A stretch of 64,000 nt of DNA from Syntrophus sp. (in: bacteria) (lineage in GTDB: Bacteria; Desulfobacterota; Syntrophorhabdia; Syntrophorhabdales; Syntrophorhabdaceae): assembly GCA_013824645.1 (NCBI GenBank), contig PNOF01000002.1, positions 1 to 64,000 of the forward strand, in the 5' to 3' direction. This document shows positions 1 to 64,000 of the stretch, piece by piece; position 1 is the stretch's first letter; every line of letters starts with the position of its first letter. Position numbers and translations under genes: made by a program. The notes beneath the pieces are model-generated. The model worked only from the letters and a program-made list of their open reading frames with translations, had not been told where the DNA came from and ran no database searches.

Positions 1-442
1 TCTTTAATGAGATACGCTTCACGAGATACGAGACACAAAATATGATACATGACAAGTGACACAGTTGAAGGATCAACTTTACAGGAGATGAAGAACTTGT
101 CCGTATTGATACACGAAGCAACAGTGATGTAATAACTCTCTATAAAGGACTCACCCCCGGATAAATTAGATATTTCAATCAGTACCCCTTAGATTCGCTG
201 AAAAGAGCCTATATTGGAGTTGCAGGTGCAAATGAACGCAGATACTGTCTTTAAGCTCAAGCCCGGGATCTGTATTGCCAGTGCACACATTGTGCCCAGG
301 GTCTGCCATTTCCCATCTCCCATCTCTTCCAACTTCTTCCCCGTGTACCTGCTGGTTACAGGTCCTTGAAACGAATACAAATTAATATAACAAAAATAAC
401 GAAATAGTGTATTATCTTAAATAAGTAGCTAAGGCACGTAAA

Positions 443-1174
443 ATGAATGATGCGGATAAAACAAGAGAACAATTAGTTAATGAATTAACAGAAATGCGTC
501 GGCTCATTACCAAGCTGGAAAAATCAGAAATAAGGCGTGAGCAGATAGAAAAGGCCCTGAAGGAGAGTGAGGAACGTTACAAAAGGCTTTTTGAATCAGT
601 AACAGACTATGTTTATACCGTTAAAGTTGAAGATGGCCGCCCGGTCTCGACAACCCATGGAATAGCCTGCCAGAAAGTGACCGGCTACACGGCTGAAGAA
701 TACATGTCTGACACAGAACTATGGTATAGGATGATTCATGGGGCAGATCAAGGAATTGTGATAGAACAGGTTAACAGAATATTTACCGGTGAGCACATAT
801 CGACCGTTGAACATCAAATCATTCACAAAGATGGCTCAACCCGCTGGATCAGCAATACACCTGTTCCTCATTATGACGAAAATGGCCGTCTTATAGCCTA
901 CGATGGTATTATTACCGACATTACCAAACGCAAAAAGATCGAAGAGGAACGAGAAAAACTTATTCTTGAACTCAAAGATGCGATTTCAAAAATCAGGACT
1001 TTGAAAGGGCTCCTTCCGATATGCTCTTCCTGCAAGAAGATACGCAATGATGCAGGTTATTGGGAACAGATGGAAGTCTATGTAAGGGACCACTCCGAGG
1101 CAGACTTCACTCATGGTATCTGTCCTGAATGTGCAAAAAAACTGTATCCTGAGTTTTATAAAGAGAAGAAATAA
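443..1174 (+). CDS. PAS-domain signalling protein with C-terminal CxxC...CxxC tail
   Basis: PAS/PAC-like segment (W-ISNTPVPHYDENGRLIAYDGIITDITKRK) followed by coiled coil and the ICSSCKKIRNDAGYWEQME...CPEC tail common in PAS sensor proteins. Confidence 0.85.
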   Translation: MNDADKTREQLVNELTEMRRLITKLEKSEIRREQIEKALKESEERYKRLFESVTDYVYTVKVEDGRPVSTTHGIACQKVTGYTAEEYMSDTELWYRMIHGADQGIVIEQVNRIFTGEHISTVEHQIIHKDGSTRWISNTPVPHYDENGRLIAYDGIITDITKRKKIEEEREKLILELKDAISKIRTLKGLLPICSSCKKIRNDAGYWEQMEVYVRDHSEADFTHGICPECAKKLYPEFYKEKK

Positions 1175-1179
1175 AACAT

Positions 1180-1394
1180 TTCAACTCCTCAACAAACAAT
1201 TTACCGCCTATCCGGTGAGTTGGAGAATTACGGCAACAAGAACGACTGGAATAGTAACTGTGGTACTTGCCATACTACCGGCTACCGCATCCCTGAAGCG
1301 GACAAAAGGTTACACCGGCAGGACCCTTAAAGATGAGTGGAATGAATTGAGTGCTGGCTGCGAGGCATGCCACGGCCAATATGGGACCTCCTAA
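1180..1394 (+). pseudogene. Degraded multiheme c-type cytochrome fragment
   Basis: Frame with NYGNKNDWNSNCGTCHTTGY (CxxCH at 1259-1273) and another frame with KDEWNELSAGCEACHGQYG (CxxCH at 1359-1373); two heme motifs in different frames, no intact ORF. Confidence 0.6.
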
Positions 1395-1424
1395 TTACTA
1401 CGAACAGTCTTCCAAGAGGGTATA

Positions 1425-1844
1425 TCAGATAGATCTCTCCCATCCCTGTCCGAAATCGGCAAGGGGCCTGATACTGCATACCTCGAAGGTTATTGCTGCA
1501 TAGATCATTTTCGCGGCGGCTTCTCCAGCCTTTTCGGCAAGCTGTTTTTTCATCAGGTCGACTTTTTTTCCCGATGTCTGGCATTCAATCATTTTAAGAT
1601 ATATCCTTATCCCTTTCCATTGGGGAAGAGCATTACCGGGTTCCATGATCAAGTAGCAGGCGTTAGGATTTTCCTGGAGATTTGTAAAGGTCCTGTTCTT
1701 CGACAGCGCCATGACAATTGTCTTTTCATCAACCATGCGGGGTGATCCGAAATATGCCGAGTTCACTTGTCCTTCTTTACTGGCGGTACTGAGTGTGCCG
1801 AGACGGGGTTGTTTATTAAAATATTCCATTAAACCTGTAGACAT
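1425..1844 (-). CDS. Pyridoxamine 5'-phosphate oxidase-family (FMN-binding split barrel) protein
   Basis: LGTLSTASKEGQVNSAYFGSPRMVDEKTIVMALSKNRTFTNLQENPNACYLIMEPG pattern. Confidence 0.8.
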   Translation of the reverse strand: MSTGLMEYFNKQPRLGTLSTASKEGQVNSAYFGSPRMVDEKTIVMALSKNRTFTNLQENPNACYLIMEPGNALPQWKGIRIYLKMIECQTSGKKVDLMKKQLAEKAGEAAAKMIYAAITFEVCSIRPLADFGQGWERSI

Positions 1845-1928
1845 AATTTATCCCTCCCTGGTTTATTTGTATTGAATTATTATAACAAAATTGTCGGGAA
1901 GAATGAAAAAATATATGCAGTATCTTTC

Positions 1929-1958
1929 TTGACAGTTTTTCAAACTGCGTGCTATAAA
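1929..1958 (+). promoter_or_regulatory. Sigma70-type promoter (TTGACA-18-TATAAA)
   Basis: TTGACA 1929-1934, TATAAA 1953-1958, upstream of the TraB/GumN gene. Confidence 0.55.
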
Positions 1959-2051
1959 TTCTCATATATTACATCTTAAAAGAGGCGAACCTTGTTAGAA
2001 AAAAACAAGCATTTACATGTCCACAATTTAAAGTGGCTATTCATTTGGGAG

Positions 2052-2954
2052 ATGTGGATGAGAAAAGATATAAAAAGGCTGAGTTCATTTCTCGTGCTTC
2101 TTTTTGTCTGTATTTGTATTTATCCTTTTTCATCGTATGCAGAGAGCCAGAAAATTTTTTTTTGGCGGGTCCAGACAAAAAACAGTACCGTTTATCTTCT
2201 CGGTTCAATACATCTTTTAAAGCGGGATGTATATCCTTTGAGCAGGATAATTGAGAACTCTTATGATAAGTCGGATTTTCTTGCAGTAGAGGCCGATATT
2301 GCTGATATCGGCAATATCGATATGACACAGGTCCTCAATAATGCCATCTATCAGGGTGATGATTCTATTGAAAAACATATTTCAAGAGATGCCCTTGCAG
2401 TGGTTCAGAAAGAAGCCGGGAGGCTCGGTTTGCCCTTCGAGCTTATCAAAATACAGAAACCGTGGCTCCTGGCGCTGACCATGCAGTCGCTGGAGTTGAT
2501 GAAGGCAGGCTACGACCCCGAGTACGGTATTGACAAGTATTTCCTTAACAAGGCACAGGGGAAGAAAAAGATTTTTGAACTTGAGAGCTTTGACTACCAG
2601 ATCAACCTTCTCTCAGGGTTTTCCGATACAGAACAGGAATTGTTTCTTCTCTATGCATTGAAGGATTTAGATGTCCTTACTCGCGAAGTAGATAAGCTGA
2701 TAGGGGCATGGAAGACAGGAAACGTTCGTGTCATGGAGACCCTTGCCACCAAATCTATCGTTGATGAAAGCAGGTTTTATCCTATATATGAGAAATTGAT
2801 TATAGCAAGGAATAGAAATATGGTTTCCAGGATTGAAAATTACCTGCAATCCAGAGGGACATATTTTGTTGTCGTGGGAGCAGCACACTTAGTAGGCAAA
2901 AACGGGATTATTCAACTCTTGAAAAATAAGGGTTATTCTGTAGAGCAACTGTAG
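2052..2954 (+). CDS. TraB/GumN family protein, secreted (ORF can extend to 1992)
   Basis: Signal peptide MWMRKDIKRLSSFLVLLFVCICIYPFSSYA; VYLLGSIHLLKRDVYPL and C-terminal VVVGAAHLVGKNGIIQLLKNKGY motifs. Confidence 0.85.
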   Translation: MWMRKDIKRLSSFLVLLFVCICIYPFSSYAESQKIFFWRVQTKNSTVYLLGSIHLLKRDVYPLSRIIENSYDKSDFLAVEADIADIGNIDMTQVLNNAIYQGDDSIEKHISRDALAVVQKEAGRLGLPFELIKIQKPWLLALTMQSLELMKAGYDPEYGIDKYFLNKAQGKKKIFELESFDYQINLLSGFSDTEQELFLLYALKDLDVLTREVDKLIGAWKTGNVRVMETLATKSIVDESRFYPIYEKLIIARNRNMVSRIENYLQSRGTYFVVVGAAHLVGKNGIIQLLKNKGYSVEQL

Positions 2955-3579
2955 ATGTTGGTGCTTGGTATTGTTCTTCCGGGTCGGGGAGGATTTCAAT
3001 GATCTGTTGGTACTCATTCATAACTTTTCTGGTAAAGGCTGTCGTTTTCGCGCCATTGTCGGGATCGGTTTTTTTTACTTTGGAGGGCCCTGCGTTATAA
3101 GCATGGAGTGCCGAGACAATGTTGTCGAACATTCCATGGAGTTTTGAAAGGTAGCTCACACCGATCTTGATATTCTTTTCCGGTTCGTGTAGGCATTTCG
3201 CTCCTTTGATCTCAACGCCGGATTCGCGGGCAATGATTTTCGCCGAAGATGGTTTTATCTGCATGAGGCCCCTGGCGCCCCGTCTCGATATCGCTTCATT
3301 TTTAAAATTGCTTTCTACTTTCATGACAGCCAGGATAAGACGGTAGTCGATATCATATTCCTGTGATTCTTTATAAATGCTGTTGGCTATAGCTTTCATT
3401 TTTTCATCAGAAGTATTGACCTTTTTCTCTTTCATGTACTGCACAGTTTTTGATATGATTGTCTCTTTTTCGGAGTTGTCCTCAATGATTTTACCGGTAA
3501 AGGAAAAAGTTGTTGATATACATGCCAAGGATAATAAAATGGCCACCGGAAAAATCATATAGTGCTTTTTGGTTGTCAT
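2908..3579 (-). CDS. Lytic transglycosylase, SLT domain
   Basis: RLILAVMKVESNFKNEAISRRGARGLMQIKPSSA ... NIKIGVSYLSKLHGMF...ALHAYNAGPSKV. Confidence 0.92.
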   Translation of the reverse strand: MTTKKHYMIFPVAILLSLACISTTFSFTGKIIEDNSEKETIISKTVQYMKEKKVNTSDEKMKAIANSIYKESQEYDIDYRLILAVMKVESNFKNEAISRRGARGLMQIKPSSAKIIARESGVEIKGAKCLHEPEKNIKIGVSYLSKLHGMFDNIVSALHAYNAGPSKVKKTDPDNGAKTTAFTRKVMNEYQQIIEILPDPEEQYQAPTSTVALQNNPYFSRVE

Positions 3580-3716
3580 GGTTTGAGCGTATTGTATAGC
3601 CTCCGATAAATAATGTCAACCAAAAAAATGTTTATGAGGATGTAACCTATTGAAAACAAATACATTTAAAGCTATTAGATATTGACAATAACAAAGCCAT
3701 CTGTTAAGGATGTTAT

Positions 3717-4748
3717 ATGAAAAGGCCCTTAATGTTTAAAGGGGATTTGTCGACGACTGCTATGGGGATTATGCCTCACGTGGATGTGGATAGCGCTCTC
3801 GAACTTGCCATGACGATGGACATTCCTTTCTGGCCGCAACTTCCAAGGCTCTCCTATTATGAGGATATGTATGTGCAGGCACTTGAAAAATTTCCCGGCG
3901 CCATCATCGATGCTGAGCGTTCAAGCGTCCATATTGATACGCAATCTTTTTTTGATGAATTGCCGCAGTATTTCGAGCATGAAGATGACTTTGAGTACTT
4001 TGCGCTTTCCAGACGTTTTTCTTCTGTCTACAGAGCATTTCTTGAAAAGGATCTTTCCCTGTTTAGGTCGGTAAGGGGACAGACAATCAGTCCTGTAAGT
4101 CTTACCTTGAAAATAGTAGATGAGAATGGCAGACCAATAGTTTATAATGATGAAATACGTGCTTTTGCCTTTGCTTTTATACAGAAGAAGGTGAATATCC
4201 AGTACAGAGAACTGCTGAAAAAGAATGAAAGGTCCTTTGTGTGGGTTGACGATCCCGGCCTCGAATTTATTTTTAATGCCATGTGCGGTTACGATAATAT
4301 AAAGGCAAAGAAGGAGCTGACTGAGTTTTTTGACGGTATTGAAGGGGTGCGGGGTCTTCATCTTTGCGGGAGGCCGGACTGGGACTTCCTTTTGACGCTC
4401 AATATTGAGATTCTCTCATTTAACGCCTATGCTTTTGGTGATACATTTGTTACCTATGATACTGTGAAGAAATTTTTGGAAGAGGGAGGGATTATTAGCT
4501 GGGGTATCGTCCCGACCTATTATGAAGAGTTTACCGGAGAGGATCTACGGAGCCTTGCAAAAAGACTTGAAGATATGTGGGGGGTATTACAAAAAAAGGG
4601 GTTGGATATGGAAGTTATTGTGAATAATAGTTTGCTTGCGCCTGCCACGTGTAATCTTATGAATGTTGATAAGACTGCAACGGTTGAGAAATCCTTCCGG
4701 CTTCTCAACGAGCTTTCATATTTCTTAAAAGAAAGGTATCTGACATGA
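3717..4748 (+). CDS. MetE-like/UROD-fold methyltransferase-related protein
   Basis: GIMPHVDVDSALELAM..IPFWPQLPR, GLHLCGRPDWDFLL and NNSLLAPATCNL motifs resemble the cobalamin-independent Met synthase catalytic domain. Confidence 0.6.
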   Translation: MKRPLMFKGDLSTTAMGIMPHVDVDSALELAMTMDIPFWPQLPRLSYYEDMYVQALEKFPGAIIDAERSSVHIDTQSFFDELPQYFEHEDDFEYFALSRRFSSVYRAFLEKDLSLFRSVRGQTISPVSLTLKIVDENGRPIVYNDEIRAFAFAFIQKKVNIQYRELLKKNERSFVWVDDPGLEFIFNAMCGYDNIKAKKELTEFFDGIEGVRGLHLCGRPDWDFLLTLNIEILSFNAYAFGDTFVTYDTVKKFLEEGGIISWGIVPTYYEEFTGEDLRSLAKRLEDMWGVLQKKGLDMEVIVNNSLLAPATCNLMNVDKTATVEKSFRLLNELSYFLKERYLT

Positions 4749-5596
4749 AGATAATCCATGTTGTCTGCAAACGTGCTAAAGAAGACGCAATAGATATAGC
4801 GGGAGAGCTTATCAAAACATTCGGAGCATCTCTTAATATTGTTCTCGAAGAGGAGACGGCACGGAAACTTGGTTACGACAAAACATTCGAGATGGAGCAT
4901 GTCGGTGAAGGCGCCGATCTTATTATCGTCCTTGGTGGTGACGGGACACTCTTAAGCGTATCGAGGCACGGCAAGAGAAAAGAAGTACCGATCCTCGGGG
5001 TCAATCTCGGTGGACTTGGATTTTTGACGGAGACATCTGTAGAAGAGCTTCCCGCAACGCTTACAAAGGTGCTTGGGGGTGATTTTGGTATTTCAAAGAG
5101 GATTATGATTGATGTAAGGGTGAAGCGGGATAATGACATAATATTTGAAATTACTGTTCTCAATGATGCTGTTATCACAAAAGATGCCCTTGCGCGAATC
5201 ATCGATATCGAGACCTATGTGGACAATGAATACCTCACAACATTTAAAGCGGATGGCCTTATATTTTCTACCCCGACAGGGTCAACAGGATACTCAGCGT
5301 CGGCGGGCGGCCCCCTTCTATATCCGTCACTTCCGAACATCATTGTGACGCCTATCTGTCCGCATACGCTGACCAATCGACCTATTATATTGCAGGAAGA
5401 CGCTGAAGTGAGGGCTCAGTTGAAATCAAAAGGGGAAAAGGTTGTCTTAACCCTTGACGGGCAGATCGGTTTTCCCCTTGAGTTTGACGATGAGGTGATG
5501 ATCAAAAAGTCAGCTCATGTGGTTAACCTCATTTCTTCATCATCAAGAGGATATTTTGAGATATTGAGGACAAAACTCAAATGGGGTGAACGATAG
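4745..5596 (+). CDS. nadK: NAD kinase
   Basis: IIVLGGDGTLLSVSRH and DGLIFSTPTGSTGYSASAGGPLLYP motifs. Confidence 0.95.
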   Translation: MKIIHVVCKRAKEDAIDIAGELIKTFGASLNIVLEEETARKLGYDKTFEMEHVGEGADLIIVLGGDGTLLSVSRHGKRKEVPILGVNLGGLGFLTETSVEELPATLTKVLGGDFGISKRIMIDVRVKRDNDIIFEITVLNDAVITKDALARIIDIETYVDNEYLTTFKADGLIFSTPTGSTGYSASAGGPLLYPSLPNIIVTPICPHTLTNRPIILQEDAEVRAQLKSKGEKVVLTLDGQIGFPLEFDDEVMIKKSAHVVNLISSSSRGYFEILRTKLKWGER

Positions 5597-5598
5597 GA

Positions 5599-7203
5599 AT
5601 GCTTACCTATCTCAGTGTAAAAGGTTTTGCCATTATCGATGAACTGAGGGTTGAGTTCGGAGAAGGATTCAATGTGATTACAGGCGAAACCGGGGCAGGG
5701 AAATCGATCATTATTAACGCACTATCGACGCTCATGAATGCGAAAGTGTCTCCCGATGTAGTTCGAAGCAGTGCCTCTCAGGCTGAAGTTACAGGCCATT
5801 TTATAAGCAATAATGATGAATATATCCTCAAGCGTATTGTCAGCAACACGGGGCGTTCAAGGGCATTTTCCAACGACGAGCCGGTTGTGCTTGCAAAACT
5901 TGAATCGCTTGGTGGCATGCTGATCAGTATTTATGGCCAGAACGACTTCCAGCATTTGCTTGATAAGGAAAATTATACTGCTATTATTGATAGTCTCCTT
6001 TCATTGACTGATGATCGGGAAGCCCTTGCGGAGAAGGTTGATGCTTTTAAGAAGGTCAGCGCAGAACTGGATCAGAAAAAGAGAGAAGTTGAGGGTAGGG
6101 GAAGAGAAGTGGAGCTTCTCGAGTTTCAGGTTGATGAAATAGAGAAAAGGAATATTAGCGAAGGTGAGGAAGAAACTATCCGCGAGAGGCTCAAGATCTT
6201 GAAAAATGCTGAAAAGATACGCAGTGTCCTTACGGAAATAGGAGAAGGTCTCCGGGGTGGCGACAATTCCGTACAGACAGTGTTTAAGCGGTCTATCGGT
6301 TTACTCAAATCTTTTAGTACTATTGAAGTAATGGAGTCCATGAGGAAAAAGATTGAATCTGTTTCTTTCGATGTAGAAGATATTTTGCTGGAGATGAGAA
6401 GTGCAGAAAAAACACTCCTTTTTGATGCGGAAGAGATGGAAACGCTGGAAGAACGGCTTACAGATATTTTCAAATTGAAGGATAAATATGGCAAGACATG
6501 TGAAGAAATAATGAGTTATGCCCGGTCTGCGCGAGAAAAACTCGAGTATTTGAATGGTCTTTCAACGAATATCGGGGAGATGGAAAAAGAAAAGAGCATT
6601 CTTGAAAACAAAGTGAAGGAAGATGCTGATCAGCTTTCCCGGAAAAGAAAAAAAGGATCCCTGGGCATTGAAAGGGCTATCATTCATGAACTCGAATTTC
6701 TTTCCATGAAAGGGCTCCAATTCAATATAGCGATTACAGAGAAAGGGTTTATTGACAGGGATGGAGCGGATGACATCGAACTCATGATTTCAACAAATCC
6801 GGGGGAACCATTGAAGCCTTTGAGAAAAGTGGCGTCCGGAGGAGAGCTGTCGAGAATTATGCTGGCCATCAAAAAGGTGATTGGCGGCGAAGAGGAAAAA
6901 ACACTGATTTTTGATGAAGTGGATGCCGGCATTGGCGGGAAAGTTGCCGATATGGTAGGCAAAAGATTACAGGAACTTGCCCGGAAGCACCAGGTCATCT
7001 GTATTACCCATCTGCCGCAGATTGCCGCATATGGCGACCACCATTTTCTTGTTGAAAAAGAATCCAAAAAAGGGCAAACAAAAACAGGTATCAGGGAACT
7101 TTCAGGAGATCATCGGGTACAGGAGATTGCCCGGATGATGGGTGGGGAAACCATTACGGAAAAAACATTAGAAAGAGCAGAGGAGATGCTTCGAAATGAT
7201 TAG
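5599..7203 (+). CDS. recN: DNA repair protein RecN
   Basis: Walker A GETGAGKSIIINAL; VASGGELSRIMLAIK; LIFDEVDAGIGG; coiled-coil middle. Confidence 0.96.
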   Translation: MLTYLSVKGFAIIDELRVEFGEGFNVITGETGAGKSIIINALSTLMNAKVSPDVVRSSASQAEVTGHFISNNDEYILKRIVSNTGRSRAFSNDEPVVLAKLESLGGMLISIYGQNDFQHLLDKENYTAIIDSLLSLTDDREALAEKVDAFKKVSAELDQKKREVEGRGREVELLEFQVDEIEKRNISEGEEETIRERLKILKNAEKIRSVLTEIGEGLRGGDNSVQTVFKRSIGLLKSFSTIEVMESMRKKIESVSFDVEDILLEMRSAEKTLLFDAEEMETLEERLTDIFKLKDKYGKTCEEIMSYARSAREKLEYLNGLSTNIGEMEKEKSILENKVKEDADQLSRKRKKGSLGIERAIIHELEFLSMKGLQFNIAITEKGFIDRDGADDIELMISTNPGEPLKPLRKVASGGELSRIMLAIKKVIGGEEEKTLIFDEVDAGIGGKVADMVGKRLQELARKHQVICITHLPQIAAYGDHHFLVEKESKKGQTKTGIRELSGDHRVQEIARMMGGETITEKTLERAEEMLRND

Positions 7204-7645
7204 AAAGGCATATATCGAAGATGTAAAGAAGATCCATAGTCTCATCAACCTTTCCTCATCGAATGGTGAGATGCTCCCGAGGCCCCTCGGTGAACTCTAC
7301 GATAATTTGCGGGATTATTTTGTCTATGTGGAGAATGGGAGGATAATCGGTACGGGCGGCCTCCATATTTGTTGGGAGGACCTCGCAGAGATACGTTCTC
7401 TCTGTGTGGCAGAATCATCGAGAAAGAAAGGGGTTGGCCGTATGCTCGTCGATGCCTGCATTGAAGAGGCCCGGCAATTCAGCATTGGGAAACTCTTTCT
7501 TTTGACCTATAAGGTAGATTTTTTCGTGAAATGTGGGTTTCATGTTACTGATAAGAAGGTATTTCCTCAGAAGATATGGTCCGACTGTATACGATGCCCC
7601 AAATTCCCTGAATGTGATGAAATTGCAATGATTAAAGAAATATAG
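7196..7645 (+). CDS. GNAT N-acetyltransferase (ArgA-like)
   Basis: AEIRSLCVAESSRKKGVGRMLVDACIEEAR acetyl-CoA motif. Confidence 0.88.
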   Translation: MIRKAYIEDVKKIHSLINLSSSNGEMLPRPLGELYDNLRDYFVYVENGRIIGTGGLHICWEDLAEIRSLCVAESSRKKGVGRMLVDACIEEARQFSIGKLFLLTYKVDFFVKCGFHVTDKKVFPQKIWSDCIRCPKFPECDEIAMIKEI

Positions 7646-7727
7646 GTGATAGGTGATAATCAGAATACCGGTAAGTGCGAATCGTAAATCGTAAATCGGG
7701 AAGGGTACAGAGTTAAGGGGTGTAAGC

Positions 7728-9026
7728 ATGGATCTCACAATAATTAAAGATAAAATGAGCAGTCGATTTGATAGTTTTGAGCTTTTTTACCTGAAAGAAA
7801 GAAGTAAAAAATTTGAAAGCAAAGAAAGAGAAATCTGCGGCATAGAATTTAAGGAAGAAGAAGGTATTGCGCTCCGGGCCATAGAAGACCATAAAATGGT
7901 TTTTGCTTATACTTATGACCATGAAAATGCCTACGAAGCCCTTTTACAGAATGCGACATCGCTGTTATCAATCACAGAAAGGGATACTGACAGGTTTTTC
8001 CCGGGGCAGTATAGCAATTATCCGGTTCTTTCCTTGTATGATAATGAAGGATTAATAGTTGATGACATACAAAAAACCGCACTCCTTATTGACATGGAGA
8101 CAAGCATCAGGGACTATGATAAAAGGATTGTTACGGTTCGGAATTGTGAGTTACAGGAGATAGAATATGAAAATAGGATCGAAAATTCCAATGGGCTGAC
8201 AGTAGAAGGAAAAAAGACCATTTATCTCCTCTCTGCTCTTTGTGTCGCAAAAGATGAAGATGAAGTCTCCTGGTACGACTGGTCATGGGCAAATAGTTTG
8301 AACAAGCTTGAGGGAAAAGAGCTTGGAAGACGAATTGCGGCAAAAACTATTTCGTTCCTTTCCGGGAAACAGATTGATACAGGTGTGTATCGTGGGATTC
8401 TGGCGCCTCAGGCTGCATGTGATATACTGGGCATTCTTTCAGAGTCATTTCTTTCCGAAAATCTCTTCAAAAAGAAAACAAAACTCAAGGCAAAAGAAGG
8501 TTCAAGATGTTTCTCGGAGGCTTTAACGATTATTGATTCCGGCAATATGGGGATAGACGCCTTTCCGTTTGATAGTGAAGGCGTGCCATCAAAAGAGAAC
8601 CTTGTCGTAAATAACGGGTATTTTGAAACGTTCCTCTATGATTCCTACTACGGACGCAAGTTTAGTATCAATTCAACAGGAAACAGTGTGCGGTCGGGCA
8701 TTAAGGACATGCCCAAGTGTGGTCCGAGGGGTACCTTTATCAGCCAGGGCGAACGGGATATCATGGATATTTTCACAAAAGGGATTATTATCGAAGAGCT
8801 TATGGGCACTCATACCGCGAACCCGATCACAGGCGACTTTTCCCTTGGCGCTATAGGACATTTGTGCAAAGGCGACGAAAGGATACCCTTTCAGGGGGTA
8901 ATCTTTTCGGGGAATGTTTTTGAATTACTCCAGAATGTTAAAGAAGTAGGCAATGACCTGAAGTTTTACGGGGTTTTCGGCTCACCTTCTCTTTATATAG
9001 AAGGTCTAAAAATAAGTGGAAAATAG
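7728..9026 (+). CDS. TldD/PmbA family metalloprotease-like protein
   Basis: C-terminal TANPITGDFSLGAIGHLCKGDERIPFQGVIFSGNVFELLQNV. Confidence 0.9.
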   Translation: MDLTIIKDKMSSRFDSFELFYLKERSKKFESKEREICGIEFKEEEGIALRAIEDHKMVFAYTYDHENAYEALLQNATSLLSITERDTDRFFPGQYSNYPVLSLYDNEGLIVDDIQKTALLIDMETSIRDYDKRIVTVRNCELQEIEYENRIENSNGLTVEGKKTIYLLSALCVAKDEDEVSWYDWSWANSLNKLEGKELGRRIAAKTISFLSGKQIDTGVYRGILAPQAACDILGILSESFLSENLFKKKTKLKAKEGSRCFSEALTIIDSGNMGIDAFPFDSEGVPSKENLVVNNGYFETFLYDSYYGRKFSINSTGNSVRSGIKDMPKCGPRGTFISQGERDIMDIFTKGIIIEELMGTHTANPITGDFSLGAIGHLCKGDERIPFQGVIFSGNVFELLQNVKEVGNDLKFYGVFGSPSLYIEGLKISGK

Positions 9027-9073
9027 TAAATTTAATATTCATTGAAATATATTGAGAAAATTATCAAAATAAC

Positions 9074-9102
9074 TTGACAGGACATTGTTTTTACTGTAAT
9101 TG
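9074..9102 (+). promoter_or_regulatory. Candidate promoter of the EPS/O-antigen cluster (TTGACA-17-TAATTG)
   Basis: TTGACA 9074-9079; TAATTG 9097-9102. Confidence 0.45.
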
Positions 9103-9153
9103 TTATGTGTTCAGTGGTTGAACATATCAAAAAATCGTTATTACCCTTCTCCC

Positions 9154-9181
9154 GGCAGTAACTGCCTGATGGCGGTAGCCT
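9154..9181 (+). promoter_or_regulatory. Leader element: palindrome GGCAGTaACTGCC followed by ops-like GGCGGTAGCCT
   Basis: GGCAGTAACTGCC 9154-9166; GGCGGTAGCCT 9171-9181, matching the RfaH ops core GGCGGTAG. Confidence 0.4.
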
Positions 9182-9196
9182 ATCCCAAAATAGCCC

Positions 9197-9526
9197 ATGA
9201 ACGAAGCTCAATTTAAAACCCTCAGGCAATTATCAGTAGAAGGCACCGTTTCGCAACGGGACCTTTCTAAAAAGGTAGGATTGAGTCTTGGCAGCGTAAA
9301 TTATATTATGAAAGAACTCATCAAAAAGGGATATGTCAAGACTCAACGGTTCAAGAATTCAAGCAATAAAGCCGCCTACATCTATGCTCTCACTCCGCAT
9401 GGGATAAACGCACGTATTCAACAAACGCAGATATTCCTGGAACAAAAAGTTGTGGAATATGAAAGGTTAAAACGTGAAATAGATGAACTAAAAAATGAGT
9501 ATGAAAGCCAGGAAAGGCCACGATAA
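9197..9526 (+). CDS. MarR family EPS-associated transcriptional regulator
   Basis: VSQRDLSKKVGLSLGSVNYIMKELIKKGYVKTQRFKNSSNKAAYIYALTPHGI. Confidence 0.88.
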   Translation: MNEAQFKTLRQLSVEGTVSQRDLSKKVGLSLGSVNYIMKELIKKGYVKTQRFKNSSNKAAYIYALTPHGINARIQQTQIFLEQKVVEYERLKREIDELKNEYESQERPR

Positions 9527-9564
9527 TTTGAAGTTGCAGACTGTAACAATAGAGCAAGAATAAG

Positions 9565-10413
9565 ATGGATAGACAGGATAACTGGACAACCATCATCAGG
9601 CCGGTCAGCGGCTGGCTCAATTTCAATTTGGCGGAGCTTTGGCGCTACCGGGACCTGATTGTGCTCTTTGTTAGGCGGGATTTTGTGGCCATCTACAAGC
9701 AGACCATCCTGGGGCCTCTATGGTTCCTGTTGCAACCACTGTTTTCCACGTTAGTGTTCACCGTTATTTTCGGCAAGATCGCCAATATTCCCACCGATGG
9801 CATGCCACCCATGCTGTTTTACATGGCTGGAATTGTGGCGTGGAATTACTTTGCCACCTGTCTTACCTCGACGTCCAATACATTTGTTGCCAATGCTGGC
9901 ATTTTTGGCAAAGTCTATTTCCCTCGATTGACCGTGCCCGTGTCTGTTGTCATTGTGGGCCTTCTGACGTTTGCGATTCAGTTATTTCTGTTCATCGGAT
10001 TTTTTTTCTACTTTTATCTGCGCGGAGCACCACTGCAGCCATCCCTCTGGATACTCGCCATGCCATTGCTTGTCGTGCAGATGGGTATTCTCGGTCTGGG
10101 CATGGGAATACTTGTGTCTTCCCTTACCACCAAATACCGCGATCTTTCATTCGCAGTCGGGTTTGGAACACAGCTCGGGATGTACGCCACACCGATAGTC
10201 TACCCCATGTCGCAAATACCTGAACGGTGGCAGTGGTTGTATGCCATCAATCCGATGGCGAGCATAGTGGAAACCTTTCGTTTTGCCTTTCTGGGCTCTG
10301 GTTCAGTCAATCCTCAGTACCTTGCAATCAGCGCAGGAATGACACTGCTGATCTTTTTCGTGGGAATTGTCCTCTTCAGCCGAATTGAAAAGACATTTAT
10401 GGATACGGTCTAG
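9565..10413 (+). CDS. Polysaccharide ABC-2 transporter permease (Wzm-like)
   Basis: YRDLIVLFVRRDFVAIYKQTILGPLWFLLQPL; multiple TM helices. Confidence 0.92.
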   Translation: MDRQDNWTTIIRPVSGWLNFNLAELWRYRDLIVLFVRRDFVAIYKQTILGPLWFLLQPLFSTLVFTVIFGKIANIPTDGMPPMLFYMAGIVAWNYFATCLTSTSNTFVANAGIFGKVYFPRLTVPVSVVIVGLLTFAIQLFLFIGFFFYFYLRGAPLQPSLWILAMPLLVVQMGILGLGMGILVSSLTTKYRDLSFAVGFGTQLGMYATPIVYPMSQIPERWQWLYAINPMASIVETFRFAFLGSGSVNPQYLAISAGMTLLIFFVGIVLFSRIEKTFMDTV

Positions 10414-10417
10414 ATGT

Positions 10418-11701
10418 ATGAGTGACACCGTCATCAAGGTAGAACATCTCAGTAAAGAATACCACCTTGGTACTATCAGCCACGGTACACTGTATCGTGA
10501 TCTGCAGAGTTGGAGTGCAAGGCTTCTGGGCAAAGAAGATCCAAATTCGAAAATCGACTCAATTGGTCGTAGAGTTCGGAATAGCGCATTCAAAGCCCTT
10601 GACGATGTCTCGTTTGAGGTCAAGCAGGGTGATGTGCTCGGAGTAATCGGGCGCAACGGTGCCGGCAAATCCACACTGCTCAAGATTATCTCACGAGTTA
10701 CGGCACCGAGCAGTGGAGCGATAAAGATTAAAGGACACGTGGCAAGCCTGTTGGAGGTGGGAACGGGTTTTCATCCCGAACTGACTGGCAGAGAAAATAT
10801 ATTCCTGAATGGAACCATCCTGGGAATGAGAAAAGCTGAAATCCAGAGAAAATTGGACGGCATCGTGGATTTTTCTGGTGTGGAACAATTTCTGGACTCT
10901 CCTGTCAAGCGCTATTCCAGCGGAATGTATGTACGTCTTGCTTTTGCCGTGGCAGCTCATCTGGAGCCGGAAATCCTTCTTGTTGATGAAGTTCTGGCGG
11001 TAGGAGATATTCAATTTCAAAAACAGTGCCTGGGAAAAATGAAGGAAATCAGTGAGGGAGGACGTACGGTTATTTTTGTGAGTCACAGCTTACAAACCAT
11101 ATCATCACTTTGTGAGAAGTGTCTTCTATTGGAGGATGGTAGAATTAAACGGTTTGGCGCTACTACTGAAGTTGTTCTGGAATATTTGGGTGGAGGTGGA
11201 AGTAGCTGTGCTAACTTTACAAATTTAGGAAAAGTTGTTGGTGACAGTTTTGTACAGTTATTGATGGGTGAAGTAATCAACAATAAGCAGGAACCAGTAA
11301 ATGAAATAGACATAAGGGAGCCATTAGCCATACGCATGCGTTTCAGAGTACTTCAAGACTCTGCAATCCGTTACATTCCAAACTTTCATTTTATTGTTCC
11401 GGGCGGCTTATATGCTTTTGTCTCATCTCCACAAAAACTTCATCGCTTGTCATCTGGAGATTATGAAACTACTTGCTATATACCGGGAAATTTTTTAAAT
11501 GAAGGAGCTTACTATGTAGGCCTGGCAATAAGTTCATATGAACCAGGGCTCACAATCCACTTTTTTGAACCTGCTGTACTCACTTTTAATATTAAAGATC
11601 CAATGGATGGCTCGGTAGGCAGATATGGTTTTGGATATGCGAACGTGATGCCTGGTGTTGTAAGGCCGCAACTTGATTGGGGGGTGCAAAAGTTAACATG
11701 A
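10418..11701 (+). CDS. Polysaccharide ABC transporter ATPase with C-terminal extension (Wzt-like)
   Basis: [47 protein letters not shown]; ~190-aa C-terminal beta-rich domain after the NBD. Confidence 0.92.
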
Positions 11702-12468
11702 AAGCGGTAATTCTTGCTGGTGGTCTTGGAACAAGGATCAGTGAAGAAACTCATCTGAAGCCCAAACCTATGATTGAGGTGGGTGGAAAGCCGATCCTTT
11801 GGCATATCATGAAAATTTACTCTGCTCACGGTGTAAATGATTTTATTATCTGCTGCGGCTACAAGGGATATATCATCAAAGAATATTTTGCTAATTATTT
11901 TCTGCATATGTCTGATGTCACCTTTGACATGGCCAATAACCGAATGGAAGTACATCAGCAGCATGCAGAGCCATGGCGTGTAACACTGGTCGATACCGGT
12001 GAGGATACGCTGACTGGTGGCCGTCTTAAGCGAGTTGCCAACTATCTTGATAATGAAGAAGCCTTTTGCTTTACTTATGGCGATGGCGTTGCCGATATCG
12101 ATATTACTGCTGAAATTGTATTTCACAAGGAGCATGGTAAACTGGCGACTGTTGTGGCAGTACAACCACCTGGGCGTTATGGCGCATTACAGCTTGACAA
12201 TAGGTGTGTAACCGGATTCTCTGAAAAACCCCGTGGTGATGGTGGTCTGATCAACGGAGGTTTTTTTATTCTCTCTCCCCGATGCATTGAGTTGATACAT
12301 GGCAATTCCAGTAGCTGGGAAGGGGAGCCTATCAACCGATTAGCTGAAATGGGTGAATTAATGGCATTTGAACATAGCGGATTCTGGCAGCCGATGGATA
12401 CGCTCAGAGACAAGAATCATCTTGAGGAGCTTTGGGATAGTGGCAAGGCCCCCTGGAAGGTCTGGTAA
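11698..12468 (+). CDS. rfbF: Glucose-1-phosphate cytidylyltransferase
   Basis: [58 protein letters not shown]. Confidence 0.95.
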
Positions 12469-13547
12469 TGCAGCAGTTTGATAATATTTATCATAACCGG
12501 CGCGCTCTGGTGACCGGACATACCGGGTTCAAAGGGAGCTGGCTTGCTCTCTGGCTGCAGGAGTTGGGGGCGAGTGTCAGCGGAGTTGCCCTTGCGCCTG
12601 ATACTCATCCCAACCATTGGGATCTTCTGAAACTGGATATACAGGAAGAACGGATTGATATCCGCGATAGTGCTGCTGTAGCAGAATGTCTGGATAGCAT
12701 GAAGCCGGAGATTGTTTTTCATCTTGCTGCCCAGCCTTTGGTGCGGCGTTCATATCAGGATCCGCTGGAGACATGGTCAACTAATGTAATTGGTACGGCC
12801 AATCTGCTTGAAGCCTGCCGCAACACACCGGGAGTTCGGGCAGTCATAGTTGTTACAACAGATAAGGTTTATGAGAATAATGAATGCTTATGTGGATACC
12901 GCGAAACGGATCGCCTTGGCGGGCACGACCCCTACAGTGCTTCGAAAGCAGCAGCAGAACTGGTGGCAAACAGTTTCCGTAAATCTTTTTTTCATGTTCC
13001 ATCTTCTCCATTTCTGGCCACAGCGCGTGCCGGAAATGTCATCGGCGGCGGTGACTGGTCGGCAGATCGGTTGATCCCTGACCTGATACGTGCTGTTCAA
13101 ACGGGCAGTTCACTGGAAATACGTTCTCCCTTGGCAACAAGGCCCTGGCAGCATGTACTGGAGTGTCTCAGTGGTTACCTGTTACTGGGTCAAAAACTGC
13201 TTGAGGGACAGTCTGAATACGCCGATGCATGGAACTTTGGGCCGGAACAGGATAGCAACAGGACAGTTTCCGAAGTTCTGACAAGCATAAAAACCTTTTT
13301 GCCGCAGATAAACTGGCATCAGACATCAGATACCCAGCTACACGAGGCCAACCTTCTTTATTTGGACAGCTCCAAAGCAAAAAAACAATTACAGTGGAAA
13401 CCGGTATGGACACTGGAGGAAGGACTTGCAGCCACTGCACAATGGTACAGCACATTTATTGAAAACAATAGGATTCTCAGTCGACAACAGTTGATTACAT
13501 TTGTTGAAGCTGCTTCAGATAAAGGTCTAAGTTGGATTACGGAATGA
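12468..13547 (+). CDS. rfbG: CDP-glucose 4,6-dehydratase
   Basis: RRALVTGHTGFKGSWLALWLQELGASVSGVALAPDTHPNHW...DPYSASKAAAELV. Confidence 0.95.
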   Translation: MQQFDNIYHNRRALVTGHTGFKGSWLALWLQELGASVSGVALAPDTHPNHWDLLKLDIQEERIDIRDSAAVAECLDSMKPEIVFHLAAQPLVRRSYQDPLETWSTNVIGTANLLEACRNTPGVRAVIVVTTDKVYENNECLCGYRETDRLGGHDPYSASKAAAELVANSFRKSFFHVPSSPFLATARAGNVIGGGDWSADRLIPDLIRAVQTGSSLEIRSPLATRPWQHVLECLSGYLLLGQKLLEGQSEYADAWNFGPEQDSNRTVSEVLTSIKTFLPQINWHQTSDTQLHEANLLYLDSSKAKKQLQWKPVWTLEEGLAATAQWYSTFIENNRILSRQQLITFVEAASDKGLSWITE

Positions 13548-14095
13548 AGATTGTTCAAACTCCTATTTCAGGCGTATCTCTGGTAGAAACCACCCCGTAT
13601 CGCGATGAACGGGGACATTTCTATCGGGCTTTTTGCCATCGCGAGCTGGCTCCAATCATTGGCAACCGTCAGATTGAACAGATTAATGTTTCGCGAACTG
13701 ACGTGGTCGGCGCTATACGCGGCATGCATTTTCAGCGTAAGCCTCATGCAGAGATGAAACTTATCCGTTGCATTAAGGGAAAAGTATGGGATGTTGCCGT
13801 TGATCTGCGGGAAGGCTCAGATACTTACTTACAGTGGTATGCGATTGAATTAAGTACGGAAGACTGCAGCATGTTTGTGATTCCTGAAGGATGCGCCCAT
13901 GGTTTTCAGGTATTGGAGCCCGAAAGTGAACTACTTTATCTCCATACTGCCAGCTACTCGGCTGAATCAGAGGGTGGAGTGCGTTTTGATGACCCTTTGG
14001 TTTCAATCATGTGGCCGTTGCCGGTATCAGATATATCAAACCGTGACAAGTCACATCCGTTTCTTCAATCCAGTTTTTCAGGTTTACTCATATGA
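13544..14095 (+). CDS. dTDP-4-dehydrorhamnose 3,5-epimerase-like protein
   Basis: ERGHFYRAFCHRELA..QINVSRTDVVGAIRGMHFQRKPHAEMKLIRCIKGKVWDVAVDLR. Confidence 0.9.
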   Translation: MKIVQTPISGVSLVETTPYRDERGHFYRAFCHRELAPIIGNRQIEQINVSRTDVVGAIRGMHFQRKPHAEMKLIRCIKGKVWDVAVDLREGSDTYLQWYAIELSTEDCSMFVIPEGCAHGFQVLEPESELLYLHTASYSAESEGGVRFDDPLVSIMWPLPVSDISNRDKSHPFLQSSFSGLLI

Positions 14096-15315
14096 ACTGC
14101 CGTCATTGCCACACTCTGCTTGAACAGACATTTCTTGATCTTGGTTATGCTCCACCCTCGAATGCCTATCTTACAGCGCAAGAGCTTTCCACGCCTGAAC
14201 TATATTTTCCATTGAAGCTAAAGGTATGCACTAACTGCTGGCTGGTGCAGACAGAGGATTATGCTCGTGCCGATGAGTTGTTCAGATACGATTATGCCTA
14301 TTTTTCCTCAACATCGACCAGTTGGCTCGCCCACACAGCCCACTATGCAAATATGATTATCAATAGACTGGAATTGAATGCAAACAGTCTTGTAATTGAA
14401 GTTGCCTCTAACGATGGCTATTTGCTTAAGAATTTTGTGGCAGCTGGTATCCCTTGCATAGGCATTGAGCCAACTGCCGGTACTGCTGAGGCCGCTGAGA
14501 AACTGGGCATACCCGTTGTGAGGGAATTCTTTGGGTTTGGATTGGCAAAAAAGCTCATCATAGAAGGTAAACAAGCTGATCTCATAGTGGGTAACAACGT
14601 CTTTGCCCATGTGCCGGATATTAATGATTTTACAGCGGGACTGAAGGCCGCTCTGAAACCGGGCGGTGTAATAACCCTTGAATTCCCGCATTTAATGAAG
14701 CTGATAGATCTGGTTCAGTTCGATACGGTGTATCATGAGCATTTTTCATATCTTTCTCTGCATGTAGTACAGCATATTTTTGAGCAATCAAGCCTCAGAA
14801 TATGGGATGTGGAAGAACTGCCTACCCATGGCGGCAGCCTAAGGATTTATGCCTGTCACCAGGATGATAAACGCGATGATACCACTGCAGTTAGTCACCT
14901 TTTAGAGGAAGAAAGAAGTTTTGGTATATGCAAGCTAACAACATATCAGGGACTTCAGACAAAAGCGAATAAGCTTAAAAATGATTTGCTGGTGTTTCTC
15001 CTGGAACAAAAAAAGGCTGGCAAAACCGTTGTCGCCTATGGCGCTGCTGCCAAGGGGAACACCTTGTTGAATTATGCGGGAGTCAAGCCCGATCTGTTGC
15101 CATATGTCTGCGATGCTGCGCCCTCCAAGCAGGGTAAATTCCTACCCGGCAGCCATATACCTGTTGTAGCTCCATCATTACTGCGGGAACACAGGCCGGA
15201 TGTTGTATTGATACTACCTTGGAATATTGCCGAAGAAGTTATTGCTCAGCATGGTTATGTTCGCGAATGGGGCGGAAAATTTGTAACTGCAGTGCCGCTG
15301 TTACAGGTTATTTAG
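14092..15315 (+). CDS. SAM-dependent sugar C-methyltransferase (zinc-binding N-terminal, TylCIII-like architecture)
   Basis: MNCRHCHTLLEQTFLDLGYAPPSNAYL; VIEVASNDGYLLKNF; VAYGAAAKGNTLLNYAGV C-terminal. Confidence 0.88.
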   Translation: MNCRHCHTLLEQTFLDLGYAPPSNAYLTAQELSTPELYFPLKLKVCTNCWLVQTEDYARADELFRYDYAYFSSTSTSWLAHTAHYANMIINRLELNANSLVIEVASNDGYLLKNFVAAGIPCIGIEPTAGTAEAAEKLGIPVVREFFGFGLAKKLIIEGKQADLIVGNNVFAHVPDINDFTAGLKAALKPGGVITLEFPHLMKLIDLVQFDTVYHEHFSYLSLHVVQHIFEQSSLRIWDVEELPTHGGSLRIYACHQDDKRDDTTAVSHLLEEERSFGICKLTTYQGLQTKANKLKNDLLVFLLEQKKAGKTVVAYGAAAKGNTLLNYAGVKPDLLPYVCDAAPSKQGKFLPGSHIPVVAPSLLREHRPDVVLILPWNIAEEVIAQHGYVREWGGKFVTAVPLLQVI

Positions 15316-15324
15316 GAGCGAATT

Positions 15325-16164
15325 GTGAAAATAGCAGTTACCGGAGCAAGTGGCTTCATCGGTCGTCATGTGTTGGCAGAGCTTGCACGTACTCAAGCAG
15401 AGATCGTTGCTGTTACACGTGACCCACGACATTTACAAAATTTATCCACGCGTATGCATGTTGTTGAAATGGACATTTCTTTGCCAGGGATAGACTGTTT
15501 TGCGCAAATGGGACATCCGGATGCACTAATACACCTTGCTTGGGATGGTTTGCCAAACTATAAATCATTGCACCACTTTGAAATGGAATTACCGAGACAC
15601 TATCATTTTCTTAAGACGATGATTAAGGCAGGGCTTACTTCGTTATTGGTTACAGGAACCTGTTTTGAATATGGCATGCAATCCGGAGCATTATCTGAGG
15701 ACACACCAACGTTGCCGGTAAATGCGTATGGGTTTGCAAAGGATCGGCTTCGCAAACAGTTAGAATTTCTTAGTTGTGAATACACTTTTTCAATGATATG
15801 GGCACGTCTTTTTTATACCTATGGCGAAGGTCAATCAGCCGCCTCGCTTTATCAACAATTGCTGGCTGCTGAGTCACGTGGTGATAAAAGCTTTGACATG
15901 TCCGGTGGGGAGCAACTGCGTGATTATCTTCCTGTTGCAAATGTAGCGCAAATGATTGTTAAACTGGCGTTGAGCCAAGTCAATGCAGGAGTGGTCAATA
16001 TATGTTCTGGGCAACCTATTAGTGTACGACGACTAGTTGAGGGATGGATACGCGAGAATCGATGGAATATTAGCATGAACCTTGGCAGGTATCCATATCC
16101 TGATTACGAACCAATGGTGTTCTGGGGCGATCGGCAGCGCCTCGATTCTATTTTAGGAAAATAA
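15325..16164 (+). CDS. NAD-dependent epimerase/dehydratase or reductase
   Basis: MKIAVTGASGFIGRHVLAEL Rossmann motif; NAYGFAKDRLRKQ. Confidence 0.88.
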   Translation: MKIAVTGASGFIGRHVLAELARTQAEIVAVTRDPRHLQNLSTRMHVVEMDISLPGIDCFAQMGHPDALIHLAWDGLPNYKSLHHFEMELPRHYHFLKTMIKAGLTSLLVTGTCFEYGMQSGALSEDTPTLPVNAYGFAKDRLRKQLEFLSCEYTFSMIWARLFYTYGEGQSAASLYQQLLAAESRGDKSFDMSGGEQLRDYLPVANVAQMIVKLALSQVNAGVVNICSGQPISVRRLVEGWIRENRWNISMNLGRYPYPDYEPMVFWGDRQRLDSILGK

Positions 16165-17216
16165 TGAAGTACCGTGAATTGTTTAAGGTTGAGGGCCTTC
16201 CTGTATTGCAGAATAGGTTGTTTTTGGATCGGGATAGCGCCAAGGCAAGCCCAAAGGGCAATGTTATTCTGGTTCAGGACATAGAGACCGGATTGATATT
16301 CAACAGTGCATTTGATGCGGCACTTCTCAAATATAATTCTGATTATCAGAATGAGCAAGCTTGTTCAGGTGTGTTCCGGAAGCACCTTGATGAGGTAAAA
16401 GATATTATCCAGAGGCATTTTCATAATAAACCACTCATTGAGGTTGGATGTGGTAAGGGATTTTTTCTGGAATTTTTGCGCAAGGAAGGTTATCAAATCA
16501 CGGGTGTTGACCCAGCCTATGAAGGAAAGAACCAAAACGTGATCAGGGCATGTTTTGATGACGGATTAGGGATCTCCGCAGAAGGCATTGTATTGCGCCA
16601 TGTTTTAGAGCATATGCCAGATCCGGTAGAATTTCTTTCAAGAATTGCCAAAGCAAACGGTGGGAAGGGGCTGATATATATTGAGGTGCCCTGTTTTGAT
16701 TGGATATGCCGAAAGAGAGCATGGTTTGATATTTATTATGAGCATGTAAATTATTTTCGACTTGCCGACTTTCGTCGTATATTCGGTAACATCCTTGATT
16801 GTGGACATGTTTTTGGGGGACAGTATTTATACATAGTAGCTGATATTGTCTCTTTAAAAAAACCATTTTGGAAAAAAAATGATCAAGTTTATTTCCCGTC
16901 TGACTTTCTGGTAAATGTTAAGCTCTTGGCTGCTTCTGCAAAAGAAAAGGTGAATGCAATCTGGGGCGGGGCTTCCAAGGGCGTAGTCTTTGCCCTCTAT
17001 ATGGAAAAAGCTGGGGTCGCCATTGATCTTGTTATTGATATTAATCCCGCTAAACAGGGGAACTATCTGCCAATAAGCGGCTTAAAAGTATCAACACCAG
17101 ATGAGGCAATGAATATGTTGCAGGCTGGAGATAACATTTTTGTCATGAATTCTAATTATTTAAATGAAATTATTGATCTCTCAAATAATAAGTATCATTA
17201 CATAAAGGTGGATTAG
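16164..17216 (+). CDS. Class I SAM-dependent methyltransferase (C-methyltransferase-like)
   Basis: LIEVGCGKGFFLEFLRKEGYQITGVDP; C-terminal IWGGASKGVVFALYMEKAGV. Confidence 0.82.
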   Translation: MKYRELFKVEGLPVLQNRLFLDRDSAKASPKGNVILVQDIETGLIFNSAFDAALLKYNSDYQNEQACSGVFRKHLDEVKDIIQRHFHNKPLIEVGCGKGFFLEFLRKEGYQITGVDPAYEGKNQNVIRACFDDGLGISAEGIVLRHVLEHMPDPVEFLSRIAKANGGKGLIYIEVPCFDWICRKRAWFDIYYEHVNYFRLADFRRIFGNILDCGHVFGGQYLYIVADIVSLKKPFWKKNDQVYFPSDFLVNVKLLAASAKEKVNAIWGGASKGVVFALYMEKAGVAIDLVIDINPAKQGNYLPISGLKVSTPDEAMNMLQAGDNIFVMNSNYLNEIIDLSNNKYHYIKVD

Positions 17217-17217
17217 A

Positions 17218-17985
17218 ATGAATTTTGAAAACGAGGTTATGGAGAGAATTAATGAGCTTGAGGGTAATAATGAGTTAAAGAAATATGCTCATGATTTTAT
17301 AAAAGCATCTCTTGTTCCTCAATACTCATACAATTTTTCTTGGCTTGGTCGTCCAATCATACAGTATCCTCAAGATATTGTTGCAATGCAGGAAATTATC
17401 TGGCAAGTCCGTCCTGATCTTATTATTGAGACCGGGATAGCACACGGTGGATCGCTTATCATGAGCGCTTCCATGTTGGCATTGTTAGACTATTGTGATG
17501 CTGTGAAAGCTGACAAAGCGTTCGATCCTATTGGCAATAGAAGGCGAGTACTCGGCCTGGATATTGATATACGCGCACATAACCGGCAAGCGATTGAAGC
17601 CCACCCCATGGCGCATATGATCGATATGATTCAAGGATCCAGTATTGCACCGGAGATAATTGCTGAGGTTCGCAATCGCGCGAAGAACTATGAATGTATC
17701 CTGGTCTGCCTCGATTCAAACCATACTCATGCACATGTTCTGGCAGAACTGGAAGCATACGCTTTACTTGTTTCAGTCGGTAGCTATTGCTGTGTTTTTG
17801 ATACCATAATTGAAGATATCCCAAAAGAATTATCTATCAATCGTCCATGGGGACCTGGTGATAATCCAAAGACTGCGGTTTGGAGTTATCTTAAGAACCA
17901 TCCAGAATTTGAGATTGATAAGGATATTCAGAACAAGCTTTTAATAACAGTTGCGCCAGACGGATATTTGAAGAGGGTAAGCTGA
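17218..17985 (+). CDS. Cephalosporin hydroxylase (CmcI)-family / rhamnosyl O-methyltransferase-like
   Basis: IIWQVRPDLIIETGIAHGGSLIMSASML; CILVCLDSNHTHAHVLAELEAYALLVSVGSYCCVFDT. Confidence 0.9.
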   Translation: MNFENEVMERINELEGNNELKKYAHDFIKASLVPQYSYNFSWLGRPIIQYPQDIVAMQEIIWQVRPDLIIETGIAHGGSLIMSASMLALLDYCDAVKADKAFDPIGNRRRVLGLDIDIRAHNRQAIEAHPMAHMIDMIQGSSIAPEIIAEVRNRAKNYECILVCLDSNHTHAHVLAELEAYALLVSVGSYCCVFDTIIEDIPKELSINRPWGPGDNPKTAVWSYLKNHPEFEIDKDIQNKLLITVAPDGYLKRVS

Positions 17986-18008
17986 GCATCAATTATACTG
18001 AAAAGCTT

Positions 18009-18923
18009 TTGGTAAGTGTTGGGATACCTACATATAATCGTCCTGATGGATTGCGTAGAACACTTGAGTATATTACAAAGCAGACGTACACCAATTTAGA
18101 AATCATCATATCTGACAACGCATCAGTTACTCCCGAAACAAAACTGGTTGTAAATGAGTTTCTAACGAGTGATTCAAGAATTAAGTATTTTAGGCAGGAA
18201 GAAAATATTGGAGCGTTTCACAACTTTAAATTTCTATTCGATAAAGCAACTGGTGACTATTTCATGTGGGCAGCGGATGATGATGAATGGAGGCCAGAGT
18301 TTATAGAATCGTGTGTAGAGTTATTCGATAATGACACTTCGTTGGTTTGTCCTCAAATGGAATTGGTCTGGCGGCTCAGTAACAATAAAGATCCCATCAA
18401 GTTGCCTGATTTAAATAAATGTATTTCAACATATGAGAGAATTAGCTCTTTCTTAAAGTGTGCAGCGCCGAGCATGATATACGGCTTGCATAAACGAACA
18501 AGTCTTAACTCTTTGGTTGCCTTTAAGAGTACATTTGATTTTTATGACTGTGCGCTAATTGTACGTATTTTGTCTCAATCAAATGTTAAAATCTGTGACA
18601 AGAAATTGTATGCAGCAGGTATTGATGATAGTGAGTATAAAGTTAAACCTAATACCACTTCAGCTAAATCGAGATTAAAGTATTGCCCATTTATTTTATA
18701 TACATTAGAATCTATTAGCAATTCGGATATTACGATTAGGCAAAAAATTATTTTAATTTGTTTACTTTTACAATTTTCAAATAATAACTATATCTATCAT
18801 GAGTCAGGCTATAATCAAACCCCCATCTATAGAAAAATAGAGTTACATCTAATTATTATATTTAACAAAATGTTAAATATAATACACAAGATATTAATTC
18901 CTGGTGGTGCTAATGTTGGATAG
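18009..18923 (+). CDS. Glycosyltransferase family 2 (TTG start)
   Basis: VSVGIPTYNRPDGLRRTLEYITKQTYTNLEIIISDNAS. Confidence 0.88.
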   Translation: MVSVGIPTYNRPDGLRRTLEYITKQTYTNLEIIISDNASVTPETKLVVNEFLTSDSRIKYFRQEENIGAFHNFKFLFDKATGDYFMWAADDDEWRPEFIESCVELFDNDTSLVCPQMELVWRLSNNKDPIKLPDLNKCISTYERISSFLKCAAPSMIYGLHKRTSLNSLVAFKSTFDFYDCALIVRILSQSNVKICDKKLYAAGIDDSEYKVKPNTTSAKSRLKYCPFILYTLESISNSDITIRQKIILICLLLQFSNNNYIYHESGYNQTPIYRKIELHLIIIFNKMLNIIHKILIPGGANVG

Positions 18924-19605
18924 ATTGCTTAAATATGTTAGGCCTAACAGTGATGGCAAAACAAGTTATGCTCAGTCCGGTGAAGATTTAATTGCAGATT
19001 TTATTCTGACAAATTTAAGAATTAATAATCCAAATTATTTGGACATCGGCGCCCATCATCCTTCCTATCTGAGTAACACATATTTTTTCTATAAAAAAGG
19101 ATCAGTTGGGGTTTGTATTGAACCGGATCCCGAGCTTTATGCGGAAATAAGGAAAAAGCGTAAGAATGACTTATGCATAAATGCGGGCATTGGGGTCAAC
19201 GCTGCTTCTGAAGCAGATTTCTATTTAATGAGCACAAGAACCCTCAATACTTTTTCAAAAACAGAGGCTGAGCGGTATCAGAGTTATGGAAGACAAACAA
19301 TTGAAAAAGTAGTCAAAATACCATTGATGATGATAAATGACATTCTGGATAATTTCATAGATAAAAAATTGAATTTTGTCTCTCTTGATGTTGAAGGTTT
19401 GGATTATGAGATTATTAAAGCTTTTGATTTTGATAAGCAACGTCCGGAAGTTTTTTGTATAGAAACAATAACGTATACAGAAGATAATTCTGAGGAAAAA
19501 GAATATCCGATAATCGAATATATGCTTGAAAACAGTTATATGGTTTACGCAGATACATATATCAACACTATTTTTGTAGACAAACAAAAATGGAAAAACA
19601 GATAA
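18913..19605 (+). CDS. FkbM-family methyltransferase
   Basis: YAQSGEDLIADFILTNLR...YLDIGAHHPSYLSNTYFFYKKG. Confidence 0.88.
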   Translation: MLDRLLKYVRPNSDGKTSYAQSGEDLIADFILTNLRINNPNYLDIGAHHPSYLSNTYFFYKKGSVGVCIEPDPELYAEIRKKRKNDLCINAGIGVNAASEADFYLMSTRTLNTFSKTEAERYQSYGRQTIEKVVKIPLMMINDILDNFIDKKLNFVSLDVEGLDYEIIKAFDFDKQRPEVFCIETITYTEDNSEEKEYPIIEYMLENSYMVYADTYINTIFVDKQKWKNR

Positions 19606-19614
19606 AACAACTAC

Positions 19615-20349
19615 ATGCAAATCTTAAATAAATTGCTCAATAAATTACGTGCTCCCGATGAAGTGGTTAATTTTAATGCCAGAACTAGAAATGCCTGGGT
19701 TGCTGATAAAGCGAGTAAGCTAAAACAAGGTGTCAAGGTTTTAGATGCTGGTGCCGGTGAATGTCAATACGCACCTCTTTTTCGACACTGTGATTATAAA
19801 ACGCAAGATTTTTCTCAATATGCTGGTACACCTTCGGGTATATTAACCGAAGGGTGGAAATATGGAAAAATTGATTATGTGTGTGATATTTTGAGTATTC
19901 CTGTGCCGGACGAATCTTTTGATGTGGTGTTATGCACAGAGGTCTTGGAACATGTACCCAGACCGATTGAGACGATAAAGGAACTATCAAGAGTACTGGC
20001 AGGAGGTGGCACCCTGCTTTTGACAGCGCCACTTTCAAGCGCAATCCATCAGCAACCTTATCATTATTATGGTGGCTACTCTCCATTTTTTTATAAGAAA
20101 TTCCTGCCTGAATTTGGATTAGATATCACAGAGATTAAACCTATTGGCGGGCTTATGAAGCATGTTGCTCAGGAACTTTCAAGAGTTGGTCGAGTACTTG
20201 AGGAGCGTGCACCAATAAAACTCTCTCTTTTTTTGAGGTATGCGTTGATGTGCAGGATACCGAAATATTTAGCAAAAATAGATGATGAAATTTTTGTTGA
20301 AGAATTTACTGTGGGATATATGATTGAAGCAAAAAAAAGATCAAAATAG
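19615..20349 (+). CDS. Class I SAM-dependent methyltransferase
   Basis: VLDAGAGECQYAPLF; SFDVVLCTEVLEHVPRPIETIKELSRVLAGGGTLLLTAPL. Confidence 0.9.
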   Translation: MQILNKLLNKLRAPDEVVNFNARTRNAWVADKASKLKQGVKVLDAGAGECQYAPLFRHCDYKTQDFSQYAGTPSGILTEGWKYGKIDYVCDILSIPVPDESFDVVLCTEVLEHVPRPIETIKELSRVLAGGGTLLLTAPLSSAIHQQPYHYYGGYSPFFYKKFLPEFGLDITEIKPIGGLMKHVAQELSRVGRVLEERAPIKLSLFLRYALMCRIPKYLAKIDDEIFVEEFTVGYMIEAKKRSK

Positions 20350-20358
20350 TCCTTTGGC

Positions 20359-21414
20359 ATGAAGACATCATACCAAGATGAATCAGTATTGTTTCATGAA
20401 ATACTTATTAGTATAGTTCTTCCCGTCTATAATGGAGCTAAGTATTTGCGTGATGCAATTGATAGTATGCTTGCTCAATCTTACGCGAACTTTGAGCTTA
20501 TTATCATCGATGATGGTTCTACGGACGACTCTATTAATATTGTTTCGGCCTTCACTGGTCCACGCATTCGCTTATACTCACAGACTAATCAGGGGCTTGC
20601 AGCTACCCTCAACAAGGGAATTGCTCTCGCAAAGGGCGAATATATTGCACGACAGGACCAGGATGACGTGTCATTGCCCGATCGTCTTTCGAAGCAAGTA
20701 GCCTTTTTAGAAGCCAATCCCGATTATGGTATGGTGGGGACGTGGGCGTCAATTTGGGAGGAAACCAAACCGACAGAACGCTTTCACAAACACCCTGCGG
20801 ATAATCTTTCTCTGAAATTTGATCTCCTGTTCGATAATGCCTTTGTCCACAGTTCGTTGATGATAAGAAAAACAGTTTTCGATGAGGTGGGGGTATATTG
20901 CACCGATCCGAATCGACAACCTCCCGAAGATTATGAACTATGGTCGCGAGTAGCTAGGAAATTTCGGATTGCCAACATTCCGGAGGTCCTGCATGTATAT
21001 CGAGAGATGCCCCAGAGCATGTCGCGCACCGGGAGTAACCCGTTTCTCCAGAACCTGCTGAAAATCAATGTGGAGAATCTTGCGTGGGCCACGGAGGGCC
21101 GTTATTCGAACCAATCATTACAAGACCTCGCCGCTCTTATTCACGGAGCGTATCAGTATTTTTCTAGAGAAACATCTTGGAGAGAGCTTGTTTCAATAGT
21201 CCGTGAGGCTGCACGTGTTTTGTGCGATTACGAAAGCGCTCGGTACGATACTATTCAGGACAAAGTCCGCTTTCGCATTAATAGCTTGAGATATCACTAT
21301 AATCAGGCTATGTACTTTGGATTTTTGGGAGATTCTGGAAGGCGTGCTTTGATGAGTATTTTCCGAGTTGGCAAGACACTGTTTCAAAAAACATGGGGAA
21401 CAGGCCTAAAATAA
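20359..21414 (+). CDS. Glycosyltransferase family 2
   Basis: ISIVLPVYNGAKYLRDAIDSMLAQSYANFELIIIDDGSTDDS. Confidence 0.92.
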   Translation: MKTSYQDESVLFHEILISIVLPVYNGAKYLRDAIDSMLAQSYANFELIIIDDGSTDDSINIVSAFTGPRIRLYSQTNQGLAATLNKGIALAKGEYIARQDQDDVSLPDRLSKQVAFLEANPDYGMVGTWASIWEETKPTERFHKHPADNLSLKFDLLFDNAFVHSSLMIRKTVFDEVGVYCTDPNRQPPEDYELWSRVARKFRIANIPEVLHVYREMPQSMSRTGSNPFLQNLLKINVENLAWATEGRYSNQSLQDLAALIHGAYQYFSRETSWRELVSIVREAARVLCDYESARYDTIQDKVRFRINSLRYHYNQAMYFGFLGDSGRRALMSIFRVGKTLFQKTWGTGLK

Positions 21415-22355
21415 TGAAATGTTGCTGTGTAATTGGGGGAACAGGGTTTATCGGTTCATTTGTTGTAAACATTCTTCTCAGAGAAGGCAGAAAAGTTATC
21501 GTAGTGGGAAGGAACGAACTTCCTACGCGGCAGCTTCCGGATAACGTTCAGTATATTCCTGGTGATTTTGGAGATAAATACTTTCTACAAGGTATTCTAC
21601 GGGGCGTTGACGAGATTATTGACCTTGCATACGCCACCGTTCCAAAAACGAGCTATGAGAATCCGGTTAACGACATTCTCGCGAATCTGCCGAATGCTGT
21701 GAACTTACTCGAAGTGGCAAGCAAATTTACCCTTGAAAAAGTGGTCTTGGTTTCTTCGGGTGGTGTTATCTATGGACCTACCGACAAGGTGCCAATCAAT
21801 GAGGAACATGCGACAAATCCTATTTCACCATATGGCATTACAAAACTTGCTGTTGAAAAGTACGCGCAAATGTTTCATAAGACACATGATTTACCTGTGG
21901 TATGCGTAAGACCTGGGAATGCCTACGGAGAAACACAGAAACCCTTTGTTGGCCAGGGTTTTGTCGCAACCGCAATAGCATCTATTCTTGCGGGAAAGGA
22001 ACTGAAACTTTATGGAAAATCAGGAACAGTCCGCGATTATATCTATGTTAATGATATTGCCCGCGGGATTGTCGCCGCGCTGATACATGGACGCCCAGGT
22101 GATGCATATAATATCGGGAGTGGAGAAGGGAAAAGTAACAAGGATATTCTCGAAGCCCTCCAGCCCCTTGCAAGAGCAGAAGGACTGGAAATAAAGCTGA
22201 ATACACTCCCACTTCGTAAATATGATGTTCCGATAAACGTGCTTGATAGCTCAAAACTTCACCATTGTGCGGGCTGGAAAACACAGGTTTCTTTTAACGA
22301 AGGCATTAGAAAGACTTGGGATTGGTTCAATAGCAAGCAGAAAAAATCTACCTGA
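21414..22355 (+). CDS. NAD-dependent epimerase/dehydratase (UDP-glucose 4-epimerase-like)
   Basis: CCVIGGTGFIGSFVVNILLREGRKVIVVGRN; SPYGITKLAVEKYA. Confidence 0.88.
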   Translation: MKCCCVIGGTGFIGSFVVNILLREGRKVIVVGRNELPTRQLPDNVQYIPGDFGDKYFLQGILRGVDEIIDLAYATVPKTSYENPVNDILANLPNAVNLLEVASKFTLEKVVLVSSGGVIYGPTDKVPINEEHATNPISPYGITKLAVEKYAQMFHKTHDLPVVCVRPGNAYGETQKPFVGQGFVATAIASILAGKELKLYGKSGTVRDYIYVNDIARGIVAALIHGRPGDAYNIGSGEGKSNKDILEALQPLARAEGLEIKLNTLPLRKYDVPINVLDSSKLHHCAGWKTQVSFNEGIRKTWDWFNSKQKKST

Positions 22356-22390
22356 AATAAATAAATCGCTGGTGAAGGGGATGGAAAGGT

Positions 22391-23101
22391 ATGAAAAGCA
22401 TACTTGATTTTCTTAAAAATAAAATGAAAAGTGTAAGTTTTTCGCGTCAAGACGCGGTTGTTAATCCTTTATGCTGTGAGTTTGAAGTTAACAATTGGGT
22501 AATATCTGATTTCATTATACATAAACTGGTGCCTATTGTGGGAGTACATCCTTATCCAATCAATGAGCAGTGTCTTATGGTAGCATCTGTCTGTACTCTA
22601 AAGCCCACTCATGTATTTGAATGGGGAACAAATCTTGGAAAATCTGCAAGGATATTTTATGAGGTTGCCCATAGATTTGGCATTGAAACTCAAATATTTT
22701 CTATCGATTTGCCTGACGATATTGAACATGTCGAGCATCCTAAGGAAAAACGAGGTATCTTTGTAAAAAATCTGCAAGGAGTAAATTTGCTCTTGGGGGA
22801 TGGGTTAGAAAGCTCACTGAAAGAATATAATACTATAAAACAGCACAACAAATGCACGCCGCTATTTTTTATTGATGGTGATCATAGTTATCAATCTGTT
22901 AAGCGTGAACTTTTAGGAATAACTAGCACTGTGCCTGAAGCCAGCATCCTTTTGCATGACACATTCTTTCAATCGCCTGAGTCCGGCTATAATATCGGCC
23001 CATATCAAGCGATTAAGGATGTTGTGACAGATGCACATAATTATAAAATCATTCGCCAGGATTTAGGTTTGCCGGGAATGACTTTTCTTTATAAAAAATG
23101 A
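22391..23101 (+). CDS. Class I SAM-dependent methyltransferase (Methyltransf_24-like)
   Basis: VFEWGTNLGKSARIFYEVAHRFG...PLFFIDGDHSYQSVKRELLGI...ILLHDTF. Confidence 0.75.
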   Translation: MKSILDFLKNKMKSVSFSRQDAVVNPLCCEFEVNNWVISDFIIHKLVPIVGVHPYPINEQCLMVASVCTLKPTHVFEWGTNLGKSARIFYEVAHRFGIETQIFSIDLPDDIEHVEHPKEKRGIFVKNLQGVNLLLGDGLESSLKEYNTIKQHNKCTPLFFIDGDHSYQSVKRELLGITSTVPEASILLHDTFFQSPESGYNIGPYQAIKDVVTDAHNYKIIRQDLGLPGMTFLYKK

Positions 23102-23123
23102 CATTAAAGAGCTTTGATGGACT

Positions 23124-24011
23124 ATGATTATTGTAAAACTTACAGGTGGTATTGGCAATCAGATGTTCCAATACGCTGCCGCTCGAAGAGTTTCTTATGT
23201 CAATAATACCCAACTGCAGTTAGATCTTAATTGGTTTAATGAGACAGGGTTATGGACAAACAGAAAGTATGAACTTGAAGCATTTAATGTTGTCGATGAA
23301 ATAGCAACTCCTTCCGATATTCTCGCACTCAAAACGAGGAAACAAAACCCGCTCTCAAGGCGCCTGCCTAACTTTCTTAAAAAAATAGTTTTCCATACTA
23401 ATCAGACCCATATTATTGAAAAATATTTTAGTTTTGATCCGGCTATTCTGAATGTAAAAGATAATGTTTATCTCGATGGCTACTGGCAAAGCGAAAAGTA
23501 TTTTATTGATATTGAACAGATGATAAGAAAGGAATTTGCTTTCAAGATTGATCCGACGGAAAAAAATCGGGAGGCATCAAATGCAATTGCTTCCTCAGAA
23601 TCTGTTGCTGTTCATATAAGACGAGGTGATTACGTAACGCTTGCGCAAGCGAACGCATTTCACGGACTGTGTCCACCGGAGTATTATCAGTCGGCAGCTG
23701 CTAAAATAGCAAAACAAATTAATAAACCCGTTTTCTTTGTCTTTTCTGATGATATTGAATGGGTGAAAGATAATCTGAAATTTGATCATGAAACAATATT
23801 TATTGACCACAACAATCCTGATCAGGGGTATGAGGATTTAAGATTAATGAGTTTGTGCAAACATCACATTATAGCAAACAGCTCATTCAGCTGGTGGGGA
23901 GCTTGGTTAAATCCGTCGCCGCATAAAATAGTTATTGCTCCACGGATATGGTTTCAAAAAGCGTCTCAGGATACACGTGATCTTATTCCTCCCACATGGA
24001 TAAGGCTATAA
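23124..24011 (+). CDS. Alpha-1,2-fucosyltransferase family (GT11)
   Basis: MIIVKLTGGIGNQMFQYAAARRVS; VAVHIRRGDYV; NSSFSWWGAWLN. Confidence 0.93.
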   Translation: MIIVKLTGGIGNQMFQYAAARRVSYVNNTQLQLDLNWFNETGLWTNRKYELEAFNVVDEIATPSDILALKTRKQNPLSRRLPNFLKKIVFHTNQTHIIEKYFSFDPAILNVKDNVYLDGYWQSEKYFIDIEQMIRKEFAFKIDPTEKNREASNAIASSESVAVHIRRGDYVTLAQANAFHGLCPPEYYQSAAAKIAKQINKPVFFVFSDDIEWVKDNLKFDHETIFIDHNNPDQGYEDLRLMSLCKHHIIANSSFSWWGAWLNPSPHKIVIAPRIWFQKASQDTRDLIPPTWIRL

Positions 24012-24053
24012 ATTACGGTTCAATCAACAATCAAAACAATTGAGAAATCATAA

Positions 24054-25421
24054 ATGCGTTTGCTAATCTGTTGTGAATTTTATGCTCCAAGCACCGGCGG
24101 TGTCCAGGAAGTAATGCGCCAGATTGCGGAACGTATGGTACTGCGTGGCCATGAAGTAACTGTGGCTACAACGCAACTGGTGAACCGCACATTCACGGAA
24201 CTGAATGGTGTTCATATTGAGGGATTTCTTGTAGTCGGCAACGGCGCAAGAGGAATGAAGGGGGAGATTAAACGCTATCAAGACTTTGTTGTCAACGCTG
24301 AAGTTGACGCAGTTTTCGTAAAGGCGGCACAACAGTGGACTTTTGATGCATTGTGGCCGGTACTTGATCGGATAAAAGCTCGCAAAGTGTTTATCCCGTG
24401 CGGGTTTTCGGGTTTATACCAACCTGCTTATGCCGCTTATTTTAAGCAGTTGCCTGATATCCTGAGGTTATTTGATCACCTTATTTTTTATGCAAGTCAA
24501 TATCGCGATATTGACTTTGTGCGTAATCATGGTATGCACCATTTCACGGTAATCCCGAACGGGGCAAGTGAAACGGAGTTTGAAGCACCTGGCGATCCGT
24601 TCTTTAGACGGCGCTACAATATTCCCGAAGAGAGTTTTCTTTTTCTGACTGTTGGAAGTTTAACCGGGATGAAGGGTCATCTCGAATTAGCAGAGGCATT
24701 TTCTAAGCTGGATACAGGAAACCGTCCCGCGGTATTGCTCTTAAATGGTAACCATCCTGCTCCTCCACAGATTACCGCTGGCAGTGAGTATTACGCTATC
24801 GACAAAGAAAGAAAAAAACAACAAAAACAATTGAGAAGATTTATTGATTTTGTGTCTCGAGTAAGAGAAGTTTATTTGATAAAAGGATGGTCGCGTTTGA
24901 TAGAGCTTGCTGTCAGTTTTATAGAACGAAAACTGACTCTATTTCCAGTGAAGTACATACCGCTCAAACTTGCAAACCCTTTACAATACTGGATCAAGAA
25001 AGCAAATAAACAATTTCCGTTAAAACAAACATTGTTGCTAGATCTGCCAAGAGATGAACTTGTTCAGGCATTCAAGAATGCAGATCTTTTTGTGTTTGCG
25101 TCGAATATCGAATACTCGCCGCTTGTTCTATTTGAAGCGGCTGCTGCCGGGACGCCGTTTCTCAGTGTTCCTGTTGGAAATGCCGAAGAAATAGCAGAAT
25201 GGACCGGGTGTGGTATCATTTGTCCGGGAAATATTGATTCAAAAGGATACACGCGTGTATCACCGAAGGTTTTAGCTGCACACATGAAAGATGCAATGAA
25301 TTCTCCTCATTTACTTAAAGAACTTGGTCAAAGAGGATACAACCGTTGGAAAGAGAAATATTCCTGGTCAAAAATTGTTGTTGATTATGAGAAAATATTT
25401 GCAGGAATTCCTGTCGAATAG
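24054..25421 (+). CDS. Glycosyltransferase family 4 with long internal insertion
   Basis: PSTGGVQEVMRQIAERMVLRGHEVTVAT; ADLFVFASNIEYSPLVLFEAAAAGTPFLSVPVGN. Confidence 0.88.
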   Translation: MRLLICCEFYAPSTGGVQEVMRQIAERMVLRGHEVTVATTQLVNRTFTELNGVHIEGFLVVGNGARGMKGEIKRYQDFVVNAEVDAVFVKAAQQWTFDALWPVLDRIKARKVFIPCGFSGLYQPAYAAYFKQLPDILRLFDHLIFYASQYRDIDFVRNHGMHHFTVIPNGASETEFEAPGDPFFRRRYNIPEESFLFLTVGSLTGMKGHLELAEAFSKLDTGNRPAVLLLNGNHPAPPQITAGSEYYAIDKERKKQQKQLRRFIDFVSRVREVYLIKGWSRLIELAVSFIERKLTLFPVKYIPLKLANPLQYWIKKANKQFPLKQTLLLDLPRDELVQAFKNADLFVFASNIEYSPLVLFEAAAAGTPFLSVPVGNAEEIAEWTGCGIICPGNIDSKGYTRVSPKVLAAHMKDAMNSPHLLKELGQRGYNRWKEKYSWSKIVVDYEKIFAGIPVE

Positions 25422-25532
25422 TTTTGTGCAACAATATCTATGAAGAAGTGAAAGAAGCGATGGCAGTCAAGCCGTTTAAGCAATGTGTACATAAGTTGGA
25501 AGATTGAGTACTTTTTAATATTCTGAAAACAA

Positions 25533-26414
25533 ATGATTTCTCCTCTGATATCTGTTATCCTGCCAGTTTACAACGGTGCAGAAACGCTTGCATGCGCGCT
25601 AAGTTCTGTTCTTGAGCAAACATTTGAAAACTATGAGATTTTGCTCTTAGATGATGGATCGACCGACAATTCCTTACAAGTCGCATCGATGTTTTCCGAC
25701 CCTCGCCTCCGGGTCTTCAATGACGGAACAAATCATGGGCTTGCCTATCGCCTTAATCAGGGTATTGACCTTGCCCGTGGTCCCTATATTGCCCGAATGG
25801 ATCAGGATGATGTTTGTTTCCCCGAGAGGTTTGCAAAGCAAATCAAGTTTCTCGAAGTACACCCAGAGATAGACCTACTTGGCTGTCGCGCTATGGTGTT
25901 TCGAAATCAGCATGATATACTAGGACTTATACCCTTTCGCGGCACACATGAAGAAATTTGTGCCGATCCATGGCGTGGTCTCTACTTGGCTCATCCGAGT
26001 TGGATGGGGCGCACCGAATGGTTTCGCCGTCATCGCTACCGTATTCCTGAAGCCATTCATGCTGATGATCAGGAGCTTCTGCTTCGTACCTATCCGGAGA
26101 GTCGGTTCGCGTGCCTTGAGGAAGTATTACTTGCATACCGTAAGGAACATTTTCGCTTGAGTAAGATCTGGCGTGCACGACTGGCGCTTTTGAAAGTTCA
26201 GCTCTCACATTTTGCCCGTCGCCGACAGTGGTCAAATGCTTTATTGTCTGTTGTTTCAGCCTTCCTTAAAGTCGTAGTTGATTTTGCTGTTATTGTGATG
26301 GGAGATAAAAGACTGTTTTTCGGACAGATTGCCGAACCCGTCCCCACGTCACTTTTAGAGAGGTTCCATAAGCTTGGTTGTGAAAGCAGATTTCGGGATG
26401 AAACAAGAGGATAG
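25533..26414 (+). CDS. Glycosyltransferase family 2
   Basis: ISVILPVYNGAETLACALSSVLEQTFENYEILLLDDGSTDNS. Confidence 0.92.
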   Translation: MISPLISVILPVYNGAETLACALSSVLEQTFENYEILLLDDGSTDNSLQVASMFSDPRLRVFNDGTNHGLAYRLNQGIDLARGPYIARMDQDDVCFPERFAKQIKFLEVHPEIDLLGCRAMVFRNQHDILGLIPFRGTHEEICADPWRGLYLAHPSWMGRTEWFRRHRYRIPEAIHADDQELLLRTYPESRFACLEEVLLAYRKEHFRLSKIWRARLALLKVQLSHFARRRQWSNALLSVVSAFLKVVVDFAVIVMGDKRLFFGQIAEPVPTSLLERFHKLGCESRFRDETRG

Positions 26415-26490
26415 ATTTTATTGGGGATTAAGCTGATTTGGAAAGGAGACCCCTTCAGGACGAATGTTTCTGGATGTTTGGTTATAATAA

Positions 26491-27636
26491 ATGAAGAAAC
26501 CACGAATATGTTTCATTACGGCTGTTGAGATTACTGTAAAGGCCTTTCTGATGGATCATTGCAGAGCTATGTCTTCCCGATATGATATAACTGTTGTAAC
26601 GAATGCAAATGACGCTGGTTTTCTCGAGTCTTTTGGTCTGAATATACCAGTCATAACACTTTCTATTGAGAGAAGGATCTCTCTATTTGGCGATATCTCC
26701 GCACTACTTGCCCTGTATCGCCTATTTAGGGAATATGGCTTCGATGCAGTTCATTCCATTACCCCTAAAGCAGGGTTATTGTCCATGGTTGCCGCGTTTT
26801 TTGCACACATCCCTGTGAGGATACACACTTTTACCGGGCAAGTCTGGGTTACGAGAAAAGGGATCGTCAGATGGATTTTGAAGATTGCCGATAAATTAAT
26901 AGCTTTTTGTGCTACGCATATTCTTGTTGATAGCCACTCACAGCGAGATTTTTTGATTAAAGAAAAAATTGTATCTGAATCTAAATCTCATGTGATTGCA
27001 AACGGCTCTATCTGCGGAGTTGATACAAAACGTTTTGCTCCAGACGCAGAAAGCCGAAGAGATTTAAGAGAAAAATATTCAATAAAAGAAACTGACACTG
27101 TGTTCTTGTATCTTGGCAGATTGACTTATGATAAAGGTCTGCTTGACCTTGCGCAGGCATTTGTAAAAGTGAACGGTATTTACGACAATGCTCATCTTGT
27201 TATTGTCGGCCCCGATGAAGAAAATATGAAGGAAAAAATGTTAGAGTGCTGTAGTGGTTGTACCGATAGAATTCATTTTCAAGCATATACAGACAAACCT
27301 GAGAGATTTATGGCAGCGGCTGATGTGTTTTGTTTGCCCAGCTATCGGGAAGGGTTTGGCATGACTATTATTGAAGCGGCGTCGGTGGGTATTCCATCAA
27401 TTGGGACAAGAATATATGGTATAACCGATGCCATTGAGGAAGATATCACTGGTTTTTTGTGTAACCCAAGAGAGATAAAGGAACTGACCGAAAAAATGCT
27501 GCTCATGGTTGAAAAACCTGATATGAGAAAAAAAATGGGAAAGCAGTCCCGTAAAAGGGTAATCCAATCTTACTCAAAAGAGCTTGTCACATCGGCATTT
27601 GTCAATTTTTATGATACGCTTTTTGCTTTGAAATGA
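26491..27636 (+). CDS. Glycosyltransferase family 4
   Basis: FLYLGRLTYDKGLLDLAQAF; ADVFCLPSYREGFGMTIIEAASVGIPSIGTRIYG. Confidence 0.92.
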   Translation: MKKPRICFITAVEITVKAFLMDHCRAMSSRYDITVVTNANDAGFLESFGLNIPVITLSIERRISLFGDISALLALYRLFREYGFDAVHSITPKAGLLSMVAAFFAHIPVRIHTFTGQVWVTRKGIVRWILKIADKLIAFCATHILVDSHSQRDFLIKEKIVSESKSHVIANGSICGVDTKRFAPDAESRRDLREKYSIKETDTVFLYLGRLTYDKGLLDLAQAFVKVNGIYDNAHLVIVGPDEENMKEKMLECCSGCTDRIHFQAYTDKPERFMAAADVFCLPSYREGFGMTIIEAASVGIPSIGTRIYGITDAIEEDITGFLCNPREIKELTEKMLLMVEKPDMRKKMGKQSRKRVIQSYSKELVTSAFVNFYDTLFALK

Positions 27637-28256
27637 GTAGAAAATATATTTTTATAAAAAGGTTCTTCGATTTGTGTTTTTCAATTGTGCTTATCACTGT
27701 TATTTTGCCTTTCATACTTTTTATTTCCGGACTTATTATCATTAGCATAGGGCTGCCAGTGGTGTTTATTCAAACACGTCCAGGACTCCACGGTAAACCG
27801 TTTCGAATTTATAAATTCAGGACTATGAAGGATGTAAGAGATTCCATGGGAATGTTATTACCGGACAAAATTAGATTAACTGCATTGGGGAAATTCCTTC
27901 GGAAATATAGCCTCGATGAACTGCCTCAATTGATTAATGTGTTGTGTGGTAATCTCAGCTTTATAGGCCCACGACCACTTCTCATGGAATATTTGCCTCG
28001 ATATACACCAGAGCAGGCGCGTCGTCACGAAGTCAAACCGGGAATTACAGGGTGGGCGCAGGTGAATGGAAGAAACGCTATAAGCTGGGAGGAAAAATTT
28101 ATACTTGATGTTTGGTATGTTGACCACCAGAGTTTTTTGTTGGATATAAAAATCTTATTGATGACCTTTATAAAGGTATTGAAGAGGGAAGGGATTAGTG
28201 CAGACGGACATACAACGATGCCGGAGTTTACAGGTTCCTGTAGGAATGGTGAATAA
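27633..28256 (+). CDS. Sugar transferase (PglC/WcaJ-type initiating phosphoglycosyl transferase)
   Basis: [79 protein letters not shown]. Confidence 0.93.
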   Translation: MSRKYIFIKRFFDLCFSIVLITVILPFILFISGLIIISIGLPVVFIQTRPGLHGKPFRIYKFRTMKDVRDSMGMLLPDKIRLTALGKFLRKYSLDELPQLINVLCGNLSFIGPRPLLMEYLPRYTPEQARRHEVKPGITGWAQVNGRNAISWEEKFILDVWYVDHQSFLLDIKILLMTFIKVLKREGISADGHTTMPEFTGSCRNGE

Positions 28257-28375
28257 ACATGAATAAAGGCGTTATAATAATTGGTGCAGGTGGGCACGCA
28301 AAAGTGGTTATCAGTACGCTCATTGCATCGGGTATTAAAGTCAACAAAATATTTGATGATAATCCCGACAAATGG
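27855..28375 (+). repeat. Segmental duplication copy A (sugar transferase 3' half plus acetyltransferase 5' end)
   Basis: Aligns to 30370-30890 at constant offset 2515 with no indel from TTATTACCGGACAA to GATAATCCCGAyAAATGG. Confidence 0.95.
28259..28375 (+). pseudogene. Truncated PglD/NeuD-like acetyltransferase N-terminus
   Basis: MNKGVIIIGAGGHAKVVISTLIASGIKVNKIFDDNPDKW matches the intact copy at 30774 and then diverges abruptly. Confidence 0.9.
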
Positions 28376-28975
28376 CGGTGCTTTACCTGTATGAGCAAGA
28401 GGTCACTTCAGACTGGATGGATGATGATTACATCTATAATACGCTGCCAGTTGAGCGCAAGACGCAGGAATTGACGCTAGGTAGCTGCGTGGTGGAGCCC
28501 CCTTGGGCAGGACGGTTGGTTGAGTCAAGGTACGGTAATCGGGCCGTTCCGAGTTGGCATATACGAAGGTCGCGGGGGAATCCGGATTGCATCGGTGGCC
28601 GGTGCATATGACCGTGAAAGCGATGGAAATAATTGGTGGCATTGGGTGGAGCGCAAGGTGAGTTTCAAATTGCAGCACCTATTCGTTCCCAAGGATGCTA
28701 CCTGGACGAAACTGCGTTTTGAATATGGAACACGGGGGAAGCAGACGTTAACGTTGCGGATCATCAAGCGCGATGGATCGAGCCAGGAAGTTTTGCTGCG
28801 AAGCAAAGGCGCTGTACCTGTAATATTCGAGCAGGTTATTGACGTGCCGCCGATTGAGCTTGCCGAAATAAACATTGAAACCGATGGCAAGGCGTCTCCC
28901 CTTGGAGACAAGGATACTCGAATGGCAGCCTGGATGGTTCGTAACGTAAACATCACTCCAGGCTCTCCCGAATGA
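28376..28975 (+). pseudogene. Frameshifted fragment of unknown, possibly cell-surface/glycan-related, protein
   Basis: VLYLYEQEVTSDWMDDDYIYNTLPVERKTQELTLGSCVVEPP continues in another frame as LGQDGWLSQGTVIGPFRVGIYEGRGG... with a shift near the C-run at ~28498-28503. Confidence 0.55.
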
Positions 28976-29229
28976 CCCGCCTACTGTCCTACGACTCCAT
29001 GACAATCTGATCCCGATCAGGCCGAAACGCGGCACTTTGGCTACGACATAGAGAGGAATCATTTAGGGCGTGCCCCTTGACCCCTCTATAATAAACAGGG
29101 CGGGAATATCTGGATAAAAATGGGAATATGTGTTAAAGTTCTAACCAAATGAAACGAAACAGATCCAACACAGGATACCCATGCACAATAGGGCAAAATT
29201 TTAAACTTTATTTGTAGCGAGGTGAGATA

Positions 29230-29436
29230 ATGAGTTACTCCATCGAATTAAATGCACTTCCCAGGAAAGCACGTAACGAGCTTATAGAATATTATGAATT
29301 TCTTCTCAATAAATACAGTCAGCGGCCTGTTAATCGGACAAAGAAAGCAAAAAATGATTTTGATGCATTTTTATCAGCACCGATCATAATGGATCATTTT
29401 GTGATGCCTGATCGTGAGACACGTAATGCCAGATAA
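29230..29436 (+). CDS. DUF2281-like antitoxin
   Basis: Small ORF overlapping a PIN-domain gene; LPRKARNELIEYYEFLLNKYSQ. Confidence 0.7.
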   Translation: MSYSIELNALPRKARNELIEYYEFLLNKYSQRPVNRTKKAKNDFDAFLSAPIIMDHFVMPDRETRNAR

Positions 29437-29851
29437 GGTTTTTGTCGATTCCAATATTTTTATCTATGCCAAGATAAAGACGCAGGACGCTGAGAAACAC
29501 ATTGGCGCGCAAAGCCTTCTGCGTTCACTTGATAGACAAGTCATCATCAGTATTCAGGTGCTGAATGAGTTTTACAACACTCTCGTCAGGTTAGGTCTTG
29601 ACGATGCCACTATTCAGAGTTTTCTTAAGCAGATTATGCAATCCGCCCTGACTCAATCCATCAACAAATCTACAATAGAACTGTGCTGGGAAATGCGGAA
29701 CGGATACCATTATAGTTACTATGACAGTCTCATCCTTGCTTCAGCCTTTGAATCCAGATGCACCATCCTTTATTCCGAAGATATGCAACATGGACAGGTT
29801 ATTGAGAAGACGCTGAAGATAGTAAATCCGTTTTACAGTGGACATGCATAA
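29426..29851 (+). CDS. PIN-domain toxin (VapC-like)
   Basis: VFVDSNIFIYAKIKTQDAEKH; YYDSLILASAFESRCTILYSEDMQHGQ acidic PIN residues. Confidence 0.9.
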   Translation: MPDKVFVDSNIFIYAKIKTQDAEKHIGAQSLLRSLDRQVIISIQVLNEFYNTLVRLGLDDATIQSFLKQIMQSALTQSINKSTIELCWEMRNGYHYSYYDSLILASAFESRCTILYSEDMQHGQVIEKTLKIVNPFYSGHA

Positions 29852-29961
29852 AAAAAGAATCTCATACATCTTTGGTACGCGCAATGTAGGCCGCGCTTGT
29901 GACCTCGCGTCACCTTCAGGTGGTCAGGTTATCAGGTTGTGTCCTCACGCGGTGGTAACTT

Positions 29962-29992
29962 GCAGGAAAATAGAACCGTCCCCTTTTCCTGC
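29962..29992. repeat. REP-like hairpin (gcaggaaaa-13-ttttcctgc)
   Basis: Perfect 9-bp inverted repeat with 13-nt loop tagaaccgtcccc. Confidence 0.6.
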
Positions 29993-30040
29993 CAAAAGCT
30001 TGGCGACTAACTGCACTGTTGACGATGATTTTTCTGCCGG

Positions 30041-30205
30041 ATTACACAACCGGAGATTGGAAGGCTGCTCGGCGGCATTGACTATAGCGCAGTGAGTCAA
30101 GCGCGTAAAAGAATACTTTTAAGAACACAACAAGAGCCTGAATTTGGTAAGAAATATGCGCTGCTTCAAAAACAATTGGCGCAAATGTCAAGAATAAAAA
30201 TTTGA
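30041..30205 (+). pseudogene. C-terminal remnant of an IS200-like/RAYT transposase
   Basis: ITQPEIGRLLGGIDYSAVSQARKRILLRTQQEPEFGKKYALLQKQLAQMSRIKI*: DnaA-like C-terminal tail typical of Y1/RAYT transposases; no upstream catalytic part found. Confidence 0.65.
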
Positions 30206-30342
30206 CCCCAATATTCACTTCGGTCTCTCCCTAATGATATATGTTGTTCTTGCAACTCCATCAATATGGCTAAAAGTGCAATTTCGCCTTGAACTGGAGC
30301 TTAGAATTTGTGATAGTTCACAATTGTTTTTAGGAGGAATGA

Positions 30343-30771
30343 ATGAAGAAAGCCTTAATCACGGGGGTATTATTACCGGACAATGCCAGATTAACTGCAT
30401 TGGGAAAATTGCTTCGGAAATATAGTCTCGATGAACTGCCTCAATTAATTAATGTGCTATGGGGTAATCTCAGTTTTATAGGCCCAAGACCTCTCCTTAT
30501 GGAATATCTACCCCGATATACGCCAGAGCAGGCCCGTCGTCATGAAGCCAAACCGGGGATCACCGGCTGGGCGCAGGTAAATGGTAGAAATGCTATAAGT
30601 TGGGAGGAAAAATTCAAACTCGATGTTTGGTATGTTGACCACCAGAGTTTTTTGTTGGATATAAAAATCTTATGGATGACCCTTATAAGGGTATTGAAGA
30701 GGGAAGGGATTAGTGCAGACGGACATGCAACGATGCCGGAGTTTACCGGTTCCCGTACGAATGGTGAATAA
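30343..30771 (+). pseudogene. Chimeric ORF: gmd-like N-terminus fused in frame to sugar-transferase C-terminal half
   Basis: MKKALITGV (typical NDP-sugar dehydratase start) followed by [28 protein letters not shown] and first catalytic segment missing. Confidence 0.85.
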
Positions 30772-30890
30772 ACATGGATAAAGGCGTTATAATAATTGGT
30801 GCAGGCGGGCACGCAAAAGTAGTTATCAGTACGCTCATTGCATCGGGTATTAAAGTCAATAAAATATTTGATGATAATCCCGATAAATGG
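30370..30890 (+). repeat. Segmental duplication copy B
   Basis: Same as copy A, offset 2515, no indels. Confidence 0.95.
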
Positions 30891-31409
30891 GGGAGCTGCA
30901 TTTTTGATATTGAAATTGCCGGTCCGCTTTCTAAGGTTGATCTTCAAAGTACGGAACCGGCCCTTACTGCCATAGGAGATAATAAAGTAAGAAAAGATAT
31001 TGTGAGCCGATTCAGACACCTGCATTGGATCACTGTGGTGCATCCGAGCGCATATGTGGACCCAACGGTTTTTTTAGGAAAGGGAACGGTAGTGTTTGCA
31101 AATGCAGTGATCCAGCCGGACACATTTATCGGCGATCATTGCATAATCAATACTGGTGCAACGATAGATCATGATTGCCGGATTGGCAATCATGTTCATA
31201 TCTCGCCAGGCGTAAACCTGGCAGGGGATGTGCAATTGGAAGATGGTGTCTTTTGCGGTATCGGCAGTAAAGTAATAAACGAAATAACCATTGGTAAGTG
31301 GGCAACTGTTGGGGCAGGCGCCGTGGTGATAAATGATCTGCCCGGATACTCTCTGGCAGTTGGTGTACCTGCGAAGGTAATCGGTTATGTTGAAGACGAT
31401 AAATATTGA
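30774..31409 (+). CDS. Acetyltransferase, NeuD/PglD-like left-handed beta helix
   Basis: MDKGVIIIGAGGHAKVVISTL; INTGATIDHDCRIGNHVHISPGVNLAGDVQLEDGVFCGIGSKV. Confidence 0.93.
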   Translation: MDKGVIIIGAGGHAKVVISTLIASGIKVNKIFDDNPDKWGSCIFDIEIAGPLSKVDLQSTEPALTAIGDNKVRKDIVSRFRHLHWITVVHPSAYVDPTVFLGKGTVVFANAVIQPDTFIGDHCIINTGATIDHDCRIGNHVHISPGVNLAGDVQLEDGVFCGIGSKVINEITIGKWATVGAGAVVINDLPGYSLAVGVPAKVIGYVEDDKY

Positions 31410-31467
31410 TGTTTTAGCAAAACATGCCGGATTTCGATATGTTTTTTTGGTTTAATCAAAAGATAAC

Positions 31468-33024
31468 ATGAAGAAATATTTAGAAAATTACCTGATAAAT
31501 GGGAATCCCTGTACTATCTTGTTGTTACTTCTTATCCCTACCTTTTTTATCCGGTATTTTCTTGCAAATGCCCAGATTATTGCTCCCGATGGAGTTCTCT
31601 ATATTAAGGTTGCAAAGGATATTAGTTTAGGTAACTTTCAAAGTGTAACCGAGTACGGTTTTTTTAATCTTTACTCTTTTTTGATAGCCTTATTTCAAAC
31701 TATTTTTCGTGATTGGGAACTTTCAGGGAAAATGGTCTCCATTGTTTTCGGCTCATTGACGATTATCCCTCTCTATTGCCTTGTAAGGGGATTATTTAAT
31801 CAAAACGTAGCCATTGTGTCCGCATTATTTTATATCGTGCATCCTCGATTTGTGGAGTATTCCTCTGATGTGCTCAGGGAACCTGTATTCTGGTTTTTTT
31901 CTGTTGCCGCCTTGTGGCTGGCATGGGAAGGTATTTCCCGCAAAAAATACTTTCCATTCATTTTATCAAGCCTGGCAACTGGGTTTGCGATGTTTACCAG
32001 ACTGGAAGGCGCTTTAATTTTCTTCATTGTTATCTTGTGGATTCTGTGGTTTCTTCTTAGTGACAAAAGGAACAGAAAAAAAAGTCTTCTCTATGCGTGT
32101 ATTTTTGTTTTTTCTCTTCCTATACTGGCGTCCCCAGGGCTCATACTCTTGAAAAACAAGCTCCATAGGTGGGAAGCTGGGATTTCCATAAACAAGATCC
32201 CCGACTTAGTATATGGCAATAATCAACCATTGGAATTGGAGCCTGAGCTTCTTGGACGAGCTTCCGGTAAATTACAGGCATTTTTTGATCTTTCCACGAG
32301 ACACCGCTATGCGGCTTTTTTTATGGAAGTTTTATATAAGTTTTTTAAATCCTTCAATGCAGTTCTTTTTTTATTATTTTTGTGCGGAATATACAAGCGG
32401 CGTTTTATTCCCTATTCGCAAAACGACAAAATGGTGCTTATCTGGTTTTCTGTAGTATTTTTAGGGTCTTTTTTGTATTTAACAAAAACGTATTATTTGG
32501 GTACACGTCATGGGTTGCTCATGGTCTTCCCTGCTCTGGTATGGGCGGGCATAGGTTTTTTTGAAATAAGAGAAAGGATGAGAAAATGGTTAGATAGCAT
32601 AGGGCTATTTCAGAGATACGCTCGATTTGATACGATTTTCTTGTTTGTTCTCATATTGGTTATTTTAGTGCCCCAAACTGTTTCCTCCTACAGGTCAGAT
32701 AAAGCAGAACTCAGGAAAGCCGGAGTTGTACTGAAACGTGAGGGTTTCTCAAAAACATTGTTTATGATACAACCTTCATTGAGCAGGGTTGCATTCTATG
32801 CTGATGCTGATACTGTCCAATTACCAAAAGAAGTTGATGATAATAAGATTACGGATTTTATAGATAAATATAAAGGAGCATTATTGGTTATTGACGAACG
32901 TACTATAGATGACTATGCGCCAGGCATTCGAAAGATTATTGCCCGAAATAAGTTTGAAAAACTGATATTACCCGAGATGAATCAATATCGGGAATATTCC
33001 TTTTTGATATATAAGATCAATTGA
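31468..33024 (+). CDS. Glycosyltransferase family 39-like membrane protein
   Basis: Multiple TM helices; APDGVLYIKVAKDISLGNF, RFVEYSSDVLREPVFWFF. Confidence 0.85.
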   Translation: MKKYLENYLINGNPCTILLLLLIPTFFIRYFLANAQIIAPDGVLYIKVAKDISLGNFQSVTEYGFFNLYSFLIALFQTIFRDWELSGKMVSIVFGSLTIIPLYCLVRGLFNQNVAIVSALFYIVHPRFVEYSSDVLREPVFWFFSVAALWLAWEGISRKKYFPFILSSLATGFAMFTRLEGALIFFIVILWILWFLLSDKRNRKKSLLYACIFVFSLPILASPGLILLKNKLHRWEAGISINKIPDLVYGNNQPLELEPELLGRASGKLQAFFDLSTRHRYAAFFMEVLYKFFKSFNAVLFLLFLCGIYKRRFIPYSQNDKMVLIWFSVVFLGSFLYLTKTYYLGTRHGLLMVFPALVWAGIGFFEIRERMRKWLDSIGLFQRYARFDTIFLFVLILVILVPQTVSSYRSDKAELRKAGVVLKREGFSKTLFMIQPSLSRVAFYADADTVQLPKEVDDNKITDFIDKYKGALLVIDERTIDDYAPGIRKIIARNKFEKLILPEMNQYREYSFLIYKIN

Positions 33025-33040
33025 AGAAGATTAGATAAAT

Positions 33041-34873
33041 ATGAAACTATCCGGAAGCTGGAAAAGAACTGTTGTTATAGGCGGTGATGTGTTTTTGACC
33101 GCTTGTTCATACTGGTTTGCGTATCTTTTGCGTTTTAATTTCATTATTCCGGAGAATTACTATCAAAAACTCCTGGAGTCCATCCCGGTATTGATAGTAA
33201 TGAGGATGATCTCGTTCTATTACTTCGAGCTTTACAGCGGGATCTGGAGATATGCTTCAATAAACGATTTAGCGAGGATACTGAAAGCGGTTGCGCTCAG
33301 CTCTTTTCTTTTTGTAACATACGTGACTTTTTTCTATAGACTTGCAGATTTTCCAAGATCGGTCTATATAATCGATTGCTTTATCATCATTATCTGTATA
33401 GGCGGGTCACGTTTTTTATACAGGCTTTCCCGGGAGTTCTATTTTACAAAAGGTAAAAACGGGAAGAAAGTTCTCATAATCGGTGCTGGTGATGCGGGAG
33501 AAATGCTGCTGAGAGAAATGCGACAAAATCCGAATATTGATTACGATATTATTGGGTTTCTCGACAATGATCCTGCAAAAAAAGGGAAAAGAATACACAA
33601 TACCCCTGTTTTAGGGCTCGTTGATGAACTTGAAGGAATAGGAATGAAAGAGGTCATTAATGAAGCAATTGTCGCAATCCCATCAATTACCGGGAAGGAA
33701 ATACGTAAGATTATATATCAGTGTAATAATATGGGGATTTCCTGTAAAACTTTACCCGCAGTCAGTGACATCCTGAACGGTAAGATTACGACAAGTCAAA
33801 TTAGAGAAATACGAATAGAAGACCTTTTGGGGAGAGAACATATTGAGCTGAACAGGGAACAGATTCAAGAGTATCTTTCCGGCAAGAGGGTGCTTGTGAC
33901 AGGGGCTGCGGGCTCGATCGGTCTGGAACTTTGTCGTCAGATTATCAAAGTCGGACCCGAAAAGATCATTCTCTTTGAAAGAATCGAAAATGAGCTCTAC
34001 AATGTTGAAATGGAGTTTGCAGAAAACCTTCCTAACACCCCTTATATGTTAGTTCTTGGCGATATTCTCGATACAAACAGGCTTGAACGGGTAATGAATG
34101 AGCATAAACCCCAGGTGGTATTCCATGCTGCAGCATATAAGCATGTTCCCATTATGGAGGCCCACCCCTTGGAAGCAATAAGAAACAATATTTTTGGGAC
34201 TTTAAACGTAGCGGAGGCGTCTGTAAGGCATAATGTTGAGAAATTTGTATTAATTTCTACAGACAAAGCAGTGAAACCGGCGAATATCATGGGGGCTACA
34301 AAACGGGTTGCAGAATTGATTTGTCAGGGTATGAATCAGGAACACAAGACGAAATTTATCGCTGTCAGGTTTGGAAATGTTTTAAATAGCGCAGGCAGTG
34401 TCATCCCACTCTTTAAGAAACAAATTACAAAGGGAGGACCGGTAACGGTTACAGATCCGGAAATGACGAGGTATTTTATGAGTATACCTGAAGCCACCCA
34501 ACTTGTCATGCAGGCGGGTGCTATCGGCAAAGGCGGAGAGATTTTTGTCCTTGATATGGGTGAGCCGGTGAAGATTGTTGACCTGGCAACAGATATGATC
34601 AGGCTGATGGGTCTCCGGGTCGGTGAAGACATTGACATCACATACACTGGACTCAGACCGGGTGAAAAAATCCATGAGGAATTGGTATCCCAGGAAGAAG
34701 AAATGGAAAATACCCTTCATGAGAAAATTATGCTCGTGAAGACAACCCCTGTTGACTGGGTGAGTTTCAGGAACAAAATGGACGAGTTGCTCCAGAATAT
34801 AAATGGCTTTAGCCACGAAGAAATTAAGAAGATGCTCGCTTTATTAATTTCAGATAATAACGGAGATGTATGA
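33041..34873 (+). CDS. Membrane-bound NDP-sugar 4,6-dehydratase (CapD/WbpM/PglF-like)
   Basis: N-terminal TM helices; GKRVLVTGAAGSIGLELCRQI; VLISTDKAVKPANIMGATKRVAE; LRPGEKIHEEL. Confidence 0.95.
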   Translation: MKLSGSWKRTVVIGGDVFLTACSYWFAYLLRFNFIIPENYYQKLLESIPVLIVMRMISFYYFELYSGIWRYASINDLARILKAVALSSFLFVTYVTFFYRLADFPRSVYIIDCFIIIICIGGSRFLYRLSREFYFTKGKNGKKVLIIGAGDAGEMLLREMRQNPNIDYDIIGFLDNDPAKKGKRIHNTPVLGLVDELEGIGMKEVINEAIVAIPSITGKEIRKIIYQCNNMGISCKTLPAVSDILNGKITTSQIREIRIEDLLGREHIELNREQIQEYLSGKRVLVTGAAGSIGLELCRQIIKVGPEKIILFERIENELYNVEMEFAENLPNTPYMLVLGDILDTNRLERVMNEHKPQVVFHAAAYKHVPIMEAHPLEAIRNNIFGTLNVAEASVRHNVEKFVLISTDKAVKPANIMGATKRVAELICQGMNQEHKTKFIAVRFGNVLNSAGSVIPLFKKQITKGGPVTVTDPEMTRYFMSIPEATQLVMQAGAIGKGGEIFVLDMGEPVKIVDLATDMIRLMGLRVGEDIDITYTGLRPGEKIHEELVSQEEEMENTLHEKIMLVKTTPVDWVSFRNKMDELLQNINGFSHEEIKKMLALLISDNNGDV

Positions 34874-35463
34874 GAATAATTAACGCAGAATTTGTAAAAA
34901 GTATGGTCACCGTTGAGTTGGTCGAAACCGTTGATGTGCCGGAGATCTGTTTCATTGGCAGGTCGAATGTTGGCAAATCATCTATGATTAATAGCCTTGT
35001 AATGCGAAAGATCGCACGTACGAGTTCTACTCCTGGCGCGACGAAACTGATCAATATTTTTGATGTTTCTTGTGAATTAAAGGGAGAGAGAAAATCTGTC
35101 ATTTTTTCTGACTTTCCCGGTTTTGGTTTTTCAAAAGTATCAAGGGATGTTTCCCGAAACTGGCAGGCGATGATTGAGAACTATATTTTGAAAAATCCCA
35201 AGATAAGAACAATCATATGGCTTTTTGATATACGACGGGAGATAGATGAACTGGACAGAATGCTCATAGATTGGCTTTTTAAAAATAATCTGGAATTTTG
35301 CATGGTCCTTACGAAGTGCGATAAAGAAACACAAAGTAATATTGCGAAAAAGAAAAGGGTTTTCAAAGAGTATCTTGAAAACAGACAAGTCCTAATTTAT
35401 TCTGCAAAGACAGGAGCGGGAAAAAAGGAGCTTCTCTCCTACATGGCCGAAGCTATCGAATAA
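34870..35463 (+). CDS. engB: Ribosome biogenesis GTP-binding protein EngB/YsxC
   Basis: EICFIGRSNVGKSSMINSLVMRKIARTSSTPGATKLINIF; DFPGFGFSKVS. Confidence 0.95.
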   Translation: MRIINAEFVKSMVTVELVETVDVPEICFIGRSNVGKSSMINSLVMRKIARTSSTPGATKLINIFDVSCELKGERKSVIFSDFPGFGFSKVSRDVSRNWQAMIENYILKNPKIRTIIWLFDIRREIDELDRMLIDWLFKNNLEFCMVLTKCDKETQSNIAKKKRVFKEYLENRQVLIYSAKTGAGKKELLSYMAEAIE

Positions 35464-35505
35464 ATTTTCTTTTCCGCCCTGGCGGTGTCAATCTGCGGTC
35501 TTGCT

Positions 35506-35568
35506 TGTGCGGCGTACATAAGTACACCTCCGCACAATCCCTTGATTGCCCCGCGACTTCTCGCGGGG
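35506..35568. repeat. Intergenic inverted repeats (tgtgcgg..gtac ataa gtac..ccgcaca; ccccgcg acttct cgcgggg)
   Basis: TGTGCGG 35506-35512 / CCGCACA 35530-35536; CCCCGCG 35549-35555 / CGCGGGG 35562-35568. Confidence 0.6.
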
Positions 35569-35662
35569 TAGTTCGTTGCCTTGCCAGAACGAAAAATCCC
35601 TCCTTTCCGATTCGGAAACCAAGCGCCACTCATCCTGAGCTTCTTGATAAAAACGAATAAAA

Positions 35663-36220
35663 TTAAATACATTGCCTCAAATCATTAAGGTTAAATATTG
35701 ATTTAAATAAATAACCTTTTGATTCAATTGCTTCTTTTCCTCCGTCAAGCCTATCAAGCAGCGCAATAACCCCTACCACGTTATACCCTTCCTTTTCTGT
35801 AACCTCGATTGCTTTTAGTGATGATCCTCCTGTGGTGACGACATCTTCGAGGATTACTACCTTCATTTCCTTCTTCAGATTTTTCGCTCCTTCAATCCAA
35901 AGATTTTTCCCATGTCCCTTTGGTTCTTTTCTGATAAAGAATCCTGCCAGATTATCTTTCAAAGCATATGAATTGAGGATGACGGCACAGACGAGAGGAT
36001 CTGCTCCGACACTGACCCCGCCTACGGCGTCTATGCCGGGTATCTCACGGACCATCTTATACATTATGCTGCCAGTAAGATACATGCCTTCAGGATTGAG
36101 GGCAGTTTCTCTGGCATCGATGTAGAAAGTACTTGTTTTGCCGCTTTTTAAAAGAAACTCTCCTTCTTCATAGGAAAGCCTTTTCAGTATCTTCAAAAGT
36201 GTTTCTCGTTCGTCTGTCAT
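35663..36220 (-). CDS. pyrE: Orotate phosphoribosyltransferase
   Basis: KVVILEDVVTTGGSSLKAIEVTEKEGYNVVGVIALLDRLDGG PRPP motif. Confidence 0.95.
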   Translation of the reverse strand: MTDERETLLKILKRLSYEEGEFLLKSGKTSTFYIDARETALNPEGMYLTGSIMYKMVREIPGIDAVGGVSVGADPLVCAVILNSYALKDNLAGFFIRKEPKGHGKNLWIEGAKNLKKEMKVVILEDVVTTGGSSLKAIEVTEKEGYNVVGVIALLDRLDGGKEAIESKGYLFKSIFNLNDLRQCI

Positions 36221-37605
36221 TTTTCACCTCTCGAAAATAGTTCCATCTGACCAAGTTCCATTCCCCATGGAAATTTTGATGGATATGTACCGGAAAAGCA
36301 TGCATCGCAGTATTCGTAGTTGCCGTTACCGAGGGCAGCTTTCATACTTTCAATACTCAGATATTGCAATGTGTTGGATCCTAAGTATTTGTTTATTTCC
36401 TGGATAGTATGGGAAGACGCAATAAGCTCAGACCGCGAAGGGGTATCGATGCCGTAAAAGCAGGGATATGCTGTGGGGGGTGAACTGACCCGGAAATGGA
36501 TTTCCTTTGCACCGTATTGTCGGAGCATCTTAATGATCTTCCTGCCTGTTGTTGCCCTTACGATGGAGTCATCAATAACGACGATCCTTTTGCCTTTGAC
36601 GATGTCGCGCATGGCGTTAAGCTTCAATTTAACGCCGAAATGGCGTATGGAGTCTTTTGGTTCAATAAATGTCCTTCCCACGTAATGATTTCTGATGAGG
36701 CCCAGTTCAAAGGGGATGCCGGTTTCCTGTGAATATCCGAGAGCAGCCCCGATACCGGAGTCAGGTATGGGAATCACCATATCGGCATCAACAAATGTGT
36801 CCCGCGCAAGTTGCCGGCCCAGATCTTTCCTGACGCTGTAAACGGTCTTGCCGAACATATAGCTGTCCGGCCGCGCGAAATAGATATATTCAAATATGCA
36901 GTATTTTCGCTCCTTTTTCTTAAAAGGTGTATATGATTTTATGCCTTTTTCGTTGATGAGCAGGATTTCACCGGGCTCAATCTCTCGCAGGTATTTTGCG
37001 CCAACAAGGTCAAAAGCACATGTCTCACTGGAGACAATGTAAGAATCTTTTAGTTTCCCAAGGACAAGCGGTCTGAAACCGAGAGGATCACGGGCTGCAA
37101 TAAGTTCTTTATTGGTAAGAATGACCATGGAATATGAGCCCTCAACCCTGTGCAGGGCGCTGATGAGGCGTTCTACCGTTGAGTCTTCATGGGAAAGGGC
37201 GATGAGATGGATAATGACTTCTGTGTCGGAGGTGGACTGGAATATTGAGCCGTAATTCTGGAGTTCCTCCTGAATAATCCTCGCATTGGTAAGGTTACCG
37301 TTATGAGCAATGGCGAGATTTCCTTTCGCGTATTCCACGACGAGCGGCTGTGCATTGCCGAGATTGCTTGAACCGGAAGTCGAATACCGCACATGTCCGA
37401 TGGCAGAGCCGCCCTCAAGTTTTGCCAGGACATTTGCACGAAATATATCGGATACGAGCCCCATTTCCCGATGAGATTTCATTGTATAGTCGTCGGTGCT
37501 CGCAATACCGGCGCTTTCCTGTCCTCTATGCTGAAGGGCGTGAAGTCCCAGATAAGTCATATTTGCCGCGTCTTTATGATTAAAAACTCCGAATATCCCG
37601 CACAT
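36217..37605 (-). CDS. purF: Amidophosphoribosyltransferase
   Basis: MCGIFGVFNHKDAANMTYLGLHALQHRGQESAGI; IVVIDDSIVRATTGRKIIKMLRQYGAKEIHFRVSSPP. Confidence 0.97.
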   Translation of the reverse strand: MCGIFGVFNHKDAANMTYLGLHALQHRGQESAGIASTDDYTMKSHREMGLVSDIFRANVLAKLEGGSAIGHVRYSTSGSSNLGNAQPLVVEYAKGNLAIAHNGNLTNARIIQEELQNYGSIFQSTSDTEVIIHLIALSHEDSTVERLISALHRVEGSYSMVILTNKELIAARDPLGFRPLVLGKLKDSYIVSSETCAFDLVGAKYLREIEPGEILLINEKGIKSYTPFKKKERKYCIFEYIYFARPDSYMFGKTVYSVRKDLGRQLARDTFVDADMVIPIPDSGIGAALGYSQETGIPFELGLIRNHYVGRTFIEPKDSIRHFGVKLKLNAMRDIVKGKRIVVIDDSIVRATTGRKIIKMLRQYGAKEIHFRVSSPPTAYPCFYGIDTPSRSELIASSHTIQEINKYLGSNTLQYLSIESMKAALGNGNYEYCDACFSGTYPSKFPWGMELGQMELFSRGEK

Positions 37606-38157
37606 TTATTGAGTACCTCGTTCTTGTTTTTGCATTTCATCGATGAAATAACTGATAATGTCCTCGTCAATGAGGCAAAAGATAATCTCTTTCAGGGTTG
37701 TTGTGTTCTCTGTAATGAATTTGAAGGTTTCTTCGACAATAATATGGGCGCACTGATTCTTGGGGAACCCGAATGTCCCGGCGCTTATGGCAGGGAAGGC
37801 GATAGACTTGAATGCCCTTGATGTGGCCATATTTAAAACGTTTTTCATGGCGCTTCGTAGTTTGTTCTCTTCATCGCCTTCACCGAAGCGGGGCCCAACA
37901 GCATGAATAATGTAGGGTGCTTTTAATTGTCCACCTGAAGTGATTGCGCATTTTCCTACAGGCACATACCCTATGGCATCACTTTCTTTCTGGATGATGG
38001 GACCACCTTTTCTCGCGATGGCACCCGCAACGCCTCCACCGTGCTGGAGAGAGGAATTGGCCGCATTAACAATAGCGTCAGTCTTCATTTCCGTAATATC
38101 GCCTATTATGATGTTGATCTCTGTGTCTTTGAGAAAGGTTGTTTTCAACTTTTGCAT
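37606..38157 (-). CDS. Macro-domain protein (ADP-ribose/O-acetyl-ADP-ribose hydrolase-like)
   Basis: INIIIGDITEMKTDAIVNAANSSLQHGGGVAGAIARKGG; IAFPAISAGTFGFPKNQCA. Confidence 0.93.
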   Translation of the reverse strand: MQKLKTTFLKDTEINIIIGDITEMKTDAIVNAANSSLQHGGGVAGAIARKGGPIIQKESDAIGYVPVGKCAITSGGQLKAPYIIHAVGPRFGEGDEENKLRSAMKNVLNMATSRAFKSIAFPAISAGTFGFPKNQCAHIIVEETFKFITENTTTLKEIIFCLIDEDIISYFIDEMQKQERGTQ

Positions 38158-38352
38158 GGTCTCGAATGATCTAAGATTTAAGTTAATACGGCAGTCATAG
38201 GTTTTCCAGTCATGGTCTATCCGGGATGTCGGGAAACAGCGAATAGGAAATAAAAGCGTCTTTTCATGTTCTCTAGTCACGGGTTGTGTATCATTGCCAT
38301 TTAAAAGGATGCTTTAATATTGTAATATAAAAAATGAAAATGGGAAAGAGAA

Positions 38353-40431
38353 ATGAGTGTCGATAACTTAAAAATAGCAGTTTCTCAGTTAAAGGGTGTT
38401 GGTCCTAAAATCACCCGGAGCATGGAAGAAAAGGGCATTAAAACCATTGAGGATTTATTCTATCTCCTCCCTCTGCGATACCTGGACCAGAGAACGATCC
38501 ATCCTATTAGCGGATTAAAAGAGGGGGAACGGGGGAATGTTATTGCCCGTGTCATTGCATACAGGTCACTCTTTTTCAGACACACCCGCAAAAAAGGCTA
38601 CGAAGCGGTTGTTGAGGATGAAACAGGGACTATTTCTCTTAAATGGTTTCAATGGTCCCCATCGTACCTGAAAAGGGTTTGCGAGAAGGGTGTCTTTCTT
38701 TTTCTGTCCGGGCAGGTGAGTAGATTCGGTGAGACCCTCCAGATGGTCCATCCCGATGTTGTTGTCCTTGATGATGAAACAGAAGCGGATGATCTCAAAA
38801 AGGTTACTCCCCTTTATTCTCCAATAGACGGCATCAAACAGGGCACTTTAAGGAAGTTGATACAGGACGCCCTGGAGCGCTATGCCGATGACACGAAATC
38901 TGTCTACCCTGAAAGTATAGAAATGCGTCATCGCCTTACTCCCCTGCCTGAGGCGCTGAGAAAGATCCATTGCCCTGAAGAGGATTTGTACTCAGATGGT
39001 CCCAGGCACAGATATATGGAACGTCTCATCTTAGAGGAGTACCTGCTTTTTCAGTCAGCCCTCTGGATACACAAATCAGTGCGGAGGAAAGAGAAGGGGA
39101 TTTCTTTCCGTGCTCAGGGATCTTTCCATAAAAAATTTGTGAAAAACTTACGCTTTGAACTGACCGATGCCCAAAAAAGGGTTATTAGTGAGATTGAGGG
39201 CGATATGTCGGGCCCCGAACCCATGAACCGCCTCCTCCAGGGCGATGTCGGTTCCGGTAAGACCATCTGCGCCGTCATTGCATCCTGTATAGCTATTGAC
39301 AACGGGTACCAGGTGGCCTTTATGGCGCCAACAGAAATCCTTGCAGAACAACACTATCTCACTATCCACCGGTTTTTTGAAATGCTCAATATAACCATTG
39401 CTTTTTTACGGGGTAATATGGGGAAAGAACGGAAACCTGTCCTCAATGGTATAAGGAACGGAGAGATTACCGTCATTGTCGGTACTCATGCCATCATCCA
39501 GAAAGACGTCGCCTTTAATAAACTTGGTCTCATTGTTATCGACGAGCAGCATCGTTTTGGCGTACTCCAGAGGAGACTACTCATAGAAAAGAGCATCACC
39601 CCCGATGTGCTCATGATGACGGCAACACCCATACCGAGAACACTCTCCATGGTTGTTTACGGGGACCTCGATGTCTCTGTCATTGATGAGATGCCCAAGG
39701 GAAGACAGCCCATAGTAACAAAGGTCTTTCTATACGATGTAAAGGAAAAGGTCCACGCATTGGTAGAAAAAGAGATCACAGGGGGGCACCAGGTCTTTAT
39801 AGTGTATCCTCTTATTGAGGAATCTGATAAGGTTGATCTTCTCAATGCAACGCAAATGTTCGCCTATTTCCGGGATTCACTGTTTCCCGACTACAGGATA
39901 GGTCTTCTTCATGGAGCCATGAAGGCTGAAGAAAAAGAAAAAACCATGGCACTATTTAAGGATGGTGTAATTGATATACTTGTCTGCACAACAGTCATAG
40001 AAGTGGGTATCGATGTTCCCAATGCCACCATGATTGTCATCGAACATGCCGAGAGGTTCGGTCTTTCCCAGCTTCACCAGCTTCGGGGACGTGTTGGCAG
40101 GGGCGCTCATCCATCAAAGTGTGCTTTGATAACCTCCTCGTGCAGGACAGAGATTGCAACAAAAAGACTCCGCATTATGGAAAAGACGAATGATGGATTC
40201 AAGATTGCCGAAGAAGACATGCTGATAAGGGGAGTTGGGGATATGCTCGGAGTAAGGCAATCGGGTATTCCGAAATTCAGGGTTGGCGATATCATCCGGG
40301 ATATGGATATTATGCTTCATGCGAGAAACATTGCCGAGGAATCCTTACCAGAGCTTAAGGCGGTAGATGTGAAAAAGATAAAAGAGGCTATTAGGGACCG
40401 GTGGGGAGAAGATTTTCACACTATTGCGTAG
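38353..40431 (+). CDS. recG: ATP-dependent DNA helicase RecG
   Basis: RLLQGDVGSGKTICAVIA, VIDEQHRFGVLQR, MMTATPIPRTLSMVVYGDLDVSVIDEMPKGR, RGRVGRG. Confidence 0.97.
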   Translation: MSVDNLKIAVSQLKGVGPKITRSMEEKGIKTIEDLFYLLPLRYLDQRTIHPISGLKEGERGNVIARVIAYRSLFFRHTRKKGYEAVVEDETGTISLKWFQWSPSYLKRVCEKGVFLFLSGQVSRFGETLQMVHPDVVVLDDETEADDLKKVTPLYSPIDGIKQGTLRKLIQDALERYADDTKSVYPESIEMRHRLTPLPEALRKIHCPEEDLYSDGPRHRYMERLILEEYLLFQSALWIHKSVRRKEKGISFRAQGSFHKKFVKNLRFELTDAQKRVISEIEGDMSGPEPMNRLLQGDVGSGKTICAVIASCIAIDNGYQVAFMAPTEILAEQHYLTIHRFFEMLNITIAFLRGNMGKERKPVLNGIRNGEITVIVGTHAIIQKDVAFNKLGLIVIDEQHRFGVLQRRLLIEKSITPDVLMMTATPIPRTLSMVVYGDLDVSVIDEMPKGRQPIVTKVFLYDVKEKVHALVEKEITGGHQVFIVYPLIEESDKVDLLNATQMFAYFRDSLFPDYRIGLLHGAMKAEEKEKTMALFKDGVIDILVCTTVIEVGIDVPNATMIVIEHAERFGLSQLHQLRGRVGRGAHPSKCALITSSCRTEIATKRLRIMEKTNDGFKIAEEDMLIRGVGDMLGVRQSGIPKFRVGDIIRDMDIMLHARNIAEESLPELKAVDVKKIKEAIRDRWGEDFHTIA

Positions 40432-40529
40432 AATAAAATATGTGAAATTAAGCATGCAGAATTTCAAATGAAAGACAAAAATATGAAGATTTATGATAAA
40501 TTAATTGTACATTAAATCCAAGGGGGTCA

Positions 40530-41963
40530 TTGATGAGGAAAGCAAAGATTGTCTGTACAATCGGTCCTGTGACATCAGGTAAAAAAGCCATTGAATCGCT
40601 CATTACCTGCGGAATGGATGTTGCCCGCCTCAATTTCTCTCATGGCGATTATCACTTTCACGAAGATGTGATAAAAAAGATCAGGAATACATCGCAGAAA
40701 CTCGGGAAGCCTGTTGCCATCCTTCAGGACCTTCAGGGGATAAAGATCAGGGTGGGTAAACTGAAAAACGGTAAAGTGCATCTTGTGAAAGGCGAGACGG
40801 TCCGTATACAGAAGGGTGACGGTACAGGTGACGAAAAAGAAATTTATATCGATTACCCCTGGCTCATGAAAGATGCTCACGCAGGCGATGTTATTTTAAT
40901 TGATGATGGGTTGATAATGCTTCAGGTGACTGCAAAAAAGAAAGAACTGTTAACGACAACGGTCCTGGAAGGAGGAGTCTTGCGGGAACGAAAAGGCGTT
41001 AATCTTCCTCACATGAAGGTAAGCGCGCCTTTTTTCACCGCTAAGGACAGGGCTGACCTTGAGTTTGGTATAACCATGGGTGTTGATTATGTGGCCCTTT
41101 CATTTGTCAGGAGTGCTGAGGACATAAGGATCGTCAAAAAATGGCTCATTGATAAAAATGTTTCCGTCCCGATCATCGCTAAGATAGAGAAGGGAGAAGC
41201 TATTGATGATATTGAAAACATCCTCGAAGAAGTAGAGGGGATCATGGTGGCCAGAGGTGATCTTGGCGTTGAAATGCCTCTTGAGGAAGTGCCTATGTTC
41301 CAGAAAATGCTCATTAAAAAGGCAAATGAGAAGAGACGTCTTGTGATCACAGCAACACAGATGCTTGAATCCATGACAGGACATTCACATCCCACACGGG
41401 CAGAGACAAATGATGTTGCTAATGCCGTCATTGATGAAACAGATGCGCTTATGCTTTCGGCAGAAACATCTGCCGGCAAATATCCCTTTGATGCTGTGAA
41501 AGTTATGGACAGGATTATTACTTTTACGGAAGATACCGGTAAGAATCTTTTAAAAAGGATTGACGCTCGTTCTCCTTCCGACGCCATCTATGGTTTTCCT
41601 GAAGCTGTTGCCCGTGCTGCCTCAAGGGCTGCAAGGGACGTAGGGGCTTGTTGTATTGTTGCTTTTACCCAGTCGGGCTTTACGGCCCGCCTTATCTCTA
41701 AATTCAGGCCCGGAGTACCGATCATCGCATTTTCCCCGCAGGAGATTGTTGTGAGACAGATGGCCCTTTATTGGGGTGTGTTCCCGCATCTTGTAAAGCG
41801 TATGGAGAATACCGATGAAATGGTGAATAAAGTAGATACGCTCGTCATTGGCCTTAAACAGGCAAGAAAAGGCGACCGGATTGTTATCGTTGCCAGCCAC
41901 CCGCCGTCTTTAGCAGGCAAAACGAATTTCATGAAAATGCATATCGTGGGAGAAAGCCCATAA
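40530..41963 (+). CDS. pyk: Pyruvate kinase
   Basis: KIVCTIGPVTSGKKAIESLITCGMDVARLNFSHG; MVARGDLGVEMPLEEVPMFQK; ITATQMLESMTGHSHPTRAETNDVANAV. Confidence 0.97.
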   Translation: MMRKAKIVCTIGPVTSGKKAIESLITCGMDVARLNFSHGDYHFHEDVIKKIRNTSQKLGKPVAILQDLQGIKIRVGKLKNGKVHLVKGETVRIQKGDGTGDEKEIYIDYPWLMKDAHAGDVILIDDGLIMLQVTAKKKELLTTTVLEGGVLRERKGVNLPHMKVSAPFFTAKDRADLEFGITMGVDYVALSFVRSAEDIRIVKKWLIDKNVSVPIIAKIEKGEAIDDIENILEEVEGIMVARGDLGVEMPLEEVPMFQKMLIKKANEKRRLVITATQMLESMTGHSHPTRAETNDVANAVIDETDALMLSAETSAGKYPFDAVKVMDRIITFTEDTGKNLLKRIDARSPSDAIYGFPEAVARAASRAARDVGACCIVAFTQSGFTARLISKFRPGVPIIAFSPQEIVVRQMALYWGVFPHLVKRMENTDEMVNKVDTLVIGLKQARKGDRIVIVASHPPSLAGKTNFMKMHIVGESP

Positions 41964-42004
41964 CGGTGAAACCATCACAATTATATTATGTAATGAAGAT
42001 GTTT

Positions 42005-43390
42005 TTATTCTCCAAAATATGTGTCGGTTTCAATGGCCAGTTTTTTGTCTTTCATCTTCTGCACCAGTTCATGTTCGTCAAGAGCGAAGAAGGGACTGAT
42101 TTCAATGGTGACTTCAGACCCCACAGTGACACCCGCTTTTCTGAGCCAGTCTTTGCTTAAGGCAATCATAGCAGAGCGGGCTGTCTTGGGTGAATCAACG
42201 CCTTCTTTATTTTTAACCGGAGCAAATTCCTCATCTCTTTCTATTTCCATGCAGCAGGTCCTTGCAGCCAAGGGAATTGCGTCAAAGACAAAGGTTTCAA
42301 ATTTCCAGATATCGAGGTTTTGCAATTTTCCGGTCCTGTCTGTTATATCAGCTCTTTTTTTAGCGCAATGATAAGGGAGGGCGAAGCCGTGATCGTTGAT
42401 TCTTTTAACAAAAGGAAGAGAAAAGAGGTGAATTGCTGTATTGCCTGCCCAGTAGAGGATATTCCCTCTATCATCGAGGGCTGACATATATTCAGGGCTC
42501 AAGTCGCTGTATTCGATAATGGCATCTCCATTCCTCCCGGATACATAGACGCCTACCTTTTCTTCAATGCTTTTTCTCCGCACAACCTTTGTGGAGACAT
42601 CTGCCCCAGCAATTGTATGATAACCGAGAAAGACGGGGTCCGCAATTTTCACAAGAGGGTTATCGACCTGGCAGTAAAAGAGTTCTGTAATCCCCGTTTC
42701 AGTGAGCATGTCGAGGATACCGGAATCATAAAGACCTTTCAGAGAGCCGCCGTGCCCGTTAGGGTTTGTAAAAAGGCTGGTGTTGGTTTGTAACGCAAGC
42801 TTTCCACCGGGTGTGATGGCGGGAAGCATGTCCTGCTTGAAAAAATGAAGGGTCTCCTGTCCAAGGCCAAAGTGGTCATGTATTTCAAAAAACCTTATTG
42901 TATCGTCGTGGTTTTCGTCGCTTGTCATAATCAGAAGAGGGATATCCGTTCCATAGCGTCCTGACAGTGCCTTCACCTGTTCAGCGAAGAGTTGAAAGAG
43001 CGGCTTATTTTTTATAGGCGAAATCGGATAAATGCCCTTAGGACCATCGAACCCAAGGCGCGAACCCTGACCTCCGGCTACGATGAGTACAGCAACTTTT
43101 CCATCCCTGAGGAGAATTTTCCCTGCTGCTTTCGCTTTTTTTTCCTGTTCTTTTTCTTCATTTATCCGGGGTGTTGGAACAATAGAAGCCGGTTTTATGG
43201 TCTGTCCAGGGGGCACCGCGCAATCTTGAAGGGAGAATTGTTTATGAAGCTCAAAAACAACTTTTAAGTCCAATCCTTCAAGGTTTTTGAAAAACAGGTC
43301 TTCTTCGTGGGGTTTGAGCCCCTTGCAATATTCAATAATTTCCTGTTGCCCATATGTGGCAAGCAATTCAATGAGGTCTTCTTTTTTCAT
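42005..43390 (-). CDS. UDP-sugar/UDP-N-acetylhexosamine pyrophosphorylase (UDPGP family)
   Basis: VAVLIVAGGQGSRLGFDGPKGIYPI; GNGHGG-like NPNGHGGSLKGLYDSG; YCQVDNPLVKIADPVFLGYH. Confidence 0.93.
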   Translation of the reverse strand: MKKEDLIELLATYGQQEIIEYCKGLKPHEEDLFFKNLEGLDLKVVFELHKQFSLQDCAVPPGQTIKPASIVPTPRINEEKEQEKKAKAAGKILLRDGKVAVLIVAGGQGSRLGFDGPKGIYPISPIKNKPLFQLFAEQVKALSGRYGTDIPLLIMTSDENHDDTIRFFEIHDHFGLGQETLHFFKQDMLPAITPGGKLALQTNTSLFTNPNGHGGSLKGLYDSGILDMLTETGITELFYCQVDNPLVKIADPVFLGYHTIAGADVSTKVVRRKSIEEKVGVYVSGRNGDAIIEYSDLSPEYMSALDDRGNILYWAGNTAIHLFSLPFVKRINDHGFALPYHCAKKRADITDRTGKLQNLDIWKFETFVFDAIPLAARTCCMEIERDEEFAPVKNKEGVDSPKTARSAMIALSKDWLRKAGVTVGSEVTIEISPFFALDEHELVQKMKDKKLAIETDTYFGE

Positions 43391-43537
43391 GTCGCGTCCA
43401 ATCCAATAGCATTATATAGTTGCTTATCATTATAAATAATTTACCGGAAAAAAGAAGAAAAATTCTGTTGAGAAGGTCTTTTATTTGGCACAAGATTGTA
43501 TGAAAGGGGTTTCGTGATGCGCGGCTCAAGGGGGTTT

Positions 43538-43660
43538 ATGATGCCTGAAGTTCGTTTAAATAGTATTACCGGTGATTGGGTCATTATTGCTACGGAATGT
43601 GTAAAATGACCGGAAGAGTTTGTCCGGAAAAAAGAGAAGAAAGAGCTGCCCGCACATTTT
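43538..43660 (+). pseudogene. galT N-terminal fragment with in-frame stop
   Basis: MPEVRLNSITGDWVIIATECVK*PEEFVRKKEKKELP: GalT N-terminus with TGA at 43607 where CGA (Arg) is expected. Confidence 0.8.
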
Positions 43661-43885
43661 GAGTTCCATAAATCCTTCCTGTGTCGGCCGTGCTCCGCGA
43701 TAGAGTGTGTCGGAGACTTTATAAAAATTGGGTAAACCATTTTTTTGGATCGCGGCCGCCCAACGAGAGTGGTCTTCGGCGGTAGTTTTCGCATGGCCCG
43801 GATAAAGGACTGCAAATGAGCAGTGTATAACTATAACAAGAATGATAAAAAGGAAGAGCGTTTTTAGGGATCTTTTCCGATACAT
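43650..43885 (-). pseudogene. Truncated secreted tyrosine/dual-specificity phosphatase-like N-terminus
   Basis: MYRKRSLKTLFLFIILVIVIHCSFAVLYPGHAKTTAEDHSRWAAAIQKNGLPNFYKVSDTLYRGARPTQEGFMELK then loss of homology. Confidence 0.7.
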
Positions 43886-44117
43886 GTCAGTGACAAGATT
43901 ATATTTTTTTATAAAATAAAAAGCAATTGACCCTTTCCTTATCATTTTCTTCTAAATTCTCTTGCATTCTCCTGTTCCGTTTGATAGCATGAGAAAAAAA
44001 TATACCTCACGGTTTTTTATATGGCGGGAAAAGTTATTATGATAATGAAGGACAGTCCCGTCCGTGGACATTGAGTGCAGGCTTGTCATATCCATACAAT
44101 CAGGTTGAGGAGGTATA

Positions 44118-45095
44118 ATGGTAAAACGGAAATTTTTATATATCCTGGCAGTTGCTTTCTTTATTTTTAGCACAGGATGTAGTGGTGTCCTTACAAAGAC
44201 ACAGGTAAAGGAAATCAATAAATTTGCAGTTGCGGCAAAAGGTTACAGTGAAATGCCGGGGACTGTCATAGCGGAACATGCCAGGATTAGAAAAACCAGA
44301 CAGATACTTCTGGCCTCGACGTATTCTGATGGGAAAGAGGCCCTTGGATTAATTGAAACTGCTCTATCGCAGCAGGAAATGTTTACAGCAAAGGGACGTC
44401 AAACTGATGCAGCTCTGCAGGTTTTAAAAGACTACGCTGACTTATTAGTGAAGCTTACCTCGGACAACTTCACAAATGAGCTCCAAGTCAGTTGTGAGAC
44501 CCTTGGAAAGAGTATAGACAAGGGAATCGGGCAGTATAATAAGGCAAAGGATGCAGACCTGGGTCTCTTCGGTTCCGGTGTGGCAGCAATCATTCGAGGG
44601 ATCGGAGGCATCTACATTCGCAGTGAGCAGGAGAAGGCCCTCAGACAAGCTATCACCACAGCGGATCCTGTTATCCACTCAATGACAGCTACAGTCGAGG
44701 AAATAATGGCATTGTATCTCGATGCGGATCAACTTAAGAATATAAAAGGCCTGACCATTGAGAAAGGGCAGCCGGAATTGATACCGACCGGTCTTCTGAT
44801 CCAGGAAAAGAAGGATATTATGGATAAATACAGAACAACAGCCGGGCGGTATGAAGGCAAACAGCCACCGAACCTTCCCTTGATTGTTGCAGATGAAATA
44901 GAAGCTTCAGATAATGCAGCCCTTCTTGCGGCAAAGACGCTCAAGGCTGCCAACTCGTATCGGCAAGCCCACGCCGTGCTTTCCAAAATAGTATTGGAGA
45001 AACAGGAATTACCTGATGTGATCGAAGCAGTACAGGTGCTGGTTGACGAAGTGAAAGCAGCCCAAGAGTTGAAAAAAAAGTTAGATAAAAAATAA
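44118..45095 (+). CDS. Predicted lipoprotein of unknown function
   Basis: Signal peptide with lipobox FIFSTGCSG; helical remainder; good RBS gaggaggt. Confidence 0.75.
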   Translation: MVKRKFLYILAVAFFIFSTGCSGVLTKTQVKEINKFAVAAKGYSEMPGTVIAEHARIRKTRQILLASTYSDGKEALGLIETALSQQEMFTAKGRQTDAALQVLKDYADLLVKLTSDNFTNELQVSCETLGKSIDKGIGQYNKAKDADLGLFGSGVAAIIRGIGGIYIRSEQEKALRQAITTADPVIHSMTATVEEIMALYLDADQLKNIKGLTIEKGQPELIPTGLLIQEKKDIMDKYRTTAGRYEGKQPPNLPLIVADEIEASDNAALLAAKTLKAANSYRQAHAVLSKIVLEKQELPDVIEAVQVLVDEVKAAQELKKKLDKK

Positions 45096-45109
45096 GGGGG
45101 GGGAGCGAG

Positions 45110-45451
45110 ATGTTCGAGGAAGAGAAACTCACTACTGCGCTTCAATTGGTGCGGGATGCAAAGAAAACAATAAATGAAACAATGGAATCAGCGAGCGGAG
45201 AACAGGGAAAGGTGTTGGAAAAACTGAGTACCTGTATGGAAAACATAGAAGGTGACCTCGTTGCCTCTGCGCTTGATGAGAAGATCGCGAAATTGCGAGG
45301 ATACAAGAAAGAGCTGGAAAGCGTAAACGCAGAGATCAAAGAGAATATGAAGGAATTGAAAGCTGTTTCCGATAAAGTGGCTATGGCTGGAGAGGCGCTT
45401 GGTAAACTCATCGATGTCATCGGTAAGGTGGCCGATCTTCCTGGACTTTAG
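45110..45451 (+). CDS. Small helical/coiled-coil protein of unknown function
   Basis: 113-aa ORF 14 bp after the lipoprotein gene, strong G-rich RBS, heptad-like pattern. Confidence 0.65.
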   Translation: MFEEEKLTTALQLVRDAKKTINETMESASGEQGKVLEKLSTCMENIEGDLVASALDEKIAKLRGYKKELESVNAEIKENMKELKAVSDKVAMAGEALGKLIDVIGKVADLPGL

Positions 45452-45590
45452 TTAAAGCATAATCACATGAAACGTTAGAAGGCTGTCCGGTTTGATAGAG
45501 GGGCAACTCCATTTTATTAATGATCCACGTGAATAGGGTTTGCTGGGTAATAAACAAGCCTGTCAAAGTGCTGATTGTGGTTGTCAAACA

Positions 45591-46481
45591 TTACTCTAAT
45601 GACTCAAATAACTGTTTGGCGCCGACATGCTTTGGATTAATGGATAAGACAAATTGCAGTCTTTGTTTGATTTCTTCAGTTTTCTCAATATCGAGGTTTG
45701 CCTCATTTTCAATATACTGGAGTCTGGCAAGATTGAAATGCACGTCTTCCTGATAGTTATTAATTGAGAGCGATTTTCCATAAGCATAAATGGCATATGT
45801 GACACTTCCCAGTTCTTCATAAATGGAGCCGAGGTGATTCCAGCCCTCGACATTATCTTCGTTTAGTTGGACAACTTGCGAAAAGCATTCATAGGCATCC
45901 ACGTGTTCCCCTTGCTGAACGTAAAGGCACCCCAGGTTAAAGAGGGTCTTCAAGTGACGGGGATCAATATTGAGGGTATCTTTGTATTTTTCTATTGACT
46001 CGTCGAACATATCATGCCGGTCGTAGAGAGAAGCAAGGTAGAAGTGGGGTTGGGCGGCATTTGGATCGATGCTGATTGCTTTTTCCCAGAGTTCGATTGC
46101 GCCGTTATAATCTCCCTGAATCTCCGCGATATGTGCAAGATTGATAAAGGAATCAATATGTCTCGGATCGTGTTTTAAGGCAAGTTCATACATTTGTTTC
46201 GCGCTGCCGAAGCGCTCCATCTTCTCATATGCAAAGCCGAGATTATTATATGCTTCAATATTGTCAGGTTCCAGCTGAGCAACTTTTGCGAAATATTTAA
46301 GGGCTTTTTCGAAGTCTTCTTTTTGAAGGTATATAAGCCCGAGATTGACATACGCATCGGTATATTGGGCATCGAGCTGTATGCATTTCTTGTATGCTTT
46401 TATTGCTTCATCGAGTGATGGTTCCAGCAGATGGTAATGGTAAGCTTCCTGAAACCACTGCTGGGCAGTCTTTTTTACCAC
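45591..46481 (-). CDS. Tetratricopeptide-repeat protein
   Basis: Multiple TPRs, e.g. AYVNLGLIYLQKEDFEKALKYFAKVAQLEPDNIEAYNNLGFAYEKM. Confidence 0.92.
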   Translation of the reverse strand: MVKKTAQQWFQEAYHYHLLEPSLDEAIKAYKKCIQLDAQYTDAYVNLGLIYLQKEDFEKALKYFAKVAQLEPDNIEAYNNLGFAYEKMERFGSAKQMYELALKHDPRHIDSFINLAHIAEIQGDYNGAIELWEKAISIDPNAAQPHFYLASLYDRHDMFDESIEKYKDTLNIDPRHLKTLFNLGCLYVQQGEHVDAYECFSQVVQLNEDNVEGWNHLGSIYEELGSVTYAIYAYGKSLSINNYQEDVHFNLARLQYIENEANLDIEKTEEIKQRLQFVLSINPKHVGAKQLFESLE

Positions 46482-46677
46482 AATCCATTCTCCATGAATG
46501 CAGTTTGAAGATGCATAGGGTTATTGAAATACATTTTTAATTTATATAACTTTATCCGGGACAATGTCAGTCTCATGTTAGCAAAGCAACACTTTGTTGT
46601 CAAGAGCAAAAGCCGGAAAAAGGCTGAGGGACAGCCCATAGATCGAGAAACCACATTGGAGGTGAGTGGCGCCGGTG

Positions 46678-48615
46678 TCATATGTGCTTAATGATGTTTT
46701 TGAGATTTTTTGAATCTTTTCTATCAATTCTATTGTCTTTATAGAAAATCTTTTCCAGTTCAGACACAAAGTAGTACGCATTGGCGTTATCTTCTTTGTC
46801 CTCAATAGTATGGACAAATTCCTCAAGCCCCTGGGAAGTGGTTTTTCTGTAGCCTTTTCTCTCCATTTTTCTGAGAAAGCGGGAAAGTATTTTTTCCTCT
46901 TCTGTTATTTTCTTTGAGAAAAAGGACCTGATATTGAGAGTAACAAACGCTATCACTGCAATGATGATGAGAAATACAAACAATTGTCTTTTTTGTATAT
47001 GGAAAGGCAGGGAAGGTTTCTTCAATCCTTTTATTATGGTATGACCAATTGATAGTTGTTTTTCAAGATTGTAGTTTATAACAATAGTGTACCAGTAATA
47101 GTTAATCGTGTCGAAAAGAAGACTCATTTTCAAAAACATATTTCCCTTCAGGGGAAAGGAGAACATATCTGCAGATGCAGGTGTTGGGTCCAGACGCACC
47201 CATCCTTTATGTGGCAGATAAGCTTCTACCCAGACATGGGCATTTTTTTGGGGGACCAGATAGTACTTCCCGACATTGTTATAATATCCGCCTCTATATC
47301 CTCCAACCATTCTCGATGGGATTCCCGAGACCCTCAGCATAATGGCCATGGCAGAGGCGAAGTATTCGCAGTTGCCGTATTTGGATTCAAAAAGAAACGC
47401 TTCAAGAGGGTTTTTTGAAATGGGAAGGCCCTGCAAAGAATACCTGTATTGGCCTTTGTTCAGGTATTGAAGAAGGGTCCGCGTATTTCCTTCGGGATTT
47501 TGTTGTGTTGTAAGAGAGTTAGTAAGGGCGATAATTTTCAGTGATAGATCCTGAGGTATCTGGAGGTATTTATTTTCATCGATCCTTTCTTCATAAATAG
47601 CATCAGAGATGAGAGACGTTGTTTCGTATCGGACTCTCCGCTCTATCGGGCTCGATGAAGTAAAGGTGAGATCTTCGAGTTTTTTTACGTTTTTGTGAGA
47701 AACGAAGAGAGGTTTATCGAGACAGAAAAGATATGAATTTTGATATGGCTCAAGGTAGATGGTTTGTCGCACACTCCTGCCTGTGATAAAAGGTTTCGAA
47801 GATGCACCTCCGGGAAAAGCCTTTTTTGCAGTTGCCCTCCAGGATGTTCCATCAAAATAGTCGAGTGTGATGCCTCTCCAGTATAAGTCTTTTTCATCAA
47901 TCATGTCCATGGTGGCCCGGAAGATAATACTGGTATCCTCCTGGATATCTGAAACTTCTCCAAGCCGCACCTTGTCGGTAAATCCTGTTTTTGCTTTGTC
48001 AGGTCTATTGAGAAAATCGAGGAGTGGGTACTGACTTCTGGGGAGTATAACGAACATGACAACTGAAAGGGGAATTGCCAGTAACGGTATCCAAAGGCAT
48101 TTCAGAATGATTCTTTTGATGGTCTGTTGTGTAAGTTCCAGCTCGGGTTCCTGGGCATAATACGTAAGAAAAATAAATGAGATAGAGAGAATAAATACGA
48201 AGAGCAGAACATATATAATAAAGATGATTCCGAGGGCCAAAAGTCCCATACCGGAAAGGAGAAAAAGAGATATGGCGTAGATCTGCATATAATCCCGCAC
48301 CTGTTTTTGCTCGAGGAATTTTATACCAAGGAGCATGAGCAACGCTTCCAGCATTTGTGTTACAAAGTCATTGAGATTGAATATAAAGAGGAAAATCACA
48401 ATTATCACCAGGGAAGCGGCGGTCAACATCCATCGTGATATGACTAATTTCCTGAATTCAAAGTAGAGCGATGCGGCGAACATAAAAAGAAATAGAAAGG
48501 AATACAGGGGATTGATATGGATATAGAGTGCAATAAAGGAGAGTATGCCGATAAGATATGTCAGTGCTTTTACAACATAGACAATTTTCATACGCTGGAA
48601 AGTGATTGCAGGCAT
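46678..48615 (-). CDS. DUF3488/transglutaminase-like membrane protein (TgpA-like)
   Basis: TM N-terminus; YGNCEYFASAMAIMLRVSGIPSRMVGGYRGG...HVWVEAYLPHKGWVRLDPTP. Confidence 0.93.
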   Translation of the reverse strand: MPAITFQRMKIVYVVKALTYLIGILSFIALYIHINPLYSFLFLFMFAASLYFEFRKLVISRWMLTAASLVIIVIFLFIFNLNDFVTQMLEALLMLLGIKFLEQKQVRDYMQIYAISLFLLSGMGLLALGIIFIIYVLLFVFILSISFIFLTYYAQEPELELTQQTIKRIILKCLWIPLLAIPLSVVMFVILPRSQYPLLDFLNRPDKAKTGFTDKVRLGEVSDIQEDTSIIFRATMDMIDEKDLYWRGITLDYFDGTSWRATAKKAFPGGASSKPFITGRSVRQTIYLEPYQNSYLFCLDKPLFVSHKNVKKLEDLTFTSSSPIERRVRYETTSLISDAIYEERIDENKYLQIPQDLSLKIIALTNSLTTQQNPEGNTRTLLQYLNKGQYRYSLQGLPISKNPLEAFLFESKYGNCEYFASAMAIMLRVSGIPSRMVGGYRGGYYNNVGKYYLVPQKNAHVWVEAYLPHKGWVRLDPTPASADMFSFPLKGNMFLKMSLLFDTINYYWYTIVINYNLEKQLSIGHTIIKGLKKPSLPFHIQKRQLFVFLIIIAVIAFVTLNIRSFFSKKITEEEKILSRFLRKMERKGYRKTTSQGLEEFVHTIEDKEDNANAYYFVSELEKIFYKDNRIDRKDSKNLKNIIKHI

Positions 48616-48660
48616 ATGATTATCTTAACCGTACATCCATGATATACATAACGTTGTGGC

Positions 48661-49599
48661 TCATTGAGTTTCCCATATTTCCATAGAGTGGTCCTGTTTG
48701 TCTGTTCCGTATAAGGCAAGTGCCCGCAGCAGGCTGATCTTATGGTTCGGTGAAACATTAGGCGGGTAGAATGAGCCATTTATTTTCAAGCCTACAGGTA
48801 TATGTTTCTTGGAGAGCTGGACAACGGTATATGCGATAGAGGAGATCTTCTCTTCGATATTTTGAATGGGGACTTTCTCGAAGTCTATGATGATTGGCCG
48901 ATATGTAAGAGAAGAGAGTTCCTTTGTCTTCACCTTTCCCGTTTTTGCTGTTGCCTTCCAGTGTATATATTTTAAGGGATCGCCGCGGACATATTCCCTG
49001 ATTGAAACGACATCCGATTCATACCCTATTTTATCCGATAGTCTTTCGCTTTTCCCTCTTGTTTTCTGCTGATAGAGAGAGGACAATTCACATGGTTTAA
49101 GGACCGGGAATATAATGAAATGGAAGGCATGATGAAGCTTTTTGTAACGTGTAAAGAAATTAAATGGGAAAACGGAATGGATAAGGGGATCGCTTACACT
49201 ATAAAGCCCCCGTTTTTCGAAGGAGACAGTGGTATAGGACGATAATTCACTGCCATTGTCAACGAAAGGAAAAAAAATTCCGAATCTGTCTGTTTTTAAT
49301 CGGATAAGAAAAGCTGGCAGCAACTTCCTTACATTTTTCAGGGTGATCTTTAAAGGAAATGGGGCCCCGGCATAAATTTCTTGAGGAATGTCAATGGTGA
49401 AGTCGAGTTTTGAAAGGTTGGTTTTTCCAAAAAAACCGGAGATACTCATGAAGCTCAAGAGTACTGCTACGATAATGTAAATCAGGTTATTATTTGTGTT
49501 TGTTGCGGCTATCCCCAGGAAGATGGTGAGGATAATGTAAAGAAAGCCTGCCTTGGAGATCTTGATTACAGGGGTGTTGGTATTGCGTCTATGATAGAT
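48661..49599 (-). CDS. DUF58-domain protein; start codon uncertain (first canonical start is TTG at 49458)
   Basis: KLDFTIDIPQEIYAGAPFPLKITLKNV...REYVRGDPLKYIHWKATAKTGKVKTKEL; in-frame TM helices VIKISKAGFLYIILTIFLGIAANTNNNLIYIIVAVLLS encoded upstream of the TTG. Confidence 0.75.
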   Translation of the reverse strand: MYHRRNTNTPVIKISKAGFLYIILTIFLGIAATNTNNNLIYIIVAVLLSFMSISGFFGKTNLSKLDFTIDIPQEIYAGAPFPLKITLKNVRKLLPAFLIRLKTDRFGIFFPFVDNGSELSSYTTVSFEKRGLYSVSDPLIHSVFPFNFFTRYKKLHHAFHFIIFPVLKPCELSSLYQQKTRGKSERLSDKIGYESDVVSIREYVRGDPLKYIHWKATAKTGKVKTKELSSLTYRPIIIDFEKVPIQNIEEKISSIAYTVVQLSKKHIPVGLKINGSFYPPNVSPNHKISLLRALALYGTDKQDHSMEIWETQ

Positions 49600-50498
49600 T
49601 TTACTATCTCCCTTTTATTAAGGTTCTCATACTCTTCTTTGAATATAACCCTGTGGGGTATGGTATATTCGGCCAGTTCTTTAATATCTTCGGGGATCAC
49701 AAAATCTCTTCCGTGAAAATATGCATTTGTTTTTGCCGTATTTGTTATGGTTAGGGCGCCCCGCGTTGACAGACCTGCGACAAGATAATCGCTTTCCCTT
49801 GTAGCATGGAGGATTGAGAGGATATACTCAAGTATCTTCTCTGAGACGTAGACATGTTTTATTATGTCTTCTTGTATGAGGGTCGCTTCGTCCTGATTTA
49901 CAATAGGCTCGATGAGATATATATCTTCCCGTTTGCTGCCCATCCTCAATATATCTCTTTCCGCGTCCCTTGAAGGATAACCGATACCGATTTTCATCAT
50001 GAACCGGTCGAGTTGAGATTCGGGGAGCGGAAATGTTCCAAACTGCTCTGTCGGGTTCTGAGTGGCAATGACGCAAAATAGTTTCGGGAGTTTATATGTT
50101 TTCCCTTCAATAGTGACCTGTTTTTCTTCCATGGCTTCCAGGAGTGCGCTCTGTGTTTTCGGAGTTGCCCGGTTGATTTCATCGCAGAGGACAATATTAT
50201 TGAAGATGGGACCCGGATGAAATTCGAACTCGCCGCTCGTTTTGTTGTATATCGATAAGCCGGTAATATCTGTCGGCAGAAGATCACTGGTACATTGGAT
50301 CCTCCCGAAGTTAAGCCCCAGAGACTTGGCGATGCCGATGGCGAGGGTAGTTTTTCCAAGCCCCGGAAGGTCTTCTATGAGCAAGTGCCCCTTTGAAAAA
50401 AACGATATCAGCGAGAGGCTGAGCGGTTTTTCTTTTCCCTGAAGATAGCTGGAGAGGGATCTTGTGATGTAATCAATCTTGTGAGAATAGCTTCCCAT
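49566..50498 (-). CDS. MoxR-family AAA+ ATPase
   Basis: GHLLIEDLPGLGKTTLAIGIAKSL; LCDEINRATPKTQSALLEAMEEKQVTIEG; ATQNPTEQFGTFPLPESQLDRFMMKI. Confidence 0.96.
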   Translation of the reverse strand: MGSYSHKIDYITRSLSSYLQGKEKPLSLSLISFFSKGHLLIEDLPGLGKTTLAIGIAKSLGLNFGRIQCTSDLLPTDITGLSIYNKTSGEFEFHPGPIFNNIVLCDEINRATPKTQSALLEAMEEKQVTIEGKTYKLPKLFCVIATQNPTEQFGTFPLPESQLDRFMMKIGIGYPSRDAERDILRMGSKREDIYLIEPIVNQDEATLIQEDIIKHVYVSEKILEYILSILHATRESDYLVAGLSTRGALTITNTAKTNAYFHGRDFVIPEDIKELAEYTIPHRVIFKEEYENLNKREIVKSIIDAIPTPL

Positions 50499-50607
50499 CT
50501 CTTGTCTTGTACGTTTCCTCTTTAAAATTGTAGCATATTATTGTCATAAAGAGTTTGATTTACAGCACAGTTTGACAAAAATGTCATTTTCATATTCAAT
50601 TATGGTC

Positions 50608-51513
50608 ATGCCGCTTCCGAAATTCCCCGATTTTAAGCCCTTTGAACTTGAAGACCGACGTTTCATTTATGATCTATTGCGGAATTATAAGTCCGAAATG
50701 TCTGAAATAACCTTTACCAATCTTTTTATCTGGCGCGCGCATTATGGCTTTCGATGGTCGGTCTATAAAGACTGGCTTCTTCTTATTTGCACGGAGGCTG
50801 AAGGGGGTTTGTATGCCTTTCAGCCGATTGGGCCGCCTTCGCGGAAAGAAGCTGCCATAAGTCTGCTGGAGTGGCTCCGTGACGAAAATAAGATAGAAGA
50901 CCCCCGCATAGAAAGGGCTGACAAAAGACTCCTTTCCGAATTGGGGGGCACGCAAAACCTTGCCATTGAACCGCTGCGGGATCATTTTGATTATGTCTAT
51001 CGCAGAGAGGACCTTGTGCGGCTTGTCGGCAGTAAATATCGCTCAAAGAGAAATCACATAAACCAGTTCCTTCGTTTTTACACTTATGTCTATGAACCCT
51101 TGGAGGACAGGCATATCAATGATTGTCTAGTTCTGCAGGAGAAGTGGTGCAAGATGAACCGTTGTAAAGAAGATTTGGATCTTTTCGGCGAGCACGAAGC
51201 AATCCGCGAAGTACTCACGCATCATAATACACTGCAGGTATGTGGTGCGGTTATCCTTATTGAGGGAAGGGTAGGGGCCTTTACGCTGGGAGAGAAACTC
51301 AATGATGATACTGCTGTTATCCATATAGAGAAGGCAGACCCGGAAATCCCCGGCCTCTATCCGCTCATCAATCAGCAATTCTGCGAAAACATTTGGCAGG
51401 ATGTAACGTATATCAACAGAGAACAGGACTTGGGACTCCCTGGTCTCCACAAAGCAAAACTTTCCTACTATCCTGATCACTTTGTCGAGAAATTCCGGAT
51501 TAAAATGCCGTAA
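50608..51513 (+). CDS. DUF2156 (phosphatidylglycerol lysyltransferase C-terminal-like) protein
   Basis: SEITFTNLFIWRAHYGFRWSVYKDWLLLI; SKRNHINQFLRFYTYVYEPL; YINREQDLGLPGLHKAKLSYYPDHFVEKFRI. Confidence 0.85.
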   Translation: MPLPKFPDFKPFELEDRRFIYDLLRNYKSEMSEITFTNLFIWRAHYGFRWSVYKDWLLLICTEAEGGLYAFQPIGPPSRKEAAISLLEWLRDENKIEDPRIERADKRLLSELGGTQNLAIEPLRDHFDYVYRREDLVRLVGSKYRSKRNHINQFLRFYTYVYEPLEDRHINDCLVLQEKWCKMNRCKEDLDLFGEHEAIREVLTHHNTLQVCGAVILIEGRVGAFTLGEKLNDDTAVIHIEKADPEIPGLYPLINQQFCENIWQDVTYINREQDLGLPGLHKAKLSYYPDHFVEKFRIKMP

Positions 51514-51570
51514 ATCGTGAATAGTTGTTAGTGGATAGGAAAACCATTCACGATTTACCATTCACGATTT
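51511..51570. repeat. Inverted/direct repeat between convergent genes (taaatcgtgaat / attcacgattta / attcacgattt)
   Basis: 12-bp perfect inverted repeat 51511-51522 / 51546-51557 and a direct copy 51560-51570. Confidence 0.7.
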
Positions 51571-53189
51571 CACCCCCGCCATGGCGGACGGCTGACAGGA
51601 TGAACGAATTCTATGAGGAAGGGCTCCTCCCATGTGATGTCATTGCGGAATATCTGTTCGAGCCCTTTCAGGGTTTTTGTTCTTTTTGCTTTGATATCGA
51701 ATGCGCGTGCGATCTTTATAAAATCGGGATTTGTAAGATCCATTGAATGTTGAATACCATAGCGGTCAGCCATAGCGTCTTCAAGTATGGCAAAACTGCT
51801 GTTGTTATGTAAGAAGATGACAATGGGGATATTATATTGTTTTATCGTGGCCATTTCTCCAATGGACGGAAGCAACCCTCCATCACCGCATAAAGCGATA
51901 CAAGGTCTTTCGGGCTTGCCGAGTTTTGCGCCGATGCTTGCCGGAAAAGAGTAAAAAATAGGTGAAATACCGCGGGGCATAAGAAAGCCCTTTTGATAAT
52001 AAACAGGGAAATAATACTCCGACCAGTAAGAGGGGGTATTCAAGTCGCAGACGACCATGGTGTTCTCAGGCATTACCTTCCGTAAGACGTTTATAATGGC
52101 ATATCCGTAAGACTTATTGCGGAGGGCAGATTCTTCTTTTACCTGCAAAGCCTTGAGGGTTTTAAGGTCCCACTCAAATCTTCTTTGTTTCAAAAGTGAC
52201 TGAATGCCGGCAAGCGCTTTATCGATATTCCCTGCGAACTTCAATCGCGCAGGATAATTCCTGTCAATCCATTGATTGTCAATGTCAATGTGGACCAGCT
52301 CATTAATTTTAACGCCCCTTCTTTTCGAGTCGATGTCACGGAGCCTTGTCCCGATGGCAATGACAACATCCGATGCTGTCAGGATATTCTGGACAACCCC
52401 TTTCTTTATGATATTGCCGAAGGCATATGGGCTATCTTCACGGATGACACCTTTTCCCCCAGTTGTGGTTAAGAAGGGGATTGATGAAGTACGGCATATA
52501 TTGTCAAGAATACGGCCTGCTTCGTTTCCCATTAAGGCTTTTCCGCCTATGATGACGGGTTTCTTTCTATTGCTCAGGAGTGCGGAAAGCTTGTCGAAAA
52601 AGGAATCAAGGCCATCTTTTTCAGTGCCTGCCGCGATGGTGCGACTATATTCCGGTTCTATTTTACTTGATGACAGCCCGGATGGGATATCTTTTTCGAA
52701 AAAGGTATGCGGAATCGATATGAGGACTGGTCCTTTACGGCCGGAGGAGGTTTCCTGATAGGCATCATTGAGGAGAGTGGTAAGATTTCTTATATCAGCT
52801 GCAAAGAATGTTTTCTTTGTAATGTGTCTGAAGATTGTCTCCGGTTCAGTTATCCCGTGCAGGATACCTTTGCCTATATCCTTTCTTTCTGTATCGATGT
52901 GTATGATAAGAAGAGGCACATCATCATTAAATGCCTCCATACAGCCCGATACGATATTACCAAGCCCCGGTCCGGGAGTGACTATGATGACCCCCGGATT
53001 TCCCGATGTCCTTGCATATCCGTCAGCCATAAAGATTACGTTAGATTCGTGTCGGCCTGTGATTATACTGATATTTTTATGATGGGTCAGGGCTGCGTTT
53101 AACGGAAGTGTATGTAAACCGGGTATTTGGAAGATATATTGAATATCATTTCTTATGAAAAACTCTATGATGGCCTGTTTTACCAGCAT
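51570..53189 (-). CDS. Thiamine-pyrophosphate-dependent enzyme (acetolactate synthase-like)
   Basis: FQIPGLHTLPLNAAL; GRHESNVIFMADGYARTSGNPGVIIVTPGPGLGN; ALCGDGGLLPSIGEMATIKQYNIPIVIFLHNNSSF. Confidence 0.92.
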   Translation of the reverse strand: MLVKQAIIEFFIRNDIQYIFQIPGLHTLPLNAALTHHKNISIITGRHESNVIFMADGYARTSGNPGVIIVTPGPGLGNIVSGCMEAFNDDVPLLIIHIDTERKDIGKGILHGITEPETIFRHITKKTFFAADIRNLTTLLNDAYQETSSGRKGPVLISIPHTFFEKDIPSGLSSSKIEPEYSRTIAAGTEKDGLDSFFDKLSALLSNRKKPVIIGGKALMGNEAGRILDNICRTSSIPFLTTTGGKGVIREDSPYAFGNIIKKGVVQNILTASDVVIAIGTRLRDIDSKRRGVKINELVHIDIDNQWIDRNYPARLKFAGNIDKALAGIQSLLKQRRFEWDLKTLKALQVKEESALRNKSYGYAIINVLRKVMPENTMVVCDLNTPSYWSEYYFPVYYQKGFLMPRGISPIFYSFPASIGAKLGKPERPCIALCGDGGLLPSIGEMATIKQYNIPIVIFLHNNSSFAILEDAMADRYGIQHSMDLTNPDFIKIARAFDIKAKRTKTLKGLEQIFRNDITWEEPFLIEFVHPVSRPPWRG

Positions 53190-53248
53190 CTTACACCAGA
53201 TTTAGTTAGTTTAGCATAGTGAACATATAAGTTAAATAAAAAATTACT

Positions 53249-53289
53249 TGACAAAGAAAAACAGATAATTTAGTTTAGTAAGATAAACT
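53249..53289 (+). promoter_or_regulatory. Candidate promoter with overlapping palindromic operator AGTTTA-gtaaga-TAAACT
   Basis: TTGACA 53249-53254, TAGTTT 53272-53277 region, perfect 6-bp inverted repeat 53272-53277 / 53284-53289. Confidence 0.45.
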
Positions 53290-53312
53290 TCTTGTGAGTG
53301 TATACTGTTATT

Positions 53313-53864
53313 ATGAAGATTGATAAAACAAGCATAGGTGAACGCATAAAAATGCTCAGGCAGGCAAAGAATCTTACCCAGGAAGAACTGGCTACGAGGG
53401 CCGGGTTGACCAAGGGATTTATATCTCAGATAGAGAGGAGTTATACCTCCCTGTCAGTGGAGAGCCTTATCGGTATCCTGGATGCCCTGGATGAAAAGCC
53501 GTCCACCTTTTTTGACGGCGCCTTCGATGAACAGATCGTATTCAAGCTGAAGGACAGGGTAGAATTAGAAATAGATGATGTGAAGGCATTTCAGATACTC
53601 GTTCCGGCCGCTCAAAACAGGCTTATGGACCCTGCGCTCCTTGAAATGGATGCAGGAGAAAAGACACCGGAAGAGGCGCCCCACGAAGGCGAAGAATTTG
53701 GTCTTGTTCTGTCGGGAAGTATTGAGCTTATGCTCGGCGGAAAGGTCTACAAGCTGAAGAAAGGTGAATGTTTTTATTTTAAGTCGACACGGAAGCATTT
53801 TATAGCAAACAGGCGAAAGAACAAGGCCTTTGTTCTATGGGCATCTTCGCCTCCTACTTTTTAG
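53313..53864 (+). CDS. XRE-family regulator with C-terminal cupin domain (PuuR-like)
   Basis: GERIKMLRQAKNLTQEELATRAGLTKGFISQIERSYTSLSVESLIGILDALD; HEGEEFGLVLSGSIELMLGGKVYKLKKGECFYFKSTRKH. Confidence 0.94.
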   Translation: MKIDKTSIGERIKMLRQAKNLTQEELATRAGLTKGFISQIERSYTSLSVESLIGILDALDEKPSTFFDGAFDEQIVFKLKDRVELEIDDVKAFQILVPAAQNRLMDPALLEMDAGEKTPEEAPHEGEEFGLVLSGSIELMLGGKVYKLKKGECFYFKSTRKHFIANRRKNKAFVLWASSPPTF

Positions 53865-53928
53865 CGCCTTCAGGGGCAAAAAATACTCAAGGAGTACCAT
53901 GGGATGAAAGCGTTAGAAAGGTGGTCAA

Positions 53929-54402
53929 ATGATTATTAAAACACCGACGAAGTTTTTTCTTGTAAAAGGATCGTCGGAAGGATTCTCATTGCTTAATGCT
54001 TTTGATGGGGCGCTTCTGGCTTCAGGCGTGGGAGATACCAACCTGGTAAGAATGAGCAGCATACTTCCTCCTGGTTGTGAAGAACTTAACCCGCCTCCGG
54101 TCCCGATGCCGCAGGGGGCACTCGTGCCCGTTGCCTACGCGTCTCTTTACAGCGATGTCCCCGGAGAGGTCATATCTTCCGCTGTGGCCATAGGCATACC
54201 AAAGGATGCAACCAGGGCCGGCTTGATCATGGAGTATTCGGCAAGAGCAGAAGAAGATGTCGTTGTTGAGCAGGTCAGGAAGATGGTGGAAAAGGGTATG
54301 GAGATGAGAAAACGCGAAATCAAAGAAATTATGGCAATTTCGGCCACATATAAAGTCGTCACTATCGGCGCCGCATTTGCCGGCGTCGTACTCTGGGATT
54401 AG
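53929..54402 (+). CDS. Pyruvoyl-dependent arginine decarboxylase (paralogue 1)
   Basis: [18 protein letters not shown] cleavage-site motif; [14 protein letters not shown]. Confidence 0.9.
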
Positions 54403-54422
54403 GTGGAGAGGAGGATATAAAA

Positions 54423-54968
54423 ATGACCCCAAAAAAGGTATTTTTTACGAAAGGGGTGGGCGTTCATAAAGATAAACTGTCATCCTTTGAGGTCGCCTTA
54501 AGAAATGCGGGCATAGAGAAGTGTAATCTTGTCTATGTATCAAGCATATTACCGCCAAAGTGCAAGATGCTTTCAAAACCTGATGGTCTGAAACTTCTCA
54601 ACGCCGGTCAGATTACCTATTGCGTGATGTCCCGCAATGAGACAAATGAACCGAACCGTCTTATCTCTGCGTCAGTTGGTTTTGCCATGCCGGCCGATTT
54701 TACCAACTATGGTTATATATCCGAACACCATGCTTTTGGTGAAAAAGCCGTTGTCTCCGGTGAATATGCAGAGGACCTCGCGGCTACAATGCTCGCAACG
54801 ACACTCGGCATTCCTTTTGACCCGAACCAGGCATGGGATGAGCGCAAGCAATTTTACCGGGCGAGCGGTCATATATTCAAAACAAAAAATATCTGCCAGT
54901 CCGCTGAGGGAAATAAGGACGGTCTCTGGACCACGGTATTGGCGTCAGCAGTGTTTATTATAGATTGA
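54423..54968 (+). CDS. Pyruvoyl-dependent arginine decarboxylase (paralogue 2)
   Basis: [18 protein letters not shown] cleavage-site motif; [22 protein letters not shown]. Confidence 0.92.
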
Positions 54969-54969
54969 A

Positions 54970-55854
54970 ATGTCAAAGTCGTCTCCTCCCGGTTTCTGCG
55001 GGTTGCCCAACAATAAAACTGATTATACTCAGGCCCTGACAGTCATACTGCCGGTTCCTTTTGACAAAACAAGCACATGGCTTAAAGGCGCAGATAAAGG
55101 CCCGGCAGCGATAATAGAGGCGTCCAGTTATCTCGAATTCTACGATATCGAAACCGATAGCGAGGTTTTTAAGAAGGGAATTTTTACTGCCAAACCCATA
55201 GATGCTGTATCCTCTCCTGCTTTGATAAAAAAAACCGATTCGGCAGTCTCGAAATATCTTCAAGACAATAAGCTTGTAGTAACCCTTGGGGGCGAACACT
55301 CTGTTTCAATTGGTGTTATTAAGTCCTATACGGAGCACTATGAGGATCTCAGTATATTGCATCTTGATGCCCATGCAGACTCTCGCGACTCCTATGAGGG
55401 GAGCCGTTATAATCATGCCTGCGTCATCGCACGTGCCCGGGAATGTACCGGGAACATTGTTTCCGTGGGAATACGCAGTATGGATGCCTCAGAGCGCTCC
55501 GTCGTTGACAGCAAAAGGATGTTTTTCGCGCATATGATACACGATTCTGATAAATGGATAAATAGGGCAGTCAACTTGCTTACCGATAATGTCTATATCA
55601 CCATTGATCTTGATGTCTTCGATCCCGGTATTATGCCGTCAACAGGGACTCCCGAGCCGGGTGGTTTAGGCTGGTATCAGGTTATGAAACTCCTCTCCTC
55701 TGTCTCGCAATCAAAACGAATCGTCGGGTTTGATGTTGTTGAGCTCTGTCCATCAAATGCTAAAGCCCCCGATTTTCTTGCCGCCAAATTAATCTACATG
55801 CTCTTAAGCTATATCGAGGTGAATAAACCACGATATACAAGGGCACCAACTTAG
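54970..55854 (+). CDS. speB: Agmatinase / ureohydrolase
   Basis: VTLGGEHSVSIGVIKSY; LHLDAHADSRDSYEGSRYNHACVIARA; ITIDLDVFDPGIMPSTGTPEPGGLGW. Confidence 0.95.
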   Translation: MSKSSPPGFCGLPNNKTDYTQALTVILPVPFDKTSTWLKGADKGPAAIIEASSYLEFYDIETDSEVFKKGIFTAKPIDAVSSPALIKKTDSAVSKYLQDNKLVVTLGGEHSVSIGVIKSYTEHYEDLSILHLDAHADSRDSYEGSRYNHACVIARARECTGNIVSVGIRSMDASERSVVDSKRMFFAHMIHDSDKWINRAVNLLTDNVYITIDLDVFDPGIMPSTGTPEPGGLGWYQVMKLLSSVSQSKRIVGFDVVELCPSNAKAPDFLAAKLIYMLLSYIEVNKPRYTRAPT

Positions 55855-56041
55855 AAAAACTGATGATGATGTGAATGAGAGTATGTCAATGAAGGCAAAT
55901 GGGTGAAAGGGTAAACGACGTTCTCATCGACCGGTTTTTTTGATTTTATCACGAGAATGAGTGCTGTACAACAAAATATTTTACGATGAAAAGCGCGAGG
56001 CCTGGGATAAACATCGAGTATGGGCTTAAACGCAAACAATG

Positions 56042-56093
56042 TTAAGAACATTAAACATATTTCTTAAACCATATACGGACATTCTGGTATAAT
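56042..56093 (+). promoter_or_regulatory. Extended -10 promoter (TGG-TATAAT) with upstream inverted repeat TTAAGAA-N12-TTCTTAA
   Basis: TTAAGAA 56042-56048 / TTCTTAA 56061-56067; TATAAT 56088-56093 preceded by TGG. Confidence 0.5.
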
Positions 56094-56123
56094 GTTAAGA
56101 TAATGCTTAGGAGGTGAATTACA

Positions 56124-56516
56124 ATGAAGAGATTAATTTTAATTTGGGGCTGTCTTGCTGTTTTGATTTGCCTTACTTCCGGACCGGCTTTTGCAAATAA
56201 ATCAGCAGTGTCTATCGAGATGCCCGGCAGCGTTGAGAAGGATTCCGAAGTGGTTATCAGACTGAAGGTTATTCATAGCGGCAACTCATATTTTCACTAT
56301 ACAAAATGGCTTAAGGTTCAGGTCGATGGGAAGCCTGTTGCACAGTGGGAGTACGTGAACAGCAACCGACCCGAGGAAGCCACATTCACGAAGGAGGTCA
56401 AGATTAAAGTATCTGGAAACACAGAAATCATCGCTGAAGCAAGCTGTAATATCCATGGAAGTTCAGGGCCGGCAAAGGCTACGATCCTGGTGCCCGGTGC
56501 GGGGGCTAATCCATGA
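56124..56516 (+). CDS. Secreted desulfoferrodoxin/superoxide-reductase-like domain protein
   Basis: Signal peptide; HSGNSYFHYTKWLKVQVDGKPV...ASCNIHGSSG resembles the SOR iron-site region. Confidence 0.65.
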   Translation: MKRLILIWGCLAVLICLTSGPAFANKSAVSIEMPGSVEKDSEVVIRLKVIHSGNSYFHYTKWLKVQVDGKPVAQWEYVNSNRPEEATFTKEVKIKVSGNTEIIAEASCNIHGSSGPAKATILVPGAGANP

Positions 56517-56692
56517 TGGCTGCCGGTGTATCGATTATTTTGACGCTTGGTGTTCTCAATCTCTTACTGATTTTGTTTCAGATTGGCACAGGATTACGAT
56601 GGATTAAAGCTCCCTTTGTATGGCACAAAAGGAGCGCAATGGTGCTTGCGGCGAGTGCAGTAGTACACGCGGTCCTTGCTTTCTTAACATAG
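56513..56692 (+). CDS. 59-aa membrane protein, two predicted TM helices (not in ORF track)
   Basis: MMAAGVSIILTLGVLNLLLILFQIGTGLRWIKAPFVWHKRSAMVLAASAVVHAVLAFLT*; ATGA overlap with preceding gene. Confidence 0.7.
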   Translation: MMAAGVSIILTLGVLNLLLILFQIGTGLRWIKAPFVWHKRSAMVLAASAVVHAVLAFLT

Positions 56693-56817
56693 TAGTGAAT
56701 AGAATTTTGAGGACATTTTTCCCCATTGTGTTTAATTATCAATCGAAACAGAGCTTGATATGAATACACGAGGCCCTGTGTGTGCAATAACAGGCAAAGC
56801 CTCGTTACTCAGGACTA

Positions 56818-57566
56818 TTATCCCCTGAAATCCTTTGGTATCGGAGCAAAGCCTTCACTATCAGGCCAGAGTCTGTTCTTGTGTTTGCAGCCGATGATCC
56901 CCCGTTTGCAGAGTTCTGCCCGCCATTCATATTTTATAACTATCTTTTCAGCAATAGCATCTTCGGGTGCGAAGTGTATTGTTCGTGCCGGTGAATAGGT
57001 CGTTTCGCCGAATCCGGTACCAGCCTGCTTGTTCTTCTGCTCATGCTCGTTTTTTCCTTTAATCCTGTCAGAGGAATTAACCTCCAGAGCAGCTTGCGGC
57101 GATGCACCAGGCGGGGTTTCTTTCATCTGGAGAGAATTTTCCAGCAAGGGGAGTTTTTCTCTGTATACGGCAAGTGCTATGGTTCCCATTGCGGATGCGT
57201 CGGAGAAAACCTTCTCTGCATAGGAGTCGGACTGTTCTGTGAAGTAGAACCCATTCTCTCATTGTGCTTTAGGCTGGATTTGTTGCCGCTAATGATGTTT
57301 CTGCCGTCCACAGCAATGATAACACCGATACGCCTGTCTGATTTGTTTTTCACTTCAATGGAGTATTTCTCACCTTTCACTGCTTCCATATAGAAGTACA
57401 TGCCTTCTCGGGCCGTATTCGGGTACGTCCTGTATTTTGCGAACTCACTCCCCTTATCTGAAATGACCCGCACATCCGTTACACCCATCTTCGCTGCATG
57501 GGCACATGCTGCTACCGGAAATACTAATGCCAGAAACAAGACCGCTAAAAAAGATTTTTTTACCAT
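56818..57566 (-). pseudogene. Frameshifted secreted protein of unknown function (two ORFs 57177-57566 and 56818-57189)
   Basis: Frame 1 ends ...NKSSLKHNERMGSTSQ; continuation in another frame YFTEQSDSYAEKVFSDASAMGTIALAVYREK; shift near 57240-57262. Confidence 0.7.
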
Positions 57567-57806
57567 AATTTTTCCTCCTTATTTTAGTTTCTGCATTATT
57601 TGACAATGAAAGTTGTAAAATAGTTCCCGATATTGAGAACTATGGGTTAAAATCTGGTCCCTCATTTGTGGTGCTGTCAGACTGGGATACATTGTTTTTA
57701 ACGTGATAACAAAAACGATAAAGTGAAACCTGAAAGGAAGGGGCTGAGTCATTATTTGCCCGGAGTCAATGAAACAAATCAAGAAAGGCAGATTGGTTGG
57801 TAGAAC

Positions 57807-57835
57807 TTGACTTAGTGCCTGCAAACATATATAAT
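57807..57835 (+). promoter_or_regulatory. Sigma70-type promoter for aspS (TTGACT-17-TATAAT)
   Basis: TTGACT 57807-57812; TATAAT 57830-57835. Confidence 0.65.
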
Positions 57836-57861
57836 AAAAGACTTTTTAAAGGAGTCAGCCG

Positions 57862-59619
57862 GTGAGAGATAAATATTGTGGGTTTGTGACAAAAGATGAT
57901 ATTGGAAAGGTATTGACGCTTGCAGGATGGGTCTTTAGGAGGAGAGACCATGGTGGTCTCATTTTCGCCGACCTCCGTGACGTGACGGGTATCGTGCAGG
58001 TCGTTTTTTCCCCGGAGATATCAAAGGAAGCCCATGACAGGGCAGGGGATATAAAGCAGGAATATGTGCTCAGGATTGTCGGAAAGGTTGAGAAGAGACC
58101 TCCCGAAACAGAGAACACCAACTTGCCTACCGGTGCCATTGAGGTTTATGCACAGTCCTTTGAGGTGCTCAATACATGCAAACCCTTGCCGTTTCAGCTT
58201 GATGATGAAGATATTAATGAATCAATCAGGCTTAAATACCGTTATCTCGACATGAGGCGGCCTGAGGTTAAGCAGATTTTTATCGAGAGAAGCAAGGCTT
58301 ATAAAGTAACCAGAGATTATCTTACTTCACATAGCTTTTACGAATTTGAGACACCTTTTTTGACAAAAAACACCCCCGAAGGAGCACGGGATTTTATTGT
58401 CCCCAGCAGATTGAACACAGGTAACTTCTATGCACTCCCCCAATCACCGCAGCTCTACAAGCAGATATTGATGATGGGAGGTTTTGAACGGTATTTCCAG
58501 ATTGCCCGTTGTTTCAGGGATGAAGACTTACGGGCTGACCGTCAGCCCGAGTTTACTCAGATTGATATTGAAATGAGTTTTGTGGGACGCGAAGATGTCA
58601 TGGGGCTCAGTGAAGGCCTGATTATTGCGCTTTATGAGGCATTGAAGGGGAAAAAGCCACCGGAACTGCCATTTCCGAGGATGAGTTTTGCTGATGCCAT
58701 GGAACGTTACGGCACTGACAAACCTGATCTGCGCTTTGAACTTCCCCTCTTTGAAATGACAGACCTTTTTAAAGGGACTGAATTCGGTGTCTTCAAGAAA
58801 ACTATTGAAGACGGCGGTGTTATCAAATCAATGATCCTTAAGGGCAAAACCCTCTCACGGAAAGATCTTGATACTGCAGTCGATACAGCGAAGGAGATGG
58901 GAGCCGGCGGTCTTATCTGGATGCGAAAAGATGCTGAAGGGTTCCAGTCGCCTATTGCAAAGTTTCTCAAAGATGATGAAAAATCAGGGATGGAGAAGAT
59001 GCTTGCGACCCAAACCGGCGATGTTATCTTCATCATGGCTGACAAACGTAGCAAGGTAAATGAAATTATGGGGAGATTGAGGCTATACATCGGTGAGAAA
59101 TATGACCTTATCAATAAAAATAGTGATAAATTTCTCTGGGTTATCGATTTCCCCCTTCTCGAGTATAGTGAGGAAGACAAGAGGTATGTTGCCCGCCACC
59201 ACCCCTTTACCTCGCCGAAAGACAGCATAAAAGATTTCAAAGGTGATTACGAGTCGGTCCTTGCCAATGCCTATGACCTTGTGTTCAATGGTGTGGAAAT
59301 TGGCGGAGGCAGTATCAGAAACCACAGGATGGATGAACAGATGGAGATGTTCAGACTGCTGAACATGAAAGAAGAGGATGCCTTTGAAAAATTCGGCTTT
59401 CTCCTTGAGGCGCTGGAGATGGGGGCGCCGCCGCATGGCGGTCTCGCCTTTGGTTTTGACCGCATTCTCATGATGTTCCTTGGCCTTGACAGCATACGGG
59501 AGGTTATTCCATTTCCAAAAACTCAGAAGGGCACCTGTCCTTTGACGGGTGCTCCATCGAAGATTGGTCAAAAACAGTTAAATGAACTGAAAATAAAGTC
59601 CACTGGTGAGAACCGATAG
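57862..59619 (+). CDS. aspS: Aspartyl-tRNA synthetase
   Basis: GWVFRRRDHGGLIFADLRDVTGIVQVVF; ARCFRDEDLRADRQPEFTQIDIEMSF; GGLAFGFDRILMMFLG. Confidence 0.97.
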   Translation: MRDKYCGFVTKDDIGKVLTLAGWVFRRRDHGGLIFADLRDVTGIVQVVFSPEISKEAHDRAGDIKQEYVLRIVGKVEKRPPETENTNLPTGAIEVYAQSFEVLNTCKPLPFQLDDEDINESIRLKYRYLDMRRPEVKQIFIERSKAYKVTRDYLTSHSFYEFETPFLTKNTPEGARDFIVPSRLNTGNFYALPQSPQLYKQILMMGGFERYFQIARCFRDEDLRADRQPEFTQIDIEMSFVGREDVMGLSEGLIIALYEALKGKKPPELPFPRMSFADAMERYGTDKPDLRFELPLFEMTDLFKGTEFGVFKKTIEDGGVIKSMILKGKTLSRKDLDTAVDTAKEMGAGGLIWMRKDAEGFQSPIAKFLKDDEKSGMEKMLATQTGDVIFIMADKRSKVNEIMGRLRLYIGEKYDLINKNSDKFLWVIDFPLLEYSEEDKRYVARHHPFTSPKDSIKDFKGDYESVLANAYDLVFNGVEIGGGSIRNHRMDEQMEMFRLLNMKEEDAFEKFGFLLEALEMGAPPHGGLAFGFDRILMMFLGLDSIREVIPFPKTQKGTCPLTGAPSKIGQKQLNELKIKSTGENR

Positions 59620-59638
59620 CTTTTACCTGGAGGTCACT

Positions 59639-61459
59639 TTGAAAAAGAAAAAGAAGGGCAAAGGTTTTATCTTTAAGAATGCTACAGAGAATGTAAAATA
59701 TCCACTCATCGATGTTGATAATCCGGAGTTTTACCGTGATGTTTTCCCTTATAATGAAGTCTGCAAGGTAAAGTTTGATCATAAAATAGAGCTTATTGAT
59801 CCTCCTGATGAAATCTATATTACCGATACGACGTTCAGGGATGGACAGCAGTCACGGCCGCCTTTTTCAGTAGCACAGATTGAAGCTCTTTTTGATCTTA
59901 TGCACCGGCTCGGCGGGCCAAATGGAGTAATCAAACAATCGGAGTTCTTCCTTTACACTGACAAAGATAGGGAAGCTGTTGAAAAGTGTCGTGAAAAGGG
60001 ATACCGTTATCCAGAAATAACGGGTTGGATCAGAGCGAATAAGAACGATTTACAGCTCGTAAAAGATATGGGCTTAAAAGAAACAGGCATCCTTACGAGC
60101 GCTTCCGATTATCACATTTTCATGAAACTGAACAAATCAAGATCGCAGGCATTTAAAGATTATCTGAAAATTGTTGAGAGCACACTGGAACACGGAATAA
60201 TACCGAGGTGCCATTTTGAAGACATTACAAGGGCAGATATCTATGGGTTCTGTGTGCCCTTTGCCCAGGCGCTCATGAGCCTCTCTGAAGAAGCCAAAAT
60301 CCCGGTGAAGATACGGCTCTGTGATACGCTTGGTCTCGGTATTACCTACCCGGGAGCGGCAATACCAAGGTCTATCGGAAAGATTATCCGCGCTATGGTT
60401 GATGACGCAGGCGTTCCCTCGGAATACCTCGAATGGCATGGACACAATGATTTTCATAAAGTCATTATTAATAGTGTCAGTGCCTGGCTCTATGGATGCA
60501 CTTTTGTGAACGGTACGCTTCTTGGCATTGGAGAGCGAACGGGTAATGCGGCCATCGAAGCCCTTATTATGGAATATGTTTCCCTTATTGGTGATGATAA
60601 TGGAGTAGATACAACAGTTATTACTGAGGTTAGAAATTATTTTGAAAAAGAGCTTGGTTATCATGTTCCGAAAAACCAACCCTTTATCGGACTTGATTTT
60701 AATGCCACATCAGCCGGTGTCCATATTGATGGTATTATCAAGAATGAGGAAATCTATTCTCCCTTTGATACCAATAAGATTCTCAAAAGACCAATAGCAA
60801 TCAATATTACCGATAAATCAGGACTTGCCGGTATTGCTCATTGGATCAATTCACATTTTGCACTTGTAGATAAAGATCGGATTGAAAAGACCCACCCCGG
60901 TATTGCCAGGATTAATAAGTGGATTGCCAGACAGTATGATGAAGGCAGGGTGACCTGTATATCGGAAGAGGAAATTGAACATCAAGCCAGACTCCATATA
61001 TCAGAGATTTTTGTGTCGGAATTTGCGCTCATTAAAAAGAGGGCTTATGATATGGCTGCTCACCTCATCGAACGTTATATTGAAGATCCTGCTATCAAGA
61101 CGATGGATCCGGAAAAACAGGAAAAAATACTTAAGAATATTGTGGAAGATTTCCCCTTTATCCAGTTTGGCTATATAGTCAATGGTGAAGGCATCAAAAC
61201 TACCAAAAATGTTACACAGGCAGTGGACAGGGCAAAATATCATAAGATCGGGATGCACGAGGATTTTTCAGACAGGGATTGGTTCCTTAATCCTATGAAG
61301 AACGGGAAAATCAGTGTTACCGATATATATTCATCAAGGATTACCGGCGCTCTTTGTGTGACGGTTTCCGGTCCTATTAGAGACGATCTTGGAGAAATTA
61401 TGGGTGTGCTCGGTTTTGACATACGTTTTGAAGACCTTACAAAGGCTGAGGTAGAGTAA
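59639..61459 (+). CDS. HMGL-like synthase (Re-citrate/homocitrate synthase-related) with C-terminal Cache-like domain
   Basis: ITDTTFRDGQQSRPPFSVAQIEALF; LCDTLGLG; EWHGHNDFHKV..NGTLLGIGERTGNA; C-terminal DFSDRDWFLNPMKNGKISVTDIYSSRITGALCVTVSGPIRDDLGEIMGVLGFDIRFEDL. TTG start with GGAGG RBS; ORF can extend to GTG 59606. Confidence 0.8.
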   Translation: MKKKKKGKGFIFKNATENVKYPLIDVDNPEFYRDVFPYNEVCKVKFDHKIELIDPPDEIYITDTTFRDGQQSRPPFSVAQIEALFDLMHRLGGPNGVIKQSEFFLYTDKDREAVEKCREKGYRYPEITGWIRANKNDLQLVKDMGLKETGILTSASDYHIFMKLNKSRSQAFKDYLKIVESTLEHGIIPRCHFEDITRADIYGFCVPFAQALMSLSEEAKIPVKIRLCDTLGLGITYPGAAIPRSIGKIIRAMVDDAGVPSEYLEWHGHNDFHKVIINSVSAWLYGCTFVNGTLLGIGERTGNAAIEALIMEYVSLIGDDNGVDTTVITEVRNYFEKELGYHVPKNQPFIGLDFNATSAGVHIDGIIKNEEIYSPFDTNKILKRPIAINITDKSGLAGIAHWINSHFALVDKDRIEKTHPGIARINKWIARQYDEGRVTCISEEEIEHQARLHISEIFVSEFALIKKRAYDMAAHLIERYIEDPAIKTMDPEKQEKILKNIVEDFPFIQFGYIVNGEGIKTTKNVTQAVDRAKYHKIGMHEDFSDRDWFLNPMKNGKISVTDIYSSRITGALCVTVSGPIRDDLGEIMGVLGFDIRFEDLTKAEVE

Positions 61460-61462
61460 TAG

Positions 61463-62722
61463 ATGGGCAAGACATTAGCCGAAAAGATATTGAGCATGAA
61501 TACACAATTGGATATACGGCAAGGGGAGTATGCTGTTGTGAACATAGACAGAATACTTTTACAGGATGGTACGGCCCCTCTTGCAATTAAGAGATTTAAA
61601 GAGATGGAATTTAAAAAGCTTTTTGACGGTTCACGGGTTACTTTTTATATCGATCATGCGTCGCCAAGTCCCAGACAGGAGCTTTCCAATGACCATCTTG
61701 CCATCAAAGACTTTGCCAGACTATATGGCGCCAACGTAAGCGGTGTAGGGGACGGTATCTGTCACCAGATCATGTCTGAGCAGAGCCTGCTGCCGGGGGA
61801 AGTGCTCCTCGGGGCCGATTCGCATACCTGTACCGGGGGCGCGCTTTGCGCATTTTCAACGGGAATGGGGTCAACCGATATCGCAACTGCAATGGGGTTG
61901 GGAAAAACCTGGATGAGGGTCCCGGAAAGTTTCAAGTTTATTTTAAAGGGTAAGTTTCTTCCCGGTGTTTATCCAAAAGACCTGATTCTGAAAATCATCA
62001 ATATCGTTGGCGCAGATGGGGCAACGTACAAATCGATGGAGTTTGTTGGGGAAACAGTGGAAAACATGGCTGTCGAAGATAGGATGACTATCTCTAATAT
62101 GGCTGTTGAAGCTGGGGCAAAGTGTGGCCTTTTCCCTTCCGATGCCGTGACCAAGGAGTATCTTAAAGATCATGGCAGAAAAAGTGCCTATGGTGAAATT
62201 CAGCCTGATGATAATGCGCTCTATGAGAAAACCTTTGAGATTAATGTCGATGAGTTGACCCCCATGGTGAGTATGCCTCATACGGTGGATAATGTGCATA
62301 GTGTGACTAACGATGAGGTAAAAAACACTTCCATCCAGCAGGCCTTTATCGGGTCATGCACAAATGGAAGGATAGAGGATTTGAGAATTGCATCCCGAAT
62401 ACTGAAAGGGAAAAAGAAACACCCGGACGTGAGGCTCATTGTTTCGCCGGCTTCACGGGCAGTATATGGCCGGGCAATGGAAGAGGGAATTCTTACGGCG
62501 CTCTTTGAAGCTGGCGCCGTTATCATACCACCGGGATGCGGCCCTTGTATTGGCATTCATCTCGGGGTGCTGGGTGACGGCGAAACCTGTGTGGCTACAT
62601 CAAACAGAAATTTTCTTGGAAGGATGGGGAATCCCAACTCGCAGATCATTCTTGCTTCACCGGCAACGGCGGCGGCAAGCGCTCTTACGGGAAAATTGAC
62701 AGACCCGAGGGAGGTGTTTTAA
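61463..62722 (+). CDS. Aconitase/3-isopropylmalate dehydratase family, large subunit
   Basis: [68 protein letters not shown]. Confidence 0.95.
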
Positions 62723-63219
62723 TGATCCTGGAAGGATCGGCCTGGAAGTTTGGAGACGATATCTCCACAGACCACATTATACCGGGCAGATTTTATCATC
62801 TGAGATCGAACCTGGAAGAACTGAAAAAACATATTTTCGATGATATTGCCCCTTATTTTCATGAAAAGGTCGTCAAAGGAGATATTATTGTCGGCGGCAG
62901 AAACTTCGGTTTAGGCAGCAGTAGAGAACATGCGCCGCTCATTATCAAAATGGCCGGTATCGATGCAATTGTAGCGAATTCTTTTGCGAGAATATTCTAC
63001 CGTAATGCAATCAATGTTGGTCTTGCGGCAATTATCTGCCCCGTAGATGACATAGAAGAGGGGGACTATCTGGAAATCAAACTTGACGAAGGAATCCTCG
63101 TGAATAAAAGCAAAGGAGGAGAAAAGACCTTTCCTCCTCTACCTGGTATTATGCGGGATATATTAAATGAAGGCGGCCTGGATCATTACATAAGGAAACA
63201 CGGTGCATTGAAAATTTGA
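62722..63219 (+). CDS. Aconitase/3-isopropylmalate dehydratase family, small subunit
   Basis: [58 protein letters not shown]. Confidence 0.95.
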
Positions 63220-64000
63220 CAGAGATTATTAAAATACCCTGTATAGCAGGTGATGGCATTGGTGATGATATCTGGAGTGCCTCCCGGGAGATCTTTGAAG
63301 AAGCCCTTATAAAGGGAACAGCGGGGCAGAAAAAGATAAAATGGATACCCCTTTTAGCAGGTCTCAAGGCCCTTGAAAAAGAAGATAAACTCTTGCCCGA
63401 TAAAACTCTGGAGACGGTGAAAGAGTATAAAATAGCCATTAAAGGACCGTTGACAACACCGGTCGGAGGAGGGTTCAGGAGCGTCAATGTCCATCTCAGG
63501 CAGATATTTGATCTCTATACCTGTGTCCGTCCTGTCCGTTATTTCAAGGGTTTGCCAAGTCCCCTGAAAACCCCTGAAAAGGTCGATGTCATCATTCTCA
63601 GGGAAAATACTGAAGATATTTACAAAGGGATCGAGTGGAAAGAGGGGACAGAAGAGTCGAAAATGATACTCGACTTTCTGAAGAATAAAATGAATGTGAG
63701 CCTCTCCTCTGATACAGGCATTGGAATAAAGCCTATCAGTAAAACCGGTACGGTCCGTTTTACAAAGTGGGCCATCGATTATGCCATTAAGAATAAGAGA
63801 AGGTCTATCACTGTTGTCCATAAAGGCAATATCATGAAGTATACCGAGGGAGCCTTTCGGGAATGGGCCTATGAAGTGGCAAAAGAATACCCCAAAGCGA
63901 TTAGTTTCGAAGAGTCGGATGAAAAAATCCTCTTCAATGACAGGATCGCCGACAACATGTTTATGCAGATGATCTTGAGACCCGATGAGTATGATATACT
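63216..64000 (+). CDS. icd: Isocitrate dehydrogenase (partial, runs off window; TTG start; absent from ORF track)
   Basis: IAGDGIGDDIWSA; RPVRYFKGLPSPLKTPEKVDVIILRENTEDIYKGIEW; GIKPISKTGTVRFTKWAIDYAI; VVHKGNIMKYTEGAFREWAYE. Confidence 0.9.
   Translation, partial: MTEIIKIPCIAGDGIGDDIWSASREIFEEALIKGTAGQKKIKWIPLLAGLKALEKEDKLLPDKTLETVKEYKIAIKGPLTTPVGGGFRSVNVHLRQIFDLYTCVRPVRYFKGLPSPLKTPEKVDVIILRENTEDIYKGIEWKEGTEESKMILDFLKNKMNVSLSSDTGIGIKPISKTGTVRFTKWAIDYAIKNKRRSITVVHKGNIMKYTEGAFREWAYEVAKEYPKAISFEESDEKILFNDRIADNMFMQMILRPDEYDI

Follow-up and report, generated by a model that had tools for sequence, protein, structure and literature searches.

A gene at positions 59639..61459 (+ strand) of the window, the whole 64,000-nucleotide stretch of DNA analysed here, encodes an HMGL-type condensing enzyme that carries a Cache domain at its C-terminus. 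Homology and gene context favour the assignment of this enzyme as a Re-citrate synthase, its catalysis itself being predicted, and we consider it probable (roughly two chances in three) that the Cache domain is an allosteric module on the synthase that reads a small intracellular carboxylate. This reading builds on what was observed of the architecture, the fold, the orthology, the operon, selection and the conservation of the pocket. Since the gene has a studied orthologue and its architecture is common, it does not represent a new kind of system. What varies here is the regulatory position of an HMGL condensing enzyme, which is occupied by a Cache domain.

The gene is a single unbroken open reading frame with a product of 606 aa. 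TTG at 59639 is the likely start codon, with ggagg just before it; an alternative in-frame GTG at 59606 overlaps aspS (aspartyl-tRNA synthetase), which lies directly upstream (57862..59619, +; Pfam, synteny). The next genes of the operon encode an aconitase/homoaconitase-family large subunit (61463..62722, +) and a LeuD-like aconitase-family small subunit (62722..63219, +), both assigned by Pfam and NCBIfam. They are followed by an NADP-dependent isocitrate dehydrogenase (NADP-IDH; 63216..64000, +, extending past the window to position 64355 of the contig; L119:8217-9356), assigned via PF00180 and NF005425 (above cut-off). Together these genes would lead from citrate to 2-oxoglutarate. Synteny of loci showed that the gene order of synthase, aconitase large and small subunits and dehydrogenase is kept in Syntrophorhabdales, and that aspS adjoins the Re-citrate synthase gene in most Desulfobacterota loci. 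Elsewhere in the window we observed two tandem genes for pyruvoyl-dependent arginine decarboxylases (PvlArgDC; 53929-54968, with products of 157 aa and 181 aa) and, after them, an arginase-family gene that probably encodes agmatinase (54970-55854). The gene at 56124-56516 encodes a small protein that seems to have a signal peptide and matches a desulfoferrodoxin domain weakly.

Pfam placed an HMGL-like domain at residues 59-333 (E 1.2e-30), and an HMGL match was present in 60/60 relatives searched; the N-terminal HMGL-type condensing enzyme proposed in an earlier note on this DNA was thus borne out. The motifs TDTTFRDGQQ, EWHGHNDF and GERTGN lie in the HMGL-like TIM barrel, which is followed by a post-barrel region. 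Using Pfam, the family alignment A1 and the extent of the short relatives described below, we delimited the catalytic part as residues 1-460 (59639..61018, +).

The identity of the enzyme was derived from the reading frame, Pfam, alignment A1 and comparison with the S. aciditrophicus protein. Over 602 aa, Cache included, the window protein is 57% identical to an orthologue of 629 residues, which we take to be the S. aciditrophicus SB enzyme; its mass with a Strep-tag, computed as 72.8-73.0 kDa, fits the 72.9 kDa reported for the published subunit. Kim et al. (2013) reportedly showed the S. aciditrophicus enzyme to be a Re-citrate synthase. Like the window gene, the S. aciditrophicus gene combines HMGL and Cache domains and adjoins aspS. 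Unlike the window gene, it is not followed by an aconitase-IDH operon, and its product has ~27 more C-terminal residues. Our literature search, which did not extend to the original enzyme paper, found no statement naming the S. aciditrophicus C-terminus as a Cache domain. The RDGQQ and HGHND motifs in the HMGL-like domain and the orthology to a characterised Re-citrate synthase place the window protein in this family, of which the S. aciditrophicus enzyme (SYN_02536) is a known member (PMC12016533).

The earlier note had read the protein as a citrate or homocitrate synthase, and the first of these two is the better supported. Orthology to the S. aciditrophicus enzyme, the aconitase/NADP-IDH operon and the lack of any match to Si-citrate synthase (PF00285) in the window genome (G000, 88% complete) favour a Re-citrate synthase; as a control, PF00285 was found in 13/14 genomes. 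We consider it highly improbable that the enzyme is instead a homocitrate synthase supplying a homoaconitase route. The weak NCBIfam matches do include nifV and homocitrate synthase models, and homoaconitase-type models match the aconitase subunits, but those synthase matches are all far under cut-off and the dehydrogenase downstream is an NADP-IDH above one cut-off. The identity of 57% shared with the S. aciditrophicus Re-citrate synthase also speaks against this alternative, which moreover would leave a genome that is 88% complete without any citrate synthase found.

In the C-terminal part, Pfam detected MCP-like_PDC_1 (PF22673) at residues 530-602 (E 8.5e-15, above the curated cut-off) and dCache_1 at 541-601 (E 1.2e-8, under cut-off), with YkuI_C as a further weak match of the 606-aa protein. 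LeuA_dimer (PF08502) had no match in the window protein, and a LeuA_dimer or other communication domain was rejected on Pfam. The 2-isopropylmalate synthase (LeuA) and citramalate synthase (CimA) encoded in the same genome are HMGL condensing enzymes with 26-29% identity to the window enzyme in the barrel region; they carry the allosteric LeuA_dimer domain, a different family from Cache, after the post-barrel region, where the Cache domain sits here. To cover the family, we built an alignment (A2) of residues 440-606 and 47 diverse homologues that were 28-71% identical to the window module; MCP-like_PDC_1 and dCache_1 matched 48/48 members.

The AlphaFold model of residues 440-606 (mean pLDDT 86) opens with a helix of ~20 residues, and the module combines the profile match with this long N-terminal helix and an antiparallel sheet, as expected of Cache/PDC domains. 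The top Foldseek match in the PDB was the KinD sensor (E 5e-10, probability 1.0), with Tlp3, TlpQ, DctB, YkuI and PctA within the next 50 matches; a sequence-profile search of the PDB also recovered Tlp3, KinD, PctA and YkuI. Taken together, the Pfam profile matches, the AlphaFold and Foldseek results and the profile search confirm a Cache fold for residues 440-606. The Pfam and structure comparisons that the earlier note had called for returned the domain it had placed in the LeuA-domain position. The span it gave (61050-61440) was close; because the short relatives end near residue 461 (61019), we let the module begin there and assign residues 461-606 (61019..61456, +) to a long helix and a single Cache/PDC domain, based on Pfam, AlphaFold and Foldseek. 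KinD (4jgo; pyruvate complex 4jgp) resembles the module even in a short motif (SYSSRITG versus IYSSRITG). However, KinD is an extracytoplasmic double Cache on a membrane histidine kinase and has Ala where the enzyme has D594.

No transmembrane segment was predicted in the 606-aa protein, the highest 19-residue Kyte-Doolittle mean being 1.15, in agreement with the earlier reading that neither a signal peptide nor a membrane segment is present. The placement between membrane helices that is typical of extracytoplasmic Cache domains was not found, and a membrane-anchored enzyme was rejected because no hydrophobic stretch had the length that a membrane helix needs. We also rejected an assembly error or gene run-on, since the same fusion occurs in independent assemblies, including single-contig chromosomes.

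The fusion is widespread among anaerobic bacteria. Same-order relatives were nearly all full-length fusions (73-85% identity), and in a phylum-wide draw the fusion was found in 196/395 genomes, with nearly all matches listed extending to residue 602-606. By these sequence matches, the long form with Cache prevails among Desulfobacterota genomes that have the enzyme, which does away with the view of the protein as a lone oddity. The fusion also occurs in at least eight other phyla. Long forms were seen in Syntrophorhabdaceae, Syntrophales, Desulfovibrionaceae, Desulfarculaceae, Nitrospirota, Spirochaetota, Lentisphaerota, Omnitrophota, Elusimicrobiota, Fibrobacterota, Margulisiibacteriota and Auribacterota, among others; many of the long-form genomes in this cross-phylum listing are MAGs.

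Short forms ending at about residue 461 were found in Brocadiaceae and other Planctomycetota, in a Firestonebacteria genome, and in one genome each of Bacillota and Desulfobacterota. The Clostridium kluyveri enzyme also counts among the short Re-citrate synthases. The Kuenenia and Brocadia proteins are 56-63% identical to the window protein up to residue 461 and end near there without a Cache domain, unlike the window enzyme; the Kuenenia gene has been proposed as a Re-citrate synthase (PMC8027424). The existence of forms without Cache in anammox planctomycetes and a Bacillota suggests that catalysis probably does not need the domain. A FastTree tree contained at least four changes between long and short forms, only one of them forced by well-supported branches; its sample was chosen by similarity to the long form, and the direction of gain or loss cannot be read from it. 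A genome of a Syntrophales-like order (G529) that has the long Re-citrate synthase also encodes a second, divergent HMGL enzyme (L144, 1559-2731, - strand; 35% identity, open frame of 457 aa, lacking Cache), which could be a member of a different group of citrate or homocitrate synthases.

A predicted ligand pocket (R546, W548, F549, Y564, S566, T569 and D594; 61274..61420, +) emerged from conservation in A2 and from the equivalent residues of PctA, KinD and MCPs, and it varies little between phyla. W548, F549, S566, L572 and D594 are invariant in 48/48 members, and T575 (47/48), T569 (46/48) and R546 (43/48) are nearly so, at a mean column identity of 46%. In a nucleotide comparison, dN/dS of the Cache domain was ~0.04-0.06. 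The domain changes more quickly than the catalytic part (dN ~1.2 to 4 times as high), which weighs against the allosteric reading. R546, W548, Y564 and D594 align with R126, W128, Y144 and D173 of PctA, in which R126 bonds the carboxyl group of the ligands (PMC10104139). R546 also aligns with R131 of KinD, the position that carries the mutation in 4jgq. The full dCache_1AA motif (PctA Y121, R126, W128, Y144, D146, D173) is not present: the position of Y121 is variable and that of D146 is the invariant S566, and a complete amino-acid-sensor motif was rejected on these grounds. Such a pattern would be expected of a carboxylate-binding site that is being maintained, and it does not name a ligand; with R546 and D594 kept and PctA D146 replaced by Ser, the pocket is a hybrid from which the ligand cannot be read by known motifs.

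This conservation bears on a structural role, in which the long helix and the fold would be responsible for stability or for assembly into dimers or tetramers, and no ligand would exert control. Cache domains commonly dimerise, a helix of ~20 residues opens the module, and the S. aciditrophicus enzyme was reportedly a homotetramer (Kim et al. 2013), all of which would suit such a role. Against it, the strongest constraint falls on positions that form the ligand pocket of homologues and not only on helix or surface residues, and the pocket signature is also kept in chemoreceptors, whose output domain is unrelated. We therefore regard a purely structural domain as rather unlikely.

Outside the enzyme, the closest relatives that we found for the module are the C-terminal Cache domains of MCPsignal proteins (E ~1e-34 to 1e-26). 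Such proteins were found at L023 (6955-8577) and L145-L150 in Desulfobacterota, mostly without an evident membrane segment; by eye, L149 has an N-terminal hydrophobic region. Their Cache domains carry R, W, F, Y, S and D at the equivalent pocket positions, although the output is MCPsignal and not an enzyme. From these sequences, the Cache lineage of the module appears to have been largely cytosolic already. YkuI_C and Diacid_rec are two principally intracellular Cache families (PMC4822843), and given these and the mostly soluble chemoreceptors, finding the domain inside the cell is in itself no surprise. This qualifies the earlier note, which had described Cache domains as normally extracytoplasmic. 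The C-terminal domain of YkuI, like that of the window enzyme, is a cytosolic Cache on a soluble protein; unlike it, the YkuI domain is joined to an EAL domain and is distant in sequence.

This kinship could mean that the Cache domain localises the enzyme or mediates protein contacts, for example with chemoreceptors bearing the same Cache, instead of controlling catalysis. We consider this very unlikely, as such a chemoreceptor was seen in only part of the enzyme-bearing genomes (matches at E <= 1e-8). A tentative and rather doubtful extension of ligand control is that the Re-citrate synthase branch and the soluble chemoreceptors read the same ligand, so that one cytosolic signal would set both carbon entry into the TCA pathway and motility.

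We favour allosteric control by the Cache domain, which the earlier note had also envisaged and which is plausible from the sequence. The cytosolic Re-citrate synthase would condense acetyl-CoA and oxaloacetate to citrate, opening the pathway from citrate to 2-oxoglutarate encoded by the operon. A small intracellular carboxylate would bind the C-terminal Cache domain, candidates being 2-oxoglutarate, glutamate, aspartate, pyruvate, acetate, oxaloacetate and malate, and the ligand-bound domain would alter how active the synthase is or how it assembles. Leucine acts on LeuA via LeuA_dimer, which serves as a model for the coupling. We infer the binding and class of the ligand, the allosteric coupling and the sign of its effect; a full-length AlphaFold model built with 20 sequences was weak (pTM 0.42), and contacts between the domains are not readable from it.

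Our literature search, with the primary enzyme papers outside it, found no description of a Cache domain or a sensing role on a citrate synthase, nor did the search find a description of how Re-type citrate synthase is controlled. Citrate synthase is the step that commits acetyl-CoA to the route towards 2-oxoglutarate and glutamate in syntrophs and sulfate reducers, and the near-invariant pocket in a conserved sensor domain offers a concrete, testable handle on the control of the Re-type enzyme. A sensor usually regarded as extracellular occurs intracellularly here across many phyla. If the proposed control is true, Cache joins the regulatory domains already known at the C-terminus of HMGL condensing enzymes.
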